NCBI GenBank assembly: GCA_016869975.1
Contig: VGCZ01000029.1
Span: 1-60,482 of the forward strand
DNA: 60,482 bases
Reading direction: 5' to 3'
From: Alphaproteobacteria bacterium
Lineage (GTDB): Bacteria > Pseudomonadota > Alphaproteobacteria > Reyranellales > Reyranellaceae
Under the pieces are notes generated by a model. It saw only the letters and a program-made list of their open reading frames with translations. It was not told where the DNA came from and made no database searches. The position numbers and the translations under genes are program-made. How positions within the stretch are numbered: the first letter of the stretch is position 1; each line of letters starts with the position of its first letter. Shown in pieces: positions 1-60,482 of this stretch.

Positions 1-1
1 A

Positions 2-142
2 GACGCGTTCGGCCAAAGATCGCGGCGGCCGCAGGATCTCCTTGGGGAACTGGCAATAGCCCGTCGGTACGTCGATCGGCCGGTTGATCGGCGCGCGGCA
101 GCGCGTCGTGCAGGCTCCCGTCGGCGGGTCGCAGCAGTTTCG
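2..142 (-). pseudogene. Epoxide hydrolase C-terminal fragment (partial, cut by window edge)
   Basis: Read on the minus strand, codons within about 2-88 give IDVPTGYCQFPKEILRPPR followed by SLAERV, which resembles the late part of alpha/beta-hydrolase-fold epoxide hydrolases (family pattern: P-T-G, FPKEI, PPR, AER). The frame is closed upstream by a TGA at 143-145 with no start codon, and the rest lies off the left edge. Only a 5'-truncated piece is therefore present, either a pseudogene or a gene broken by a frameshift near 90-140. The family assignment rests on one short motif. Confidence 0.35.
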
Positions 143-218
143 TCATGGCCGGGACGTTGCCGGCATGGCCCTCGCGTGTCTATAACCAGCGCGCCCCAAG
201 AGACGCTCCGAGTTGCCG

Positions 219-884
219 ATGTCCGCCGACTACACCATCGCCCGCCGCAACATGATCGACGGCCAGTTGCGGCCCAACGGCGTGCTGGCGGCCGACGTGC
301 TGCAGGTCTTCGCCGACCTGCCGCGCGAGCGGTTCGTGCCCGCCGAACGCCGCGCGGTAGCCTATAGCGACGAAGCCGTGCCATTGGGCGGCGGCCGCTA
401 CCTGGTCGAGCCCATGCTGCTGGCACGCATGCTGCAGTTGCTGCAGCCGACGGCCCAGGACAGCGCCCTCGTGGTCGGCGGTGGCACCGGCTACGGCGCC
501 GCCGCGTTGGCCCGCCTGGTCCGATCGGTCGTGGCGCTGGAATGCGAGCCGCGCCTCGCCGCCGAAGCCCGTGCCAATTTCGCCGCTCTGAATGCCAGCA
601 ACGCCAGCGTCGTCGAGGGCGCGCTGGCCGATGGGGCGCCGGCCAAGAGCGGTTACGACATCATCCTGATCGAGGGCTCGGTGCCCGCGATCCCCGAGGT
701 GCTGATCAAGCAGTTGGCCGACGAGGGCCGGCTGATCGCCGTGGTCGTCGGCGACGTGCCGGGCCGTACCGGGCAGGTCAGGCTGGGCCGCAAGGTCCAG
801 GGCGTCTTTTCGAGCCGACCGATCTTCGATGCCGGTTCGCCCTTGCTGCCAGGCTTCGAGAAGCCGAGGGCCTTCGTCTTCTGA
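219..884 (+). CDS. pcm: Protein-L-isoaspartate O-methyltransferase family protein
   Basis: 221 aa. Class I SAM-dependent methyltransferase of the short alphaproteobacterial Pcm branch, predicted to act on isoaspartyl residues in damaged proteins in the cytosol. It has the branch's typical opening (ARRNMIDGQLRPNGV, residues 8-22) and the SAM-binding glycine loop VVGGGTGYG at 85-93. An in-frame TTG lies two codons upstream at 213, but the ATG at 219 (MSADYT) fits the family start. It is the first gene of the pcm-tolC-popZ run that is conserved in alphaproteobacteria and usually ends in valS. The family is well recognised; activity on isoaspartate is less certain for this short subgroup than for classical Pcm. 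Confidence 0.85.
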   Translation: MSADYTIARRNMIDGQLRPNGVLAADVLQVFADLPRERFVPAERRAVAYSDEAVPLGGGRYLVEPMLLARMLQLLQPTAQDSALVVGGGTGYGAAALARLVRSVVALECEPRLAAEARANFAALNASNASVVEGALADGAPAKSGYDIILIEGSVPAIPEVLIKQLADEGRLIAVVVGDVPGRTGQVRLGRKVQGVFSSRPIFDAGSPLLPGFEKPRAFVF

Positions 885-918
885 TTCTGTATCGCTGCGT
901 ATCCGGTCTATATGAACG

Positions 919-947
919 TTGTTAATATAGAATGGCGCCGCTATACT
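919..947 (+). promoter_or_regulatory. Candidate sigma-70 promoter for tolC
   Basis: TTGTTA at 919-924 and TATACT at 942-947 are separated by 17 nt, a good match to the -35/-10 consensus. They lie in the AT-richer 185-bp gap between pcm and tolC, about 120 bp upstream of the tolC start. This would give tolC its own promoter and a leader of about 115 nt. Confidence 0.5.
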
Positions 948-1069
948 CCGAGGCAGAATCGCCAACGAGATAAAGTCGCTACCTGCTGATTGACCCCTAG
1001 TGGTAGTATCGATGAATGGTCTTGGTCGATACGTGGAGGGGCGGCGGGTCCGGCCATGAGGGTATCGTG

Positions 1070-2419
1070 ATGCGTACGCGTCTGGCTTTGCTCGCCGTTG
1101 TCGGCGCGCTCGCAAGCGTCGTCCCGGCCGAGGCTCAGACACTGCGCCAGGCGCTGGTCGGCGCCTACAACTCCAATCCCGATCTGCTCGCCCAGCGCGC
1201 GCGGCTGCGTGGCGTCGACGAAACGGTGGCGCAGCAGGTCGCCAACTGGCGGCCGCAGATCCGCGCCACCACGGCCGTCGGCCGCGCCGAGCTCAACAGC
1301 ACGACCCGGGCCATCGGCCAGCAGGAGCTGACGCAGCGCCAATTCGGCTTGACCGTCGCCCAGCCGCTGTTTCGCGGCGGCAAGACCCTGGCTGGCACGC
1401 GCGGCGCTGAGTCTGACGTACAGGCCGAACGTGCCGTGCTGCTCGACCGCGAGCAGTCAACCCTGCTGACCACCGTGACCGCCTACAGCGACTATGTGCG
1501 CGACCTCGCCACGGTCGAGTTGCGGCGCAACAACGTCAATGTGCTGAACCAGCAGCTGGTGGCGACGCAGGCGCGCTTCCGCGTCGGCGAGCTCACCCGC
1601 ACCGATGTCGCCCAGGCCGAATCGCGGCTCGAAGGCACGCGCGCCGACCTGATCGCGGCCGAGGCGCAGGCGGCCAATTCGCGCGCCGCCTATATCCGGG
1701 TCGTCGGCATGGCGCCGGGCCGGTTGGAGGCGCCGCCACTGCTCGGCAGCGTGCCGCCGACCGAGGACGCGGCGATCACCGCCGGGCAGGAGCGCGCACC
1801 GGGCGCCATCGCCGCCTGGCATCGCGTGCGCAGCGCCGAGTACGGCGTTGAGAACGCCTTCGGTGATCTCTTGCCGACCATCAACCTCGTGGGCTCGTGG
1901 ACCCGCAACTACGATCAGCAGATCCGGGGCGATCGTATCGACACCAAGTCGATCCAGGTCCAGGCCTCGGTGCCGATCTTCCAGAACGGCGCCGAGCACA
2001 GTCGCGTGCGCGCCGCCAAGCAGACGGTGGGCCAGCGCCTGGCTGAGCTCGACGGCGCGCGGCGACTGGCGGCGGAGACCGCTGTGCGCGCCTTCCGCCA
2101 GTACGAATCGGCGCGCGCCCGTGTGGCGTCGATCAGCGCCCAGATCCGCGCCGCCGGCGTGGCGTTGGAGGGCGTGCGCCAGGAGGCGCAGGTCGGCTCG
2201 CGTACCACGCTCGACGTGCTCAACGCCGAGCAAGAGCTGCTCAACGCCCAGGTGCAGCTGGTGGCGGCGCAGCGCGACGTCGTGGTCGGCCACTACACGC
2301 TGCTGTCGGCTACCGGCCAGCTCACCGCGCGCGGCTTGGCGCTGCCGGTGGAGTACTACGACGAGGAACGGAACTACAAGAACGTGCGCGATGTCTGGAT
2401 CGGCACGAGCATCAAGTAA
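1070..2419 (+). CDS. tolC: TolC family outer membrane channel protein
   Basis: 449 aa. Outer-membrane factor that forms the trimeric exit duct of tripartite efflux pumps and type I secretion systems. MRTRLALLAVVGALASVVPA followed by EAQ is a classic signal peptide, with probable cleavage after AEA. The mature protein has the two-fold repeated helical OEP architecture (repeats near residues 25-220 and 240-430), with typical segments such as AYNSNPDLLAQRARL and LDVLNAEQELLNAQVQL. An in-frame ATG at 1016 would add 18 residues ahead of the signal peptide and is rejected. It sits between pcm and popZ, as in many alphaproteobacteria. No membrane-fusion partner is encoded nearby, so it probably serves pumps encoded elsewhere. 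Confidence 0.93.
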   Translation: MRTRLALLAVVGALASVVPAEAQTLRQALVGAYNSNPDLLAQRARLRGVDETVAQQVANWRPQIRATTAVGRAELNSTTRAIGQQELTQRQFGLTVAQPLFRGGKTLAGTRGAESDVQAERAVLLDREQSTLLTTVTAYSDYVRDLATVELRRNNVNVLNQQLVATQARFRVGELTRTDVAQAESRLEGTRADLIAAEAQAANSRAAYIRVVGMAPGRLEAPPLLGSVPPTEDAAITAGQERAPGAIAAWHRVRSAEYGVENAFGDLLPTINLVGSWTRNYDQQIRGDRIDTKSIQVQASVPIFQNGAEHSRVRAAKQTVGQRLAELDGARRLAAETAVRAFRQYESARARVASISAQIRAAGVALEGVRQEAQVGSRTTLDVLNAEQELLNAQVQLVAAQRDVVVGHYTLLSATGQLTARGLALPVEYYDEERNYKNVRDVWIGTSIK

Positions 2420-2461
2420 CGCGCCGGTTCACCGCCGCGTAGAAGAACGGGGAACAAGCCC

Positions 2462-3205
2462 ATGAGCGACAGCAAACCCCAGAACGACCCGTCGATGGAC
2501 GATATCCTGGCGTCCATCCGCAAGATCATCGCGGATGATGAGGCCCGCGCCGCCGCGAATCCGGGCACGGCGGTGATGCCGCCGCTGCGGCCCATACCGC
2601 CCGCGCCACCGCGCTCGCCATCGATCGTTGCTGCGACCGCCGCCGCGTCGGACGACGACGACGTGCTGCTGTTGACCGATCTGATCGAGGAGCCGCCGCC
2701 GGTGCGGCTCGCCATGCGCCCCGCGGAGGCGGCGCCGGTGCCCGTCGAGCCGCTCGCGGCAAAACGCGAGGTCGAGGAGCCGCGCCCGCCCGCGCAGCCC
2801 GGCATCGCGCCGATCCCCTCGCCGGCCAAGACGGTGGTGATGGACATCGACGAACCGCAGCCGACCGTCGTCAGTGCGCCGCCATCGCCGCAGCCGGCGA
2901 CGCCCTCGATCTCCACCATCCCCCCGGTGGTGACTGCGCCACCCAGCCCATCGGCGAACGCCACAACCGTATCGCCGCCGTCCAAGCGTGAGGCCCGCGC
3001 CAATGCCTCGGCCGCCGCCGACGCGGCGCCAGCCGCCGTGGCCGCGCCTGCGGAGACGGCGCCGACGGCCAGCGGCGGCAAGAGCGTCGAGGATCTCGTG
3101 CGCGAGATGCTGCGACCCATGCTGCGGGAATGGATGGACAAGAACTTGCCCGCCATGGTCGAAAAGCAACTCAAAAGCGAGGCCAAGCGCCCCGCGCGGC
3201 GGTAG
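2462..3205 (+). CDS. popZ: PopZ / DUF2497 family polar organizing protein
   Basis: 247 aa. PopZ forms a polymeric hub at the cell pole that anchors the chromosome centromere via ParB and recruits polarity factors. It has the expected three parts: a short N-terminal helix (SMDDILASIRKIIADDEA, residues 11-28), a long Pro/Ala/acid-rich disordered linker (about 30-205), and a C-terminal oligomerisation helix (SVEDLVREMLRPMLREW and following, about 208-243). ATG at 2462, 43 bp after tolC, within the same run. The linker is longer than in Caulobacter PopZ. A strong hairpin follows the stop. The family call is firm; the cell biology is inferred from homologues. Confidence 0.85.
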   Translation: MSDSKPQNDPSMDDILASIRKIIADDEARAAANPGTAVMPPLRPIPPAPPRSPSIVAATAAASDDDDVLLLTDLIEEPPPVRLAMRPAEAAPVPVEPLAAKREVEEPRPPAQPGIAPIPSPAKTVVMDIDEPQPTVVSAPPSPQPATPSISTIPPVVTAPPSPSANATTVSPPSKREARANASAAADAAPAAVAAPAETAPTASGGKSVEDLVREMLRPMLREWMDKNLPAMVEKQLKSEAKRPARR

Positions 3206-3241
3206 TCTCGTCGTCTCGCGCATCGCGACAGATGGAATCGA

Positions 3242-3270
3242 AACGGCCGCCGGGGTGACCGGCGGCCGTT
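3242..3270. terminator. Bidirectional intrinsic-type hairpin between popZ and the Spy-like gene
   Basis: A 12-bp perfect stem (3242-3253 with 3259-3270; core ACGGCCGCCGG) closes a 5-nt loop between two convergent genes. There is no long T-run, but the strand read into the convergent gene continues TCGCGTTTCG. The position supports a role as transcription terminator for both strands. Confidence 0.6.
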
Positions 3271-3294
3271 CGCGTTTCGAGGGGGCGTGGACGC

Positions 3295-3861
3295 CTACTT
3301 GGTCGGCGCCGGGGTGTTGGTCGGCGGCATGCCGTGTCCGCCATGCTGATGCATGCCGCCATGCTGATGCATGCCGCCGTGGCGATACATGCCGCCGCGG
3401 CCGCTCATGCGTACCACCTCGGCCAGCTTGGTGCGCTGGTCGGCGGTCAGCACAGGCGTGAGCTTCTCGACCGCGGCGCGCATCGCCTTGGTACTCTCCA
3501 GCGAGGCCGTCAGGAAGCGCTCGCGCTGCGCCAGCTCGGCGGCGGCGTCGCCCCTGGTGTTGGCCGGCGGCGTGTCGCACAGCTTCAGCATCGGCTGGGC
3601 GGCGGCGCGCGCCTCCGTGGCGAAGGTCTGCCAGGCGCCCTTCTGCGCGTCCGTGATGCCAAGCTTGACCTCGGCGTAGGCGATGCGGCCGGCCAGCCGG
3701 GCGGGGGCCTCGGCGCACATATTGGCGCGCATCTGCAAGCGCATGGCGTCGCGGTCCGGCGGCGTGGGCGTGGTCGGCGGCGTCTGGGCGAGGGCGACGG
3801 CCGAGCCGACCAGCGCGAAGCCGGCGATCGCGGCGGCCATCATTGTCTTACGGTTGAGCAT
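3295..3861 (-). CDS. Spy/CpxP (LTXXQ)-like periplasmic protein with His/Met-rich tail
   Basis: 188 aa, secreted. The start is ATG at 3861 (signal peptide MLNRKTMMAAAIAGFALVGS and following, ending ALA-Q) preceded by GGAAAGGA; a longer frame to 4071 lacks any signal. The mature part is helical, with the Spy/CpxP-like pattern LTPVLTADQRTKLAEV near 140-155. Spy-family proteins are ATP-independent periplasmic chaperones or envelope-stress modulators. The C-terminal 35 residues are dominated by GGMHQH-type repeats, suggesting binding of a soft metal such as Cu, Ni or Zn (inference). It diverges from an OmpR-type regulator across a 203-bp gap, and in enterobacteria CpxP/Spy are regulated by a CpxRA pair. 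Family fairly sure; metal role speculative. Confidence 0.65.
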   Translation of the reverse strand: MLNRKTMMAAAIAGFALVGSAVALAQTPPTTPTPPDRDAMRLQMRANMCAEAPARLAGRIAYAEVKLGITDAQKGAWQTFATEARAAAQPMLKLCDTPPANTRGDAAAELAQRERFLTASLESTKAMRAAVEKLTPVLTADQRTKLAEVVRMSGRGGMYRHGGMHQHGGMHQHGGHGMPPTNTPAPTK

Positions 3862-4011
3862 GGACGGTGGTCCTTTCCGAGAGGGCGGCGTGTCGCCGAT
3901 GACCAGCCATATAGGCAGCATAGGCCCGGCGAAGGTGACCGGGGATTGACGGAGTGTAACAGCCGGTTGCCGCCGCCGACGCGGGCCTGCCGCCAGCCCC
4001 TCGTAATGCCT

Positions 4012-4017
4012 TATAAT
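4012..4017 (+). promoter_or_regulatory. Consensus -10 box upstream of the OmpR-type regulator
   Basis: A perfect TATAAT stands 47 nt before the GTG start at 4065, in the otherwise GC-rich 203-bp divergent gap (3862-4064). No convincing -35 lies 16-18 nt upstream, so a factor-dependent promoter is possible. The rest of the gap holds no other clear feature. Confidence 0.3.
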
Positions 4018-4064
4018 TCTGGCAAGGGAATCACCCGGCCTTCGCCGGACAGGAGCCCATCTCA

Positions 4065-4799
4065 GTGGCACGTACCCCGCATCTTCTGATCGTCGACGAC
4101 GACCGCGAGATCCGCTCGCTGCTGTCGGGCTTCATGACGCGCAACGGCTTCAGGGTCAGCGCGGTGCCCGACGCGCGCCAGGCCATGCAGGCCTTGACCA
4201 ACGCGCGGGTCGACCTGGCGCTGGTCGACATCATGTTGCCGGGCGAGGACGGCCTGGCGCTCAGCCGCAGGATCCGCGAGCACGGCCCGACGCCGATCAT
4301 CCTGGTCACCGCGATGTCGGAGGACACCGACCGCATCATCGGGCTCGAGCTTGGCGCCGACGACTACGTGGTCAAGCCGTTCAACCCGCGCGAGCTCCTG
4401 GCACGCATCCGCGCCGTGCTGCGTCGCGTCAGCGTCTCGGCCGAGGACGACGAGGCGGCGCCGCCGGTCTACGGCTTCGAGGGTTGGTCGCTCGACGCCG
4501 CCAAGCGCACGCTCGTCGGGCCCGACGGCGCGCTGGTGCCGCTGGGCAGCAGCGAGTTCGACCTGCTGCTGGCTTTCCTCGAGCGGCCGCAGCGCGTCCT
4601 CAATCGCGACCAGCTCCTCGACATCGCCCATGGCCGCGCCGCCAACGTGCTCGATCGCAGCATCGACGTGCAGATCAGCCGCCTGCGCCGGCGCATCGAG
4701 CCCAACCCGGCCGAGCCGACCTACATCAAGACGGTGCGCGGCGACGGCTACATCTTCACGCCGGCGGTGACGCGCGCCGGCGGTGAGGCGACGCCGTGA
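4065..4799 (+). CDS. OmpR-family response regulator
   Basis: 244 aa. The receiver domain (residues 5-120) has the acidic pocket D11-D12-D13, the phospho-acceptor D55 (LALVDIMLPGEDG), T82 and K104 (VVKPFNPRE). The winged-helix DNA-binding domain (about 145-238) ends with the OmpR/PhoB pattern IDVQISRLRRRIEPNP and TVRGDGYIF. GTG start at 4065, preceded by AGGAG at 4051-4055. Its last bases overlap the start of the histidine kinase gene (GTGA), so the two are translationally coupled. It resembles the OmpR/EnvZ pairs of alphaproteobacteria; the regulon is unknown, but the divergent Spy-like gene is an obvious candidate target. Confidence 0.92.
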   Translation: MARTPHLLIVDDDREIRSLLSGFMTRNGFRVSAVPDARQAMQALTNARVDLALVDIMLPGEDGLALSRRIREHGPTPIILVTAMSEDTDRIIGLELGADDYVVKPFNPRELLARIRAVLRRVSVSAEDDEAAPPVYGFEGWSLDAAKRTLVGPDGALVPLGSSEFDLLLAFLERPQRVLNRDQLLDIAHGRAANVLDRSIDVQISRLRRRIEPNPAEPTYIKTVRGDGYIFTPAVTRAGGEATP

Positions 4800-6319
4800 G
4801 CCTGATCCAGCGCCTGCTGCGCGGCCCCGACCGGCTGGCGCCCTACATCGCGCTGGTCGTCGTGCTGTCGATCGTCGCCGTGCAGGCGGTGACCTTGCTG
4901 GCCGCCTATGTGGTCCGCGATCCAGAGGTGCACGCCTATTCGCCGCGCTGGGTTGTGCAGGAAGTGATCAACGCGGTCACCCGCATCGAGGCCGGCACCA
5001 AGCCGACGCCGCTCGAAGCGGCGCGCGCCTCGGACGTCGCACACCTGCTGCGCTTCGAGTGGCGCGAACGCGCACCCGACACGGCACCCGCCACGCCCAA
5101 CGACCGGCTGGAGCGCTACCTCGCGGTGCGGCTGTCGCAGCTGCTCAAAGGCCGCGAGGTGCGCGTCGAGGTGCGCCGCCGCGAGGGGGCGGTGCCGCGC
5201 TTCGCGCGCCCGCGCGTGATCACCGTGCCGGCCGAGGATCTGCAGCAACAAGCCGTGCCGCAACCGCCCGGGCCGCAGATGGGCGGCGGCCGCCCACCGC
5301 AGGCTGGCGAGCCAGGCCGCCCGGCGCCCTGGCGCGAATGGGTGCTGACCGGCAATTTCGAGATCGCCGTACAGGTGCGGCCCGACGGCTGGCTGATCGT
5401 GCGCGGCCTCGACAACGCGCCGTTCATCGACGGGCCGCTGGCGCTGATCTTCTGGCTGGCGCTGGCGCTGATCGTCATCGGCGTCATCTCCTGGGTGGCA
5501 GCGCGCCGCCTGGTGCGCCCGCTGCGTAAGCTGGCGGCCTCGGCCGAGCATCTGGGTCTGCATCGCGACGCCACGCCGGTGCCGGAATCCGGCCCGCTCG
5601 AGGTGCGCACCATCGCCCAGTCGCTGAATCGTATGAGCGAGCGCGTGTCGCGCTTCGTCGAGGATCGCACCCGCATGGTCGCGGCGATCTCGCACGACTT
5701 GCGCACGCCGCTAACGCGGCTTCGCCTGCGCGCCGAGCTGGTTGAGGACGCGGAGACGCGCAACAAGATCCTCGCCGACATCCGCCAGATGGAGCAGATC
5801 GTCGGTGAGACCCTGGCGTGGTCGCGCGAGGATGCCGCGCGCGGCCCGCGCGGGCCGGTGAACATCGCGGCCCTGCTGCTGGGCCTGAGCGAGGACGCCG
5901 CCGACGCGGGCAAGACCGTGCGCTACGAGGGGCCGAGCCACGTCGTGCTGGAGTGCCACGCCGGCGCCGTGCGCCGCGCGCTCGACAATCTGGTCGACAA
6001 CGCCGTGGCGTATGGCGGTGAGGCTGAGATCACGCTCGGCGAGCGCGCCGATTCGATCGAGATCGCGGTCGCCGACCGCGGCCCGGGCATCCCGCAGGAT
6101 CAGCTCGACCGCGTCTTCGCGCCCTTCGTGCGCCTGGAGGAATCGCGCAACCGCGACACCGGTGGCGCCGGCCTGGGCCTCGCTATCGCCCGCGACGCCA
6201 TCCGCGCGCATGGTGGCGACATCAGGCTCGAGAATCGCACCGACGGGCAAGGCTTGCGCGCGGTGGTCACGCTGCCCAAGACGCAAGCGCCGTCGGCGCT
6301 GGCGATCGCGGCGCAGTAG
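4796..6319 (+). CDS. EnvZ-like sensor histidine kinase
   Basis: 507 aa, inner membrane. TM1 is about residues 16-39 and TM2 about 213-235, flanking a periplasmic loop of about 170 residues that contains a Pro/Gly-rich stretch (155-178). HAMP follows at 236-290. The H-box AAISHDLRTPLTRLRLRAEL has phospho-acceptor H300. ATP-binding boxes: N402 (DNLVDNAVAY), G1 DRGPGIP at 427-433, G2 GGAGLGLA at 456-463. Starts at GTG 4796, overlapping the regulator stop by 4 nt. The SHDLRTPLTRLRLRAEL form is typical of EnvZ-type HisKA domains. The stimulus is unknown. Confidence 0.92.
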   Translation: MSLIQRLLRGPDRLAPYIALVVVLSIVAVQAVTLLAAYVVRDPEVHAYSPRWVVQEVINAVTRIEAGTKPTPLEAARASDVAHLLRFEWRERAPDTAPATPNDRLERYLAVRLSQLLKGREVRVEVRRREGAVPRFARPRVITVPAEDLQQQAVPQPPGPQMGGGRPPQAGEPGRPAPWREWVLTGNFEIAVQVRPDGWLIVRGLDNAPFIDGPLALIFWLALALIVIGVISWVAARRLVRPLRKLAASAEHLGLHRDATPVPESGPLEVRTIAQSLNRMSERVSRFVEDRTRMVAAISHDLRTPLTRLRLRAELVEDAETRNKILADIRQMEQIVGETLAWSREDAARGPRGPVNIAALLLGLSEDAADAGKTVRYEGPSHVVLECHAGAVRRALDNLVDNAVAYGGEAEITLGERADSIEIAVADRGPGIPQDQLDRVFAPFVRLEESRNRDTGGAGLGLAIARDAIRAHGGDIRLENRTDGQGLRAVVTLPKTQAPSALAIAAQ

Positions 6320-6345
6320 CCTTCACTGTTGGTGTTAGACTTACG

Positions 6346-7896
6346 TTACTGCGTTGTTGGAGGGCGTCGCCGCACAATCGTGGCCGCCGCAAGCACGCCG
6401 CAGAGCGCAACGATGACGAGCAGGCGCAGCACCAGGAGCCGGTCGAGCCCCGTCTGCGACATGCGGACCTCGGCGCCGGCGGGTAAAGGCCCCAGCCGCA
6501 GGTTGTCGCCGCAGGCCCGTGGAACGAGCTCGCGACCGTCGGCCAAATAGGTGACTGTGCCGAACGGCGCGCCGCGGATCGAGAGGTGCGGCGCGGTGGC
6601 GCGCACGCCGTGGCGGATCGCGGCGATGTCGACCTCCTGTAACGCGGCGGGCTCGATGTCGCAGGCGTTGGCCAGGCGAGCGTAGCTCGGCGCGTATTCG
6701 CGCACGGCCCAGCCGTGCACGGTGCCGACGTATTGGCGTCGCGCGACATCGTCGTTGACCGCGCCCGAGAACCAGAAGCGGAGGCTGCCGGGTGCGTCGA
6801 TGACCATCACGGCGGCCATGGCGGCGACGGAGAGAAGCGTCAGGCCGTGCAGCAGGTGCGATGACCAGACGCGCGCGGTCGGCCAGCCGAGCGCGAGGGC
6901 GGCGAAACCGAAGAAGGCGGCCGGGAACATCAGCCGCCAGACGAGCAGCGATTGGCCGAGCGGCGGGATGGCGTCGGCCAGCGCGAACAGGGGGCGCGTC
7001 TGGATCGCCTGCGTGACGACAAAGGCGGCGGCGAGGAGCCAGACGCGCATCGGCTGGCGTCGGCCGCCCAGCGCCAGCATCAGCGCCACGGCGATGGGTA
7101 GCCAGATGCCCAGCGTCTGCGGGTGAAGCGGCCGTGCGAGCTCGGCGACGGCGAAGAACGTGTCGGCGAAACGCACCGGCAGGCCCGCCGTGCCCAGGAT
7201 GTAATCCTTCCACAGCATCTGCGGCAGCCAGAACGGCGCGGAGACGACCAACGCGGCCAGCAGCGCCGGCAGGCCGGCACGGGCGAGGCGGCGCATATCA
7301 GGTGGGGCGATGGCGAGCGTCGCCAGCAGCGTGGCCGCGAGCGCGTGACCGAAGACGATGGGATGCGCGCAGAGCTGGGTCAGCAGGAGGCCGAAGAGCA
7401 GCAAACGCCGGCCGCGCAGCAGCGCGACCACGACCCAGGGCACGAGGGCGAACACCCAGATCTCGGCCAGCGCCGCGCGCATCACCCACAGGCCGTAGAC
7501 GGCATTGGCGCTGAGGAAGAGCGCGCCGGCGAGATAGGCGGGACGCCGCCGCTCGTCCGGCAACGACTCGATCAGTGCCCGCGTGCCGGCCGCCAGCACC
7601 AGCGTCGCGGCCGCCAAGACGAGCTTGAGCGCGACGAAGGCGGGCAGGCCGGCGAGGTTTAGCAGCAGCGACGGCAGATAGGGCAGGACGCTGTAGTAGA
7701 CGAAGATCGGCAGCACGCTGCCGGTGGCACGATCCTCGATCAGCAGGCTGGGCGCGCCAGCGCGGAGCTGGTCGGCCAGCATGACGATGCGATGGGCGTG
7801 GTCCTGCCCGTCATAGCTTGGCGGCAGGATCTGGTACGCCGCGATCAGCGCCGCGACGCACCAGAACGCCGCTCGCGCCAGCCGCTCTCCCGACAT
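6346..7896 (-). CDS. Polytopic membrane protein, possible GT-C-type glycosyltransferase
   Basis: 516 aa from ATG 7896 (MSGERLARAAFW); an in-frame start at 7932 would add 12 charged residues. About ten hydrophobic helices cover residues 10-380, followed by a soluble region and a final TM near the C-terminus (LLVLRLLVIVALCGVLAAAT). The first luminal loop holds PPSYDGQDHAHR, an acidic loop after TM1 as in GT-C enzymes and in the membrane 6-pyruvoyl-tetrahydropterin-synthase-related family. I cannot name a substrate. It stands alone, 26 bp from and convergent with the histidine kinase. Confidence 0.55.
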   Translation of the reverse strand: MSGERLARAAFWCVAALIAAYQILPPSYDGQDHAHRIVMLADQLRAGAPSLLIEDRATGSVLPIFVYYSVLPYLPSLLLNLAGLPAFVALKLVLAAATLVLAAGTRALIESLPDERRRPAYLAGALFLSANAVYGLWVMRAALAEIWVFALVPWVVVALLRGRRLLLFGLLLTQLCAHPIVFGHALAATLLATLAIAPPDMRRLARAGLPALLAALVVSAPFWLPQMLWKDYILGTAGLPVRFADTFFAVAELARPLHPQTLGIWLPIAVALMLALGGRRQPMRVWLLAAAFVVTQAIQTRPLFALADAIPPLGQSLLVWRLMFPAAFFGFAALALGWPTARVWSSHLLHGLTLLSVAAMAAVMVIDAPGSLRFWFSGAVNDDVARRQYVGTVHGWAVREYAPSYARLANACDIEPAALQEVDIAAIRHGVRATAPHLSIRGAPFGTVTYLADGRELVPRACGDNLRLGPLPAGAEVRMSQTGLDRLLVLRLLVIVALCGVLAAATIVRRRPPTTQ

Positions 7897-7943
7897 GCGA
7901 CAATACTGCGCCAGGCGTCGCGGCGGGCGCAATGGAGGCGGGC

Positions 7944-8168
7944 ATGGCCAGGGTCAGCAGCGTGCACGAATACGAACTGAGGCCTGGCGTCGAGCCGGCG
8001 ATGTTCGAGCGCGCCGTGCGGCACGCGGAAAGCCGGGGATTGCTGCGGCTGCCGGGCCTCGTGGCGCATCGCGTCGTCGGGATCGACCGGGTCGTGAGCC
8101 GCGCGACCTCGTTGTGGTCAAAGGTGCGAGGTCAGGCATTGGTCGCCCGCACCCGGGAGCCGCGTTGA
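7944..8168 (+). pseudogene. Truncated hypothetical protein (EYELRPGV... family) upstream of valS
   Basis: 74 codons from ATG 7944. The first part, MARVSSVHEYELRPGVEPAM, then FERAVRHAESRGLLRLPGLVAHR, reads like the start of a small conserved family of about 110-130 residues. After residue 48 the sequence (VVGIDRVVSRATSLW) no longer looks like that family and the frame soon stops. It is most likely a 3'-truncated remnant, divergent from the membrane-protein gene. It also accounts for the coding look of the 340-bp gap before valS. I do not know the function. Confidence 0.35.
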
Positions 8169-8239
8169 GCCTGGGTTCCAGCGCCTTCCACCCCCGCCCA
8201 AAATGCTGTAACCCCAGCGCCTCTGGAGGTTCCGAGGCG

Positions 8240-10972
8240 ATGCTGGACAAGACGTACGACCCCAAGGATATCGAGGCCCGCCGTTACGCCGAGTGGGAAG
8301 GCACCGGCGTTTTCGCGGCCAAGCCCGATTCCGGCAAGCCGCCGTACTCCATCGTCATTCCGCCGCCCAACGTCACCGGCTCCCTGCACATGGGCCACGC
8401 GCTCAACAACACCTTGCAGGACATCCTGATCCGCTGGCGCCACATGAAGGGCGACGACACTTTGTGGCAGCCGGGCACCGACCATGCCGGCATCGCCACC
8501 CAGATGGTCGTCACCCGCCAGCTCGAGGAGAAGGGCATTGGCTTGGCGCTGGGCCAGGCGCCCAAGAACCCCAACCAGCAGCTGCTCAATCGCGACGAAT
8601 TCCTCGCCAAGGTCTGGGAGTGGAAGGCCGAGTCCGGCGGCACCATCACCCGCCAGCTGCGCCGGCTGGGCGCCTCGTGCGACTGGCGGCGCGAGCGCTT
8701 CACGATGGACGAGGGGCTGTCGGCCGCGGTGCTGAAGGTCTTCGTCGATCTCTACAAGCGAGGCCTGATCTACAAGGACAAGCGCCTGGTGAACTGGGAT
8801 CCCAAGATGCTCACGGCGATCTCGGACCTCGAGGTGGAGCCGCGCGAGGTCAAGGGCAGCCTGTGGTACATCCGCTACCCGATCGAGGGCGGTGCGCCCG
8901 ACGAGCACATCGTCGTCGCCACGACGCGGCCCGAGACCATGCTGGGCGACACCGCGATCGCCGTGCATGCCGACGATCCCAAATGGCGGGGGCTGATCGG
9001 CCGGCGCGCCATCCTGCCGGTGGCCGGGCGCTCGATCCCGATCGTCGCCGACGAGTACTCCGACCCGGAGAAGGGCTCGGGCGCGGTGAAGATCACGCCG
9101 GCGCACGACTTCAACGATTTCGAGGTCGGCCGCCGCCACAAGCTGCCACAGGTCAACGTGCTCGACCGCTTCGCGCGGCTGGTGCTGAAGGATAACGCCG
9201 ACTTCCTCGCCGGCCTGCCGGCCGACGCGGCGGCGGGCGTGGTCGAGAAGTATCACGGGCTCGACCGCTTCGAGGCGCGCAAGAAGCTCGTCGCCGAGCT
9301 CGAGGCGCTGGGCTTGATCGAGAAGATCGAGCCGCACACCCACACCGTGCCGTACGGTGATCGCGGCGGTGTGCCGATCGAGCCGTTCCTGACCGAGCAG
9401 TGGTACGTCAACGCCGCCGAGCTGGCGAAGGCGCCGATCAAGGCCGCGCGCGAGGGCACCGTGAAGTTCGTGCCGGAGCGCGGGCGCGACGAGTTCTTCC
9501 GCTGGATGGAGAACATCCAGCCCTGGTGCGTCTCGCGCCAGCTCTGGTGGGGCCACCAGATCCCGGCCTGGTACGACAACCAGGGCAACGTCTTCGTCGA
9601 GATGTCCGAGTCGGAGGCGCGTGTGGCGGCGCGGGCCAAGCACGGCCGCGAGGTCGAGCTGACGCGCGACCCCGACGTGCTCGACACATGGTTCAGCTCG
9701 GCGCTGTGGCCGTTCTCGACGCTCGGCTGGCCGCAGGAGACGCCTGAACTGCGCAAGTACTACCCGACCAGCGTGCTGGTGACCGGCTGGGACATCCTGT
9801 TCTTCTGGGTCGCGCGCATGATGATGATGGGCCAGCACTTCATGCAGGACGTGCCGTTCCACACGGTCTACCTGCACGCGCTGGTGACCGACGAGCGCGG
9901 CCAGAAGATGTCGAAGTCCAAGGGCAACGTCATCGACCCGCTCGACCTGATCGACAAGTACGGCGCAGATGCGCTGCGCTTCACCCTGACGGCGCTGGCG
10001 GCGATGGGCCGTCCGATCAAGCTCGCGACGTCGCGCGTCGAGGGCTATCGCAACTTCGCCACCAAGCTGTGGAACGCCACGCGCTTCAGCCAGATGAACG
10101 GCGTGACGGTGGTCGAGGGCTTCGATCCGAAGTCCGCGACGCAGACGCTCAGTAAGTGGGTGCTGGGCGAGCTGGCGCGCTGCGGCGCTGCGGTCGACAC
10201 GGCGCTGGAGGAGTTCCGCTTCAACGAGGCGGCTACCGCGCTCTACGAGTTCGTGTGGGGCACGGTGTGCGACTGGTATGTCGAGCTCGCCAAGCCGGTG
10301 CTGGCGGGCGACGACGAGGCCGCCAAGACCGAGACCCGCGCCGTCACCGGATTCGTGCTGGCCGAGGTCGTGAAGCTGCTGCATCCGATCATGCCGTTCA
10401 TCACCGAGGAGCTGTGGGACAAGCTCGACCAGCGCGCCGGCAAGGGTGAGCTCGTGAAGCAGCCCTGGTCGGTGCTGCCGGCGGCGATCGCCGACGCGGC
10501 GGCCGATGCGGAGATGACCTGGCTGGTGAAGCTGATCACCGACATCAGGAGCGCGCGCAGCGAAGTCAACGTGCCGGCGGGCGCCAAGCTCAGCCTCCTG
10601 GTGCGCGATACCAACGCCGAAACCCGCGCGCGCCTCGATCGCCACCGCGCCGCCATCGAACGCCTGGCGCGCGTCGAGACCATCCAGCTCGACGCCGCCG
10701 CGCCGAAGGGCGCGCTCCAGCTCGTGCTGGGCGAAGCGACCTACGCACTGCCGGTCGCCGACGTGATCGACCTCAAGGCCGAGCGCGCGCGGCTGGAGAA
10801 GGAAATCCGCAAGCTCGGCGGCGAAGTCTCCAAGATCGACGCCAAGCTCGGCAACGCCCAGTTCATGTCCAAGGCGCCAGAAGACGTCGTCGCCGAACAA
10901 CGCGAACGCCGCGACGACGCCGTCGCGACGACCGCGCGCCTCCGGCAAGCCATGGACCGCCTGGCGGGCTGA
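8240..10972 (+). CDS. valS: Valine--tRNA ligase
   Basis: 910 aa, class Ia aminoacyl-tRNA synthetase that charges tRNA-Val. HIGH-type motif HMGH at residues 50-53 within PPPNVTGSLHMGHAL; KMSKS at 556-560 (GQKMSKSKGNVIDPL). The CP1 editing domain lies between, near 180-380, with TTRPETMLGDTAIAV. The anticodon-binding region follows (about 640-790), then the C-terminal coiled coil (LKAERARLEKEIRKLGGEV, about 845-880) typical of ValRS. The start is ATG 8240; the frame stays open upstream to 7895 but that part shows no synthetase sequence. GGAGG at 8225-8229 serves as ribosome binding site. In most alphaproteobacteria valS directly follows popZ; here about 5 kb separates them. Confidence 0.97.
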   Translation: MLDKTYDPKDIEARRYAEWEGTGVFAAKPDSGKPPYSIVIPPPNVTGSLHMGHALNNTLQDILIRWRHMKGDDTLWQPGTDHAGIATQMVVTRQLEEKGIGLALGQAPKNPNQQLLNRDEFLAKVWEWKAESGGTITRQLRRLGASCDWRRERFTMDEGLSAAVLKVFVDLYKRGLIYKDKRLVNWDPKMLTAISDLEVEPREVKGSLWYIRYPIEGGAPDEHIVVATTRPETMLGDTAIAVHADDPKWRGLIGRRAILPVAGRSIPIVADEYSDPEKGSGAVKITPAHDFNDFEVGRRHKLPQVNVLDRFARLVLKDNADFLAGLPADAAAGVVEKYHGLDRFEARKKLVAELEALGLIEKIEPHTHTVPYGDRGGVPIEPFLTEQWYVNAAELAKAPIKAAREGTVKFVPERGRDEFFRWMENIQPWCVSRQLWWGHQIPAWYDNQGNVFVEMSESEARVAARAKHGREVELTRDPDVLDTWFSSALWPFSTLGWPQETPELRKYYPTSVLVTGWDILFFWVARMMMMGQHFMQDVPFHTVYLHALVTDERGQKMSKSKGNVIDPLDLIDKYGADALRFTLTALAAMGRPIKLATSRVEGYRNFATKLWNATRFSQMNGVTVVEGFDPKSATQTLSKWVLGELARCGAAVDTALEEFRFNEAATALYEFVWGTVCDWYVELAKPVLAGDDEAAKTETRAVTGFVLAEVVKLLHPIMPFITEELWDKLDQRAGKGELVKQPWSVLPAAIADAAADAEMTWLVKLITDIRSARSEVNVPAGAKLSLLVRDTNAETRARLDRHRAAIERLARVETIQLDAAAPKGALQLVLGEATYALPVADVIDLKAERARLEKEIRKLGGEVSKIDAKLGNAQFMSKAPEDVVAEQRERRDDAVATTARLRQAMDRLAG

Positions 10973-10983
10973 CTCTTCTTCCT

Positions 10984-11095
10984 CCCCGCAAGTGGCAGGG
11001 CTATCGCATATGGACGTCGGACTTACCGTCCCCCGGAGGGGGAAGGTAAGGCCCAGTCAAATCGGCCAAATGCGACAGCCCTGCCGCAAGCGGGG
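10984..11095. repeat. Long imperfect palindrome between convergent valS and aroA
   Basis: Arms 10984-11013 and 11066-11095 are imperfect inverted repeats of 30 nt (CCCCGCAAGTGGCAGGGCTA against the complement of the other end, about 4-5 mismatches). A second hairpin lies inside (CTTACCGTCCCCC at 11022-11034 against AGGGGGAAGGTAAG). The segment CAGGGCTATCGCATATGG recurs with two changes in the palindrome at 26979-27096. The whole could fold as one structure and probably also terminates both genes. Confidence 0.65.
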
Positions 11096-11109
11096 ACAGG
11101 GAGTAACGG

Positions 11110-12369
11110 CTACGCGAACTGCACGCCCAGCGACTCCAGCGCCTGCCAATAGCCCGGGTACGTCTTCGCCGCGCAGTCGGGGTCGAGGATGGTGATGCCG
11201 CCGATCTTCAGCCCGGCCAGCGCGAAGCTCATGGCGATACGGTGGTCGGCGCGGGTGTCGATGCGCGCGGGCAACGTTTGACCAGCCAGTGACGGGTCGG
11301 ACGCGACGAGCAGGTCGTCGCCGTCCTCGCGACCGAGGCCGGGGCGGATCGCCGAGAGGCCCGTCGCCAATGCCGAGACGCGATCGCATTCCTTGACGCG
11401 CAGATTGGCGATTCCGGTGAAGCGCACTGGTGTGGCGTTGAACGCGGCGAGCACAGCCAGCGTCGGCACGGCGTCCTGCATCTGCGAGCCGTCGATCGTC
11501 GCGGGCAGATGCGGGAAGGCGCGGATCACCGACAGCGCCTGCGCGTCAGGCTGGGTGAAGGCGCCGGACGGCACGCCGAGATCGATCGCACCGCCGGTCA
11601 GCACCTCGGCGGCCCACAGATAGGTCGCGGCCGAGGCGTCGGGCTCGATCAGGTAGTCGGTGGCGCGATAGCCGCCGGGCTCGACGCGCCAGACGCCGTC
11701 GCCGATCTGCTTTGCGGAAGCACCGAAGGCGGCCATGGCGGCAAGCGTGAGATCTACATAGCCGCGCGCGCCGATCTCCTTGCCGATCAGCGCCACCTCG
11801 ACAGGTTCGGCGGACAACGGCGCCGCCATGAGCAGCGCAGAAACGTACTGGCTCGACAGGCCAGCGTCGATCTCGACGCGACCGCCGGGCATACGGCCAT
11901 GGCCGCGAATGGTGACCGGCGGGCACTCGGTGGCGGCATGCGCGTCGACGCCCAGCGAGCGCAACGCCGTCAGCAGCGGGCCGATCGGCCGCTTGCGCAT
12001 GTGGTGGTCGCCGTCGATCACCACCTTGCCCTCGACGCTGGCGACGGCGGCGGTGAGGAAGCGCGTCGCGGTGCCGGCATTGCCGAGGAACAGCGGCGCC
12101 TTGGGCGCGCGCAGCCTGCCGTCGCTGGTGACGGTGAAGCTGATCTCGTCGGGTTCGACAATGGCCACGCCCATCTCGCGCAGCGCCTCGGCCATGTAGC
12201 GCGTGTCGTCGCTCTTCAGCGCACCGCTCAGCCGCGACGTGCCGCTGGCCAGCGCCGCCAGCAACAGCGCGCGGTTGGTGATCGACTTCGAGCCCGGCGG
12301 CGCGACGCGGCCGCGCAGCGGCGTGGCGGGCGGGATGACGGTCGTGGCGGCGCGTTTTTCGGCGGTCAT
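11110..12369 (-). CDS. aroA: 3-phosphoshikimate 1-carboxyvinyltransferase (EPSP synthase)
   Basis: 419 aa from ATG 12369; an in-frame GTG two codons upstream (12375) is the alternative. It transfers the enolpyruvyl group from PEP to shikimate-3-phosphate in the shikimate pathway. The substrate loop PGSKSITNRAL is at residues 25-35 and the PEP loop LGNAGTATRFL at 95-105; in the E. coli enzyme the latter reads LGNAGTAMRPL, so the Met and Pro positions are Thr and Phe here. Further landmarks are KRPIGPLLTALRSLG, IDAGLSSQYVSALLMAAP, KECDRVSALATGL and DHRIAMSFALAGL. Single gene, convergent with valS and divergent from the amidase gene across about 115 bp. Confidence 0.95.
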   Translation of the reverse strand: MTAEKRAATTVIPPATPLRGRVAPPGSKSITNRALLLAALASGTSRLSGALKSDDTRYMAEALREMGVAIVEPDEISFTVTSDGRLRAPKAPLFLGNAGTATRFLTAAVASVEGKVVIDGDHHMRKRPIGPLLTALRSLGVDAHAATECPPVTIRGHGRMPGGRVEIDAGLSSQYVSALLMAAPLSAEPVEVALIGKEIGARGYVDLTLAAMAAFGASAKQIGDGVWRVEPGGYRATDYLIEPDASAATYLWAAEVLTGGAIDLGVPSGAFTQPDAQALSVIRAFPHLPATIDGSQMQDAVPTLAVLAAFNATPVRFTGIANLRVKECDRVSALATGLSAIRPGLGREDGDDLLVASDPSLAGQTLPARIDTRADHRIAMSFALAGLKIGGITILDPDCAAKTYPGYWQALESLGVQFA

Positions 12370-12483
12370 GGTCACAGAAGCGAGAGGGCCACTCGATAGT
12401 TACCTGAGGAACAGAGTTCGGAACAGCGCTCAGTAGACTGATCGCGCTTGGGGATCGTTCAACAGTAGCGTTTCAAGGAGAGT

Positions 12484-13134
12484 ATGATGCCCTGGTACCC
12501 CGACAACGATAAAACCATGGAGCTGAAAGGTCATCTGAAGGTCAAGACCGGCGCCAACACGCCAGTCCGCCGTGTCGTCATCCATTCGGTCGGCTCGGCC
12601 GCCCCGGAGAACCCGAACCAGTCGGGCGCCTGCTGGAGCGCCTGGGTGGTCGAACAGGCCACCAAGAAGGTGTCGGCGCATTTCTGCGTCGAGCGCGACG
12701 GTCGAATCACGCAGTTCGCTGACACCAACGACGTGACCTATGGCACCGGCTGGTGCACTTCCGGCTCGATCCATATTGAGTGTGCCGGCAATCATCCCTT
12801 GCCGTTGACCAGGGAGCAGATGGACTACGCCACGCAGCTGATAGGCTGGCTTGCCCATGTGCACCCGGACATCCGTTTGGAGGTCGAGGGCACCGGCGAC
12901 AGCGACCCAGGTGATCCAACCAAGGCCTGTATCACCTGCCATCGTTTCATCCAGCAGGCGGCCAAGCGCGAGATCAAGGCCGGTCGTCTCAACGCGATGA
13001 CCATCACTGACAAATCCTGTCCAGGCACCGGCATCATCGCACAATTGCCGGAGATCGCATCGCGGGCCCTGCGTCAAAAGGCGCTGCGGGCGATGGGATT
13101 GAGGGCGCAGGACGATCCCGAGCGGCAGCGATGA
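12484..13134 (+). CDS. PGRP/amidase_2-like peptidoglycan amidase, no signal peptide
   Basis: 216 aa. Resembles the zinc N-acetylmuramoyl-L-alanine amidase / peptidoglycan-recognition fold. Candidate zinc ligands, in the order seen in T7 lysozyme: H34 (VVIHSVG), H153 (CITCHRF) and C179 (KSCPGTGI). It is Cys-rich (C50, C68, C91, C100, C149, C152, C179). ATGATG start at 12484 behind AAGGAG. There is no signal peptide, unlike AmiD/AmpD-type periplasmic amidases, so it is either cytosolic (AmpD-like recycling) or exported by another route as phage lysins are. No phage genes adjoin it. The fold call is moderately sure; the substrate is not known. Confidence 0.55.
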   Translation: MMPWYPDNDKTMELKGHLKVKTGANTPVRRVVIHSVGSAAPENPNQSGACWSAWVVEQATKKVSAHFCVERDGRITQFADTNDVTYGTGWCTSGSIHIECAGNHPLPLTREQMDYATQLIGWLAHVHPDIRLEVEGTGDSDPGDPTKACITCHRFIQQAAKREIKAGRLNAMTITDKSCPGTGIIAQLPEIASRALRQKALRAMGLRAQDDPERQR

Positions 13135-13155
13135 CCGGCTGAAGCCTTGTGGTGC

Positions 13156-13189
13156 GCGGCGATCGGGCTCTGACGAACCCGGTCGCCGC
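13156..13189. terminator. Bidirectional hairpin between amidase and AraC genes
   Basis: A 15-bp near-perfect stem (13156-13170 with 13175-13189; one mismatch and one G-T pair) around a TGAC loop fills the gap between two convergent genes and ends exactly at the AraC stop codon. Confidence 0.5.
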
Positions 13190-13975
13190 CTAACCGTCGG
13201 TGAAATAGCGGCTGGGCGGGGCGCCCAGCGCGCGGCGGAACATGGCGGAGAAGGCGCTCACCGAATCGTATCCGAGATCCAGTGCGATGCGCGTGATCGG
13301 CTGGCCGGCGGCGAGCCTGGCCATTGCCGCCAGCAGGCGCGCCTGCTGGCGCCAGTCGGCGAAGCTGAGCCCGGTCTCTTTCTGGAACAGGCGCGCGAGC
13401 GTGCGGCCCGAGGCGCCAGCTTCGCGTGCCCAGTCGTCGAGCGTGCGATCGTCACCTGGCTCGGCGCGCAGCGCGCGGCAGACGCGCTCGAGCCTGGGAT
13501 CGACCGGCATCTTCAGGTCGAGCGCGACCGAGGGCAGGGCGGCGATCTCGTCGAGCAACATGGCCATCACCCGGCCCTGCGGTCCGGCCTCGTCGTAGAG
13601 CACCGGCAGCTCGCAGGCGCGCAGGATCAATTCGCGCAACAGCGGCGACACGGCGATCACGCGCACCGCCGGCGGTAGCGCCTCGGCCTCGGCGTTGCGC
13701 ACGTAGAGCGTGCGCATCGATACCGCGCCCGACATGCGGATCTCGTGCGTGACATGCGCCGGCATCCATACCGCGCGCTGCGGCGGCACGACCCACGTGC
13801 CGGCCTCGGTGCCGACGGTCATCACGCCGCGCGCGGCGAAGATCAACTGGGCGCGCTCGTGATGATGCGGCACGATGTGGAAGCCGTCGGCGAAATCCTT
13901 GGCCATGGCCGCGACCGGGCGCGCGACGCGCTGATAGTCGCGGGGATCGGTGGATTTTGCGCGGGTTCTCGCCAT
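13190..13975 (-). CDS. AraC-family transcriptional regulator with N-terminal cupin
   Basis: 261 aa. Residues 25-95 form a cupin-like sensor domain (HIVPHHHERAQLIFAARGVM, a histidine cluster at 36-38, then WVVPPQRAVWMPAHVTHEI). The double helix-turn-helix lies at about 165-258 (LDDWAREAGASGRTLARLF and ITRIALDLGYDSVSAFSAM, ending FRRALGAPPSRYF). The layout matches the cupin-AraC regulators that often control a neighbouring transporter or oxidoreductase. It is divergent from the secreted-protein/MFS cluster across 138 bp. The ligand is unknown. Confidence 0.88.
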   Translation of the reverse strand: MARTRAKSTDPRDYQRVARPVAAMAKDFADGFHIVPHHHERAQLIFAARGVMTVGTEAGTWVVPPQRAVWMPAHVTHEIRMSGAVSMRTLYVRNAEAEALPPAVRVIAVSPLLRELILRACELPVLYDEAGPQGRVMAMLLDEIAALPSVALDLKMPVDPRLERVCRALRAEPGDDRTLDDWAREAGASGRTLARLFQKETGLSFADWRQQARLLAAMARLAAGQPITRIALDLGYDSVSAFSAMFRRALGAPPSRYFTDG

Positions 13976-14113
13976 GTGGCCGGCGTCACGACTCTAGATG
14001 GGTTCGGGCCTGTGCGACAGGGCCGGCGGTGCCAGGCGCGCGGCCTTTACGCGGCCTCAATCCGCGTCTAGCTTTCGCGCCCCTGTGCCTCCCCTCGGCT
14101 CGAAAGGCTCTTC

Positions 14114-14614
14114 ATGACAATGCGATATCTGCTGGCGGCGTCCGCGCTGGGCGCGGCGCTGATGGCGTCGTCTGCGTTGGCGCGATCGGGCGATCACCGC
14201 GCCTCGTCGATGACTGGCGACGCGCGCTCCGACTTGCCGGAAATGGCGCAGACGAAGGAGCCTGCGGCCACACCGCCGCCGGCTCGCCAGGCCTCGCCGA
14301 GCCCGGCGCCCGCTCCGGCCGGCGCTCCCGCGACGGTCAGGGTCGGCCCGCACACCAAGCCGGCAACGGCCCGTGTCCTGTCTTCGGAGGCCGGTGACCG
14401 CGGCTGCTACATGCGCATCGCCGACGAGCGCGGCGTCACTTCGGAGGAAATCGCGGAATTCGAGTTGTGTGAACGCAAGCCGTCGCTCACGGGCCGGCGT
14501 GTGACGCTGACCTGGCGTCTCGATCAGGTCCAGGCGGCATCCTGCCAGGGTGACGTCAATTGCAAGAAGACCGACCTGGTGCCCCTGATCGTGGGCGCGC
14601 GGCCCATCAACTGA
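14114..14614 (+). CDS. Secreted four-cysteine protein, paralogue A
   Basis: 166 aa. Signal peptide MTMRYLLAASALGAALMASS-ALA, then a Pro/Ala-rich linker (about 50-80) and a compact domain with four cysteines, C98, C119, C144 and C150. The domain aligns with the product of 16388-16756: CYM..(D)ERG / CYM..DTRG, GRRVTLTWRL / GKRVTLTYRI, SCQGDVNC / SCQGNPRC, LVPLIV / VALIV. The Cys spacings are 21-25-6 here and 21-23-6 there, suggesting two disulfides. I do not recognise a named family. It is followed after 21 bp by a small membrane protein. Confidence 0.7.
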   Translation: MTMRYLLAASALGAALMASSALARSGDHRASSMTGDARSDLPEMAQTKEPAATPPPARQASPSPAPAPAGAPATVRVGPHTKPATARVLSSEAGDRGCYMRIADERGVTSEEIAEFELCERKPSLTGRRVTLTWRLDQVQAASCQGDVNCKKTDLVPLIVGARPIN

Positions 14615-14635
14615 GGCTGGGCCGGCGAGCGCGTC

Positions 14636-14962
14636 ATGGTGGTGTCGCCGCGTCTTCTGGTTCCGCCCTGCCTGATCGGCGTCGGCCTGGTGATCTTGCT
14701 TGCCAACGCCATCGCGCTGACGGGATGGGGCGTCTATGTTCCGAAGTTGTTTGCCATCTCGCCGATACTGATCCTGTTGGGGATGGCGATGCTGCTGTTT
14801 CCCGGCGCCGCGCCGCCGCCCGATCTCGACCAACAGAACGCCAATCGCCACTACTGGAAAGCCGCGCCGCGGGCGCACAAGGCGGCGTGGTTCGTCGCTG
14901 CGGCGATCGGGCTCGCGCTCGGCATCCTGGGTATCGACTACCTCGGCTATTTCGACCGGTGA
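14636..14962 (+). CDS. Small membrane protein, three predicted TM segments
   Basis: 108 aa. Hydrophobic helices at about residues 7-29 (LVPPCLIGVGLVILLANAIA), 39-57 (LFAISPILILLGMAMLLF) and 84-102 (AAWFVAAAIGLALGILGID), with a hydrophilic stretch ending RHYWKAAPRAHKA between the last two. It starts 21 bp after paralogue A, so it is probably cotranscribed with it. No family recognised. Confidence 0.55.
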   Translation: MVVSPRLLVPPCLIGVGLVILLANAIALTGWGVYVPKLFAISPILILLGMAMLLFPGAAPPPDLDQQNANRHYWKAAPRAHKAAWFVAAAIGLALGILGIDYLGYFDR

Positions 14963-15067
14963 TGGTTCGGTCGGCGGTCGCCGCCGTCCCGGGGCGGGCT
15001 TGGGGGCGACAGGCCTCCGCGCGTCGAATCTCCGCCGTCGGCCTCTTGTGCCCTCCAGTCGATCGCG

Positions 15068-15083
15068 TGTCTCGAACGAGACA
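15068..15083. promoter_or_regulatory. Candidate operator, inverted repeat upstream of MFS gene
   Basis: TGTCTCG-AA-CGAGACA is a perfect 7+7 inverted repeat 75 nt upstream of the MFS start, in a 195-bp gap with no gene. The size and symmetry suit a dimeric repressor site. The binding protein is unknown; the nearby AraC protein would be expected to bind direct rather than inverted repeats. Confidence 0.3.
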
Positions 15084-15157
15084 ATTCTCGTCGGTTTCGC
15101 GCGTGCACGACACGGGGGAGGGGCGTAGTCTGCGTGGGCTTTCGGGAGTGAGCGCCT

Positions 15158-16345
15158 GTGAAGAACACGAGTCCGACCGCCCTGCTGTTGAATCTGGGCC
15201 ACGCTATGGACCATTGGGTCCTGGTGGTCTTCCTCTACACGGTGAGCGTGATCGCCGGCGTGTGGGGCACGGACTGGAAGGAGCTCACGCCCTACGCCTT
15301 CGGCTCGCTGTTCATGTTCGGCGCGGGCTCGATCGTGTCGGGCAAGCTCGGCGACCAGTGGGGCCGCCGGGCGATGATGATCATCTTCTTCGCCGGGCTG
15401 GGCGTCTCCAGCCTGGTGATCGCGCTGACCTCGACGCCCTGGCAGATCGGCATCGCCATGACGGTGATGGGCGCCTTCGCCTCGATCTACCACCCGGTCG
15501 GCATCCCGATGCTGGTGCAGAACGCCGAGAAGCCGGGCTTCACCATCGGCGTCAACGGCCTGGTCGGCAATCTCGGCATCGCCATCGGCGCCAGCGTCTC
15601 GGTATGGCTGGCGACGCGCTTGGGCTGGCAAATGGCCTATGTCGTGCCCGGCGTGATCTGCCTCGCCGCCGCGGTGGCCTTCGCCGTGCTGGTGCCCCAG
15701 GAGACCGCCGCGCCGGCCAAGCGCAAGCCCAAGATGCTCGACCTGCCGCCCTCGGTGATGGCCAAGGTCTTCATCATCATGACCTTGACGGCGATGAGCG
15801 GGAGCATCGTCTTCAGCTTCACCACCAACGGCAGCGGCGAGATGCTGAAGGCCGGCGTGGCCGCGCTGGCGGGCGATCCCTGGCTGCTGGGCGTGGCGGT
15901 CTTCATGATCTTCGCCGTGGGCTCGCTGGCCCAGCTGGTCGTCGGCTCGATGATCGACCGCTATCCGCTCAAGCGCATCTATCTGCCGATCATCCTCTGC
16001 CAGATCTCGCTGTTCATCCTCGCCTCGCAGGTCAGCGGCTGGGCGCTTGTCGTGGTCGCCATCGCCTACATGATCTTCGTCTTCGGCGCGATCCCTTTCA
16101 CCGACGCGATGATCGTGCGTTACATAGACGACAGGATGCGCTCGCGCGTCACCGGCACGCGGCTGGCGATCGGCTTCACCGGCAGCTCGCTGGTGACGGC
16201 GCTGCTCGGCCCGTCGGTCAAGGCGGCCGGATTCCCGACCCTGCTGCTGATGCTGGCCGGTGTCGCCACCTTCACCCTGGTCGCGCTCAGCTTCCTGCCC
16301 GACGAGCGCACGGCGACGGCGCCGCGGATCAAGCCGGCGGAGTAG
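15158..16345 (+). CDS. MFS transporter
   Basis: 395 aa, about 12 TM helices. The MFS loop 2-3 signature is present as GSLFMFGAGSIVSGKLGDQW-GRR (about 48-70), and a weaker counterpart between TM8 and TM9 reads VGSMIDRYPLKRIY. The opening LLLNLGHAMDHWVLVVFLY recalls the Fsr/YnfM-like group. GTG start at 15158 with GGGAG upstream. The substrate is not predictable; the neighbouring catabolic operon (16753-20463) suggests an organic acid or sugar acid, or an efflux role. It is flanked on both sides by the four-cysteine paralogues. Confidence 0.85.
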   Translation: MKNTSPTALLLNLGHAMDHWVLVVFLYTVSVIAGVWGTDWKELTPYAFGSLFMFGAGSIVSGKLGDQWGRRAMMIIFFAGLGVSSLVIALTSTPWQIGIAMTVMGAFASIYHPVGIPMLVQNAEKPGFTIGVNGLVGNLGIAIGASVSVWLATRLGWQMAYVVPGVICLAAAVAFAVLVPQETAAPAKRKPKMLDLPPSVMAKVFIIMTLTAMSGSIVFSFTTNGSGEMLKAGVAALAGDPWLLGVAVFMIFAVGSLAQLVVGSMIDRYPLKRIYLPIILCQISLFILASQVSGWALVVVAIAYMIFVFGAIPFTDAMIVRYIDDRMRSRVTGTRLAIGFTGSSLVTALLGPSVKAAGFPTLLLMLAGVATFTLVALSFLPDERTATAPRIKPAE

Positions 16346-16356
16346 GTTTCGGCTAT

Positions 16357-16384
16357 ACTCCCCAACGAGATTTCGTCGGGGAGT
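16357..16384 (+). promoter_or_regulatory. Hairpin masking the ribosome binding site of paralogue B
   Basis: ACTCCCC at 16357-16363 pairs with GGGGAGT at 16378-16384; inner pairs 65-68 with 73-76 extend the stem past one mismatch. GGGGAG is the only Shine-Dalgarno candidate for the ATG at 16388, so the ribosome site is held in the stem. TATACT (16354-16359) overlaps the left arm and may be a -10 box, though no clear -35 stands upstream. Confidence 0.4.
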
Positions 16385-16387
16385 CCC

Positions 16388-16756
16388 ATGCCGTCCAGGT
16401 TCGTTCTCGGCACCACCCTGCTGGGTGTGCTCGTGGCACCGCTCAACTCGTTCGCCCAGAGCGCGCCGCTGCCGTATGGCATGGTGAAGGTCGGCGACCA
16501 GACCAAGCAGAGCATCGGCATCGTCCAGCAGCTGCAGAACGGCGATCGCGCCTGCTACATGGTGCTGAAGGATACGCGCGGCAAGGAGTTCACCGAGCTG
16601 GCCAGCTTCGACTTCTGCAGCTGGAATATCATCGGCAAGCGCGTGACGCTCACTTACCGGATCGAAGAGGTCATGGCCGAGTCCTGCCAGGGCAACCCGC
16701 GCTGCATGAAGAAGGACAAGGTGGCGCTGATCGTCGACGTGAAGGTCATGCGATGA
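16388..16756 (+). CDS. Secreted four-cysteine protein, paralogue B
   Basis: 122 aa. Signal peptide MPSRFVLGTTLLGVLVAPLNSFAQ, then a single domain with C56, C77, C100 and C106, homologous to the C-terminal half of the 14114-14614 product but without its Pro/Ala linker. Charged residues around the last Cys pair (RCMKKDKVALIV) match the paralogue (NCKKTDLVPLIV). Its stop overlaps the prpF start by 4 nt (ATGA), so it is the leading gene of the catabolic operon and may be coupled to it. Function unknown; perhaps a periplasmic accessory or ligand-binding protein. Confidence 0.7.
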   Translation: MPSRFVLGTTLLGVLVAPLNSFAQSAPLPYGMVKVGDQTKQSIGIVQQLQNGDRACYMVLKDTRGKEFTELASFDFCSWNIIGKRVTLTYRIEEVMAESCQGNPRCMKKDKVALIVDVKVMR

Positions 16757-17946
16757 CCCAGCTCCGCATTCCCGCGATCTACATGCGCGGCGGCACCAGC
16801 AAGGGCGTGTTCTTCCACGAGAGCGCGCTGCCGCCGCCGGGTCCGGCGCGCGACCGCCTGCTGCTGCGGGTGATCGGCAGCCCCGATCCCTACGGCAAGC
16901 AGATCGACGGCATGGGTGCCGCCACATCGAGCACCAGCAAGGTGGTGATTCTGTCGCGCTCCAGCCGACCGGATTGCGATGTCGACTATCTGTTCGGCCA
17001 GGTGGTGATCGACAAGCCGGTGGTCGACTGGTCGGGCAATTGCGGCAACCTCACCGCGGCGGTCGGGCCGTTCGCGATCAGCGAGGGCCTGGTGGCCGCG
17101 CCGCGCGACGGCGTGGCGGTCGTGCGCATCTGGCAGGCCAACATCGCCAAGCGCATCGTCGCCCACGTGCCGATGCGCGGCGGCGAGGTGGCGGAGGAGG
17201 GTGACTTCGAGCTCGACGGCGTGACCTTCCCGGCGGCCGAGATCCGCATCGAGTTCCTCGAGCCGGGCGGTGGCGAGGACGACGAAGGCGGGCCGATGTT
17301 CCCCACGGGCCGGCTCGTCGACCAGCTCGACGTGCCCGGCGTGGGCACGTTCGACGTCACGCTGATCAACGCGGGAAACCCCACCATCTTCGTCGACGCG
17401 GCGGCGCTGGGGCTGAAGGGTACGGAACTGCAGGACGACATCAACGGCGATGCCGCGCTCTTGGCGCGCTGTGAGAAGATCCGCGCGTCAGGCACCGTGG
17501 CGATGGGCCTGGCGAGGAGCGCCGAGGCGGCGACGCGCGAGCGACCACACACGCCCAAGCTCGCCTTCGTCGCGCCGCCGCGGGACTACGTCGCCTCGAG
17601 CGGCAAGGCGGTGGCGGCCAAGGACCTGCAGCTCTGCGCCCGCATCCTGTCGATGGGCAAGCTGCACCACGCCATGACCGGCACCGGCGCGGTGGCGCTC
17701 GCCGTCGCCGCCGCGATCCCCGGCACCATCGTCGCGCGCACGGTAGGCGATCGTGCGCAGGACGGCACCGTGCGCTTCGGCCATCCCTCCGGCACGCTGG
17801 CGGTCGGCGCCGAGGCGATGAAGCGGGGCAATGAATGGATCGTCACCAAGGCGATCATGAGCCGCAGCGCGCGTCGCCTGATGGAAGGCTGGGTGCGCGT
17901 GCCGGCAGACTCACTCCAAGATCAGCGCGCCTTGGCGGCGGAGTAG
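16753..17946 (+). CDS. PrpF family isomerase (aconitate/oxalomesaconate-type)
   Basis: 397 aa. PrpF proteins have a diaminopimelate-epimerase-like fold and isomerise double bonds of unsaturated tricarboxylates (2-methylaconitate in propionate catabolism, 4-oxalomesaconate in gallate catabolism). Landmarks: IPAIYMRGGTSKGVFF (6-21), the Cys motif DWSGNCGNLTAAVGPFAI (about 92-109), INAGNPTIFVDA and LHHAMTGTGAVALAVAA-AIPG. No prpB/prpC/prpD or gallate genes are nearby, so the exact substrate is open. Next is the dgoK gene, which starts at the base after this stop codon. ATG 16753 overlaps the previous stop. Confidence 0.85.
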   Translation: MTQLRIPAIYMRGGTSKGVFFHESALPPPGPARDRLLLRVIGSPDPYGKQIDGMGAATSSTSKVVILSRSSRPDCDVDYLFGQVVIDKPVVDWSGNCGNLTAAVGPFAISEGLVAAPRDGVAVVRIWQANIAKRIVAHVPMRGGEVAEEGDFELDGVTFPAAEIRIEFLEPGGGEDDEGGPMFPTGRLVDQLDVPGVGTFDVTLINAGNPTIFVDAAALGLKGTELQDDINGDAALLARCEKIRASGTVAMGLARSAEAATRERPHTPKLAFVAPPRDYVASSGKAVAAKDLQLCARILSMGKLHHAMTGTGAVALAVAAAIPGTIVARTVGDRAQDGTVRFGHPSGTLAVGAEAMKRGNEWIVTKAIMSRSARRLMEGWVRVPADSLQDQRALAAE

Positions 17947-18843
17947 GTGGCCGCCGCGCTGATCGCCCTCGACTGGGGCACGACGTCTCTGCGTGGCTGG
18001 CTGATCGCGGCCGACGGCGCGATCCTTGATCGGCGCGCCGGCGGGCCGGGCATCCTCGCGGTCGGGGATAGCGACTTCGCCGGCGCTCTTCGCAGCTTCG
18101 TCGCCGGCTGGCCGGACCTGCCGTCGATCGCCTCGGGCATGATCGGCAGCAAGCAGGGTTGGATCGAAGCGCCCTACGTCGCGTGCCCCGGCGGCTTCGC
18201 CGACCTCGCGCCCGGCCTGAGCACGGCGCCTGGCCGTGCGCTCAGAGTCGTGCCGGGCGTCGCCCGGCAAGTGCCCGGCCTGGCGCCCGACGTGATGCGC
18301 GGAGAGGAGACGCAGATCTTCGGCGCGCTCGAGTCCGACGAGGCGTCAGGTCTGTTCATCCTGCCGGGCACGCATAGCAAGTGGGCGCGGGTGGCGTCGG
18401 GCCGCATCGTGTCGTTCGCGACCTACATGACCGGCGAGATCTTCGCCGTGCTGCGCCAGCACTCCATTCTCGGCCGGCTGATGGCGGCGGACGCCATGCC
18501 CGACCTCAACGCCGCCGCCTTCGAGGCCGGCGCCGAGGTCGGGCTGCATCATGGCGACGACCTCTTGCATCGACTGTTCGCGGTCCGCACCCTGGGTCTG
18601 TTCGAGCGGCTCTCGGCCGCCGACGCGCCGAGCTATCTCTCGGGGCTGCTGATCGGCGCCGAAATCGCCGCGGCGTTGCATCGCGAGTCCGCCGACTCAC
18701 CGACCCTGATCGGCGCGCGGCCGCTCTGCGCCGCCTATCGACGGGTGCTCGCGGCGCAGGGCATCGAGTCGCGCATCGCCGACGAGGACGTCACACCACG
18801 CGGCCTGTGGCGAATCGCGCGCGCCGCCGGCATGATCGGCTGA
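17947..18843 (+). CDS. dgoK: 2-dehydro-3-deoxygalactonokinase
   Basis: 298 aa. DgoK family: ATP-dependent phosphorylation of 2-keto-3-deoxygalactonate in the De Ley-Doudoroff pathway. The phosphate-1 loop LIALDWGTTSLRGWLI is at residues 5-20; further signatures are IASGMIGSKQGWIEAPYV, RGEETQIFGAL and LPGTHSKWARV. Starts with GTG directly after the prpF TAG, with no spacer. An aldolase for its product follows after a single base. The pair is normally part of galactonate use; here no galactonate dehydratase is present. Confidence 0.88.
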   Translation: MAAALIALDWGTTSLRGWLIAADGAILDRRAGGPGILAVGDSDFAGALRSFVAGWPDLPSIASGMIGSKQGWIEAPYVACPGGFADLAPGLSTAPGRALRVVPGVARQVPGLAPDVMRGEETQIFGALESDEASGLFILPGTHSKWARVASGRIVSFATYMTGEIFAVLRQHSILGRLMAADAMPDLNAAAFEAGAEVGLHHGDDLLHRLFAVRTLGLFERLSAADAPSYLSGLLIGAEIAAALHRESADSPTLIGARPLCAAYRRVLAAQGIESRIADEDVTPRGLWRIARAAGMIG

Positions 18844-18844
18844 C

Positions 18845-19477
18845 ATGTCGAGCGGAATCCTGCGCGCCGCGCTCTCGAAGTGCCCCCTGATCGCGATCCT
18901 GCGCGGCATCACGCCCGAGGAGGCGCCGGCGATCGGCGAGGCGCTGGTCGAGGCTGGCTTCATCATCATCGAGGTGCCGCTGAACTCGCCGCGGCCGTTC
19001 GAGAGCATCGCCCGGCTGGCCCAGGCGCATCCCATCCACCTGGTCGGCGCCGGCACGGTGATGAGCACGGCCGACGTCGATCGCGTCGCCGATGCCGGCG
19101 GCCGGCTGATCGTGATGCCGCACGCCGATCTCGACATCGTACGCCACGCCCGCGCGCGCAATCTGGTCTGCCTGCCGGGCATCGCCACGCCGAGCGAGGG
19201 ATTCGCCGCGCTGAAGGCCGGCGCGCACGGGCTGAAACTGTTTCCCGGCGAGATGCTGACGCCTCCGGTGCTCAAGGCGCTGCGCGCAGTGTTTCCCAAG
19301 GACACGCTGATGCTGCCAGTCGGAGGCGTCAGCGACCGCACCATGCCGGCCTATTGGGAGGCGGGCGCCGACGGCTTCGGAATCGGCTCCGCGCTCTACA
19401 AGCCTGACATGAGCATGGCGGAGATCGCCAAGCGGGCGAAGGTGCTGACCGCCGCCGCGCGGTTGCTCAAACGATGA
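18845..19477 (+). CDS. dgoA: 2-dehydro-3-deoxy-6-phosphogalactonate aldolase
   Basis: 210 aa, class I aldolase of the KDPG/KDPGal family, giving pyruvate and glyceraldehyde-3-phosphate. The catalytic Glu lies in IIIEVPLNSPRPFESI (about 39-54; the LNSP form is characteristic of the KDPGal branch rather than Eda). The Schiff-base Lys is in GLKLFPGEM (about 132-140). Also present: LVGAGTVMS and LPVGGVSDRTMPAYWEAGAD-GFGIGSALY. Its ATGA stop overlap with an upstream in-frame ATG of the next gene shows tight packing. Confidence 0.9.
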   Translation: MSSGILRAALSKCPLIAILRGITPEEAPAIGEALVEAGFIIIEVPLNSPRPFESIARLAQAHPIHLVGAGTVMSTADVDRVADAGGRLIVMPHADLDIVRHARARNLVCLPGIATPSEGFAALKAGAHGLKLFPGEMLTPPVLKALRAVFPKDTLMLPVGGVSDRTMPAYWEAGADGFGIGSALYKPDMSMAEIAKRAKVLTAAARLLKR

Positions 19478-19494
19478 CCGACAGGAGGAATTCC

Positions 19495-20463
19495 ATGATC
19501 AGCAGACGCGGCATGCTGGCCGGCGCGGCCGGCTTTACCATCGTGGCGCCGCAGGCGGTGCTCGCGCAATCGGGCCAGACGGTGCGCATCATCGTGCCCT
19601 ATATCCCCGGCGGCGCCACCGACGTCACCGCGCGTATCATGGCGGAGAAGCTGACGCCGATCCTGGGCCAGCAGGTCATCGTCGAGAACCGGGCCGGCGG
19701 CAACACCATCGTCGGCATGGACATCGTCGCCAAGTCCAAGCCCGACGGCACAACCCTGCTGCTCGGCACCACGACCTTGGCGACCAACGCGGCGCTGGGC
19801 TTCAAGCAGCCCTACGATCCGCTGAAGGACTTCGCGCCGATCTCTACCATCGTCGACATCCCGCTCTTCGGCGCCATGAACGTCGATCTGCCGGTCAAGA
19901 CCTACGCGCAGTTCGCGGAGTGGGCCAACAAGCAGCCACAGCGCGTGCGCTATGCCACTTCGGGTGTCGGCAACATGCCGCATCTGTGGGCCGAGCAATT
20001 CCGCAACCACGCCAAGCTCAACATCGAGAACGTCGCCTACAAGGGCGCCTCCGACGCGCTGCGCGACGTGATGGGCGGCCATGTGCCGTGCATCTTCGAC
20101 GTCATCCTGCCGAGCGCGACCCATGTCAGGGCCGGCAAGATGACCGGCCTGCTGATCGCCGCGGACCAGCGCTCGCCGCTGGCACCCGACGTGCCGACGG
20201 TCGGCGAGGTCGGCCACAAGGGCCTCGAGTCGGCGGTGTATTTCGGCCTGGTGGCGCCGTCAGGCACGCCACGGCCGACCATCGAGCGGCTCAACCAAGC
20301 GGTGGCCCGGATCATCAAGGAACCCGAGACGGCCAAGCGGTTCGTCGATCTCGGCTACATCATCACCGGCAGCACGCCGGAGGCCTACCAAGCGCTGCTG
20401 GTCAAGGAGACCGAACGCTGGACGCGCGTGGTCAAGGAGAACGGTATTAAGGTCGAGACATGA
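19495..20463 (+). CDS. Bug/TctC-family periplasmic solute receptor
   Basis: 322 aa, tripartite tricarboxylate transporter receptor. The start at ATG 19495 is chosen because AGGAGG sits 6 nt before it; an upstream ATG at 19474 overlaps the aldolase stop. The N-terminus MISRRGMLAGAAGFTIVAPQ carries a twin-arginine SRRGML motif, so export is probably by Tat. Family hallmarks: IIVPYIPGGATDVTAR, IVENRAGGNTIVGMDIVAKS-KPDG, VAPSGTPRPTIERLN. No TctA/TctB membrane subunits adjoin it; orphan receptors are common in this family. It probably binds the carboxylate used by the operon. Confidence 0.88.
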   Translation: MISRRGMLAGAAGFTIVAPQAVLAQSGQTVRIIVPYIPGGATDVTARIMAEKLTPILGQQVIVENRAGGNTIVGMDIVAKSKPDGTTLLLGTTTLATNAALGFKQPYDPLKDFAPISTIVDIPLFGAMNVDLPVKTYAQFAEWANKQPQRVRYATSGVGNMPHLWAEQFRNHAKLNIENVAYKGASDALRDVMGGHVPCIFDVILPSATHVRAGKMTGLLIAADQRSPLAPDVPTVGEVGHKGLESAVYFGLVAPSGTPRPTIERLNQAVARIIKEPETAKRFVDLGYIITGSTPEAYQALLVKETERWTRVVKENGIKVET

Positions 20464-20470
20464 TCGCTCG

Positions 20471-20537
20471 CTGTCATCCCGAGGGCAGCGAGGGATCCAG
20501 GAAGCTGCCTGGATCCCTCGCTGGCTGGGGATGACAG
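20471..20537. repeat. Dispersed palindrome, family 1, copy 1
   Basis: CTGTCATCCCGAGGGCAGCG followed by AGGGATCCAGG is answered by its complement, with a few changes (GGCTGGGG instead of GCGCTCGGG), ending at 20537. It lies between the TctC and GNAT stop codons, so it may also end transcription from both strands. Same family as 23654-23718 and 44054-44122. Confidence 0.75.
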
Positions 20538-20540
20538 AGG

Positions 20541-21071
20541 TCAACGCGGCATCGTGCCGTCGCCATCGCCCAGCGCGCGCTGCATCAGCACCGAATCGAC
20601 CCAGCGGCCGTGCTTGAAGCCGATCGAGCGGATGACGCCGATCTCGCGGAAGCCGAATTTGGCGTGCAGGCCGATCGAGGCGGCGTTGGCGCTGTCGCCG
20701 ATCACCGCGATCATCTGGCGATAGCCCAGCGCCACGCAGCGCCCGATCAGCACGGGCAGCAGCGCCGAGCCGATGCCGCCGCGGCGCGCGTCCTGATCGA
20801 TGTACACCGAGTTCTCGACCGCAAAGCGGTAGGCCGGCCGTGGCCGGTAGGCGCTGACGTAGGCGTAGCCCAACACATGGCCCTCGGCCTCGGCGACGAT
20901 GTACGGGTAACCAGCCGCAAGATAGCCGGCGCGCCGCTTCGCCATCTCCTCGAGCGGCGGCGCTTCCTCCTCGAACGACGCCAGGCCATGGCGCACATGG
21001 TAGCCGTAGATGGCGGTGATAGAGGGCAAGTCGTCGTCGCGCGAATCGCGGACCGTGAGCGGCGAGGTCAT
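20541..21071 (-). CDS. GNAT acetyltransferase, phosphinothricin/methionine-sulfoximine type
   Basis: 176 aa. Close to the Pat/Bar/MnaT group that N-acetylates phosphinothricin, methionine sulfoximine or related amino acids: VRDSRDDDLPSITAIYGYHV (7-26), ASFEEEAPPLEEM, and acetyl-CoA motif A DQDARRGGIGSALLPVL (about 93-109), then GDSANAASIGLHAKFGFREI and WVDSVLMQRAL. Most chromosomal members protect amino acid pools rather than detoxify herbicide. Last gene of a minus-strand run; 42 bp separate it from the DUF4406 gene. Confidence 0.88.
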   Translation of the reverse strand: MTSPLTVRDSRDDDLPSITAIYGYHVRHGLASFEEEAPPLEEMAKRRAGYLAAGYPYIVAEAEGHVLGYAYVSAYRPRPAYRFAVENSVYIDQDARRGGIGSALLPVLIGRCVALGYRQMIAVIGDSANAASIGLHAKFGFREIGVIRSIGFKHGRWVDSVLMQRALGDGDGTMPR

Positions 21072-21113
21072 GCCAAGCAGCGTGCCCGAAGCGCATTCAC
21101 TTGTCCAGACAAG

Positions 21114-21479
21114 TCAGGCGTCGGGCGACGGGATCTCGCTCAACGAGTGGAACACCTGTCGACCGGCCGCGCGGGCTAGCGCCACCATCTCGTCGGCGCC
21201 GGCGGAGGGGCCGCCGATGCGCAGGCAGCCATCGCATTTGGCGACCAGCCGACGCGCGACGGGATGGAAGATCTCGTTGAACACCGCGTCGCCGATGCCG
21301 GTCGAGCCGGCATGCTCGATCAGCGGCAGGGCGTACCACTCGCCCAGCACCGGCAGGTGGCCGGCGCGGAACAGCTGGAGCGCCGCGTCCATCATGGCGC
21401 GCACATTGGCGGCGATCTTGACTGGATCGTCGCCGGTGCCGGAGCGATAGGGCCCGGCGACCAGGATCATCAGGGGCAT
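21114..21479 (-). CDS. DUF4406 / nucleoside 2-deoxyribosyltransferase-like protein
   Basis: 121 aa. The Rossmann-like fold of the nucleoside 2-deoxyribosyltransferase superfamily is suggested by LILVAGPYRSGTGDDPVKIA near the N-terminus (V-A-G-P-Y-R, then an Asn-rich helix), GHLPVLGEWYALPL, and the closing GGPSAGADEMVALARAAGRQ. Substrate unknown. Starts one base after the aroQ-like stop, so the two are cotranscribed. Confidence 0.7.
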   Translation of the reverse strand: MPLMILVAGPYRSGTGDDPVKIAANVRAMMDAALQLFRAGHLPVLGEWYALPLIEHAGSTGIGDAVFNEIFHPVARRLVAKCDGCLRIGGPSAGADEMVALARAAGRQVFHSLSEIPSPDA

Positions 21480-21480
21480 G

Positions 21481-21960
21481 TCAGCGCGGCCCGCTGCGCA
21501 GCGGCGCCGACCACGACTCCGGCAGCTTGCCGACCAGCCGCACAGCTACCTGCATGGCGACGATGTAGCCATAGGGGCCGAGCCCGGCGATCACCGCGGT
21601 GACGGCGCTCGACAGCTTGGAATGGCGGTGCAACTCGTCGCGGGCGTGGATGTTGGAGATGTGCACCTCGATGATCGGCTTCTCGAACATCTTCAACGCG
21701 TCGTAGATCGCGATCGAGGTGAAGGAGTAGGCGGCCGGATTGATGATGATCGCGTCGGCGCTCTCGCGCGCGGCCTGGATCAGCTCGACGATCGCGCCCT
21801 CGTGGTTGGACTGGTGGCAGGCGACCGACGCGCCGAGCTCTCCCGCCAGCTCGCGGCAACTCGCTTCGATGGCGGCCAGGGTCGTGGTGCCGTAGATGTG
21901 CGGCTCACGCACGCCCAGCATGTTGAGGTTCGGCCCGTTGATGATCATCAGGCGGCTCAT
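21481..21960 (-). CDS. aroQ: Type II 3-dehydroquinate dehydratase-like protein
   Basis: 159 aa. Dodecameric type II dehydroquinase fold: IINGPNLNMLGVREPHIYG (6-24) carries the catalytic loop Arg18 and Tyr23; N74 in INPAAYSFTS; E98, H100 and N103 in EVHISNIHARD; HRHSKLS follows. In ordinary AroQ the N74 motif reads NPGAYTHTS, with a His that contacts substrate; here that position is F80. It therefore belongs to a divergent subgroup, and dehydroquinate may not be its main substrate. The neighbouring genes (DUF4406, GNAT, sulfatase) are not shikimate genes. Confidence 0.8.
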   Translation of the reverse strand: MSRLMIINGPNLNMLGVREPHIYGTTTLAAIEASCRELAGELGASVACHQSNHEGAIVELIQAARESADAIIINPAAYSFTSIAIYDALKMFEKPIIEVHISNIHARDELHRHSKLSSAVTAVIAGLGPYGYIVAMQVAVRLVGKLPESWSAPLRSGPR

Positions 21961-21972
21961 GGGTTTCTCCTA

Positions 21973-22075
21973 TTGTCATCCTGAGCGGAGTGAAAGATGT
22001 CGCACTATCGCGGCCAGTTTCCGACGCCGTGTCCGTTCGCTCCACCGCCAGGTCCTTCGCTGCGCCCAGGACGAC
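21973..22075. repeat. Degenerate dispersed palindrome, family 1
   Basis: The ends TTGTCATCCTGAGCGGAGTG (21973-21992) and AGGTCCTTCGCTGCGCCCAG plus GACGAC (22050-22075) resemble the two arms of the family-1 palindrome but have drifted, and the unit is stretched by about 50 bp of unrelated sequence. It fills the gap between the aroQ start and the sulfatase stop. Confidence 0.45.
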
Positions 22076-22085
22076 GGTGGAGCTG

Positions 22086-23633
22086 TCACACGCTGGCAAC
22101 CGCTTCCAGTCTCGGCGAGCGCGCGGGCGGCAGGCTGGCGTAGAGGTCGGCGATAAGGTCTTTCTTGCGCGTCTGCCAGACCGGCTCGTGCCAGAGATTG
22201 CGCCGCTGCAGCGGATCGTTAACGCAATCGTAGAGTTCGCCGACCGAACCATCGCCGTCATACAGCGAGCTCTTCTCGTAGACCGTGCAGACCAAGCCGT
22301 CGCGGTAGATCGTGCGCAGATGCAGGCTGATGCCCTTGAACTCGCTGTCCCACTCGGTGATGACGCGCTCGCGCTTCTGCGACTCGGCCTCGGTCGCGCT
22401 CGCCGGCAACGGCCTGCCCTGCATCCATGCCGGCGTGTCGAGGCCGGCGATGGCGCAGAAGGTCGGTGCGAGGTCGAGCTGGCCGACCGGTCGATCGACA
22501 ACAGCCGGTGCCACGCCGGCGCTCTTCGCCGGCTTCCAGACGAACGGCAGGCGCATCAGCGCGTCGACGTGGTAGGGGCCCTTGAACAGCAGGCCGAAAT
22601 CGCCCTGCAGCTCGCCGTGGTCGGTGGTGAAGAGCACATCGGTGTCGTCGGCCCAGCCACGCCTGGCGATCGCGTCCCATACGCGCCCGCAGGCCTCGTC
22701 GATCAGCTCGTTCTCGACATGGGTGAGCGCGTTGATCTCGCGCAGCTGGTCGGCGCCAAGGTTCGCCGGCACGAAATCGGGCGGCGCCTCGAAGCAGGTC
22801 ACCGTCTTGCCCTCGTACCACTCGCGCCAATGCCTGGGCTTGTCGGCCATCATCGCCAGCGCCGCTGCGCGATCGGCCGGCCAGTTCGCCGGCAGATTCT
22901 CCCGCCGCCATGGGTGACGACCGATCTCGGACCGTGGCGGATCCCAGGGATGATGCAGATCGGGGAAGCTCACCCAGCAGAACCAATCGCTATCGTCGGG
23001 CAATGAATCCAGCCAGGCGATGGCGCGATCGGCCACCCAGTCGGTGTGATAGAGCTTGCGATCGACCGGGTGGTGACTGACCTGGATCGCCCCGGTGTCG
23101 CCGCCACCGGCCGAGTTCTGCTCCAGGCTGGGTTGCTTGAGCACGTTGTAGAAACCGTCGACCACCTTGGGGTGGCTCTTGGCCAGCCACTGCGGATAGT
23201 GCAGCGGCCCGCGCGCGCCATGCGCGGCCAGCTCCATGTGGTCGAAGCCGCGATGCGGGCCGTGCTCGCCCAGCCGACCCATGCGGTTCTCGTAGAAGCG
23301 GCCCTTGGGATCGAGGAAGGGCTCGAAATGCGCCTTGCCGATCAGCGCCGTGCGATAGCCGGCCTTTTCCTTGAGATAGGCCGCGACGCTGGGTGAGTCC
23401 TCGGGCAACGGCACGCCGTTCATCCACACGCCGTGCGTGCGCACGTATTGCCCGGTGGTCATGGTCGAGCGCGCCGGCATGCAGACGACGGCCTGCGCGT
23501 GGCCGCGCGTGAAACGCACGCCGTCGGCCGCCCAACGATCAACCACCGGCGTGCGCGCCACCGTACCGCCGTTGCGGCCCAGCGCGTCGTAACGCTGCTG
23601 GTCGGTGGTGATGAAAAGGATCTTGCGGCCCAT
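22086..23633 (-). CDS. Type I sulfatase (arylsulfatase / phosphonate monoester hydrolase-like)
   Basis: 515 aa, no signal peptide, so cytosolic. Sulfatase signature C51-M-P-A-R55 followed by STMTTGQYVRTHG; C51 must be oxidised to formylglycine. Metal ligands include D11 (ILFITTDQQRYDALG) and D-H in LFTTDHGELQGDFGLLFKG. The TTDQQRYDALG opening and the long C-terminal region (ELYDCVNDPLQRRNLWHEP) are seen in the cytosolic phosphonate monoesterase/choline-sulfatase side of the family. No formylglycine-generating enzyme gene lies in the window, so it would have to be elsewhere. Flanked on both sides by dispersed palindromes. Confidence 0.9.
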   Translation of the reverse strand: MGRKILFITTDQQRYDALGRNGGTVARTPVVDRWAADGVRFTRGHAQAVVCMPARSTMTTGQYVRTHGVWMNGVPLPEDSPSVAAYLKEKAGYRTALIGKAHFEPFLDPKGRFYENRMGRLGEHGPHRGFDHMELAAHGARGPLHYPQWLAKSHPKVVDGFYNVLKQPSLEQNSAGGGDTGAIQVSHHPVDRKLYHTDWVADRAIAWLDSLPDDSDWFCWVSFPDLHHPWDPPRSEIGRHPWRRENLPANWPADRAAALAMMADKPRHWREWYEGKTVTCFEAPPDFVPANLGADQLREINALTHVENELIDEACGRVWDAIARRGWADDTDVLFTTDHGELQGDFGLLFKGPYHVDALMRLPFVWKPAKSAGVAPAVVDRPVGQLDLAPTFCAIAGLDTPAWMQGRPLPASATEAESQKRERVITEWDSEFKGISLHLRTIYRDGLVCTVYEKSSLYDGDGSVGELYDCVNDPLQRRNLWHEPVWQTRKKDLIADLYASLPPARSPRLEAVASV

Positions 23634-23653
23634 GTCAGCTTCCCCTGACTGCT

Positions 23654-23718
23654 TGTCATCCCGAGCGCAGCGAGGGATCCAGGCACACCCTGGATCCCTC
23701 GCTGCGCTCGGGATGACA
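23654..23718. repeat. Dispersed palindrome, family 1, copy 2 (perfect)
   Basis: Two perfect 30-nt arms (23654-23683 and 23689-23718; core CCGAGCGCAGCGAGGGATC) around a 5-nt loop CACAC, between the sulfatase start and a GNAT stop. The core arm is identical to the copy at 44054. Confidence 0.85.
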
Positions 23719-23738
23719 GAGGAAATTGCGCCTGGGAT

Positions 23739-24233
23739 CTACGGCTCTTCGGATTCCTTCGCTAGTCTATCGAATGACTCGCCGAAGATCGCATGCGTCA
23801 CGGTCGGCACCTGGATCGCGCCGAGCTTCTTGTAGAAGGCCAGCGCCCGGGCATTGGTCGGCTTGGCGATCCACCAGACGAAGACATCGCCCTGCTTCTT
23901 GGCCTCGCGCATGACGGCGGCCATCAGTCGGCGTGCCACGCCCCCGCCGCGCACGCTTTCCTCGACGATGATGTCGTTGAGGTACAGGCCGCGCGCGGCG
24001 TTGGCGGTGTCGTAGCTGTCATGGAACATCACGTAGCCCACGACCTTGCCCTCGATCTCGGCAACCAGCACGCGCACGCGCGGATCGTCGAACACCGCCT
24101 GGCGCATGGCCTCAGGCGTGAAGTTGCCGGTCGGCTCGCTGTCCTGGAGGCTGAGCGCATGCGCCAGCGCGGCGACGGCGTCGGCATCCGCCGGCCGGGC
24201 GCGTCGGATCGTAACGCGCTCAGAAGAAGTCAA
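23739..24233 (-). CDS. GNAT family N-acetyltransferase
   Basis: 164 aa. GNAT fold: VTIRRARPADADAVAALAHA (7-26), VLVAEIEGKVVGYVMFHD, LYLNDIIVEESVRGGGVARR-LMAAVMREA (acetyl-CoA motif A, about 83-112) and a closing NARALAFYKKLGA. The substrate cannot be told. The start overlaps the end of rlmB by 14 nt, so it is downstream in the same transcript. Confidence 0.88.
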   Translation of the reverse strand: MTSSERVTIRRARPADADAVAALAHALSLQDSEPTGNFTPEAMRQAVFDDPRVRVLVAEIEGKVVGYVMFHDSYDTANAARGLYLNDIIVEESVRGGGVARRLMAAVMREAKKQGDVFVWWIAKPTNARALAFYKKLGAIQVPTVTHAIFGESFDRLAKESEEP

Positions 24234-25074
24234 GCGTCAGCCCGTCCTGCCGGTCGCGCACCAGTTCGTAGAGCGCCACGGCGGTCGCGTTGGACACGTT
24301 GAGGCTGGGCATCGAGCCGCGCATCGGCAGACGTGCCAGCAGATCGCAATGCTCCAGGGTCAGTCGTCGCAGGCCTTCGCCCTCGGCGCCCATCACGAGC
24401 ACGATGCGCCCATCGTGCTTGGTGGCCGCCAGCGACTGGTTGCCACGCTCGTCCAGGCCGATCACCCAGAAGCCGGCCTCCTTCAGCTCACGCAAGGTGC
24501 GCGCGAGGTTGGTGGCGCGCATCAGCGGCATGCGCTCCAGCGCGCCCGACGCCGCCTTGGCCAGGGTGCCGGTCTCGTCCGGCGCATGGCGCTCGGTCAC
24601 CAGCACGCCCGAGGCGCCAAAGGCCTCGGCCGAGCGCAGGATGGCGCCGACATTGTGCGGATCGGTGACCTGGTCGAGCGCCACGACCACGGCCTTCTCG
24701 CCGCCGCGCGCCAGGATGTCGTCGAGCGTCGGCTCGGGCAGGGCGCCGACCGCCGCCAGCAGGCCCTGATGCACTGCGCCGCCGGGCAGATGGGCGGCGA
24801 TGCGGTCGCGTGGCACGATCTCGGGCTGCGGCAGGGCGCGGTCCTTCAGATCGATCTTCGCGAGATCCTCATGCAGACGCTCGGCTGCCTCCGCCGTGGC
24901 CAGCACGCGAAACACCCGGCGCTGCGGATTGGCCAGCGCCGCCGTTACCGGATGACGGCCGAAGAGCCAGACCTGGCCACCGCCCGGCGCGCCGCCGCGC
25001 TCGCGCTCGAAGACACGCGGTTCGGGAGCGCGAGACGGCCGGCGGCCGCCACGATCATGAGGACGATGAGCCAT
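24220..25074 (-). CDS. rlmB: 23S rRNA 2'-O-ribose methyltransferase, SpoU/TrmH family (RlmB)
   Basis: 284 aa. The N-terminus is Arg/Gly-rich and probably disordered (1-33), then an RNA-binding substrate domain beginning VWLFGRHPVTAALANPQRRV, then the SPOUT knot: VALDQVTDPHNVGAILRSAE (motif 1, N and R conserved), GAEGEGLRRL (motif 2) and LPMRGSMPSLNVSNATAVAL (motif 3). RlmB methylates G2251 in the E. coli 23S peptidyl-transferase loop. First gene of its transcript; the GNAT gene is downstream. Confidence 0.92.
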   Translation of the reverse strand: MAHRPHDRGGRRPSRAPEPRVFERERGGAPGGGQVWLFGRHPVTAALANPQRRVFRVLATAEAAERLHEDLAKIDLKDRALPQPEIVPRDRIAAHLPGGAVHQGLLAAVGALPEPTLDDILARGGEKAVVVALDQVTDPHNVGAILRSAEAFGASGVLVTERHAPDETGTLAKAASGALERMPLMRATNLARTLRELKEAGFWVIGLDERGNQSLAATKHDGRIVLVMGAEGEGLRRLTLEHCDLLARLPMRGSMPSLNVSNATAVALYELVRDRQDGLTLDFF

Positions 25075-25116
25075 GGCCGCGCGCTATAGCCGCCGCGGGC
25101 CGGCGACGCAAATCCT

Positions 25117-25220
25117 CACCTCACCCCGAGGAGCGCCCAACGGGCGTGCCCGAAGGGTGGGCCGCGCACCGGGTGCGTTGCCATGCGTCGAGACGGCTGC
25201 GCCGCAGCCTTCTCAGCATG
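25117..25220. repeat. Intergenic repeat between rlmB start and nuclease 3' end
   Basis: A run of self-complementary GC-rich blocks: CTCACCCCGAGGAGCGCCCA, CGGGCGTGCCCGAAGGGTGG, GCACCGGGTGC and GACGGCTGCGCCGCAGCC, ending near AGCATGGGGCGG. It resembles the 'CACCCCGAGGAGCG / CTGCGCCGCAGCC' intergenic mosaics that I recall from alphaproteobacterial genomes. Its end covers the last three codons of the adjacent nuclease gene. Confidence 0.5.
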
Positions 25221-25950
25221 GGGCGGGATCGGCGACATCGACAATCACCGGAACATGGTCGCTCAAGCCCGCGCCGCACCACGGCTCGAAGGCGCCGACG
25301 TGGAGGGAGGTGATGTGGGGGATCCAGGCCTCGGGCAGGAAGACGTAGTCGATGTGGTAGGTCGGCCCGTCGCGCGTGCGGTCGCGCCAGTAGATCGTTG
25401 GCGTGGTTTCCTGGCCATGCGCCTCGCCGCGTACGGCGTGGTAGGCGCTGACCAGACCTTGCTCGGCCATCAACCGCACCGCCGTGGCGTGGTTGCCGCG
25501 CCAGCCGGGCTTGTCCCAGATCACGTTGTGATTGAGGTCGCCTGCGATGACGGCTGGCCGCGCCGTCAGCAGGTCGCGATAACGGGTGAGCGCGCGGCGC
25601 AGCGGGCCGAGCCGGTACTTGCGCAGGCCACCCGAATTCACCCAGGCGGCGAGCAGGGTGAAGGGCGTCGGCCCCTCGACATGGACCGGGGCGATGTGGC
25701 GCAGATTGGCATCGTAGGTCTCGCAGAGCCGGACGCGGTAGCCATTGAAGGCCAGCACCGCGAGGCCCTTGTGCGGATTATTGCCGATCCATATCGGATC
25801 ATCAGGCAGCCAGTCCCCGGGCGAGCGGGCGCGCAGCAGGTCGGGCCGGGCGCATTCGCTGATCACGGCGATATCCGGCCGCAGGTCGAGCAGCGCCTCG
25901 ACCTTGCGCTCCAGCGCCATGTTGCAGTTCCATGCCACGATCCGCATCAT
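25213..25950 (-). CDS. Endonuclease/exonuclease/phosphatase (EEP) family protein
   Basis: 245 aa from the ATGATG at 25950/25947; a GTG further up at 25983 would add 11 residues. The EEP catalytic motifs are present: MRIVAWNCNM, an acidic ISECARPD, the central PAVIAGDLNHNVIWDKPG, and the terminal GLSDHVPVIVDV. The family covers DNases, phosphodiesterases and phosphatases. No signal peptide. Divergent from the 2-hydroxyacid dehydrogenase with only 38 bp between starts. Confidence 0.85.
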   Translation of the reverse strand: MMRIVAWNCNMALERKVEALLDLRPDIAVISECARPDLLRARSPGDWLPDDPIWIGNNPHKGLAVLAFNGYRVRLCETYDANLRHIAPVHVEGPTPFTLLAAWVNSGGLRKYRLGPLRRALTRYRDLLTARPAVIAGDLNHNVIWDKPGWRGNHATAVRLMAEQGLVSAYHAVRGEAHGQETTPTIYWRDRTRDGPTYHIDYVFLPEAWIPHITSLHVGAFEPWCGAGLSDHVPVIVDVADPAPC

Positions 25951-25988
25951 CGCCAGCAGACCCGATGCGGGAAGGGGAGTCACCAGTC

Positions 25989-26966
25989 ATGTCCAATGGC
26001 TTGCCGGCGCGCGAGGCGCTGTCGATCCTGTTCGCCCACGTCGCCTATCGCATGGGCGACCGCTTCAAGGTGCGCGGCAGCAACATCAAGTTCACCGAGG
26101 TGCGGACGCGCGAGGAGTATGAGGCGGCGATCCCCAATGCCGACGTCGTGCTCGTATCGGGCATGTGGCGCAACGACCTGCTGCCCAAGGCCAACAAGCT
26201 GCGCTTCATCCAGTCGATCAGCGCCGGCGTCGACCAGTACGACAAGGACGCGCTCCGGGCCAAAGGCGTGCGGCTGGCCAGCGCGCAGGGCTCGAACGAG
26301 CGGGCGGTGGCCGAGCACGCGATCGCGCTGATCCTCGCCATGTCGCGCCAGCTCCATCTCGGCCGCGACAACCAGCACGCCAAGCTGTGGCGCGGCATGA
26401 TCGGCGATCTTTCCAAGCGCGAGGACGAGCTGGGTGGCAAGACGCTGGTGATTGTCGGCATGGGCCGCATCGGCAGCCGGCTGGCGACGCTTGCTAGGGC
26501 TTTCGACATGCATGTCATTGGCACCAAGCGCGATCCCTCGAAGGGCGCGGCGGCGGCGCACGAGGTGGTGGCCGACGGCAAGCTGCTCGACGTGTTGCCG
26601 CGCGCGGACTACGTGGCGCTGACCTGCCCGCTGACGCCGCAGACCGAGAAGCTGATCAGCGAGGCGGCGCTCAAGGCGATGAAACCCTCTTCCTTCCTGA
26701 TCAACGTCGCGCGCGGCAAGGTGGTCGACGAGCCGGCGCTGATCGCCGCGCTCAACGCCGGCCAGATCGCTGGCGCCGGCATCGACGTCACGGTCGAGGA
26801 GCCGCTGGCCGCCACGTCGCCGCTCTGGACCATGCCGCAGGTTCTGGTGACGCCGCACACCGCCGGCGAGACCCGCAAGTACGAGGACAACGTGCTTGAC
26901 CTGCTGATGGAGAACCTCGACCGGCTCTATCGCGGCGAGACCAATCTGAAGAATCAGATTGTCTAG
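25989..26966 (+). CDS. D-isomer specific 2-hydroxyacid dehydrogenase
   Basis: 325 aa, NAD(P)-dependent, formate/glycerate dehydrogenase superfamily. Nucleotide loop GMGRIG at 157-162, followed by a DMHVIGTKRDP second strand that lacks the acidic residue of strict NAD enzymes, hinting at NADPH. Catalytic triad R242 (NVARGKVVDE), E271 (TVEEPL) and H290 (VTPHTAGE). ATG 25989. A second member of the superfamily, the product of 55145-56128, shares the fold but is only distantly similar. Substrate unknown (glyoxylate/hydroxypyruvate-type likely). Confidence 0.9.
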   Translation: MSNGLPAREALSILFAHVAYRMGDRFKVRGSNIKFTEVRTREEYEAAIPNADVVLVSGMWRNDLLPKANKLRFIQSISAGVDQYDKDALRAKGVRLASAQGSNERAVAEHAIALILAMSRQLHLGRDNQHAKLWRGMIGDLSKREDELGGKTLVIVGMGRIGSRLATLARAFDMHVIGTKRDPSKGAAAAHEVVADGKLLDVLPRADYVALTCPLTPQTEKLISEAALKAMKPSSFLINVARGKVVDEPALIAALNAGQIAGAGIDVTVEEPLAATSPLWTMPQVLVTPHTAGETRKYEDNVLDLLMENLDRLYRGETNLKNQIV

Positions 26967-26978
26967 GGTGCCGCGTTT

Positions 26979-27096
26979 TTCCTTCCGCTGCGGGACAGGG
27001 CGATCACATATGGCTCCGCGGATTCACCCTTCTCCCCGCGAAGGCGGGGAGAAGGGAAGAAGGCCAGTCACCATCGCTCTGTCCTTTGGGGGAAGG
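26979..27096. repeat. Long nested palindrome, family 2, second copy
   Basis: The outer arms CCTTCC...GGACAGGGCGAT (26980-27004) face ATCGCTCTGTCC...GGAAGG (27073-27096). Inside is a perfect 13-bp hairpin (27027-27039 with 27044-27056, CCCTTCTCCCCGC). CAGGGCGATCACATATGG matches the 10984 element at 16 of 18 positions. It follows the 2-hydroxyacid dehydrogenase and occupies the left part of the 391-bp gap 26967-27357. Confidence 0.6.
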
Positions 27097-27104
27097 TCGT
27101 GGCG

Positions 27105-27361
27105 ATGATCGTCCTGCCGCTGTCGGCCGCGGCGTCGTGCGCAAGGTGGACCTTGGTCCCGGTGCCGGCTGAGCGATGACGCGCTCGGGTGATGCTGTTG
27201 TCCTGGTCACGGCGACCAAGATCGACGATCGCGGCGGCCACAGGATCTTCGACACCGACGCCGACGACGTGCGCGCCGCCGCGACGCCTGATGGCGGCGC
27301 GATCATGGTGCGGTCCACGAGCCAGACGGCAGCCCGCATCACCGGCTATCGCACGTCATGA
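27105..27361 (+). pseudogene. Remnant of a secreted protein, possible paralogue of the next gene
   Basis: From ATG 27105, MIVLPLSAAASCARWTLVPV reads like a signal peptide but stops at 27177. A second open frame from ATG 27176 to 27361 encodes 61 residues ending DGGAIMVRSTSQTAARITGY-RTS, which resembles the end of the next gene's product (DGGALVLREIEDKGKPPRLV-LTRYAAP). This suggests a collapsed, frameshifted copy. The second frame overlaps the next start by 4 nt (ATGA), so it may still be translated. Weakly supported. Confidence 0.3.
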
Positions 27362-28548
27362 GGCTGGGGGCGGCCATCGCCGCGGTCGGCGCGACGCTGG
27401 CGCTGGCGGGCGTCGCCGTCGCGCAAACGCCCGTGGTGCTGTGGCAACGCCCGGTCGAGCTGCCCTCGGTCGAACGCGAGATGCCGGCCGATGGCAGCGC
27501 TTTTGGCGTCCTGCGGATCGAGGCGCGGCCGGATGGCGGCGTGGTGATCGCCGCTGTCGAGGGGCGCAGGGGGCGCGTGAATTCCCTCGAGGCGCTGCGC
27601 ATCGTGGCGATCGACGGCGCCGGCAAGGACCTGTGGACGCGGCGCCTGGCCGTGCCGGGCGGGGTCAACGGCCATGCGCGCATGCGCGCCGCCGCGATCG
27701 ACGCGTCGGAGCCGTCGCGTACCTGGATCTTCCAGGCCTGGTCGACGCGCGAGGATATCGACGAAGGCGCCAGCCGCCTCTTGGCGCTCAATCACACCGG
27801 CGGCATGGTCGCCGCCGTCGCCAATGGCCCGCGGCGCTTCGGCGGGCCCGGCACGGTGATCGCCCGCATGGCCTCGAAGCTGACGCGCCTGCACGACGGC
27901 TCGCTGCTCGCGATCGGCTCGCACAGCTTCGGCCCGCCGCAATGGTGGTACGCGCGCTACGACAAGGCCGGCAAGATGATGTGGGAGCGCGGTTCCAAAG
28001 GGTTTCCCGACTTCACCCACGATGCCTGGCCGCTGCCCGATGGCGGCGCGAGCCTACTGCTCATGGATGCCGAGGAGCGCCGGGAACGGCCGGCGCTGCG
28101 GCGGATTTCTGCCGACGGCCGCAAGCTCGAGCAGCACGACATCGTCGGTGTCGACGATGGCGTGGGATGCGCCAAGCCTATCGGGCCACAGACTCACGTC
28201 CGCGCCGTCGAGGACGTCGACTATCGCGCGAACCACGTCAGGAAATCCGAGATCGTCTGGCACGAGATCGGGCGCGGCATCACGCGCCGGATCGACACCG
28301 GTGGATTGCGCTGCTCCACCATCGAGCGCGCCGGTTCGGCAGCGGTTTATGTCAGCTACGCCGCCGAACCCAACGACAAACGGACGGTCATCGCACTGTT
28401 GCCCACGGGCGGCGTGCGCTGGCGGGTCGAGCTGGCCGGCTCGATCGATATCGCGTCACTGGCCGACGGCGGTGCGCTTGTGCTGCGCGAGATCGAGGAC
28501 AAGGGCAAGCCGCCGCGCCTCGTCCTCACGCGCTACGCGGCGCCCTAA
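27358..28548 (+). CDS. Secreted beta-propeller-like hypothetical protein
   Basis: 396 aa. Signal peptide MRLGAAIAAVGATLALAGVA-VAQ, then about 370 residues of repeated short strands with the recurring pattern 'x-DGG-x-(V/L)-(V/I/L)': PDGGVVIAAVEG, HDGSLLAIGSH, PDGGASLLLMD and ADGGALVLREIE. Such spacing suits a beta-propeller or similar all-beta repeat. Single conserved Cys pair C266/C310 (approximate). No named family recognised. Likely periplasmic or surface-exposed. Confidence 0.6.
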   Translation: MRLGAAIAAVGATLALAGVAVAQTPVVLWQRPVELPSVEREMPADGSAFGVLRIEARPDGGVVIAAVEGRRGRVNSLEALRIVAIDGAGKDLWTRRLAVPGGVNGHARMRAAAIDASEPSRTWIFQAWSTREDIDEGASRLLALNHTGGMVAAVANGPRRFGGPGTVIARMASKLTRLHDGSLLAIGSHSFGPPQWWYARYDKAGKMMWERGSKGFPDFTHDAWPLPDGGASLLLMDAEERRERPALRRISADGRKLEQHDIVGVDDGVGCAKPIGPQTHVRAVEDVDYRANHVRKSEIVWHEIGRGITRRIDTGGLRCSTIERAGSAAVYVSYAAEPNDKRTVIALLPTGGVRWRVELAGSIDIASLADGGALVLREIEDKGKPPRLVLTRYAAP

Positions 28549-28554
28549 GCGGGT

Positions 28555-28660
28555 GTCGTCCTGAGCGCAGCGAAGGACGATGGTTGAATTCGTCGAAGTG
28601 CAGCGAGCAAGGGATCGTTCATTACCGAGAAATCCTTCACTGCACTCGAGATGACGGAAG
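28555..28660. repeat. Degenerate mosaic palindrome, family 1
   Basis: GTCGTCCTGAGCGCAGCGAA plus GGAC (28555-28578) resembles the left arm of family 1, and AAATCCTTCACTGCACTCGA plus GATGAC (28630-28655) resembles the right arm, with another partial copy (GTGCAGCGAGCAAGGGATCG, 28598-28617) in between. The rest of the 228-bp gap to the LLM gene shows nothing clear. Confidence 0.45.
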
Positions 28661-28776
28661 GTATTTCGGGTAAGTCCCGCTGACCCATTGCCCGCGTGAC
28701 TCGGTTGTGAGGCCGCGCAAGACTCGCAGCCAGCCGGGCACGATCGTGGTTCCGGCGTGTCAGTGGGAGGACCAGC

Positions 28777-29883
28777 ATGCAGTTCGGGTACTTCACCATG
28801 CCGTCGCATCCGCCGGAGCGGCCGTTGGCGGCGGGCCACGAGTGGGATCTCCAGGTGATTCGTTGGCTCGACGAGCTCGGCTTCGCCGAGTGCTGGATCG
28901 GCGAGCATCACACCGCGCCATGGGAACCGCATCCATCGCCCGACCTGCTGGTGGCGCAGGCGCTGATGCAGACCAAGAACATCCGGCTAGGGCCGGGCGG
29001 CTTCCTGTTGCCCTATCACCACCCGGCGGAGCTGGCCAACCGCGTCGCCATGCTCGACCACATTTCCGGCGGCCGGCTGAATTTCGGCATTGCCGCCTCG
29101 GGCCTGCCGAGCGACTGGACGATGTTCAATGTCGATGGCATGTCCGGCGTCAACCGCGAGATGACGCGCGAGGCGCTCGATATCATCCTGAAGATGTGGA
29201 GCGCCAAGGAGCCCTTCGACTACAAGGGCAAGTTCTGGCACGTCACCTCGCCGGAGACGATGTTCGGCTTCCTCAAGCACCACATCAAGCCGCTGCAGAC
29301 ACCGCATCCGCCGATCGGTGTCGCCGGTCTCAGCAAGGGTTCCGACACGTTGAAGCTCGCCGGCGAGCGGGGTTTCCTGCCGATGAGCCTCAATCTCAGC
29401 CCGGCCTATGTCAGCAGCCATTGGGAGGCGGTGGAGATCGGCGCCGCGAAGGGCGGCCGGATCGCCGATCGTGGCGAGTGGCGCATGGTGCGCGAAGTGT
29501 TCGTGGCGGATACCGACGCGGAGGCGATGCGGCTATCGGTCGGCTCGATGATGGGCCGCATGATGCGCGATTACTTCCTGCCGCTCCTGGGGCAGTTCGG
29601 CTTCCTCGAATACCTCAAGGTCGATACCAACCACGCCGATTCCGACGTCACGCCGGAATACTGCGCCAAGCACAACTGGATCGTCGGCTCGCCGAAGACC
29701 GTGATCGAGAAGATCGAGAAGGTCTATGACGAAGTCGGCGGCTTCGGCCAGCTGCTGGTGTTCGGCTTCGACTATGTCGAGAACCCCAAGGCCTGGCACC
29801 GATCGCTCGAGCTCCTGTCGAAGGAGGTGATGCCCAAAGTGCAGCACCTCAAGCCCAAGCGCATGCCAAAGGCGGCGGAGTAG
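28777..29883 (+). CDS. LLM-class flavin-dependent oxidoreductase
   Basis: 368 aa, bacterial-luciferase-like TIM barrel using FMNH2/F420-type flavin. Family features: MQFGYFTMPSHPPERPLAAG, LGFAECWIGEHHTAPWEPHP (about 35-54), NIRLGPGGFLLPYHHPAELA, and LDHISGGRLNFGIAASGLPS. The EHH-x3-W-E pattern is seen in alkane/limonene-type monooxygenases and luciferase alpha-chain homologues. GGGAGG at 28765-28770 is the ribosome site. No reductase partner nearby. Substrate unknown. Confidence 0.88.
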   Translation: MQFGYFTMPSHPPERPLAAGHEWDLQVIRWLDELGFAECWIGEHHTAPWEPHPSPDLLVAQALMQTKNIRLGPGGFLLPYHHPAELANRVAMLDHISGGRLNFGIAASGLPSDWTMFNVDGMSGVNREMTREALDIILKMWSAKEPFDYKGKFWHVTSPETMFGFLKHHIKPLQTPHPPIGVAGLSKGSDTLKLAGERGFLPMSLNLSPAYVSSHWEAVEIGAAKGGRIADRGEWRMVREVFVADTDAEAMRLSVGSMMGRMMRDYFLPLLGQFGFLEYLKVDTNHADSDVTPEYCAKHNWIVGSPKTVIEKIEKVYDEVGGFGQLLVFGFDYVENPKAWHRSLELLSKEVMPKVQHLKPKRMPKAAE

Positions 29884-29912
29884 GTTGTTTCTGGGACCGC
29901 CGGCGGTCCCAA

Positions 29913-30377
29913 TTAGAGCCCCTTGGCCGCGTCGAGCACCTCCTCGACGTGGCCGGGCACCTTCACCTTGCGCCAGATCTTGCGCACCGTGCCGGTGCCG
30001 TCGATCAGGAACGTCGCGCGGTCGATGCCCATGTACTTGCGGCCGTAGAGGCTCTTCTCGATCCACGTGCCGTACTTCTCGCAGATCTTGCCGTCCTCGT
30101 CGGCCACCAGCGGGAAGTTGAGATCGTACTTGGCCTTGAACTTGTCGTGTCGCGCGATGCCGTCCTTGGACACGCCGATCACCGTCGCTTTCGCCTTGCC
30201 GAAGTTCGGCAGCGAGTCGCGGAAGCCGCAGGCCTCCTTGGTGCAGCCCGGCGTGTCGTCCTTGGGATAGAAGTACAGGATCACCGCCTTGCCGCGCAGG
30301 TCGCTGAGCTTCAGCTTCTTGCCGCCATCGGTGGCGGCGGTGAAGTCCGGTGCCTTCTTGCCTTCCTCGACGCTCAT
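29913..30377 (-). CDS. bcp: Thiol peroxidase Bcp (PrxQ-type peroxiredoxin)
   Basis: 154 aa, cytosolic peroxiredoxin reducing H2O2 and organic hydroperoxides. Peroxidatic C45 in YPKDDTPGCTKEACGF with resolving C50 five residues on, as in atypical two-Cys PrxQ/Bcp. The ATG at 30377 is preceded by AGGAGGAG and overlaps the glnE stop (ATGA), so the two are coupled. The glnE-bcp order recurs in alphaproteobacteria. Confidence 0.93.
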   Translation of the reverse strand: MSVEEGKKAPDFTAATDGGKKLKLSDLRGKAVILYFYPKDDTPGCTKEACGFRDSLPNFGKAKATVIGVSKDGIARHDKFKAKYDLNFPLVADEDGKICEKYGTWIEKSLYGRKYMGIDRATFLIDGTGTVRKIWRKVKVPGHVEEVLDAAKGL

Positions 30378-33307
30378 GTCTTCTCCTCCTCGCGTGGCGG
30401 CAGGGCGGCCGCCGGCTTCTCGATGATCTCGGCGTAGACCGCGTGGGCGGCGTCGGCCGTCGCCCGCACCTTCTCGCGCAGAAGCTCGAACCTGTCGACA
30501 CCGCCGGCCTTGGCGAGCAGGCGGCGCAGGCCCTCCGGCGCCTTGGCCTCGTCGAACGCTTCGTCCTGCTCCTCCAGCGCCAGCCGCATCAGGCCTTGCA
30601 GCGAGGACCACAGGCGATGGGCCTCGATCAACGCCGCCGCCGCGTCGGGCGCGAGGATGCGCGCATCGCGCAGCAGCACCAGCGTGTCGACGACGTGGCG
30701 CGCCAGCAGGAACGGCTTGGCGTGCGCGTGCAGCAGCATCAGGTAGCGCGCGGCGAACTCGATATCGAAGAAGCCGCCGCGCAGCAGCTTGAAATCCCAC
30801 AGGCTCTTGGATGGGCGATGCTCGACCAGGCGTGCGCGCATCTCCTGGACGTCGCGCAGCAGGGACTCGCGGCCGCGCGGCCGTGACAGCGCGGCGGCGA
30901 TCGCCGCGTCGATGCGCGCGGCCAGCAGCGGGGGCCCCGACACGACGCGCGCGCGGGCCAAAGCGAGGTGCTCCCAGGTCCAGGCCGAGTCGCGCTGATA
31001 GGTCTCGAAGGCGCCGAGCGAGGTCGCCAGCGGGCCCTTGTTGCCGGAGGGCCGCAGGCGCATGTCGACCTCGTAGAGCGTGCCCTCGTTGGTCGGCGCG
31101 CTCAACGCGCTGACGACGCGCTGCATCAGCCGGGCGTAGTAGTGGCCTGGCGTCAGCGGCCGCTCGCCGTCGGATTGCTCGCTGCCCTCGGGCGCTTCGT
31201 AGATGAAGATCAGGTCGAGGTCCGAGGAGGCGGTCATCTCGCGGCTGCCGAGCCGGCCCAGCGCCACGATGGCGAACGCGGCGCCGGCGATCTGGCCGTG
31301 CTGGTCGGCGAAGATGCGCTCGATGCGCGCCGGCAGCTCGCCCAGCACCGCCTCGGCGATGTCGCTATAGGCCGCGCCGGCGAGCTCGGGCGAGAGCGTG
31401 CCGGCGAGCTGCTGCACGCCGACGCGAAATCGCTGGTCGTTGGCCCAGCGCCGCGAGATGTCGAGGATGTCCTGCTCGTCCTCGGCGAGGTCGAGCGCGC
31501 GCGACAGATCGGCGCTCAGGCTGGCGCGGTCGGGCAGGGCGCCGAAATAGTCGCGCGTCAGCACGCCATCGAGCAGGATCGGCCGGCGTCCCAGATGGGT
31601 GGCGATGCGCGGCGCGCTGCCCATGATGGTGGCGACCAGCTCGAGCAACGGCGGGTTGACCTTGAACAGCGAGAAGATCTGGATGCCGGCGGGCATGCCG
31701 GCGAGCAGCGCGTCGAAGCGCAGCAGCGCCTGGTCGGGATCGGCCGAATCGCCCAGCGCCTTGAGGATCGCCGGCATCAGCTCGGTGAGCAGCTCGCGCG
31801 CGCGCACGGTGTGTGTCGAACGGTAGCGGCCGTGGTGCCAGCGCGCGGCGATGTCCCAGGCGCGCTCGGCCTCGCGGTAGCCCAGGCCTTCCAGCGTCTT
31901 CAGCGTGTCGGGATCGCGATCGGTGCCGGTGAAGACCAGGTTGCCGCCCGGGCCGGCGAGGCTGGGCGCCTCCTCGAACAGCTTGGCGTAGTGGCCCTCG
32001 ACCAGGCGTAAGGTGTCGAGGAAGTCGGCGCGGAAGGCAGCCGCGTCGTCGTAGCCCATGAAGGTGGCGACGGCGTCGACGGCGTCCTCGGTCTCGGGCA
32101 GGCTGTGGGTCTGCTGATCGTCGATCATCTGCAGCCGATGCTCGAGGCGGCGCAGGAAGTCGTAGGCGCGGGTCAGGTCGACGACGACGTCGCGCGTGAT
32201 CATGCCCGCGTCGCTGAGCGCCTCGAGCGCCTCGATCGTGCCGCGCAGACGCAAGGTGGGGTGGCGGCCGCCGAAGATCAGCTGCTGGGTCTGGGCGAAG
32301 AACTCGATCTCGCGGATGCCGCCGCGGCCGAGCTTGACGTTGTGGCCCAGCACCTTGATCGCGCCGGTGCCGCGGTAGGCGTCGATCTGGCGCTTGATCG
32401 AATGGATGTCGTTGATCGCCGCGAAGTCGAGATGCTTGCGCCAGATATAGGGCCTGAGCGAATCGAGGAAGGCGGCGCCTATGGCGGGATCGCCGGCCAC
32501 CGGCCGCGCCTTGATCATCGCCGCGCGCTCCCAGTTCTGCCCGACGCTCTCGTAATAGGTCTCGGCGGCCTGCACCGAGATCGCCAGCGGCGTCGAGCCG
32601 GGATCGGGCCGCAGGCGCAGATCGGTGCGGAAGATGTAGCCGTCGGCGGTGCGTTCGCTCAGCAGCTGGACCAGCCGCCGCGTGGCGCGCACCAGCTTGG
32701 CGCCGATGGCGTCGTCGTGCGCGATCGCCGGCGCCTCGCGGTCGTAGAGCACGATCAGGTCGATGTCGCTGGAGTAGTTCAGCTCGAAAGCGCCGAGCTT
32801 GCCCATGCCCAGCACGGTGATGCCCGCCGCCCCGGGCTCGCCGCCCAGCGCGAGCTGCCCGCCGCGTTCCATGTCGAGCAGGATGGCGTCGAGCAGGCGG
32901 TCGATGGCGAGATCGGCGAACTCGCTCAGCGCCCGGGTGACGCGGGCGAGCGGCCAGGCGCCGGCCATGTCGGCCACCGCCACGCCCAGCGCGATATGTC
33001 GCTTGGCGCGGCGCAGCGCCACCGCCAGCGGCTCCGGCTCGGCCGGCAGGGCGGCCAGCCGCGCCATCTCGCGACCGACCGCCGCGTCCGCGCCGTCCCG
33101 CCACAGATCGGCCAAGAATCGGGGGTCTGATAGAGCGATCTCGGACAGGTACGGACTGTTGCCGAACAACGCCGCCAGCAACTCATCGGGCGGCCAACCG
33201 CCGCCTTCGCCGAGGTCGCGCAGCCTCTCAAGCCAGCGTTCGGAGCGGACTTTCAGCTGCCCGGCGTGGTGTGGGCGGGGCAGCCGCAGCGCGGGGGTGA
33301 ATGTCAT
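30374..33307 (-). CDS. glnE: Bifunctional glutamine synthetase adenylyltransferase / adenylyl-removing enzyme
   Basis: 977 aa. Two nucleotidyltransferase halves control glutamine synthetase: the N-terminal half removes AMP, the C-terminal half adds it. The first active site is GMGKLGAFELNYSSDIDLIV (167-186), the second ALGRLGSREMTASSDLDLIF (around residue 690), each with the D-x-D metal pair; a helical regulatory linker for PII lies between. The start at ATG 33307 (MTFTPALRLP) is preferred over an open extension to 33373. Divergent from the AsmA-like gene with 86 bp between starts; bcp is downstream. Confidence 0.95.
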   Translation of the reverse strand: MTFTPALRLPRPHHAGQLKVRSERWLERLRDLGEGGGWPPDELLAALFGNSPYLSEIALSDPRFLADLWRDGADAAVGREMARLAALPAEPEPLAVALRRAKRHIALGVAVADMAGAWPLARVTRALSEFADLAIDRLLDAILLDMERGGQLALGGEPGAAGITVLGMGKLGAFELNYSSDIDLIVLYDREAPAIAHDDAIGAKLVRATRRLVQLLSERTADGYIFRTDLRLRPDPGSTPLAISVQAAETYYESVGQNWERAAMIKARPVAGDPAIGAAFLDSLRPYIWRKHLDFAAINDIHSIKRQIDAYRGTGAIKVLGHNVKLGRGGIREIEFFAQTQQLIFGGRHPTLRLRGTIEALEALSDAGMITRDVVVDLTRAYDFLRRLEHRLQMIDDQQTHSLPETEDAVDAVATFMGYDDAAAFRADFLDTLRLVEGHYAKLFEEAPSLAGPGGNLVFTGTDRDPDTLKTLEGLGYREAERAWDIAARWHHGRYRSTHTVRARELLTELMPAILKALGDSADPDQALLRFDALLAGMPAGIQIFSLFKVNPPLLELVATIMGSAPRIATHLGRRPILLDGVLTRDYFGALPDRASLSADLSRALDLAEDEQDILDISRRWANDQRFRVGVQQLAGTLSPELAGAAYSDIAEAVLGELPARIERIFADQHGQIAGAAFAIVALGRLGSREMTASSDLDLIFIYEAPEGSEQSDGERPLTPGHYYARLMQRVVSALSAPTNEGTLYEVDMRLRPSGNKGPLATSLGAFETYQRDSAWTWEHLALARARVVSGPPLLAARIDAAIAAALSRPRGRESLLRDVQEMRARLVEHRPSKSLWDFKLLRGGFFDIEFAARYLMLLHAHAKPFLLARHVVDTLVLLRDARILAPDAAAALIEAHRLWSSLQGLMRLALEEQDEAFDEAKAPEGLRRLLAKAGGVDRFELLREKVRATADAAHAVYAEIIEKPAAALPPREEEKT

Positions 33308-33393
33308 TGCACGGTCGGGCCGATGCTGCGAAAGAGGAAAATGAACCTGACCGGCGCCCGGGCTGAGCGTCAAGCCAAAGGAGTACCGGTGTT

Positions 33394-36300
33394 TTGACCA
33401 GGAGGCTGGGGCGTATTGTCCGGTCCATCGCGCATGTCCTCGCGGCGTGCGTGATCGGGATCAGCGCGCTTGGTCTGTTGCTGGTCTGGCGCCTGACCCA
33501 AGGGCCGATCGACCTCGATTTCCTGCGCTCCTATGTCGGCCGATCCTTTGACACGCCGGAAGGGCCGGTGCGGCTGGACGCCAAGCACGTGCGCGTCGCA
33601 TGGAGCGGCTGGGAGCAGCCGCTGCGGCTCTCCCTGGTCGGCATCGAGGCCAGGGACGCCAAGAACGCGCTGGTCGGCCTGGTGCCCGAGGTCGCCATCA
33701 ATGTCAGCGCCAGCGCCCTGATGGCCGGCGCGCTCGCGCCAACCGAGATCGTCATCGACCGCGTGGCGCTCAACGCCGTGATCCGCAAGGATGGCCTGAT
33801 CGATTTGATGCTGCCGCCGCCCGAGGCGGCGCCCTCGGCGCGCATCCTGCCGATCCTCATCGAGCAGCTACTGCGCGAGCCCAACACCGACCATCCGCTG
33901 GGCCGCCTGACCGAGGTGCGCATCAACGCCGCTTCGCTGCGCGTCGACGACCAGACCACCGGTTTCGTCTGGGACGCGCCGGCCGGCCGCGCCACCATGC
34001 AGCGCGACCAGGACGGCTTGCGCATCAAGGGCGCGCTGACCGTGGAAGCCAAGGGCCACGTCGCCGAGATGGAGCTGAGCGCCTTCTACGGCCGCAAGCG
34101 CGAGGTCATGGAGGTGACGCTGAGCGCGCGTGACCTCAGGCTGTCGGCCTTCGCCACCGCCGCGCCACAGCTCGCGCCGCTGGCGCAGATCGACCTGCCG
34201 ATGAGCGGCCAGATCCGGCTGCGCGCCTCGGGCGACGGCAAGGTGCGCCACGTCGCGCTGCAGTTCGACGGCGGCGGCGGCATGATCGGCGTGCCCGGCG
34301 TGCTGCCCGAGCCACGCAAGGTCGACTGGGCGACCCTGCGCATGTCTTTCGACACCGATCGCAGCGCCGTGAAGCTGGAGGATTTCCGCTTCGGCTTGGG
34401 TGGCGTCGAGCTCGGCATGAAGGGCGAGATGCGCATCGATGATCGCGCCTTCCAGTTCGACGGCGAGGCCGGCATCAAGGGCGTGCCGACCGAACGGCTG
34501 GCCGAGTTCTGGCTGCCGGGCATGGCCGCCGGCGGGAGGCGTTGGGCGCTGGCCAATATCAGCGGCGGCCGTCTCGACAGCGCCAAGCTCATGGTCTCGG
34601 CCTCGGGCGACTTCCAGAATCCCGACGCGCTCAAGATCACCAGGACCGTCGCCGAGCTGCGCTACAGTGACCTCACGGTGAACTACCTGGCGCCGTTGCC
34701 GCCGGTGAAGGGTGTGTCGGGCACGGCGCAGTTCGACGGCGCGACGTTCCGCTTCCATGTCGAGGGTGGGCAGGCCGGCGCCATCAAGGTCGGCAAATCG
34801 CGCATCGACCTCACCGGACTCGACGGCGACGACCACCGCACGGAGATGCAGATCGAACTGCAGGCCGCGGCGCAGGAGACCATGAATTTCCTGACCCAGC
34901 CCAGGCTCGGGCTGCCCAAGGACCTGCTCTACAACCCCAAGCGGCTGGGCGGCAATGTCGCGCTCAGCCTGTCGCTGAAATTCCCGCTGCTCGACGCGAT
35001 GTCGGTCAACGATATCGTCTATGCCGCCACCGCCAAGCTCGAGCGCTTCTCGCTCACCGACGCCGTCGGCACGCTGAACCTCACGGACTTCACCGGCACG
35101 CTGCAGCTCGACATGCAACAGCTCAAGGTCGCCGGTCGCGGCAGGGCCGACGGCCAGGTCGTCGACCTCGGCTGGACCGAGCTGTTCGGTGCCAAGCCCG
35201 CCTTCCGCCGCCGCTACGAAGCCCGGGGCGCGCTGCCGCTGGCGACGCTCCAGAAGGCCGGATTGCCGGATCTGGCGCCCTATGCCAGCGGCTCGACCGG
35301 CTTCGACCTGTCCTACCAGACGCCGGTCGCCGGCCCGTCCGAGCTGCGCGCGCGGCTCGACCTGCGCGACGCCGTGCTTGTGGTCAAGGAAGCGTCGTGG
35401 ACCAAGGCGGCCGGCGTCGAGGGCCGCGCGACGATCAGCGCGCGCTTCGCGGGCGGCCCGGTACCGCCGGTCCTGGAGTTCGATGCGGCCGCCGCCGACC
35501 TGCAGGTCACCGGCAGACTCGAGTCGCGTCCCACCGATGGCCGTATCGAGCGGCTGACGTTGAGCAAGGTGGTGCTCGGCGCCACCAATGTCGCAGGCAC
35601 GGTACGTCGCGCCGACGCCGGCTATGCCGTCGATCTCACGGGCGCCGCGATCGAGCTGAAGCGTGTGCTGCCCGACGCCGATCCCAACGCGCGCGGCGTG
35701 CCCAAGCCGGCCTCGCCGCAGGGACCGCCGGTGTCGATCAACCTCGATGTCGGCGCGGTGCTGCTCAAGCGCGGATCGCTGCCGCGTGTGAAGGGCAGCC
35801 TGGCGCTGCGCGGCGACCGGCTGCTCTCGGCCAACCTTCAGACCACGCCTGATGGCGGGGCGACCGCGCAATTGCGCGTAACGCCCTCGGGGAGCGGCCG
35901 TGCGATCGAGGTCGAAGCGCCAGATTTCGGCGCCGTACTGCGTGGCGCCGGCTGGCTCGACGGGCTGGTCGGCGGCCATCTGCGCGTCAGCCTCACCACG
36001 GACGACACCAAGCCCGAACCGCCAGCGCGCGGCCGTGTCGAGCTGAAGGCCTATCGCCTGGCGAAGGTGGCGGCCAATCCGGCGCGCGGCGTCGCCAACG
36101 TCAACGGCGTGGTCGACCAGCTCGCGCGCGTCGGCGGCGATCGGCAGGTCTTCGACGCGCTGACGGTCGATGTCGAGAAGGAGGGCGACCGACTGCGCCT
36201 GCGCAACGGGCGGACGTCGGGTAGCAATGTCGGCGTCACTGTGCAGGGCACTGTGCAGCTCGATACCGACGAGGTCTGCCTCGCCGGCGGCATCGTGCCG

Positions 36301-36567
36301 GCCTACGCGCTCAACAGCATCATCTCGAACATCCCGCTGATCGGTGACCTGCTGACTGGCGGTCGCGGCGGCGGGCTGTTCGCGCTGAACTACCTGATCC
36401 GCGGGCCCATCGACGATCCCAACGCCAGCGTCAATCCGCTGTCGGTCCTGCCCATCGGCCCGCTGCGCAACCTGATGCTGGAGGGCTGTGGAACGTCCTC
36501 GACTGACACCACGCCGCCACCCGATCTCAGCGAACGCAACGAACGGCAGCGCTCGACGTCGCAGTGA
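33394..36567 (+). CDS. AsmA-like / DUF3971 (YhdP-type) envelope protein
   Basis: 1057 aa. One N-terminal TM helix (about residues 12-33, HVLAACVIGISALGLLLVW), then a very long beta-rich periplasmic region of the AsmA/TamB/YhdP superfamily, whose large members are thought to form grooves that carry phospholipid to the outer membrane. The C-terminal part has the family pattern VTVQGTVQLDTDEVCLAGGI-VPAYALN...IPLIGDLLTGGRGGGLFALNY, then IDDPNASVNPLSVLPIGPLR. TTG start at 33394, with AAAGGAG at 33377-33383; no ATG or GTG fits upstream. The last about 25 residues are polar and probably disordered. Confidence 0.82.
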   Translation: MTRRLGRIVRSIAHVLAACVIGISALGLLLVWRLTQGPIDLDFLRSYVGRSFDTPEGPVRLDAKHVRVAWSGWEQPLRLSLVGIEARDAKNALVGLVPEVAINVSASALMAGALAPTEIVIDRVALNAVIRKDGLIDLMLPPPEAAPSARILPILIEQLLREPNTDHPLGRLTEVRINAASLRVDDQTTGFVWDAPAGRATMQRDQDGLRIKGALTVEAKGHVAEMELSAFYGRKREVMEVTLSARDLRLSAFATAAPQLAPLAQIDLPMSGQIRLRASGDGKVRHVALQFDGGGGMIGVPGVLPEPRKVDWATLRMSFDTDRSAVKLEDFRFGLGGVELGMKGEMRIDDRAFQFDGEAGIKGVPTERLAEFWLPGMAAGGRRWALANISGGRLDSAKLMVSASGDFQNPDALKITRTVAELRYSDLTVNYLAPLPPVKGVSGTAQFDGATFRFHVEGGQAGAIKVGKSRIDLTGLDGDDHRTEMQIELQAAAQETMNFLTQPRLGLPKDLLYNPKRLGGNVALSLSLKFPLLDAMSVNDIVYAATAKLERFSLTDAVGTLNLTDFTGTLQLDMQQLKVAGRGRADGQVVDLGWTELFGAKPAFRRRYEARGALPLATLQKAGLPDLAPYASGSTGFDLSYQTPVAGPSELRARLDLRDAVLVVKEASWTKAAGVEGRATISARFAGGPVPPVLEFDAAAADLQVTGRLESRPTDGRIERLTLSKVVLGATNVAGTVRRADAGYAVDLTGAAIELKRVLPDADPNARGVPKPASPQGPPVSINLDVGAVLLKRGSLPRVKGSLALRGDRLLSANLQTTPDGGATAQLRVTPSGSGRAIEVEAPDFGAVLRGAGWLDGLVGGHLRVSLTTDDTKPEPPARGRVELKAYRLAKVAANPARGVANVNGVVDQLARVGGDRQVFDALTVDVEKEGDRLRLRNGRTSGSNVGVTVQGTVQLDTDEVCLAGGIVPAYALNSIISNIPLIGDLLTGGRGGGLFALNYLIRGPIDDPNASVNPLSVLPIGPLRNLMLEGCGTSSTDTTPPPDLSERNERQRSTSQ

Positions 36568-36570
36568 CTG

Positions 36571-36612
36571 TTGTTTCCCGTCTCCTCGCCTTCGCGGGGA
36601 GACGGGAAACAA
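36571..36612. terminator. Bidirectional terminator hairpin between AsmA-like gene and tyrS
   Basis: A perfect 15-bp stem (36571-36585 with 36598-36612; TTGTTTCCCGTCTCC), extended inward by TCGC/GCGG (one T-G pair) around a CTTC loop. The stem ends in T/A-rich bases on both sides, as in a bidirectional intrinsic terminator. Its CTCC..GCGGGGAG core is like the hairpin inside the 26979 repeat. Confidence 0.7.
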
Positions 36613-36620
36613 CGCGAGCG

Positions 36621-37874
36621 CTAAACCGCGCGGACCAGGACGTGGCGTTTGCGACCGGCGCTGAGCTTGATGCGGCCATCGGCGTCGGCATCGGCGAGCG
36701 ACACCGTCGCCGTCTCCGAGGCCACCGGCTTGTCGTTGACCCGTGCGCCGCCGCCCTTGATCAGGCGTCGCGCTTCGCCGCGGCTTTCTGCCAGCTTGGC
36801 GTCGGCGAACAGTTCGAAGGCGGGCAGGCCGCTCTCCAGCCGCGCGCGCGGCATGTCGACGGTCGGCAGCGACTCCGCCAGCGCGCCTTCCTCGAAGGTG
36901 CGCCGCGCCGTTTCGGCCGCCTCGTTCGCCGCCGCCGCGCCATGGCACAGCTTGGTGACTTCGGTGGCGAGGATCTTCTTGGCCTCGTTCAGCTCGGCGC
37001 CCTTCAACGCTTCGAGCCGCGCGACCTCGTCCATTGGCATCTCGGTGAACAGGCGCAGGAAGCGGCCGACATCGGCGTCCTCGGTGTTGCGCCAGTACTG
37101 CCAGAAATCGTAGGCCGACACGCGCTCGGCATTGAGCCATACGGCGCCGGCCATCGTCTTGCCCATCTTGGCGCCCGATGACGTCGCGATCAGCGGCGTG
37201 GTCAGCGCGAACAGCTCGCCGTTCTCCATGCGGCGGCCGAGATCGGCGCCCATGATGATATTGCCCCACTGATCCGAGCCGCCCATCTGCATGATGCATT
37301 TGTGGCGCTTGTACAGCTCCACGAAGTCGTAGGACTGCAGGATCATGTAGTTGAACTCGAGGAAGGTCAGCGGCTGATCGCGATCCAGCCGGAGCTTCAC
37401 CGAGTCCATGGTCAGCATGCGGTTGACCGAGAAATGCCGGCCAACGTCGCGCAGCAGCGGGATGTAGCGCAGCTCGTCGAGCCAGTCGGCGTTGTTGACC
37501 ATCGCCGCGTCGGTCGCGCCGCCACCAAAGCTCAGGTATTTGGCGAAGACGCGGCGGATGCCCGCCATGTTGACGTTGATCTGCTCATCGGTCAGCAGCG
37601 GTCGGGCTTCGTCGCGGAAGGACGGGTCACCAATCTTGGTCGTGCCGCCGCCCATCAGGACGATCGGCTTGTGCCCGCATTTCTGCCACCAGCGCAGCAT
37701 CATGATCTGCAGCAGCGAGCCGATGTGCAGCGAGTCGGCGGTGCAGTCGAAGCCGATATAGGCCGTGCGCACGCCCGACTGGAGCAGCGCGTCCAGACGC
37801 GCCGCGTCGCTGCACTGATGCACCATGCCGCGCTCGTGCACGGTGCGCATGAAGTCGGACTTGAACGCGTTCAT
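36621..37874 (-). CDS. tyrS: Tyrosine--tRNA ligase
   Basis: 417 aa, class Ic synthetase. HIGH-type HIGS at 50-53 ([14 protein letters not shown]), tyrosine-binding [21 protein letters not shown], and KMSKS-type KMGKT at 236-240 ([17 protein letters not shown]). The C-terminal S4 RNA-binding domain is at about 350-410 ([17 protein letters not shown]). The ATG at 37874 has AGGAAG upstream. Divergent from anmK, a pairing often seen in alphaproteobacteria. Confidence 0.96.
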
Positions 37875-37906
37875 CTTCCTGGGTCTTCGGTTGGACTGTC
37901 TTCAGT

Positions 37907-37934
37907 TTGACCTGGGCGGCGGGCGCTGTATCAC
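37907..37934 (+). promoter_or_regulatory. Candidate promoter for anmK
   Basis: TTGACC (37907-37912) and TATCAC (37929-37934) stand 16 nt apart in the 94-bp divergent gap, giving a start about 28 nt before the GTG at 37969. Confidence 0.4.
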
Positions 37935-37968
37935 AGGTGCCCGGTTTCAACAACGCGAGGGGGCGGGG

Positions 37969-39042
37969 GTGCGGGCGCTGGGCCTGATGAGCGGCACGTC
38001 GCTCGACGGCGTCGATGTCGCGGTGATCGACACCGACGGCGAGCGCGTCGAGGGTTTTGGCCCGGCCGCGACCTACCCGCACGCCGAGGCGACCCGCGAG
38101 CTGGTCCGGGCGGTGTTCGGCGCCACGAATCGCAGCTCCGCCACCGACGCCGCCGAGGCGGCGATCACCACGGCCCATATCGAGGCCGTCCGCCGGTTCG
38201 CGCGGGAGGAGGGCGTCGATCTGAACTCGATCGACGTCGTGGGCTTCCACGGCCAGACCATCACCCACAAGCCGCAGGACGGCTTCACCTGGCAGATCGG
38301 CGACGGCCACGCTCTGGCCCGGGCGCTGGGTCGGCCGGTGGTGGCCGACCTGCGCAGCGCCGACGTCGCCGCCGGCGGGCAGGGCGCCCCGCTGGTTCCG
38401 GTCTTCCATCAGGCCCTGGTACGCGACCTCGAGTTGCCGGTCGCGGTGGTGAATATCGGCGGCGTCGCCAACGTCACATGGGTGGGCAAGGACGGGCGAT
38501 TGGTTGCGTTCGACACCGGGCCAGGGAACGCACCCATCGATGATTTCGTTCGTAAGTTCACAAACCAGACGATCGATCTCGATGGAATGATCGCGGCACG
38601 CGGCGAGGTCGAGGTCAGCGCGGTTCGTGCATTCATCAGTTCATCGTATTTCTTAAAATTTCCACCTAAGTCACTAGATAGAAATGATTTTCATTTCGAT
38701 CTTCCGATATCACTTGAAGTACAGAGTGGAGTTTCAACCCTAACGTACTGCGTATCGCTGGGCCTTTCGTCTGCCCAAGCCCACTTCCCGGCGCCGGCAA
38801 GAACCTGGATCGTCTGTGGTGGTGGGTCTCGTAACGCAACCATGATGCGCTGGCTGAGCCAGCTCATCGATGGTCGCGTGACCACTGGCGCCGACTACGG
38901 CTGGAACGTCGAGGCGTTGGAGGCGCAGGCCTTCGCTTTCCTCGCGGTTCGCCATCTCAGGGGGTTGCCCAACTCCTTTCCTTCGACCACCGGAACCGAC
39001 CGACCGATCGTCGGCGGGGTGCTGCATCTTCCCTCGGGCTGA
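37969..39042 (+). CDS. anmK: Anhydro-N-acetylmuramic acid kinase
   Basis: 357 aa. Phosphorylates and opens 1,6-anhydro-MurNAc during cell-wall recycling. The start is GTG 37969 (VRALGLMSGTSLDGVDVAVI); the phosphate loop SGTSLDG is at residues 8-14. Also GFHGQTITHKP, VNIGGVANVTW, FDTGPGNAPID, the conserved KSLDR, CGGGSRN, and the family-type ending FPSTTGTDRPIVGGVLH. The stretch 38641-38700 (within HFDLPISLE and upstream) is only about 28% GC, with codons TTA, CTA, AGA and ATA foreign to this genome, yet keeps the frame and the KSLDR motif. The gene is complete. Confidence 0.93.
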   Translation: MRALGLMSGTSLDGVDVAVIDTDGERVEGFGPAATYPHAEATRELVRAVFGATNRSSATDAAEAAITTAHIEAVRRFAREEGVDLNSIDVVGFHGQTITHKPQDGFTWQIGDGHALARALGRPVVADLRSADVAAGGQGAPLVPVFHQALVRDLELPVAVVNIGGVANVTWVGKDGRLVAFDTGPGNAPIDDFVRKFTNQTIDLDGMIAARGEVEVSAVRAFISSSYFLKFPPKSLDRNDFHFDLPISLEVQSGVSTLTYCVSLGLSSAQAHFPAPARTWIVCGGGSRNATMMRWLSQLIDGRVTTGADYGWNVEALEAQAFAFLAVRHLRGLPNSFPSTTGTDRPIVGGVLHLPSG

Positions 39043-39209
39043 CGCAGGAGGAATTCTCGCCGCACTATTGCATTCCGCTTCGCACCTTGCGCGATTGGGA
39101 ACAAGGCAGCACGGAACTGGATGAGCCGGCCCGAGTCTGTCTCAAGGTGATCGCTGTCGATCCTCAGGCGATCGAGCGCGCCCTGAACATGGGACGACCT
39201 GAGATCTAG
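39033..39209 (+). pseudogene. 5'-truncated HTH (XRE/HigA-like) antitoxin or regulator remnant
   Basis: In the frame offset from anmK, 39033-39209 encodes LGLTQEEFSPHYCIPLRTLR-DWEQGSTELDEPARVCLKVI and ends ...RALNMGRPEI, the second half of the helix-turn-helix domain found in HigA/NadS-type antitoxins (family pattern LGLTQEEFA..Y.IPL.TLRDWEQG). The preceding codons overlap the anmK end and are not HTH-like, and no start codon or toxin gene is present. It is a remnant cut at or near the anmK stop. Its TAG overlaps the stop of the alpha/beta hydrolase gene on the other strand. Confidence 0.7.
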
Positions 39210-39862
39210 GCCTTCTCCGGCGTCGACTTCATCGACTTCGCGACGTAGCGGTCGACCTCGACCGCGAGCTTGTCGAGGCAATCATGGAAGAAGTGGTTGG
39301 CACCCTTCACCGTGCGCGATTCGACGGTGATGCCCTTCTGGAGCGAGAGCTTGGCGACCAACTTCTGGATATCGGCCGCCGGCACGACCTCGTCCCGGTC
39401 GCCATGTACGATCAGGCCCGACGACGGGCAGGGCGCGAGGAAGCCGAAATCGTAGCTGTTGGCAGGCGGCGCCACCGAGACGAAGCCATCGATCTCCGGT
39501 CTGCGCATCAAAAGTTGCATGCCGATCCAGGCGCCGAAGGAGAAGCCCGCCGCCCAGCAGGCGCCGGCGTCGGGGTTCATGGCCTGCAGCCAGTCGAGCG
39601 CGGCGGCGGCGTCGCTGAGCTCGCCCTGGCCGTTGTCGAAGGTGCCTTGGGATCGGCCGACGCCGCGGAAGTTGAAGCGCAGCACCGAGAAGCCGCGGGT
39701 GACGAAGACATGGAACAGCGTGAACACGACCTTGTTGTTCATCGTCCCGCCGGCCTGCGGGTGCGGATGCAACATCAACGCGATAGGCGCGTTGGTCTCC
39801 TTGCTCTGGTGGTAGCGGCCTTCCAGGCGCCCCTCGGGCCCCGTGAAGATGACATCAGGCAT
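39206..39862 (-). CDS. Alpha/beta hydrolase (YpfH/Dlh-like)
   Basis: 218 aa. Nucleophile elbow GFSFGAW (about 107-113, Ser109), oxyanion region MLHPHPQAGGTMNNKVV (30-46), Arg-rich FRGVGRSQG, acid D in VHGDRDEVVP, and catalytic His in GANHFFHD. Similar hydrolases often stand beside iscR/suf genes in alphaproteobacteria, but the substrate is unknown. Convergent with the HTH remnant, divergent from iscR across the 306-bp gap 39863-40168 that holds the iscR promoter. Confidence 0.85.
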   Translation of the reverse strand: MPDVIFTGPEGRLEGRYHQSKETNAPIALMLHPHPQAGGTMNNKVVFTLFHVFVTRGFSVLRFNFRGVGRSQGTFDNGQGELSDAAAALDWLQAMNPDAGACWAAGFSFGAWIGMQLLMRRPEIDGFVSVAPPANSYDFGFLAPCPSSGLIVHGDRDEVVPAADIQKLVAKLSLQKGITVESRTVKGANHFFHDCLDKLAVEVDRYVAKSMKSTPEKA

Positions 39863-39963
39863 CCGTGCTCGCCTCGCCTGTCCCTGCGGCCCTCGCCGTC
39901 CAAGACCCCTGTTGGAAGTCGGGATCGGTACGCCAACCCCTTTGAACCGACACGATTCTAATC

Positions 39964-39992
39964 TTGACTGATTTGGTCGGCTTTCCTATATC
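39964..39992 (+). promoter_or_regulatory. Predicted sigma-70 promoter of the isc operon
   Basis: TTGACT (39964-39969) and TATATC (39987-39992) with an exact 17-nt spacer, in an AT-rich island. The transcript would start near 39999, giving a leader of about 170 nt before the GTG of iscR. In the remainder of the gap (40013-40168) I see only a GC-rich leader with no clear structure. Confidence 0.7.
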
Positions 39993-40012
39993 CGACTACG
40001 ATAGTCGGCTTT
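39988..40012 (+). promoter_or_regulatory. Type 1 IscR operator overlapping the isc promoter
   Basis: ATATCCGACTACGATAGTCG followed by GCTTT matches the type 1 IscR consensus ATASYYGACTRWWWYAGTCR-RSTAT at nearly all fixed positions: GACT and AGTC half-sites with a 5-bp centre, YY before and RR-S after. The site covers the -10 box and the predicted transcription start. In E. coli [2Fe-2S]-IscR represses its own operon at such a site, so iron-sulfur autorepression is the likely control here. Confidence 0.75.
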
Positions 40013-40168
40013 TCGGAGATGACCCGATCAACGAGGCGCTACTATCCGTGTCGCTGGCCGCGCTTTCAAGAGCGTTTTCAATGCGATCGACACCGGTAGT
40101 GGGGATCGGGGACGCAGGCGGGCGGTGCCAGGCGGGCAGTCGCCGGCCATGAACGAGGGAGGCGGGGC

Positions 40169-40672
40169 GTGAAGCTCAGCACCAAAGGACGCTATGCCGT
40201 GATGGCGCTGGTCGATCTGGCGCGTCATGCAGAATCCCGACCGGTGTCGCTGGCCGACATCGCCGAGCGGCAGGAAATCTCCCTGTCGTACCTGGAGCAG
40301 CTCTTCGCGCGCCTCAGGCGTGGCGGGCTGGTCAAGAGCGTGCGCGGCCCGGGCGGCGGCTACACGCTGGCGCGCGGCGCGTCGGGCACACGTGTCGCTG
40401 ACATCATCTTATCGGTCGACGAGCCGATCACGGCGACGCGCTGCAAGAGCAGTTCGTCGATTGGCTGCCACAGCGATCATTCGCGTTGCCTGACCCACGA
40501 TCTGTGGGCGGAGTTGGGCAACCAGATCCACCTCTACCTCAGCTCGGTGACCTTGCAGGACGTGGTCGAGCGCCGAGTTCTCGGCACCGCGCGACCCTTT
40601 GCGGCGCCGGCGTCCGATGGCGCGGCGCTGCAGCCGCGCCCCAGCGCCGCCACGGCGGTGGCGGCGGAGTAG
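40169..40672 (+). CDS. iscR: Rrf2-family iron-sulfur regulator IscR
   Basis: 167 aa. Winged-helix N-terminus MKLSTKGRYAVMALVDLA with the recognition region ISLSYLEQLFARLRRGGLVK (37-56) and SVRGPGGGYTLAR. Cluster ligands C92, C100 and C107 with H110 in RCKSSSSIGCHSDHSRCLTH, equivalent to C92/C98/C104/H107 of E. coli IscR although the loops are one to two residues longer. GTG start behind GGGAGGCGGGG. The C-terminal 35 residues are Ala/Pro-rich. First gene of the isc operon, with its own operator upstream. Confidence 0.93.
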   Translation: MKLSTKGRYAVMALVDLARHAESRPVSLADIAERQEISLSYLEQLFARLRRGGLVKSVRGPGGGYTLARGASGTRVADIILSVDEPITATRCKSSSSIGCHSDHSRCLTHDLWAELGNQIHLYLSSVTLQDVVERRVLGTARPFAAPASDGAALQPRPSAATAVAAE

Positions 40673-40683
40673 GGCCGCGTCCG

Positions 40684-41907
40684 ATGGCCGTGTATCTCGA
40701 TCACAACGCCACCACGCCGATGCGCCCCCAGGCCGTCGCGGCGATGGTCGAGGCCATGCATGTCGTCGGCAACGCGTCTTCCGTGCACGGCTTCGGCCGC
40801 GCCGCGCGCGCGCGTGTCGATGGCGCCCGGCGACAAGTCGCGGCCCTGGTCGGCGGCGCGGCGGCCAATGTGGTCTTTACGTCGGGCGGTACCGAGGCGA
40901 ACAACCTGGCGCTGCGCGGCTGCGGTCGTCGGCGCGTGCTGGTATCGGCGATCGAGCACGACAGCGTGCTCGGTGCGATCGAGGACGCCGAACGAATCCC
41001 CGTCGACGCGCACGGCGTCGTCGATCTGGCGGCGTTGGAGCGCACGCTCGCGGCATCGACGGAACCTGCGATCGTCGCGGTGATGCTGGCGAACAACGAA
41101 ACCGGCGTGATCCAGCCGGTCGCCGAGGTCGTGCGCATCGCCCATAGGCATGGCGCGCTCGTGGCGTGCGACGCGGTGCAGGCGGCCGGCAAGATCGCCC
41201 TCGATATGGCAGCGCTCGGCGTCGACTACCTCAGCCTCTCGGCGCACAAGCTGGGCGGCCCGCAGGGTGCCGGCGCGTTGGTGCTGCGCGATGGCGCGCC
41301 GTTGAGCGCGGTGCAGACCGGCGGCGGCCAGGAGCGTGGCCGGCGCGGCGGCACCGAGAATGTCGCGGGCGTGGTCGGCTTCGGCGCGGCGGTGGAGATC
41401 GCCGGCCGCGAGTTGGACGCCTTCGCGCGGCTCGCCGCGCTGCGCGATCGCGTGCAGGCGGCGCTGGACGGCGCGCGGGTGCTGGGCGCCGACGCGCCCC
41501 GGCTGCCCAACACGCTGAACGTGGCGATGCCGGGCGTGCCGGCGCAGACCCAGATCATGGCGCTCGACCTCGCGGGCATCGCGGTCAGCGCTGGCTCAGC
41601 ATGCTCGTCGGGCAAGGTGAAGGCCTCGCCGGTGCTGCGTGCCATGGGCGTCGCGGAAGCGGATGCCGGCTCGGCCCTGCGCATCAGCTTCGGCTGGAAT
41701 TCGACCGAGGACGACGCGGCGCGGATGATCGCGGCGTGGATGGACGTGTATCGCCGCCTCGCTTCTCCCTCTCCCCGCCTGAGGGCAGAGGGTCGCGGTA
41801 AAGGGGCGCCTCAGGTTGGGTATGGCCGTGGTGCGCCACTGGATACAGCCCCTCACCCCAACCCTATCCCCGCAGGCGGGGATAGGGAGCGGAAGACGGC
41901 GGCTTAG
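40684..41907 (+). CDS. Cysteine desulfurase, first of two (NifS/IscS-like) with repeat-derived tail
   Basis: 407 aa, PLP enzyme removing sulfur from cysteine. PLP lysine K189 ([15 protein letters not shown]), substrate motif [11 protein letters not shown], catalytic C307 in [20 protein letters not shown]. It is shorter and more divergent than the next gene's product, like the Spl1/NifS-like paralogue of Rickettsia. The normal fold ends near residue 360; residues 361-407 ([20 protein letters not shown] and on) come from a palindromic repeat at 41761-41893 read through in frame. Starts 11 bp after iscR. Confidence 0.9.
41761..41893. repeat. Palindromic element inside the 3' end of the first desulfurase gene
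   Basis: GCTTCTCCCTCTCCCCGCCT (41761-41780) faces AGGCGGGGATAGGGAGCGGA (41874-41893), about 17 of 20 positions complementary, with inner blocks AGGTTGGG / CCCAACCCT and GTGGTGCGCCAC. It is read in frame as the last 47 codons of the gene, comparable to Rickettsia palindromic elements within coding sequence. Confidence 0.65.
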
Positions 41908-41927
41908 GTTTCGAGGAGTTGGACGAT

Positions 41928-43166
41928 ATGACCGTCAGCACGCAGTGGAAGCGTAACGACCAGCCGATCTACCTGGACTATCAGGCGACGACGCCGATGG
42001 ATCCGCGGGTACTGGACGCCATGATGCCGTACTTCACCACCAAGTTCGGCAACCCGGCTTCGCGCAGCCACAGCTATGGCTGGGAGGCCGAGGAAGCGGT
42101 CGAGACGGCGCGCGCGCAGGTCGCCAGGATCATCGGCGCCGACGAGAAGGAGATCGTCTTCACATCGGGGGCCACCGAGTCGAACAACCTCGCTATCAAG
42201 GGCGTGGCGCAGTTCTACAAGGACCGGCGCAACCACATCGTCACCCTGGTGACCGAGCATAAGTGCGTGCTCGATACCTGCCGCCACCTGGAGCAGGAAG
42301 GCTTCGAGGTCACCTATCTGCCGGTCGAGAAGAGCGGCCTGGTCGACCTCGAGAAGCTGCGCGCGGCGGTCACCGACAAGACCGTGCTGGTCTCGGTCAT
42401 GGCGGTGAACAACGAGATCGGCGTGATCCAGCCGCTCAAGGAGATCGGCGCGATCTGCCGTGAGAAGGGCGCCTTCTTCCACACCGACTGCGCTCAGGCG
42501 GTGGGCAAGATCAAGCTCGACGTCGAGGATATGAACATCGACCTGATGTCGATCTCCGGCCACAAGATCTACGGGCCCAAGGGCATCGGCGCGCTCTACG
42601 TGCGGCGTCGTCCCCGCGTGCGGCTGGTGGCGATGATCAACGGCGGCGGCCAGGAGCGCGGCTTCCGCTCGGGCACCTTGCCGACGCCGCTCTGCGTCGG
42701 CCTGGGTGAGGCTTGCGCGATCGCCATGAAGGAGATGGACGGCGAGGCCGAGCGGCTGCATGGCCTGCGCGACCGCTTCCTCGGCAAGTTGCGCGAGCGC
42801 CTGCCGGAGATCTACGTCAACGGCGATCTCGAGCAGCGTATCCCCGGTAACCTCAACATCAGCTTCGCCTTCGTCGAAGGCGAGTCGCTGATCATGGGCA
42901 TCAAGTCGCTCTCGGTGTCGTCGGGCTCGGCCTGCACCTCGGCCTCGTTGGAGCCGAGCTATGTGCTGCGCGCGCTGGGCGTGGAGGAGGAGATGGCGCA
43001 CACCTCGTTGCGCATCGGCTTCGGCCGCTTCACGACCGAGCAGGAGATCGACCGCGCGGTCGACGATATCGCGCGGCACGTCACAAAACTGCGGGAAATG
43101 AGCCCGCTGTGGGAGATGCACCTCGAAGGGGTGGATATCAAATCGATCGAGTGGGCGGCGCACTGA
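41928..43166 (+). CDS. iscS: Cysteine desulfurase IscS
   Basis: 412 aa. Main sulfur donor for IscU and MnmA. Start ATG 41928 with GAGGAG nine bases upstream (an in-frame TTG at 41919 overlaps that site). Opens [23 protein letters not shown] lysine K213 ([20 protein letters not shown]); mobile-loop C336 in [20 protein letters not shown]; closes with [20 protein letters not shown], the conserved C-terminus that docks IscU. Length and ends match bacterial/mitochondrial IscS. Confidence 0.96.
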
Positions 43167-43212
43167 GCCGATCGGCGCGCCGTACCGACACGCAAGCTGA
43201 GGGAGTTTGACG

Positions 43213-43626
43213 ATGGCTTACAGCGACAAGGTCGTCGACCACTACGAGAACCCGCGCAACGTGGGCTCGCTCGACAAGAACGCCGAGGACGTCGGCACCG
43301 GTCTGGTCGGCGCGCCGGCCTGCGGTGACGTGATGAAGCTGCAGATCAAGGTCGGCGTCGACGGCGTCATCGAGGATGCCAAGTTCAAGACCTTCGGCTG
43401 CGGCTCGGCGATCGCGTCCAGCTCGCTCGTCACCGAGTGGGTGAAGGGCAAGACGGTCGACGAGGCCGAGACGATCAAGAATACCGAGATCGCCAAGCAC
43501 CTGGCGCTGCCGCCGGTGAAGATCCATTGTTCGGTGTTGGCCGAGGATGCGATCAAGGCGGCGATTGCCGACTATCGCGCCAAGGCGGCTAAGAAGCAGG
43601 ACGAGCAGCCGAAAGCCGCCGAGTAG
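43213..43626 (+). CDS. iscU: Iron-sulfur cluster scaffold IscU
   Basis: 137 aa. Ligands C37 (APACGDVM, with D39), C63 (FGCGSAIASSSLVTEW), H105 and C106 (KIHCSVLAEDA); HscA-recognition motif LPPVK at 99-103. ATG 43213 is chosen over an in-frame TTG six bases upstream because family members begin MAYS.KV.DHYENPRNVG. The short Lys/Gln-rich C-tail is typical. Confidence 0.97.
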   Translation: MAYSDKVVDHYENPRNVGSLDKNAEDVGTGLVGAPACGDVMKLQIKVGVDGVIEDAKFKTFGCGSAIASSSLVTEWVKGKTVDEAETIKNTEIAKHLALPPVKIHCSVLAEDAIKAAIADYRAKAAKKQDEQPKAAE

Positions 43627-43637
43627 GAGTATTCGCC

Positions 43638-44045
43638 ATGGACGCCGGGACGATCACGCCCCCGCCTGCGCCGCCGGCCGCGCCCCCCGCGGCGCCCAAG
43701 CCGCGCCGGCCGCGCCCGCAGCTGATGAAGCTGACGGACGCCGCGGTCGAGCGCGTCAAGGCGCTGATCGAGCAGCGCGGCAAGCCTACGGCCGGCGTGC
43801 GCATCGGCGTACGCACCAAGGGCTGCTCCGGCCTGTCCTATACGTTGGAATACGCCGACGAGCGCGGTCCGAAGGACGAGGTGATCGAGACCCAGGGCAT
43901 CACCATCCTGGTCGACCCCAAGGCGACGCTGTTCCTGATCGGCACCGAAATGGACTATGTCGAGGAGAAGCTGAAGACCGGCTTCGTCTTCCGCAATCCC
44001 AATGAGAAGGGCCGCTGCGGCTGCGGCGAGTCCTTCCACATCTGA
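43638..44045 (+). CDS. iscA: A-type iron-sulfur carrier IscA
   Basis: 135 aa. Cysteine triad C63 (GVRTKGCSGLSYTLEYA), C127 and C129 (GRCGCGESFHI). A Pro/Ala-rich extension of about 27 residues (PPPAPPAAPPAAPKPRRPRP) precedes the normal IscA start near MKLTDAAVERV; M30 could be an internal start, but the extension is in frame from an ATG at 43638 placed 11 bp after iscU. Carries clusters from IscU to apoproteins. Confidence 0.94.
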   Translation: MDAGTITPPPAPPAAPPAAPKPRRPRPQLMKLTDAAVERVKALIEQRGKPTAGVRIGVRTKGCSGLSYTLEYADERGPKDEVIETQGITILVDPKATLFLIGTEMDYVEEKLKTGFVFRNPNEKGRCGCGESFHI

Positions 44046-44053
44046 CGAAGGAG

Positions 44054-44122
44054 CTGTCATCCCGAGCGCAGCGAGGGATCTTTAGACTGCCGAAAGATCC
44101 CTCGCTGCGCTCGGGATGACAG
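44054..44122. repeat. Dispersed palindrome, family 1, copy 3 (perfect), inside the isc operon
   Basis: Perfect 30-nt arms 44054-44083 and 44093-44122 (core CCGAGCGCAGCGAGGGATC) around a 9-nt loop, filling the gap between the iscA stop and the hscB start, 7 nt before that ATG. In the transcript it would form a very stable hairpin. Confidence 0.88.
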
Positions 44123-44129
44123 AATCCCG

Positions 44130-44765
44130 ATGTCGGCAGAACATGCCTCCATAGCCTCGATGCAGACGCCAATGTGCTGGTCGTGCGGCGCGCCGGTGGA
44201 AGCGGCCGCGTCGTTCTGCGCCGCCTGCCAGGCCGTGCAGCCGCCGGGTCAGTTGGATCACTTCGCGCGGCTCGGGCTGGGACGCGGTTACACTGTCGAT
44301 CTCGCGGCCCTGGATCGCGCCTATTTCGCCCTGCAGCGACGGCTGCATCCCGACCGGTTCGTGCGTAAGCAGCCGCGCGAGCGGGCGATCTCGCAGCAGC
44401 AGGCGGCGGCGCTGAACGAGGCCTACGAGACGCTGAAGCATCCGATCCGCCGCGCCCGCTATCTCGCTGAGTTGATGGACGTCGACCTGCCCGGCGATGG
44501 CCGCACGATCGACGATCCCCAGCTGCTGATGGAGGCCATGGAGGCGCGGGAAGCGCTGGCCGAGGCTGGCACGGTGGCCGAGGTCCAGGCGCTGGAGCGC
44601 AGATCGCGCGACGAAAGCGACGCCGCGATCGCCGCGCTGCGGGAGCTGTTCACTAGAGCCGACCAGGCGGGCATCAGGCGCGCGATCTTGCGCCTTGCCT
44701 ATCTCGACAAATTCGTCGAAGAGGCGCGCGCACGCCGATTGAACCTGGGAAGCGCGGGTCCATGA
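44130..44765 (+). CDS. hscB: Co-chaperone HscB with N-terminal zinc ribbon
   Basis: 211 aa. DnaJ-type co-chaperone that brings IscU to HscA. Residues 16-33 form a C-x2-C...C-x2-C ribbon (C16, C19, C30, C33), absent from E. coli HscB but present in mitochondrial HSCB. The J domain follows at about 42-115 with HPD at 73-75 (LHPDRF) and LNEAYETLKHPIRRARYLAE; the C-terminal IscU-binding three-helix bundle covers 120-205. ATG 44130 or the internal ATG 44160 (before the ribbon); neither has a clear Shine-Dalgarno, since a palindrome lies just upstream. Overlaps hscA by 4 nt. Confidence 0.93.
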   Translation: MSAEHASIASMQTPMCWSCGAPVEAAASFCAACQAVQPPGQLDHFARLGLGRGYTVDLAALDRAYFALQRRLHPDRFVRKQPRERAISQQQAAALNEAYETLKHPIRRARYLAELMDVDLPGDGRTIDDPQLLMEAMEAREALAEAGTVAEVQALERRSRDESDAAIAALRELFTRADQAGIRRAILRLAYLDKFVEEARARRLNLGSAGP

Positions 44766-46609
44766 CCCTGTTGGATATCCACGAGCCTGGCCAGACGCCG
44801 CTGCCGCACGCCGGCGAGCGCGGCCTCGCCGTTGGCATCGATCTGGGCACGACCAACTCCGTCGTGGCGATCGCGCGCGAGTCGGTGGCCGAGGTGCTGC
44901 GTGACGAGCACGGCGATGGCTTGGTGCCGTCGGTGGTGTTCTACGGCGACGACGGTCAGGTGATCGTCGGCAAGGACGCGCAGACGCGCTTTGCCGACAA
45001 TCCCGACGCTGTCGTCTCGTCGATCAAGCGCCTGATGGGCCGCGGTGCCGCGGACCTGTCAGGTGTCTCCGGCAAGCTGCCGTACACGATCGATCCCGCG
45101 ACCGCCGAGGGCGGCATGGTGAAGGTCCGCGTGGGCGGGCGGGCGCGTTCGCCGGTGGAGATCTCGGCCGACATCCTGCGCGCACTCAAGGCGCGCGCCG
45201 AGGCGGCGCTGGGCCAGACGGTGGAGCGCGCGGTGATCACCGTGCCAGCCTATTTCGACGACGCCGCGCGCACCGCGACGCGCGACGCCGCGCGTGTCGC
45301 CGGCCTCGAGGTGCTGCGCCTGGTCAACGAGCCGACGGCCGCGGCGCTGGCCTACGGTCTCGACAAGGGAGTCGAGGGCCTCTACGCGATCTACGACCTG
45401 GGCGGCGGCACCTTCGATCTCTCGCTGCTGCGGCTGGAGAAGGGTGTCTTCCAGGTACTGGCGACCGGCGGCGACGCAGCGCTGGGCGGCGACGATTTCG
45501 ATCGTGCGCTGGCCGAGCGGCTGAGCGTCGATCTCGACAGCCCCGGCGCGGTGCGTCGCGTGCTGTTGGCGGCGCGAGCGGCGAAGGAGAAGCTAACATC
45601 GGCGGACAGCGTCGAGCTGCTGACACGGACGGTTTCCAGGGAGGACTTCGAAGCGGCCATCGCGCCGCTGGTCAAGCGTACGGCGGATATCTGCGTGCGC
45701 GTGCTGTCCGACGCCGGCATCGGCGACGAGGCGGTGCGCGGCGTCGTGCTGGTCGGCGGCTCGACACGCGTACCGGCGGTACGGCGCGCCGTCGAGCGGG
45801 TCTTCGGCAAGGCGCCGCTCAGCGACATCGACCCCGACGAGGTGGTGGCGGTCGGCGCGGCGCTGCAGGCCGAGGCGCTGACCTCGGGATCCGACACGCT
45901 GCTGCTCGACGTGACGCCGCTGTCGCTGGGCATCGAGACCATGGGCGGCATCGTCGAGAAGGTGATCCCGCGCAACACGCCGATCCCGGTGACGGTGGGG
46001 CAGGAATTCACCACCTACCAGGACGGCCAATCGGCGATGGCGATTCATGTCGTGCAGGGTGAGCGCGAGCTGGCGCCGGATTGCCGCAGCCTGGCGCGTT
46101 TTGAATTGCGCGGTATTCCGCCGATGACCGCGGGCGCGGCGCGCATCCGCGTGACCTTCAGCGTCGACGCCGATGGGCTGCTGACCGTGGCGGCCGAGGA
46201 GAAGACCACGGGCGTCGTCCAGCGCGTCGAGGTCAAGCCGACCTACGGCCTCGACGAGGACGAGCTGGCGGACATGATCTACGACAGCCTGGAGCACGCC
46301 GAGGACGATATGCGGCGTCGGCTGCTGCAGGAGGCGCGGGTCGAGGCGCAGCGTCTGGTGCATGCGATCGACGCGGCGTTGGTGAGCGACGGCGATCTGC
46401 TCGACGGCGCCGAGCGCGGCGCGCTCGACCAAGCGCGCGGGCGGGTGCTGGCCAATGTGTCGGGCGAGGATCGCGAGGCGATCAACGCCGCGGCGCAAGC
46501 GCTGGAAGAACTGTCAAAGAGCTTCGCCGAGCGGCGGATGGATCGCGGCATCCGGGACGCCCTGGCGGGCGTGTCGGTCGACAGGCTGGAAAGCAGGATG
46601 GGGAACTGA
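44762..46609 (+). CDS. hscA: Hsp70-type chaperone HscA
   Basis: 615 aa, specialised Hsp70 acting on IscU. ATPase phosphate loop GIDLGTTNS (25-33), [34 protein letters not shown]; substrate domain from [20 protein letters not shown]. The N-terminal extension before the ATPase and the missing EEVD-like tail fit HscA rather than DnaK. ATGA overlap with hscB; the TGATG overlap with fdx (one shared base) shows a tightly coupled hscB-hscA-fdx block. Confidence 0.96.
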
Positions 46610-46944
46610 TGCCCAAGATGGTCTTCATCGAGAAGAACGGCAATCGCAAGGAGGTCGACGCGCCGTTGGGCCTGTCGGTGCTGGAGATCGCGCATCGCAA
46701 CCATATCGACCTCGAAGGCGCCTGCGAGGGCTCGCTGGCCTGCTCGACCTGTCACGTGATCGTCGATGGCCAGTGGTACAAGAAGCTCGACGAGGCCAGC
46801 GAGGACGAGGAGGACATGCTCGACCTCGCCTTCGGCCTGACGCACACCTCCCGGCTGGGCTGCCAGATCAAGATGACGCCCGAGCTCGACGGGTTGACCG
46901 TGCGGCTGCCGCCGGCCACCCGCAACATGATGGTCGACAAGTAG
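46609..46944 (+). CDS. fdx: ISC-type [2Fe-2S] ferredoxin
   Basis: 111 aa, adrenodoxin-like electron donor for cluster assembly. Ligands C39, C45, C48 ([16 protein letters not shown]) and C85 (SRLGCQIKM). Acidic patch [18 protein letters not shown] between them is the partner-docking helix of this family. Shares one base with the hscA stop. Confidence 0.96.
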
Positions 46945-46956
46945 GGATAGGCGCCC

Positions 46957-47160
46957 ATGCCCAAGCTGCGCTGGACCGACATCCGCGATATCGCCATCGA
47001 GCTCGAAGAAGCGCATCCCGATGTTGACAATGTCAACTTACGTTTCACCGACCTGCGCAAGTGGGTGTTGGCGTTACCCGGATTTGACGACGACCCCAAC
47101 AAGTCGAGCGAGAAGATCCTCGAGGCCATCCAGATGGCCTGGATCGACGAGCGCGGCTGA
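46957..47160 (+). CDS. iscX: Iron-sulfur assembly modulator IscX
   Basis: 67 aa. Small acidic winged-helix protein that binds IscS and iron and tunes desulfurase activity. The family pattern is clear: LRWTDIRDIAIELEEAHPD, RFTDLRKWVLALPGF, DDPNKSSEKILEAIQMAWID. Twelve bases after fdx. Confidence 0.93.
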   Translation: MPKLRWTDIRDIAIELEEAHPDVDNVNLRFTDLRKWVLALPGFDDDPNKSSEKILEAIQMAWIDERG

Positions 47161-47218
47161 CGCCCGAGAAATGTCGCAAATACGTCATACAAAACTCCGG
47201 GCAGAAGCGGGGACGTCC

Positions 47219-47713
47219 ATGCGTATCTCGGTCGGCGGCGTCGTCCGCCTGGGTCTGGCGCTCGGCATGGCGGGCGCCCTGGCGGCGTGCGGGCCACAGC
47301 AGAGCGCGTCCTATTCGCGCGGCGAGCTGCAGCGCCCGGGCTTCGTTGAGGCCGGCCAGATCGTCGCCATGGAGGACGTGCCGGTCGACGGCACCTCGAC
47401 CGGCATCGGCCGGCTGGGCGCCGGTGTCGCGGGCGGCGTGGCCGGCTCGGCGATCGGCGGCGGCGGCCGCGGCTCGATCATCACCGCCGTGATCGGCGCG
47501 GTGGGTGGCGCCTTCGCCGGCGACGCCATCGAGCGCGGCGTCACGTCGGGGACGGCGACGCGCTTCTACGTGCGCCGCGACGACGGCAGCTTGATCAACG
47601 TCGTGCAGACCAACGAGAACCGCCTGCAGGTCGGCGACCGGGTGATGATGATCGAAGGCGGCGGCAAGCTGCGCCTGACCCGCGACAGCGGCGCGGTCGG
47701 CCGCCCGCAGTGA
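47219..47713 (+). CDS. Lipoprotein with glycine-zipper domain
   Basis: 164 aa. ATG 47219; signal peptide [20 protein letters not shown] then lipobox LAAC, so the mature protein starts at a lipid-modified Cys. A glycine-zipper (Rick_17kDa/SlyB-like, residues about 66-108: [38 protein letters not shown]) precedes a small beta domain ([35 protein letters not shown]). The SlyB/Pcp group sits in the outer membrane. Its stop overlaps the mnmA start by 4 nt, so it is cotranscribed with mnmA and perhaps with the isc genes (58 bp from iscX). Confidence 0.8.
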
Positions 47714-48828
47714 ACACGCTGGGTATCGACAAGCCGGCGTCGCGCACCCGCGTGGTCGTCGCGATGTCGGGCGGTGTCGACTCCTCGGTCACTGCGGCGC
47801 TGCTCAAGGAGCAGGGCTTCGATGTCGTCGGCGTCACGCTTCAGCTGTACGACCAGGGCGAGATGGCCAGGCGCAAGGGCGCCTGCTGCGCCGGCCAGGA
47901 CATCTACGACGCCGCGATGGTGGCCGAGCGCATCGGCGCGCCGCACTACGTGCTGGACTACGAGAGCCGCTTCCGCGCCGACGTGATCGACCGCTTCGCC
48001 GAGTCCTATGTGCGCGGCGAGACGCCGATCCCGTGCGTCGCCTGCAATCGCACGGTGAAGTTCCGCGACCTGCTGGCGCTGGCGCGCGACCTTGAGGCCG
48101 ACGCGCTGGCCACCGGCCACTACGTGCGCCGCACGATGGGCGCCGGCGGACCCGAGCTGCGCCGCGCCGTCGATCCGGCCAAGGACCAGAGCTATTTCCT
48201 CTACGCCACGACGCGCGCGCAGCTCGACCTGCTGCGCTTCCCGCTGGGCGGCCTGCGCAAGCCCGAAACGCGCGCACTGGCGGAGCGTTTCGGCCTGCCG
48301 GTGGCCGACAAGCCCGATAGCCAGGACATCTGCTTCGTGCCCGACGGCGACTACGCCGGCGTGGTGGCCAAGCTGAGGCCCGAGGCGGTCGAGCCGGGCG
48401 AGATCGTCGATCAGGACGGCGTGGTGCTGGGGCGGCACGACGGCATCATCCGCTTCACGGTCGGCCAGCGGCGTGGCCTGGCGGTCGGCGATCGTACCGG
48501 CACGGACAACGAGCCGCTCTACGTCCTGCGGCTCGATGCCGATCAGCGCCGGGTTGTCGTCGGCCCGCGCGCGGCGTTGGCGCGGGCCGAGATTGTCGTC
48601 GGCGACGTCAACTGGCTGGGCGAGGCGCCGCCGCCTTCGGGCGGGCGGGCGCTGATGGTCCGGCTGCGGTCGAGCCAGCCGCTGCGTCCCGCGACTGTGC
48701 GACACGACGGCGCCGCCTGGCGGGTACGCTTCGCCACGCCGGAGTTCGGCGTCGCACCCGGTCAGGCCTGCGTTTTCTACGACGGCGACCGTGTTCTGGG
48801 CGGCGGCACCATCCAGCGGGAGGCTTGA
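47710..48828 (+). CDS. mnmA: tRNA-specific 2-thiouridylase MnmA
   Basis: 372 aa. ATP-pyrophosphatase that inserts sulfur at U34 of tRNA-Lys, -Glu and -Gln, taking persulfide ultimately from IscS. PP-loop SGGVDSS at 20-26; catalytic C112 in [11 protein letters not shown] and C208 in DSQDICFVP form the working pair. C-terminal beta-barrel from about 260. GTG start overlapping the lipoprotein stop. The position after the isc genes fits the sulfur supply route. Confidence 0.95.
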
Positions 48829-48865
48829 CCTGACGGCTCCGGAACATTACCAAGCCGGCGCCCAT

Positions 48866-48942
48866 GGCTGGGTAGCTCAGCTGGTTAGAGCACGGCACTC
48901 ATAATGCCGGGGTCGGCGGTTCAAGTCCGCCCCCAGCTACCA
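48866..48942 (+). tRNA. tRNA-Met (elongator), anticodon CAT
   Basis: 77 nt with encoded CCA. Acceptor GGCTGGG with CCCAGCT (first pair G-T), D arm GCTC/GAGC, anticodon stem CGGCA/TGCCG with loop CTCATAA (anticodon at 48900-48902), T arm GGCGG-TTCAAGT-CCGCC, discriminator A. The paired first position and overall form match elongator tRNA-Met rather than initiator (first pair unpaired) or tRNA-Ile2. Confidence 0.93.
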
Positions 48943-48948
48943 TTTCCC

Positions 48949-48981
48949 AAGACCCCCGATTTCGGCCGAGTCGGGGGTCTT
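48949..48981 (+). terminator. Intrinsic terminator after tRNA-Met
   Basis: An 11-bp perfect stem AAGACCCCCGA / TCGGGGGTCTT (48949-48959 with 48971-48981) followed by GCTTCG, 6 nt after the tRNA CCA end. Confidence 0.75.
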
Positions 48982-49001
48982 GCTTCGTCCGGCGGGGTTT
49001 C

Positions 49002-50027
49002 ATGAGCGACAGCCGTCATGTCACCGATGTCGTCGTGGTCGGCGCCGGCCCGGTCGGCCTCTTCGCGATCTTCGAATGCGGCATGGTCCGGCTGAAATGC
49101 CACGTCGTCGACGCGCTCGACGCCATCGGCGGGCAGTGCACCGCGCTCTATCCCGAGAAGCCGATCTACGACATCCCCGGCCATCCCAGGATCGATGCCG
49201 CCGATCTCGTGCGCGCGCTGGGCGAGCAGGCCGCGCCGTTCGCGCCGGTCTACCACCTCGGCCAGACCGTCGATCGTCTGGACAGACAGGACGACGGCGC
49301 ATGGCGCGTGACGACGTCGAAGGGCGTCGAGATCGTCGCCAAGGCGGTGCTGATCGCCGCCGGCGTCGGCGCCTTCGGCCCCAACCGGCCGCCGCTACCG
49401 GACATCGAACGCTACGAAGGCGACGCGGTGCAGTACTACGTCAAGCGCCGCGAGGATTTCCGCGGCAAGCGCGTGGTGATCGCCGGCGGTGGCGACTCCG
49501 CCGTCGACTGGGCGCTGTCGCTCGTCGATGTCGCGGCGCGCATCATGGTGGTGCATCGCCGCCCCAAGTTCCGCGCCGCGCCCGACAGCGAGGCGAAGCT
49601 CATGGCTTTGGCCGACTCGAAGCGGCTGGACTTGGTGATTCCCTATCAGCTCGATTCACTCGAAGGTGACGGAAAGAGCCTGCGCGCCGTGATCGTCGCC
49701 ACGCTCGATGGCGAGAAGAGGCGGCTCGAGGCCGACACGCTGTTGCCGTTCTTCGGTCTGGCGATGGAGCTCGGGCCGATCGCGCATTGGGGACTCGATC
49801 TCGAGCGCAGCCTGATCACCGTCGATCCCGCGACCTGCGCGACCAATCTGCCTGCTGTGTTCGCGGTCGGCGATATCGTGAGCTATCCCGGCAAGCTGAA
49901 GTTGATCCTCTGTGGTTTCAGCGAAGCGGCGATGGCGGCGCGCGCGATCTATCCGCTCGTCCATCCCGACACACCGCTGCATTTCGAGTACTCGACGACG
50001 TCGGGTGTTCCCGGTGCGGCGCGATAG
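49002..50027 (+). CDS. Ferredoxin--NADP(+) reductase, thioredoxin-reductase-like type
   Basis: 341 aa. Two-dinucleotide-domain flavoprotein: FAD loop VVVGAGPVGL (GAGPVG 14-19), NAD(P) loop AGGGDSAVDWAL (162-173), and the C-terminal FAD motif FAVGDIVSYPGKLKLILCGF-SEA. It lacks the CxxC of true thioredoxin reductase, and AIGGQCTALYPEKPIYDIPG is typical of the YumC-type ferredoxin reductases. It could reduce the Fdx of the nearby isc operon (inference). Transcribed separately after the tRNA terminator. Confidence 0.88.
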   Translation: MSDSRHVTDVVVVGAGPVGLFAIFECGMVRLKCHVVDALDAIGGQCTALYPEKPIYDIPGHPRIDAADLVRALGEQAAPFAPVYHLGQTVDRLDRQDDGAWRVTTSKGVEIVAKAVLIAAGVGAFGPNRPPLPDIERYEGDAVQYYVKRREDFRGKRVVIAGGGDSAVDWALSLVDVAARIMVVHRRPKFRAAPDSEAKLMALADSKRLDLVIPYQLDSLEGDGKSLRAVIVATLDGEKRRLEADTLLPFFGLAMELGPIAHWGLDLERSLITVDPATCATNLPAVFAVGDIVSYPGKLKLILCGFSEAAMAARAIYPLVHPDTPLHFEYSTTSGVPGAAR

Positions 50028-50145
50028 GCGCTCGTGCGCGGTCAACTCAGAGCCCTCTCCGCTCATGGCGCAGTGAGACTAGAACCGCGTATGGGAACAT
50101 GCCAATCTTCCCCGCAAGACAAAGAGCGAAGTGAGGGAGGATACT

Positions 50146-51486
50146 ATGGCGAAGAAGGGCGCGACGCGCCGTACCGTGATCGGGGCTGCGGCCACGGCAC
50201 CCGCCTGGCTATTGGCAGGTACACCACCGGCCCATGCGCAGCAGCGTCGCCGCTTCGACAACGTCACCCTGAATATCGCCTGCTGGGCGGCGCCCTATGC
50301 CCGCTTCATCGGCGAGTACCTGCCAGTCTTCACCGAGGCCACCGGGATCAAGGTGAACTACGACACCCCAGGCTTCCCGATCTACAACCAGCGCGCTGAC
50401 TTAGAGCTTTCGACGCGCGGTAGTGCCTACGATGTTCTGAACGTCACCTTCATCTACTCCAGCCGTTGGATCGGTGCGGGATGGTTCACCCCGCTCGACG
50501 AGTTCATCAACGACCGCAGCAAGACGCCCGAATCGTGGAACTTCGCGGATCTCCTTCCGGGCTCGGTGTCGCCGATGAAGGACCGCGCGGGGAAGGTCTA
50601 TGGCATTCCCTGGGTGGCCGACGTGTTGATGTCGGGTGCTGGGCGCTTCGATCTGTTGCGGGCACAGGGCCTCGGCATGCCCAACACCTTCGACGAACTC
50701 GAGCGCGCGATGGCGGCGGTCAACGGCAAGGACAGCCTGCCCGCCTACATCATCGAAAACCACTACGGCTGGACCTTCATTCCCTTCCTGCAGGGTTTCG
50801 GCGGCAATGTCTTCCGCAACCCGCCCGAGGATCTCTACCCGACGCTCGACAGCGCGGAAGCCGTCGCGGCGGCGGAGTATGTCGGCAAGCTGCTACGCAG
50901 CTATGGCCCACCCCAGGCGCTGGGCTACGACGTCGACCAAGCCACTACGGCGCTTCGCATGGGACGCGTCATCTATTCCAACAACAACCATGCCTTCCTG
51001 CGCCTGCTCGGCGAGCAGGGAAGCCGCGCCGAAACCACCAGCAATTTCGGTCTGATGCCGGCGGGCCCCAAGGGCCGCTTCCCGGGAATCGCCTCGCATG
51101 GCTGGGGCATTCCCACCGGCTCGCGCAACAAGGACGCCGCCTGGGAGTTCATCAAGTGGGCTATGTCGAAGGAACTGCTGGACCGCATGGTGGCGGAGAA
51201 GGGCTACGGCTCGATCACCCGCTCGTCGATCTTGAACGACCCGGCTTATCGCCGGCGTACCATGCTGAACGGCGTCGACATGACACAGCTCTACATCGAC
51301 ACCCTGGCCTTCGCCCAGCAAGGCCACATGAAGTACCGCACGGTGCACGTCTATCCCCAGGCCAATACGCAGATCACCAAGGCGATTGAGCGCGTGGTTT
51401 CGGGTGAGATGAACGCGCGCGAAAGCATGCGTCAAGCGCAGCAGAATACCATCGCCGATCTCCGCCGGTCGGGCGTGCGGCTCTAG
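50146..51486 (+). CDS. ABC transporter substrate-binding protein (carbohydrate, CUT1-like)
   Basis: 446 aa. ATG 50146 with GGGAGG at 50135-50140. The N-terminus KGATRRTVIGAAATAPAWLL has a twin-arginine-like TRRTVIG motif and ends AHAQ. Type-1 extracellular solute-binding fold: NIACWAAPYARFIGEYLPVF-TEATGIKV, YDVLNVTFIYSSRWIGAGWF, GIPWVADV, FIKWAMSKELLDRMV. Followed after 27 bp by two permease genes. Substrate unknown; sugars, polyols or oligosaccharides are usual. Confidence 0.9.
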   Translation: MAKKGATRRTVIGAAATAPAWLLAGTPPAHAQQRRRFDNVTLNIACWAAPYARFIGEYLPVFTEATGIKVNYDTPGFPIYNQRADLELSTRGSAYDVLNVTFIYSSRWIGAGWFTPLDEFINDRSKTPESWNFADLLPGSVSPMKDRAGKVYGIPWVADVLMSGAGRFDLLRAQGLGMPNTFDELERAMAAVNGKDSLPAYIIENHYGWTFIPFLQGFGGNVFRNPPEDLYPTLDSAEAVAAAEYVGKLLRSYGPPQALGYDVDQATTALRMGRVIYSNNNHAFLRLLGEQGSRAETTSNFGLMPAGPKGRFPGIASHGWGIPTGSRNKDAAWEFIKWAMSKELLDRMVAEKGYGSITRSSILNDPAYRRRTMLNGVDMTQLYIDTLAFAQQGHMKYRTVHVYPQANTQITKAIERVVSGEMNARESMRQAQQNTIADLRRSGVRL

Positions 51487-51513
51487 CCGTTTGATCGACG
51501 CCCGGAGGATGGC

Positions 51514-52413
51514 GTGAGTTCGCGGGGATGGAGCGCGGGGCGCCGACGCGCCTTCGCACTTGGGCTCGCGCCGGCGCTGGTGGTGCTGGCCGTCGTCACC
51601 ATCGCGCCGGCGGGCTACCTCCTGCTCACCTCGCTGACGCCGCTCAACCTGACCATGCCCGGCACCGCCTGGGACTTCTCAGGCCCCCATTACAACTATG
51701 TCGACCTCTGGGACGATGACCGCTTCCACCAGAGCGCCTGGATCCAGGTGAAGTTGTCGGCGGCGACGGTGACGTTGCAGCTGCTGGTGGGGCTCGGTGT
51801 GGCGCTGCTGCTGAACCACGGCAACTGGCTACGCCGCTTCGCGCGCACCATCTTCCTCGTGCCAATGGTGCTGCCGCCGATCGCCGTTGGCATCCTATGG
51901 CGCGTGATGTACACCGTCGACATCAGCCCGCTGCACCGCTTCATGGCGTGGATCGGCCTACCCGTGCCGCCGCTGACCACGGATCCCTCCCTCGCGCTCT
52001 GGGCCATTGTCATTGCCGACACCTGGGAGTGGTTTCCCTTCACCATGCTGCTTGTGCTCGCGGCGCTGCAGATGATCCCGGACGCGCCGGTGGAGGCAGC
52101 GAAGATCGACGGCGCCAACGATCTGCAGATGTTCCGCTATGTTCTGCTGCCCTACATCGCGCCGACGCTGTTGGTGGCCGCGTTGTTCCGCCTGATTGAT
52201 AGCGTCAAGGCCTTCCCGCTGATCTACGTGTTGACCAATGGCGGGCCCGGCGACGCGACAACGGTGACGAACTACTACGCCTTCGTGCAGGCCTTCAACT
52301 TCTCGCTCTGGGGCTATTCCAGCGCCGTCGCGACGCTGATGGTCGTCGCCATCTTCGCGCTGTCGTGGATCATCGACCGCTTGAGTGGAACGGGCGATGC
52401 ACGAGTCGACTGA
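51514..52413 (+). CDS. ABC sugar transporter permease (MalF-like)
   Basis: 299 aa, six TM helices. The EAA loop facing the ATPase is EAAKIDGANDLQMFRYVLLP-YIAPTL (about 195-220), the opening segment APALVVLAVVTIAPAGYLLL is TM1, and the closing helix ends WIIDRLSG. GTG start with GGAGG upstream. Overlaps the second permease by 17 nt. Confidence 0.9.
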   Translation: MSSRGWSAGRRRAFALGLAPALVVLAVVTIAPAGYLLLTSLTPLNLTMPGTAWDFSGPHYNYVDLWDDDRFHQSAWIQVKLSAATVTLQLLVGLGVALLLNHGNWLRRFARTIFLVPMVLPPIAVGILWRVMYTVDISPLHRFMAWIGLPVPPLTTDPSLALWAIVIADTWEWFPFTMLLVLAALQMIPDAPVEAAKIDGANDLQMFRYVLLPYIAPTLLVAALFRLIDSVKAFPLIYVLTNGGPGDATTVTNYYAFVQAFNFSLWGYSSAVATLMVVAIFALSWIIDRLSGTGDARVD

Positions 52414-53257
52414 TCTGGCGGCGTTGCCCCGCGCGCGGCAGGGCTGGTTCGCCCGCCATCGCGAGCGCATCGGCGATATCGGCACGGCGCTCTTGCTGCT
52501 GGCTGTCGTGTTTCCCTTCCTCTGGCTAGTGCAGATGTCGTTCCGGCCGAACGAGGACATCTTCGGATACAGCATCGTCTTCGCGCCGACATTCGAGCAT
52601 TACCGAGCACTTTGGACCGGTAACTTCCCGGGTTCCTTCGTCAACAGTGTCGTTGTCAGCTTGGCCTCGACAGTCCTCGCGCTCCTGTTCGGCGTGCCCG
52701 CAGCCTATACGCTGGCGCGCGCCCGGTTCCGGCGCGGTCGGCAGATCGCTCTGTGGATCTTGGCGACGCGCATGGCACCGCCCATCGCGTTCACCATCCC
52801 CTTCTTCCTGGCCTATCGCTACGTCGGACTGCTGGACACGCAGATCGGGCTGATCATCGTGTACCTGACGTTCAACCTGGCGCTGGTGATCTGGATGATG
52901 CAGGGCTTTTTCGAGGGCGTGCCGACGGCGCTGGAGGAGGCCGCCTGGATCGACGGTTGCGGCGTATGGGAGGCGTTCCTGCGCGTGTCTCTGCCGCTTT
53001 CGGCGCCGGGCCTCGCCGCGACGGCCGTGCTCTGCTTCATCCTCTCCTGGAACGACTTCTTCTACGCTCTGATCCTGACGCGCACCAATGCCTCGACAGC
53101 GCCGGTCGCGATCGTCAACTTCATCCAGTACACGGGCTGGGAATGGGGCCGCATCGCCGCCGCGGCGACGCTGGTCATGCTGCCGGTCGTCGTCTTCTCC
53201 CTTCTGGTGCGCAACTACCTGGTTCGTGGGCTCACCGCCGGCGGGACGAAGGAGTAG
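52397..53257 (+). CDS. ABC sugar transporter permease (MalG-like)
   Basis: 286 aa from ATG 52397 (a GTG at 52385 is the alternative), inside the end of the previous gene. Six TM helices; EAA loop EEAAWIDGCGVWEAFLRVSL-PLSAPGL near residue 180. No ATP-binding subunit follows; instead a GMC oxidoreductase gene converges with only 3 bp between stops. A shared MsmK/UgpC-type ATPase from elsewhere must power it. Confidence 0.9.
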   Translation: MHESTDLAALPRARQGWFARHRERIGDIGTALLLLAVVFPFLWLVQMSFRPNEDIFGYSIVFAPTFEHYRALWTGNFPGSFVNSVVVSLASTVLALLFGVPAAYTLARARFRRGRQIALWILATRMAPPIAFTIPFFLAYRYVGLLDTQIGLIIVYLTFNLALVIWMMQGFFEGVPTALEEAAWIDGCGVWEAFLRVSLPLSAPGLAATAVLCFILSWNDFFYALILTRTNASTAPVAIVNFIQYTGWEWGRIAAAATLVMLPVVVFSLLVRNYLVRGLTAGGTKE

Positions 53258-53260
53258 CGC

Positions 53261-54910
53261 TCAGGCCACCGCAGCGCGGTTGTCTTCCCCCAGAATCAGC
53301 TGCGTCGCTCGTTCGCCGATGGCGATCGCTGGCGCATTGGTGTTGGAGGAGACGAGGAACGGCATCACCGAAGCATCGACCACGCGCAGCCCGTCGACGC
53401 CCCGGACACGACACGCGGGGTCGACGACGCTGTCGGGATCTATTCCCATCCGGCAGGTGCCGACCGGATGGTAGGAGGTCGCCCCATGGCGCCGGATGTA
53501 GTCGAGCAGCGCTTCGTCATCCTGGGTCGCCCGACCCGGCCGCGTCTCCTCCACCAGGAAGGGCCGCAGCGGGGCCGCGCCGCCGATGGCACGCGACAGG
53601 TGCAGCCCGCGTAGCGCGGCGGCGCGATCCGCGCGCGTCGAGAGGTAGTTGGGCCGAATGCTGGGCGGCGCCGCCGGATCGGCCGTGGCGACGTGCACGG
53701 AACCGCGGCTTTCCGGATAGAGCTGGAAGTAGCCGATCGACACGCCGGGATAGTCATCGAGCCCGGTGCCCTTGGTATAGCCGGTGCGGTCGGCGGCGCT
53801 GATCTTGTGGATCTGCAGCTTCATGTCTGGCCGCGTTGCGTCAGGAGCGGTGCGGGCCAACGCGTGCGCGGTCGCGGCGATCTCGGCCAACATCCCCGTG
53901 CCGCGCAGCTGCCATTCCAGCATCGCCAGCGGCCCATGGAGCCAGGGCCGGGCCATCAGCTGGTTCACCGTCAGCACGCCGCGGCTGCGCCAGGTAACGC
54001 GGATGTGGTAGTGGTCGGATAGATTCTCGCCGACTTCCCGACGGTCGGCGACGACCGGAATGCCGAGGGCTTTCAACCGTTCCCCGGCACCGATGCCGGA
54101 CAGTTCGAGGAGTTGTGGCGACTGGATCGCGCCGGCGGCGATGACGATCTGGCGTCGCGCTCGGGCGACGCGCAGGCTGCCGTCCCGGGCCGCGTACTCC
54201 ACACCCGTCGCGCGCAGCCCCTCGAACACGACACGTCGCGCCAAGGCACCGGTCTCGACCGAGAGGTTCGGGCATCGCCGCATCGCCGGTTTCAGATACG
54301 CGTCAGCCGCGCTCCAACGCCGCCCGCGCCGCGTGCACATCTGCAGGCGACCGACGCCCTCATGCTGTGCCCCGTTGTAATCGGCGGTCGCGGGAATCCC
54401 GACGGCGGCGCAGGCCTCGATGAAGGCGCTGGACAGCCGGTCGCCGCGGGCGATCTGCTGGATCGTCACCGGCCCGCCGCGACCGCGCGCCGGGTCGGTG
54501 GCGAAGTTCGCATCTTCGATCGCCCGCATTGCGGGGCCAATATCCCGCCAACCCCAGCCAGGGCAGGCGTCGCCCCAGGCGTTCCAACGCTCCGGGTCGC
54601 CGCGCACCCAGAGCATGCCGTTCACCGAGCTCGACCCTCCGAGCATCCGGCCGCGCGGCCAGATCATGCGTCGGCCGGCGGCGCCGGGATCGGCCTCTGT
54701 CTCGAAACTCCACACTGCGTTTGGATCGCTCAGGAGCTTGCCGGCGCCGAGCGGCATCCGGACCATGTGCCGATCGTCGCTTCCGCCGGCCTCGAGCAGC
54801 AGCACGCGGCGTCCCGCGTCGGCCAGACGAGCGGCGACGACGCATCCCGCGGAGCCTGCGCCCACAATGACGTCGTCCCAAGTTGCTGCGTCTGATTCGG
54901 GAGCGGCCAT
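53261..54910 (-). CDS. GMC family FAD oxidoreductase (choline/alcohol dehydrogenase-like)
   Basis: 549 aa. FAD loop VIVGAGSAGCVVAARLADAG (15-34) with LLLEAGG; GMC signature 1 PRGRMLGGSSSVNGMLWVRG; signature 2 AAGAIQSPQLLELSGIG; C-terminal catalytic HPVGTCRMG with a following N-T-N-A. Oxidises alcohols (choline, glucose or alkyl alcohols) in the family. Its place against the sugar-type ABC genes suggests a related substrate. Confidence 0.93.
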   Translation of the reverse strand: MAAPESDAATWDDVIVGAGSAGCVVAARLADAGRRVLLLEAGGSDDRHMVRMPLGAGKLLSDPNAVWSFETEADPGAAGRRMIWPRGRMLGGSSSVNGMLWVRGDPERWNAWGDACPGWGWRDIGPAMRAIEDANFATDPARGRGGPVTIQQIARGDRLSSAFIEACAAVGIPATADYNGAQHEGVGRLQMCTRRGRRWSAADAYLKPAMRRCPNLSVETGALARRVVFEGLRATGVEYAARDGSLRVARARRQIVIAAGAIQSPQLLELSGIGAGERLKALGIPVVADRREVGENLSDHYHIRVTWRSRGVLTVNQLMARPWLHGPLAMLEWQLRGTGMLAEIAATAHALARTAPDATRPDMKLQIHKISAADRTGYTKGTGLDDYPGVSIGYFQLYPESRGSVHVATADPAAPPSIRPNYLSTRADRAAALRGLHLSRAIGGAAPLRPFLVEETRPGRATQDDEALLDYIRRHGATSYHPVGTCRMGIDPDSVVDPACRVRGVDGLRVVDASVMPFLVSSNTNAPAIAIGERATQLILGEDNRAAVA

Positions 54911-55144
54911 ATCGCCTCGCGGTCTCCAACAAAAAATCCGCTCGGCGCGGCGTCTCTACTCATAGCATGGCCTTTGCCTAGGCGGGGGCGGCTCGGTGGT
55001 ATCGACCAGTCGGCATCGGGATGCTACCGGACGACGCAAACACCATCTCCGTGGCATTGAACAGTCTGAGGACGAGGCTTTGTGCGTTCTTGCGTCTGCT
55101 GGCAGAGTCGCGATCGAGCTTCTCCTGTGAAAAGTGAAACCGCC

Positions 55145-56128
55145 ATGGTCGCCAGCAACTCGTTCAAGTTCGTCACGCTGCCGCCGCAGACCGACAAGAC
55201 CCGCGAATGGGCCAGGCGTCTGGCCAATGCGGTGCCCGAAGCGCGCGTGGTCGTTGCCGAGGATGCCGACACCGCCGCGCGCGAGATCGTCGATGCGGAC
55301 GCCGCCTTCGGCTGGCTCGGCAAGGAACTCCTGGCGAAGGCGACGAAGCTGCGCTGGCTGCAGGCACCGATGGCGGCGCCACCGGCCGGCTACTTCTACC
55401 CCGAGCTCACCAGCCATGCCGTACGGGTGACGAACTTCCGCGAGATCTACAACGATCATATCGGCGCGCACATCCTGGCCTTCGTCCTGGCCTTCGCTCG
55501 CGGCCTGCATAGGTTCATTCCCCAGCAGCTGCGCCGGGAGTGGAAGAAGAGCCCGCTGGAAGCGGGCGATGTCCTGCATCTGCCCGAAACGACCGCGCTG
55601 ATCGTCGGCGTGGGTGGCATCGGCGCCGAGGCTGCACGTCTGCTCGCGGCCTTCGGCGTGACTGTGCTCGCGACCGACGCGCGACGCACGGCGAAGCCCG
55701 ACGGGGTGGCTGAGCTGCACCCGCCCCAGGCGCTGGACGATCTGCTGCCGCGCGCCGATTTCGTCATCCTGACGGTGCCGCATACGCCGGCGACCGAAGG
55801 TTTCTTCAACCGCGCCCGCTTCCAGCGCATGAAGCCGACGGCGTTCTTCATCAACATCGGCCGCGGCATGACGACCAGGCTGGACGATCTGGTCGCGGCG
55901 CTGCGGGCCGGCGAGATCGCCGGTGCCGGACTCGACGTTTACGAGAAGGAGCCGCTGCCCGCCGATCATCCGCTCTGGACGATGCCGAACGTGCTGCTCA
56001 CACCGCATATGGCGGGACACGGGCCCTACCTCGACGAGCGCCGCTTCGAGATCATCGCCGACAACTGCCGCGCGTTCGGGGCGGGGCTGCCGCTGCGCAA
56101 CGAGGTCGACAAGGCGTCGTGGTTCTGA
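55145..56128 (+). CDS. D-2-hydroxyacid dehydrogenase, GyaR/GhrA-like
   Basis: 327 aa. ATG 55145 (MVASNSFKFV). Nucleotide loop GVGGIG at 155-160, catalytic Arg in NIGRGMTTRLDDL, Glu in YEKEPLP, His in TPHMAGH. The YNDHIGAHILAFVLAFARGL helix is characteristic of the phosphoglycerate-dehydrogenase-like branch. The 234-bp gap 54911-55144 before it holds a weak inverted repeat (CGGTGGTATC at 54994 and GATGCTACCG at 55020) and nothing else clear. Confidence 0.9.
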   Translation: MVASNSFKFVTLPPQTDKTREWARRLANAVPEARVVVAEDADTAAREIVDADAAFGWLGKELLAKATKLRWLQAPMAAPPAGYFYPELTSHAVRVTNFREIYNDHIGAHILAFVLAFARGLHRFIPQQLRREWKKSPLEAGDVLHLPETTALIVGVGGIGAEAARLLAAFGVTVLATDARRTAKPDGVAELHPPQALDDLLPRADFVILTVPHTPATEGFFNRARFQRMKPTAFFINIGRGMTTRLDDLVAALRAGEIAGAGLDVYEKEPLPADHPLWTMPNVLLTPHMAGHGPYLDERRFEIIADNCRAFGAGLPLRNEVDKASWF

Positions 56129-56208
56129 GGGGCGGCCAGGCACGCGTAAAGGCTTCGCAAGTGCGTGGCTCGGCCTGTAGACTGTCGCCCGGATCAGAGG
56201 AGGAGACC

Positions 56209-56586
56209 ATGTTCAGTCACGTCTTTGTCGGCGCCAACGATGTCGAGGCGTCAAAGAAGTTCTACGACGCGGTGCTCGGCGCCATCGGTATTCCCGAGGG
56301 CAAGGCCGATCCGAAGGGCCGCGTCTTCTATCGCACCCCGACCGGCATGTTCGGCCTGACCAAGCCGATCGACGGCAAGGTGGCGACGCACGCCAATGGC
56401 GGCACGATCGGTTTCGCCTGCGACAGCCCGGCGAAAGTGAAGGCCTTCCACGACGCCGGCGTCGCCAACGGCGGCAAGAGCATCGAGGATCCGCCGGGCC
56501 CGCGGACCAATGGCGCGATGACGCTCCATCTCGCCTATCTGCGCGATCCCTCCGGCAACAAGATCTGCGCACTGCATCGCGGCTAG
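56209..56586 (+). CDS. VOC-family (glyoxalase/dioxygenase superfamily) protein
   Basis: 125 aa. One betaalphabetabetabeta pair: FSHVFVGANDVEASKKFYDA (2-21), LGLIG-like region GAIGIPEGKADPKG, metal-site His in SHVFVG and in TLHLAYLRDPSGNKICALHR. ATG behind AGAGGAGGAG. Resembles small glyoxalase-like proteins of unknown substrate. A terminator hairpin follows. Confidence 0.85.
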   Translation: MFSHVFVGANDVEASKKFYDAVLGAIGIPEGKADPKGRVFYRTPTGMFGLTKPIDGKVATHANGGTIGFACDSPAKVKAFHDAGVANGGKSIEDPPGPRTNGAMTLHLAYLRDPSGNKICALHRG

Positions 56587-56605
56587 GCCGGCGTAACGTT
56601 CCGCC

Positions 56606-56634
56606 ACGGCGCCCAAGCCCCGCTTGGGCGCCGT
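56606..56634 (+). terminator. Terminator hairpin after the VOC gene
   Basis: A perfect 13-bp stem, ACGGCGCCCAAGC with GCTTGGGCGCCGT (56606-56618 and 56622-56634), a 3-nt loop, then TGTCGTTC. The remaining 170 bp to the amidohydrolase start show no clear feature. Confidence 0.65.
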
Positions 56635-56803
56635 TGTCGTTCAGCCCGACGGCAGCGCCTGGGCGACTTCCGCCACCTCGCTCGCCGGCAAAACCCAACA
56701 CGGCCGAGGTGATGGTTCAAGGTCGCGCCGTCGTCGTGCTGTCTGGAAGACACCGGCGGCCAAAACCGGCATCATCGCCAGGTAACCCCAGGTCTCGATC
56801 CCG

Positions 56804-58039
56804 ATGCGCACTCTCCTGACGAACGCGACACTGATCGATTGCGTCAATCCCAAAGCGGTCGAGCGCGCGGCGGTGCTGATCGACGGCGGCCGCATCCGCG
56901 AGATCCGCATCGACGGCGGTACGCCCGAAGCGGGCGCCGCCGCCGTGCTCGATCTCAAAGGCGCCTTCCTGATGCCAGGGCTGTGGGACGTCCACATCCA
57001 TCCGGACTACTATCTGCCGCACGAGATGCCGCTGGCCGACCAGGTCGCGCTGTTCGGCCATCGCCTGATGGCGGCGCTCACCGAGGCGGGCGTTGTCGGG
57101 CTGCGTTGCGCCGGCGCGCACCACTACATGGATGTCGCCTGGAAGCGCGCCTTCGCTTTGGGTCAGTATGTCGGGCCGCGCGTCTTCGCCTCCGGCCACT
57201 TCCTCACGACCACCGGCGGCCACTTCCTGACCTCGGGCCACGCGCTGGAGTGCGATGGGCCCTACGGCTTCGTCACGGCGATCCGCGAGCAGATCAAGAA
57301 TGGTGTCGACCACATCAAGCTCAATCTGTCAGGCGGTATCCTGGGGCCCGCCTGGGACCGGCACCAGAACTCCTTCCTGCTGGAAGACGAGTTGCGGGCG
57401 GCCTTCGACATCTGCCGTCTTCGCGAATTCAAGGTGATGGCGCACGCAACCAATCCCGAGGCGGTGAAGAACGCGATCCGCCTGGGCGCGCACAGCGTCG
57501 AGCACGGCTACATCATGGACGACGAGTGCATCGAGCTGTTTCTCAAGCACGACACCTGGTACGTGCCGACCTTGGCGATCAGCCACCTCACGCCCGAGCA
57601 GGTGAGCAACGACTGGGAGCGACGCTGGGTCAAGCAGCGCAACATGGCGCACGATCTGTGCTGCCGCGCCGATGCGGCGTCGGACGTCCATCGCGCCGGC
57701 TTCGAGAAGGCGCTGAAGGCCGGCGTCAAGATGGCCTTGGGCTCGGACATCCGACCGCTCAAGGACGCCGCGCTGCTCGAGCTGGGCCTATGGGTACGTG
57801 ACGGCGCCACGCCGTGGCAGGCGCTCCTCGCGGCGACCCGCGATGGTGCCGCGATCTGCGGCGTCGGCGACGAGCTGGGCACGATCGAGGTCGGCAAGCG
57901 CGCCGATTTGATCGTGGTCGGCGGCAGTCCGCTGGAAGACATCAACAACGTGCGGCGGCTGCAACTCGTGCTGAAGGACGGCGTGATCGTCTCCGACAAG
58001 CGCGACCCGTGGGCGAAATCGCGGCCACCGGCGTTCTAG
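56804..58039 (+). CDS. Amidohydrolase family protein (prolidase/imidazolonepropionase-like)
   Basis: 411 aa. Metal-dependent TIM-barrel hydrolase: LMPGLWDVHIHPDYYLPHEM with H64 and H66, a Lys in DHIKLNLSGG, His in KVMAHATNPEAV and HSVEHGYIMDD, and Asp in MALGSDIRP. It ends with the family's DELGTIEVGKRADLIVVGGS. The substrate could be a peptide, lactam or cyclic amide; not determinable. Convergent with the flavoprotein gene at 58097 across 57 bp. Confidence 0.9.
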   Translation: MRTLLTNATLIDCVNPKAVERAAVLIDGGRIREIRIDGGTPEAGAAAVLDLKGAFLMPGLWDVHIHPDYYLPHEMPLADQVALFGHRLMAALTEAGVVGLRCAGAHHYMDVAWKRAFALGQYVGPRVFASGHFLTTTGGHFLTSGHALECDGPYGFVTAIREQIKNGVDHIKLNLSGGILGPAWDRHQNSFLLEDELRAAFDICRLREFKVMAHATNPEAVKNAIRLGAHSVEHGYIMDDECIELFLKHDTWYVPTLAISHLTPEQVSNDWERRWVKQRNMAHDLCCRADAASDVHRAGFEKALKAGVKMALGSDIRPLKDAALLELGLWVRDGATPWQALLAATRDGAAICGVGDELGTIEVGKRADLIVVGGSPLEDINNVRRLQLVLKDGVIVSDKRDPWAKSRPPAF

Positions 58040-58096
58040 TTGCCCGGGCACCACACGGCAGGAGCGCTGAAATTCCCCCCGAGACGGTGGGCTCGC

Positions 58097-59203
58097 TCAT
58101 GCCCGGCGCAACCGTGCGGGATCGAGGGGCCGTAGGCGACCGGGCGCGAAGGGCGCCAAGTCGACGTTGCGTGCCGCGCCGTCGAGGATCAACTCGGCCA
58201 TCGCCTCGCCGGTCGCCGGCGCGTTGAGCATGCCCCAGACGCTGTGGCCGGTCGCGACGTAGACACCGTTCGCGCCAGGCACCGCGCCGATCAGCGGCAA
58301 GCCATCGTCCGTAACGGGTCGGAAGCAGGCCTGGCGCGCCACGATCGGCATCGCGGCCAGCGCCGGCGCGATATCCCTGACCATCGCCTCGAGCCGCGCA
58401 TGCGCGCCCTCGTCGGGTGCGACGTCGGCGGGATCGACAGGCAGGGAGCCCGCGGAGGAGATCGCGCAGACCCAGGTCGTACCATCGGCGCGCACGAACA
58501 CCTCGGGCGTCAGCACCTCGCCGCTGGCTTCGCGGTACTCGAGGAACAGCGCCTCCGGCGCGATGCTCGGTCCGCTGTCGAAGACGATGCTATGGCCCTT
58601 GTAGCCATACACCGCCGGCAGCCTCAGCCACAGCGAGGCCAGGATCGACCACGGTCCCATGGCGATCACGACAGCGTCGCCCTCCACGACATCGCCGGTG
58701 TCGAGCGTCACACCAGCGAGGGCGCCCTTGGCGTCGTGCGCCAATCCTGCGACCGCGCCCTCTCGCAACGTCGCGCCAAGCGCTTCCGCGGCGCGTACCA
58801 GTCCGGTGGTGAAGGCGCGTGGCTCGATGGTGGCCGTGCTGTGCGGCGAGCCGATTTGGCTGGTCAGGGTGACCTTGCCCGATAGCCACGGCCGTTCGCC
58901 GGGAGCGCGCGCGATTTCACCCGCGGCGGCGTGGCCGGCATAGGTCGCCAGAGGTTGATAGCTCCAGAGATTGTCGAGCGCGGCGGCGAGGTCGCCGTGC
59001 AGGCCGAAGCTGCGGCGCGCCAATTGATCGAGGTCGCTGCCGCGGCACCAGTCGCGGGCCAGGAAGGCGCCCGACTTGCCGGAGGCCGAGCCAGCGACGG
59101 CGTGACGCTCGATCACGATGGGTCGCGCGCCGCGCTTGGCGACGTAGTAGGCGAGCGCGGCGCCGACGACCCCGGCGCCGCAGATGACGATTCGCTTGGC
59201 CAG
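58097..59203 (-). CDS. D-amino-acid oxidase family FAD oxidoreductase, non-canonical CTG start
   Basis: 368 aa if it starts at the CTG at 59203. The FAD fingerprint IVICGAGVVGAALAYYVAKR (residues 5-24) comes before any ATG, GTG or TTG in the frame; the first ordinary start is GTG 59116, which would delete it. The CTG lies immediately after the ilvE TAG, in the same frame. The downstream protein is typical: SASGKSGAFLARDWCRGSDL, ARQACFRPVTDDGLPLIGAV and NGVYVATGHSVWGMLNAPAT. Likely an amino-acid or sarcosine-type dehydrogenase, coupled to the aminotransferase. Confidence 0.82.
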   Translation of the reverse strand: MAKRIVICGAGVVGAALAYYVAKRGARPIVIERHAVAGSASGKSGAFLARDWCRGSDLDQLARRSFGLHGDLAAALDNLWSYQPLATYAGHAAAGEIARAPGERPWLSGKVTLTSQIGSPHSTATIEPRAFTTGLVRAAEALGATLREGAVAGLAHDAKGALAGVTLDTGDVVEGDAVVIAMGPWSILASLWLRLPAVYGYKGHSIVFDSGPSIAPEALFLEYREASGEVLTPEVFVRADGTTWVCAISSAGSLPVDPADVAPDEGAHARLEAMVRDIAPALAAMPIVARQACFRPVTDDGLPLIGAVPGANGVYVATGHSVWGMLNAPATGEAMAELILDGAARNVDLAPFAPGRLRPLDPARLRRA

Positions 59204-60298
59204 CTAGAACACCTTGTGCACCCAGCCGTGCGTGTCGGCGGCGCGGCAGCGCTGGATGTCGATCAGGGCGGCCTTGAGCTTCTCGGTCTGCGCCGCCGCC
59301 TGGCCGTTGCCGATGATGAAGTCGCCGTCCTTCGACTTCACGGTGCCGATGGGCGTCAGCACGGCGGCGGTGCCGCAGGCGAAGGACTCGCGCACGCGGC
59401 CCGAGGCGGCGTCCTTGCGCCACTGGTCGAGCGAGTAGGGCTCTTCGCGGGTCTTGATACCCATGTCCTTCGCCACCGAGATGATCGAGGCGCGGGTGAT
59501 GCCCTCGAGGATCGTGCCGCTGGTCGGCGGCGTCAGCAGCGAGCCGTCGTCGAGGATGAAGAAGACGTTCATGCCGCCGAGCTCTTCGATCCACTTCTTC
59601 TCGACGGCGTCGAGGAACACGACCTGCTCGCAGCCGTGCTTGTAGGCTTCCATCTGCGCCGTGAGGCTGGCGGCGTAGTTGCCGCCGCATTTGGCGGCGC
59701 CGGTGCCGCCGGGCGCGGCGCGGGTGAAATCCTGCGAGACCCAGACCGAGACGGCGCTGTCCTTGGACTTGAAGTAGGAGCCGACCGGCGAGGCGATAAC
59801 CATGTAGAGGTATTCGGCCGACGGCTTGACGCCGAGGAACACCTCGTTGGCGAACATGAAGGGCCGCAGATAAAGGCTGCCGTCGCCATCGGGAATCCAG
59901 TCGCGGTCGACCTTGACCAGCTGGTTGAGCGACTCGACGAAGACGTCCTCGGGCAGCTTCGGCATGGCCAGCCGCTCGGCCGAACGCTGGAAACGCCGCG
60001 CGTTCTCCAGCGGGCGGAACATCACCGCGCCGCCCTCTTTGGTGCGGTAGGCCTTCAGCCCCTCGAAGATCTCCTGGCTGTAGTGCAGCACGGCCGAGGC
60101 CGGGTCCATCTGGATCGGGCCGCGCGGGCCGATCGTGGCGTCGTGCCAGCCTTTGCCCTCGGTGTAGCGGATGGTGACCATGTGGTCGCTGAAGACTCGG
60201 CCGAATCCCGGGTCCTTCAGGATGGCGGCCCGCTGGTCCGGCGGTGTGGCCGAGGGGTGGGGCAGGCGCTTGAATTCGACAGACGACGTCTTGGACAT
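59204..60298 (-). CDS. ilvE: Branched-chain amino acid aminotransferase
   Basis: 364 aa, fold-type IV PLP enzyme of the BCAT2/mitochondrial-like group. Starts at ATG 60298 (MSKTSSVEFKRLP). PLP lysine K203 in GTGAAKCGGNYAASL; EIFEGLKAYR at about 76-85; SLYLRPFMFANEVFLGVKPS; GTILEGITRASIISVAKDMG. Catalyses the last step of Val/Leu/Ile synthesis or the first step of their breakdown. Its TAG directly abuts the flavoprotein frame. Confidence 0.95.
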   Translation of the reverse strand: MSKTSSVEFKRLPHPSATPPDQRAAILKDPGFGRVFSDHMVTIRYTEGKGWHDATIGPRGPIQMDPASAVLHYSQEIFEGLKAYRTKEGGAVMFRPLENARRFQRSAERLAMPKLPEDVFVESLNQLVKVDRDWIPDGDGSLYLRPFMFANEVFLGVKPSAEYLYMVIASPVGSYFKSKDSAVSVWVSQDFTRAAPGGTGAAKCGGNYAASLTAQMEAYKHGCEQVVFLDAVEKKWIEELGGMNVFFILDDGSLLTPPTSGTILEGITRASIISVAKDMGIKTREEPYSLDQWRKDAASGRVRESFACGTAAVLTPIGTVKSKDGDFIIGNGQAAAQTEKLKAALIDIQRCRAADTHGWVHKVF

Positions 60299-60433
60299 GG
60301 GTTTCCCGCAGTTTTGCCCCGCTTGGATGGACAACCCTGGGCGTCGCGTCAAGCCCGTGCGATGTCCGGTTTGGGTCGCGCGCCGGCCTCTTCTGAGCGA
60401 TAATAGCGATCCCGCATCGTTGGCCGACATTCC

Positions 60434-60482
60434 ATGAAGATCCTGCCGATCGCGCTTCTCGCCCCGCTGTTGTTCGCCGCGC
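60434..60482 (+). CDS. Start of a secreted protein (cut by window end)
   Basis: ATG 60434 encodes MKILPIALLAPLLFAA before the window ends, a typical signal-peptide opening (KI then a hydrophobic run). It is divergent from ilvE across 135 bp, where GATAAT at 60399 could be a -10 box. Nothing can be said about the mature protein. Confidence 0.45.
   Translation, partial: MKILPIALLAPLLFAA

Follow-up and report, generated by a model that had tools for sequence, protein, structure and literature searches.

A flavoenzyme gene that directly follows the ilvE stop codon without an ordinary start codon: a candidate for coupled restart at CUG

How might a conserved flavoenzyme be translated when its gene offers no ATG, GTG, or TTG at which to begin? 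The question arises near the end of the window (the whole stretch of DNA that was analyzed, 60,482 nucleotides from an alphaproteobacterium of the Reyranellaceae, here called G000), where the reading frame of an FAD-dependent oxidoreductase opens immediately behind the stop codon of ilvE (Table 1). A preliminary description, made from the letters alone, had offered two answers: either CTG serves as initiator, perhaps with terminating ribosomes restarting there, or a little read-through of the TAG yields an aminotransferase-oxidase fusion.

Table 1. Features at the ilvE-oxidoreductase junction (positions are those of the window)
Feature	Positions	Strand	Basis or remark
ilvE, branched-chain amino acid aminotransferase (upstream gene)	59204..60298	-	364 aa; NF009897, TIGR01123
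ilvE stop codon, TAG; the downstream frame is in phase with it	59204..59206	-	sequence
AAGGTG within the ilvE C terminus, Shine-Dalgarno-like, AAGG 8 nt before CTG	59210..59215	-	duplex -3.9 kcal/mol
CTG, proposed initiation codon, immediately 3′ of the ilvE stop	59201..59203	-	same CTG GCC in G003 (L002/L134)
FAD-dependent oxidoreductase (DAO family)	58097..59203	-	368 codons from CTG 59203 plus TGA; PF01266, E = 2e-46
FAD-binding strand-helix-strand, residues 4 to 32, with G9-A10-G11-V12-V13-G14	59108..59194	-	model, alignment
GTG, first ordinary in-frame start triplet, residue 30, within the second strand; unlikely start	59114..59116	-	ORF list, model

The arrangement itself is plain. On the minus strand, ilvE ends with ...GTG CAC AAG GTG TTC TAG, its last base at 59204, and the next codons follow without a gap as CTG GCC AAG CGA ATC GTC ATC TGC GGC GCC GGG GTC GTC GGC; the junction as assembled reads TAGCTGGCC. 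Both the coordinates given earlier (TAG at 59206-59204, CTG at 59203) and the account of an in-phase downstream frame were correct. That frame is free of stops through 368 codons, up to the TGA at 58097, and no in-frame ATG, GTG, or TTG lies between the ilvE TAG and GTG 59116 in this genome. The upstream product is by profile match a class IV branched-chain aminotransferase, scoring 508.8 bits against NCBIfam NF009897 (cutoff, 307) and 407.8 bits against TIGR01123 (cutoff, 250.05). Its length is counted from ATG 60298; a second in-frame ATG lies further upstream, at 60430.

The downstream protein appears to need its first residues. Enzymes of the DAO family carry as a hallmark an N-terminal GxGxxG strand-helix-strand with an acidic residue at its end, and here the predicted strand (residues 4 to 8), helix (12 to 23), and second strand (27 to 32) close with E32. 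The Pfam DAO profile PF01266 matches residues 4 to 338 on profile positions 1 to 353 of 353 (159.6 bits, compared to a gathering threshold of 27.9), and G9, G11, and G14 are present in all 89 distinct tblastn matches, with E32 in 88 of them; the first 29 codons align to the family, and the complete FAD-binding fingerprint attributed to the CTG frame is no chance resemblance. In an AlphaFold2 model built from a seven-sequence alignment, moderate overall (mean pLDDT, 67.9), the three 10-residue blocks of residues 1 to 30 reach 86, 86, and 94. Because the first 29 codons encode most of the dinucleotide-binding strand-helix-strand, they must be read, and judging by the model that unit is complete only if translation starts at CTG or further upstream.

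Orthologues elsewhere are 52 to 83% identical to the G000 oxidoreductase. The nearest folds found by Foldseek are an opine dehydrogenase (7fgp) and glycine oxidases (4ysh and 3if9), the 10 best rows showing 21 to 25% identity, a TM score of about 0.6, and an rmsd of 8 to 10 Å with a query model of moderate quality. Mostly glycine oxidases head the phmmer list. With the glycine oxidase and opine dehydrogenase flavoenzymes (PDB 7fgp, 4ysh, 3if9, and 6pxs) the protein shares the Pfam DAO family and the full N-terminal FAD fingerprint; it stands apart from them by that low identity and by a score of 84.4 bits against the glycine oxidase ThiO equivalog (TIGR02352), far below the cutoff of 250.8. 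We expect an enzyme of the glycine oxidase/opine dehydrogenase fold that probably oxidizes an amino acid or a secondary amine.

Do relatives start where the CTG stands? Orthologue 5′ ends were gathered from 133 loci and again from 158; keeping those in which the match reached the N terminus and dropping identical ones gave 87 distinct 5′ ends. In 85 of them an ATG or GTG stands in frame at -18 to +6 nt relative to the codon aligned with CTG, which answers the alignment with close relatives proposed in the preliminary description. The two exceptions are G000, with no ordinary start, and G003 of the same genus, with just an ATG at -33, and these are the only two genes seen abutting ilvE. As to sampling, 36 of 41 whole genomes (own included) match the oxidoreductase protein, many of the matches being distant paralogues, and 49 of 75 genomes of the family (own included) have a match at E <= 1e-60; locus identifiers were taken for the first 30 of 50 matches, covering part of the family's orthologues, and the GTDB contig scan covered the best 80 of 249 relatives.

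Within the genus, four genomes can be set side by side. The junction reads CACAAGGTGTTC TAG CTG GCC AAG CGA in G000 and CACAAGGTGTTC TAG C CTG GCC AGG CGC in G003, with both genes on the same strand and 0 and 1 nt, respectively, between the stop and the start. CTG GCC is kept; the one-base spacing, and hence the frame relative to ilvE, differs. In G002, ilvE lies 0.94 kb upstream of the oxidoreductase, which starts ATG AGC CGG ACC AAG CGC; in G001 the distance is 9.6 kb and the start is GTG AGC AAA CGC. These two genomes have in common an upstream sequence, GGTCTGGCACCG...GGCCTGACACAGT, that ends 6 nt before the start, and -10-like boxes just upstream of the start were seen in 23 of 44 hand-listed orthologues in a loose search run without a shuffle control. 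Compared with G001 and G002, both G000 and G003 are missing the intervening DNA, a promoter-like element, and the ordinary start. At the penultimate codon of ilvE, G000 and G003 have GTG, G001 and G002 GTC. The reading frame of the G001 oxidoreductase is shifted near codon 147, and the roughly 9.6 kb of DNA between the two genes there contains a second, decayed copy of the N-terminal part.

G003 is no clean second case. Its oxidoreductase frame is open upstream to an ATG within ilvE, 33 nt (11 codons) before the CTG, although that ATG has no ribosome-binding match (duplex energy, +0.4 kcal/mol, compared to -3.9 for CTG). The earlier statement that no ordinary start precedes the fingerprint holds strictly for G000 only, and the same goes for the lack of any other in-frame start from which an intact protein could be made.

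The pairing of the two genes seems to have arisen locally, within this genus. While ilvE was found in all 14 genomes searched, it is close to the oxidoreductase only in the four genus members; apart from G000 and G003, none of these genomes (12) has the two genes directly next to each other, and among the 158 loci ilvE neighbors the oxidoreductase in those of just three genomes, G000, G002, and G003. In 10 genomes outside the genus, most of them drafts, separate contigs carry the two genes or, in G022, 0.43 Mb lies between them. The suggestion that transamination and amino acid oxidation are functionally linked here draws no support from pairing in these 10 relatives.

The history of the junction is less simple than its appearance. 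A single deletion shared by G000 and G003 was suggested by the near-identical junctions and the GTG codon, but trees with these two as sisters fared badly. Among five constrained topologies compared, the approximately unbiased (AU) test rejected both such trees for ilvE (P = 0.008 and 0.004) and for the oxidoreductase (P = 0.026 and 0.003), while under the SH test one of the two oxidoreductase trees was retained (P = 0.104). Trees with G001 and G003 as sisters were not rejected (AU, 0.11 and 0.083), nor were those with G000 and G001. In the oxidoreductase tree, the partner of G000 is G001 (support, 91), a genome without the junction; in the ilvE tree the position of G000 is not resolved (beside G002, support 50), and rpoB was unusable as a species-tree marker, its family being found in two of the four genus genomes. 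G000 and G001 also share downstream neighbors, yet G001 is without the junction: in a blastn search with the end of the window, the stretches at 55.1 to 56.7 kb and 56.8 to 58.0 kb both fall in the G001 region, and the last kilobase of the former is located elsewhere in G003. Because the gene trees oppose G000 and G003 as sisters, the junction probably arose twice, or once with a later separation in G001. The CTG may be the old start, changed from GTG (it aligns without a gap with the GTG of G001), or an old third codon, for which the start ATG AGC CGG GCC of locus L112 provides a model.

Taken together, we think it reasonably likely that the oxidoreductase is translated by coupled restart at CUG after the ilvE TAG, following the loss of intervening DNA, promoter, and ordinary start. 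We imagine that the DNA between the genes (0.94 and 9.6 kb in the congeners), including the promoter-like element and the ordinary start, was lost, and that the oxidoreductase would thereby have become the second cistron of the ilvE transcript. Ribosomes terminating at the ilvE TAG would then stay bound to the mRNA and begin again at the CUG next to it, perhaps aided by the AAGG 8 nt before that codon, and the output would be a low or moderate amount of full-length FAD enzyme. Initiation at or near CTG is favored over a fusion because CTG GCC is kept while its phase to ilvE differs. Coupling, as we infer it, would be the most economical route to useful expression because CUG is weak and the distance is 0 or 1 nt. 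The CTG initiation proposed in the preliminary description gains from the same CTG GCC behind the ilvE stop in G003 and from the ordinary starts in 85 of the 87 5′ ends; on the other side, CUG initiates poorly, the Shine-Dalgarno-like match does not reach significance, and G003 could use its ATG at -33.

Signals around the CTG are modest. A strong Shine-Dalgarno sequence before it was looked for and not found: the AAGG/AGGTG duplex is equaled by 30% of 3,000 random 20-mers of the strand, which makes AAGG little better than chance, and a comparable 4-mer stands 4 to 10 nt before 82 of 1,118 minus-strand CTG triplets. No special RNA structure was found at the G000 junction (z = +0.26; 117 of 200 shuffles as good), and a hairpin at the G003 junction (z = -2.08; 8 of 200 shuffles as good) is absent from G000. 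The tRNA match in G000 is a CAT-anticodon tRNA-Met, obtained with a search pattern that demanded CAT and that other anticodons would escape.

How does this compare with known cases? Published work puts CUG at 0.024% of bacterial start codons and its efficiency at 0.86% of that of AUG (PMC11497404), and describes CTG as no effective start in mycobacterial reporters (PMC4633059); for Caulobacter dnaA, a CUG complex seen in vitro is unused in vivo (PMC8443254). The rare CUG-initiated bacterial genes (PMC11497404) resemble the gene in G000, which has no ordinary start and whose homology begins at CTG. Here, the CTG comes directly after another gene's stop, and the case is known from sequence alone. 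For termination-reinitiation, earlier studies report a very strong dependence on distance, with loss as the distance grows (PMC10666635), a tightly coupled E. coli reporter with genes "separated by a single C nucleotide" (PMC2268962), which is the layout of G003, and reduced reinitiation in four of five E. coli pairs when the upstream Shine-Dalgarno sequence was removed (PMC6728339). Such pairs share with the present junction the co-directional genes, the spacing of 0 or 1 nt, and a Shine-Dalgarno-like stretch inside the upstream gene. The differences are that the downstream start is here CTG and not ATG, GTG, or TTG, that we infer the coupling, and that the ribosome-binding match is weak; a Shine-Dalgarno sequence near the end of the upstream gene is frequent in coupled pairs and not essential. 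A report on reinitiation in a eukaryotic system (PMC4648390) was set aside. Excerpts from the literature on bacterial CTG/CUG starts and on reinitiation or coupling contained no natural stop-CUG reinitiation pair, which may nonetheless exist in print, and no literature was found for Reyranella together with start codons.

The most serious competitor to coupled restart, though in our view an unlikely one, is a gene that has lost its start and is en route to a pseudogene, with promoter and start gone, the frame still intact, and hardly any translation. The weakness of CUG (PMC11497404) would fit, as would the instability of the locus in the genus, given the frameshift and the decayed N-terminal fragment in G001. 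For codons 2 to 29, pairwise dN/dS is 0.34 to 0.42 in comparisons with G000 and 0.15 to 0.21 in the rest, on 10 to 20 changes, and the changes unique to G000 number three amino acid and two silent in these codons, compared to 9 and 10 in the rest. However, an excess of amino acid change in codons 2 to 29 of G000 was not found (Fisher P = 1.0, on just five changes), and each of the three new residues is also seen elsewhere in the family. Nor has any stop entered the 368 codons. Nei-Gojobori dN/dS is 0.167 between G000 and G003 and 0.169 between G000 and G001, and three-taxon branch values, derived from the pairwise ones, are 0.167 each for G000, G001, and G003, although a recent loss could look alike. 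By these comparisons, the oxidoreductase does not clearly look like a decaying gene, but they would reveal little about the time since the junction formed if that happened recently in G000.

We consider it improbable that free 30S subunits initiate de novo at the CTG, guided by the AAGG inside ilvE and independent of ilvE translation. The position of the AAGG and its duplex energy would suit such initiation, but a match of this kind is as common as the random 20-mers indicate, and CUG is reported to work at about 1% of AUG (PMC11497404).

Read-through of the TAG, giving an IlvE-oxidoreductase fusion, seems highly improbable. The frames are indeed in phase across a single TAG in G000, and the earlier arithmetic of about 730 residues was right (364 + 1 + 368, or 733). 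In G003, however, TAG C CTG is out of phase and read-through would produce an unrelated peptide, which speaks against the conserved device that read-through might have been; moreover, 85 of the 87 orthologue 5′ ends have an ordinary start of their own.

There is very little room for a sequencing or assembly error that masks an ordinary start. Both assemblies are drafts (96 contigs for G000; 20, a rounded figure, for G003), and the G000 junction lies near a contig end (1.3 kb away, on a contig of 60,482 bases), but in two assemblies whose proteins are 83% identical, ilvE ends alike and is followed by CTG GCC. A single missing base would not help either: with the G000 phase shifted by one base, as if a C had been dropped, no ATG, GTG, or TTG appears in the 20 codons back to a TGA. 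Least credible of all is initiation at GTG 59116, the first ordinary triplet and the one that an ORF list limited to ATG, GTG, and TTG gives, since the 339-residue product would lack residues 1 to 29, and with them the first strand, the GxGxxG loop, helix A, and the beginning of the second strand, which make up almost all of the dinucleotide-binding unit in the model, and the Shine-Dalgarno match there is -1.7 kcal/mol, weaker than the -3.9 at CTG.

Coupled restart at the CUG would be rare start usage, a variant of known mechanisms and not a new system, and it offers a plausible evolutionary route. One can envision, more tentatively, that terminating ribosomes, being on the mRNA already, use a neighboring CUG much more easily than free subunits can, letting a start-less gene survive. 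If this is true, reinitiation relaxes the start-codon requirement, and gene finders restricted to ATG, GTG, and TTG miss such junction starts; here, annotation of that kind would drop 29 residues, the FAD-binding motif included. If the gene is translated as proposed, the related junctions TAG-CTG and TAG-C-CTG would form a natural pair, in each of which the making of a complete, conserved enzyme hinges on CUG, and the tolerance of reinitiating ribosomes for starts rejected de novo would be directly testable. They would also illustrate how entry into an operon can keep a gene going once its start and promoter have been lost.

The junction at which the oxidoreductase CTG follows the ilvE stop may fold differently in the two genomes that have it. 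In G003, a possible hairpin is predicted around the ilvE stop, with CGATGCGC paired with GCGCATCG (-37.6 kcal/mol, z -2.08; 8 of 200 shuffles were as good). The same fold test at the G000 junction did not find this hairpin (z +0.26).

An initiator-type pattern search identified a tRNA-Met(CAT) in G000, the genome of the window. Its anticodon stem reads AGG/CCT in place of GGG/CCC, the letters of the E. coli initiator type. AGG/CCT was found in all eight pattern matches from the four genomes of the genus, the tRNA identity having been checked for the G000 match only; the reversed pattern, used as a control, gave one match, in G002.

The oxidoreductase copy of G001 is split into two overlapping frames by a frameshift near codon 147, which may reflect decay or else an assembly error. 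Between ilvE and this copy lies a second, decayed N-terminal oxidoreductase fragment (46/90 residues identical), which has the GVVG motif in common with the G000 oxidoreductase and is about equidistant from all four oxidoreductase copies (72-74% DNA identity).

Coordinates of the features in the four congeneric genomes
Feature	Genome	Position
tRNA-Met(CAT)	G000 (C64)	L159:1472-1548
Possible junction hairpin	G003	L134:8871-8945
Promoter-like stretch	G002	L135:7942-7986
Promoter-like stretch	G001	L136:8650-8695
Split oxidoreductase	G001	L136:7524-8650
Decayed second fragment	G001	L136:12836-13100

A promoter-like stretch is common to G001 and G002, in which the oxidoreductase has an ordinary start, and its -10-like CACAGT ends 6 nt upstream of the start codon. 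A similar box occupies that position in 23 of 44 hand-listed orthologues, a raw count without shuffle control. The stretch and these boxes suggest that the ancestral oxidoreductase transcript was leaderless or had a very short leader.
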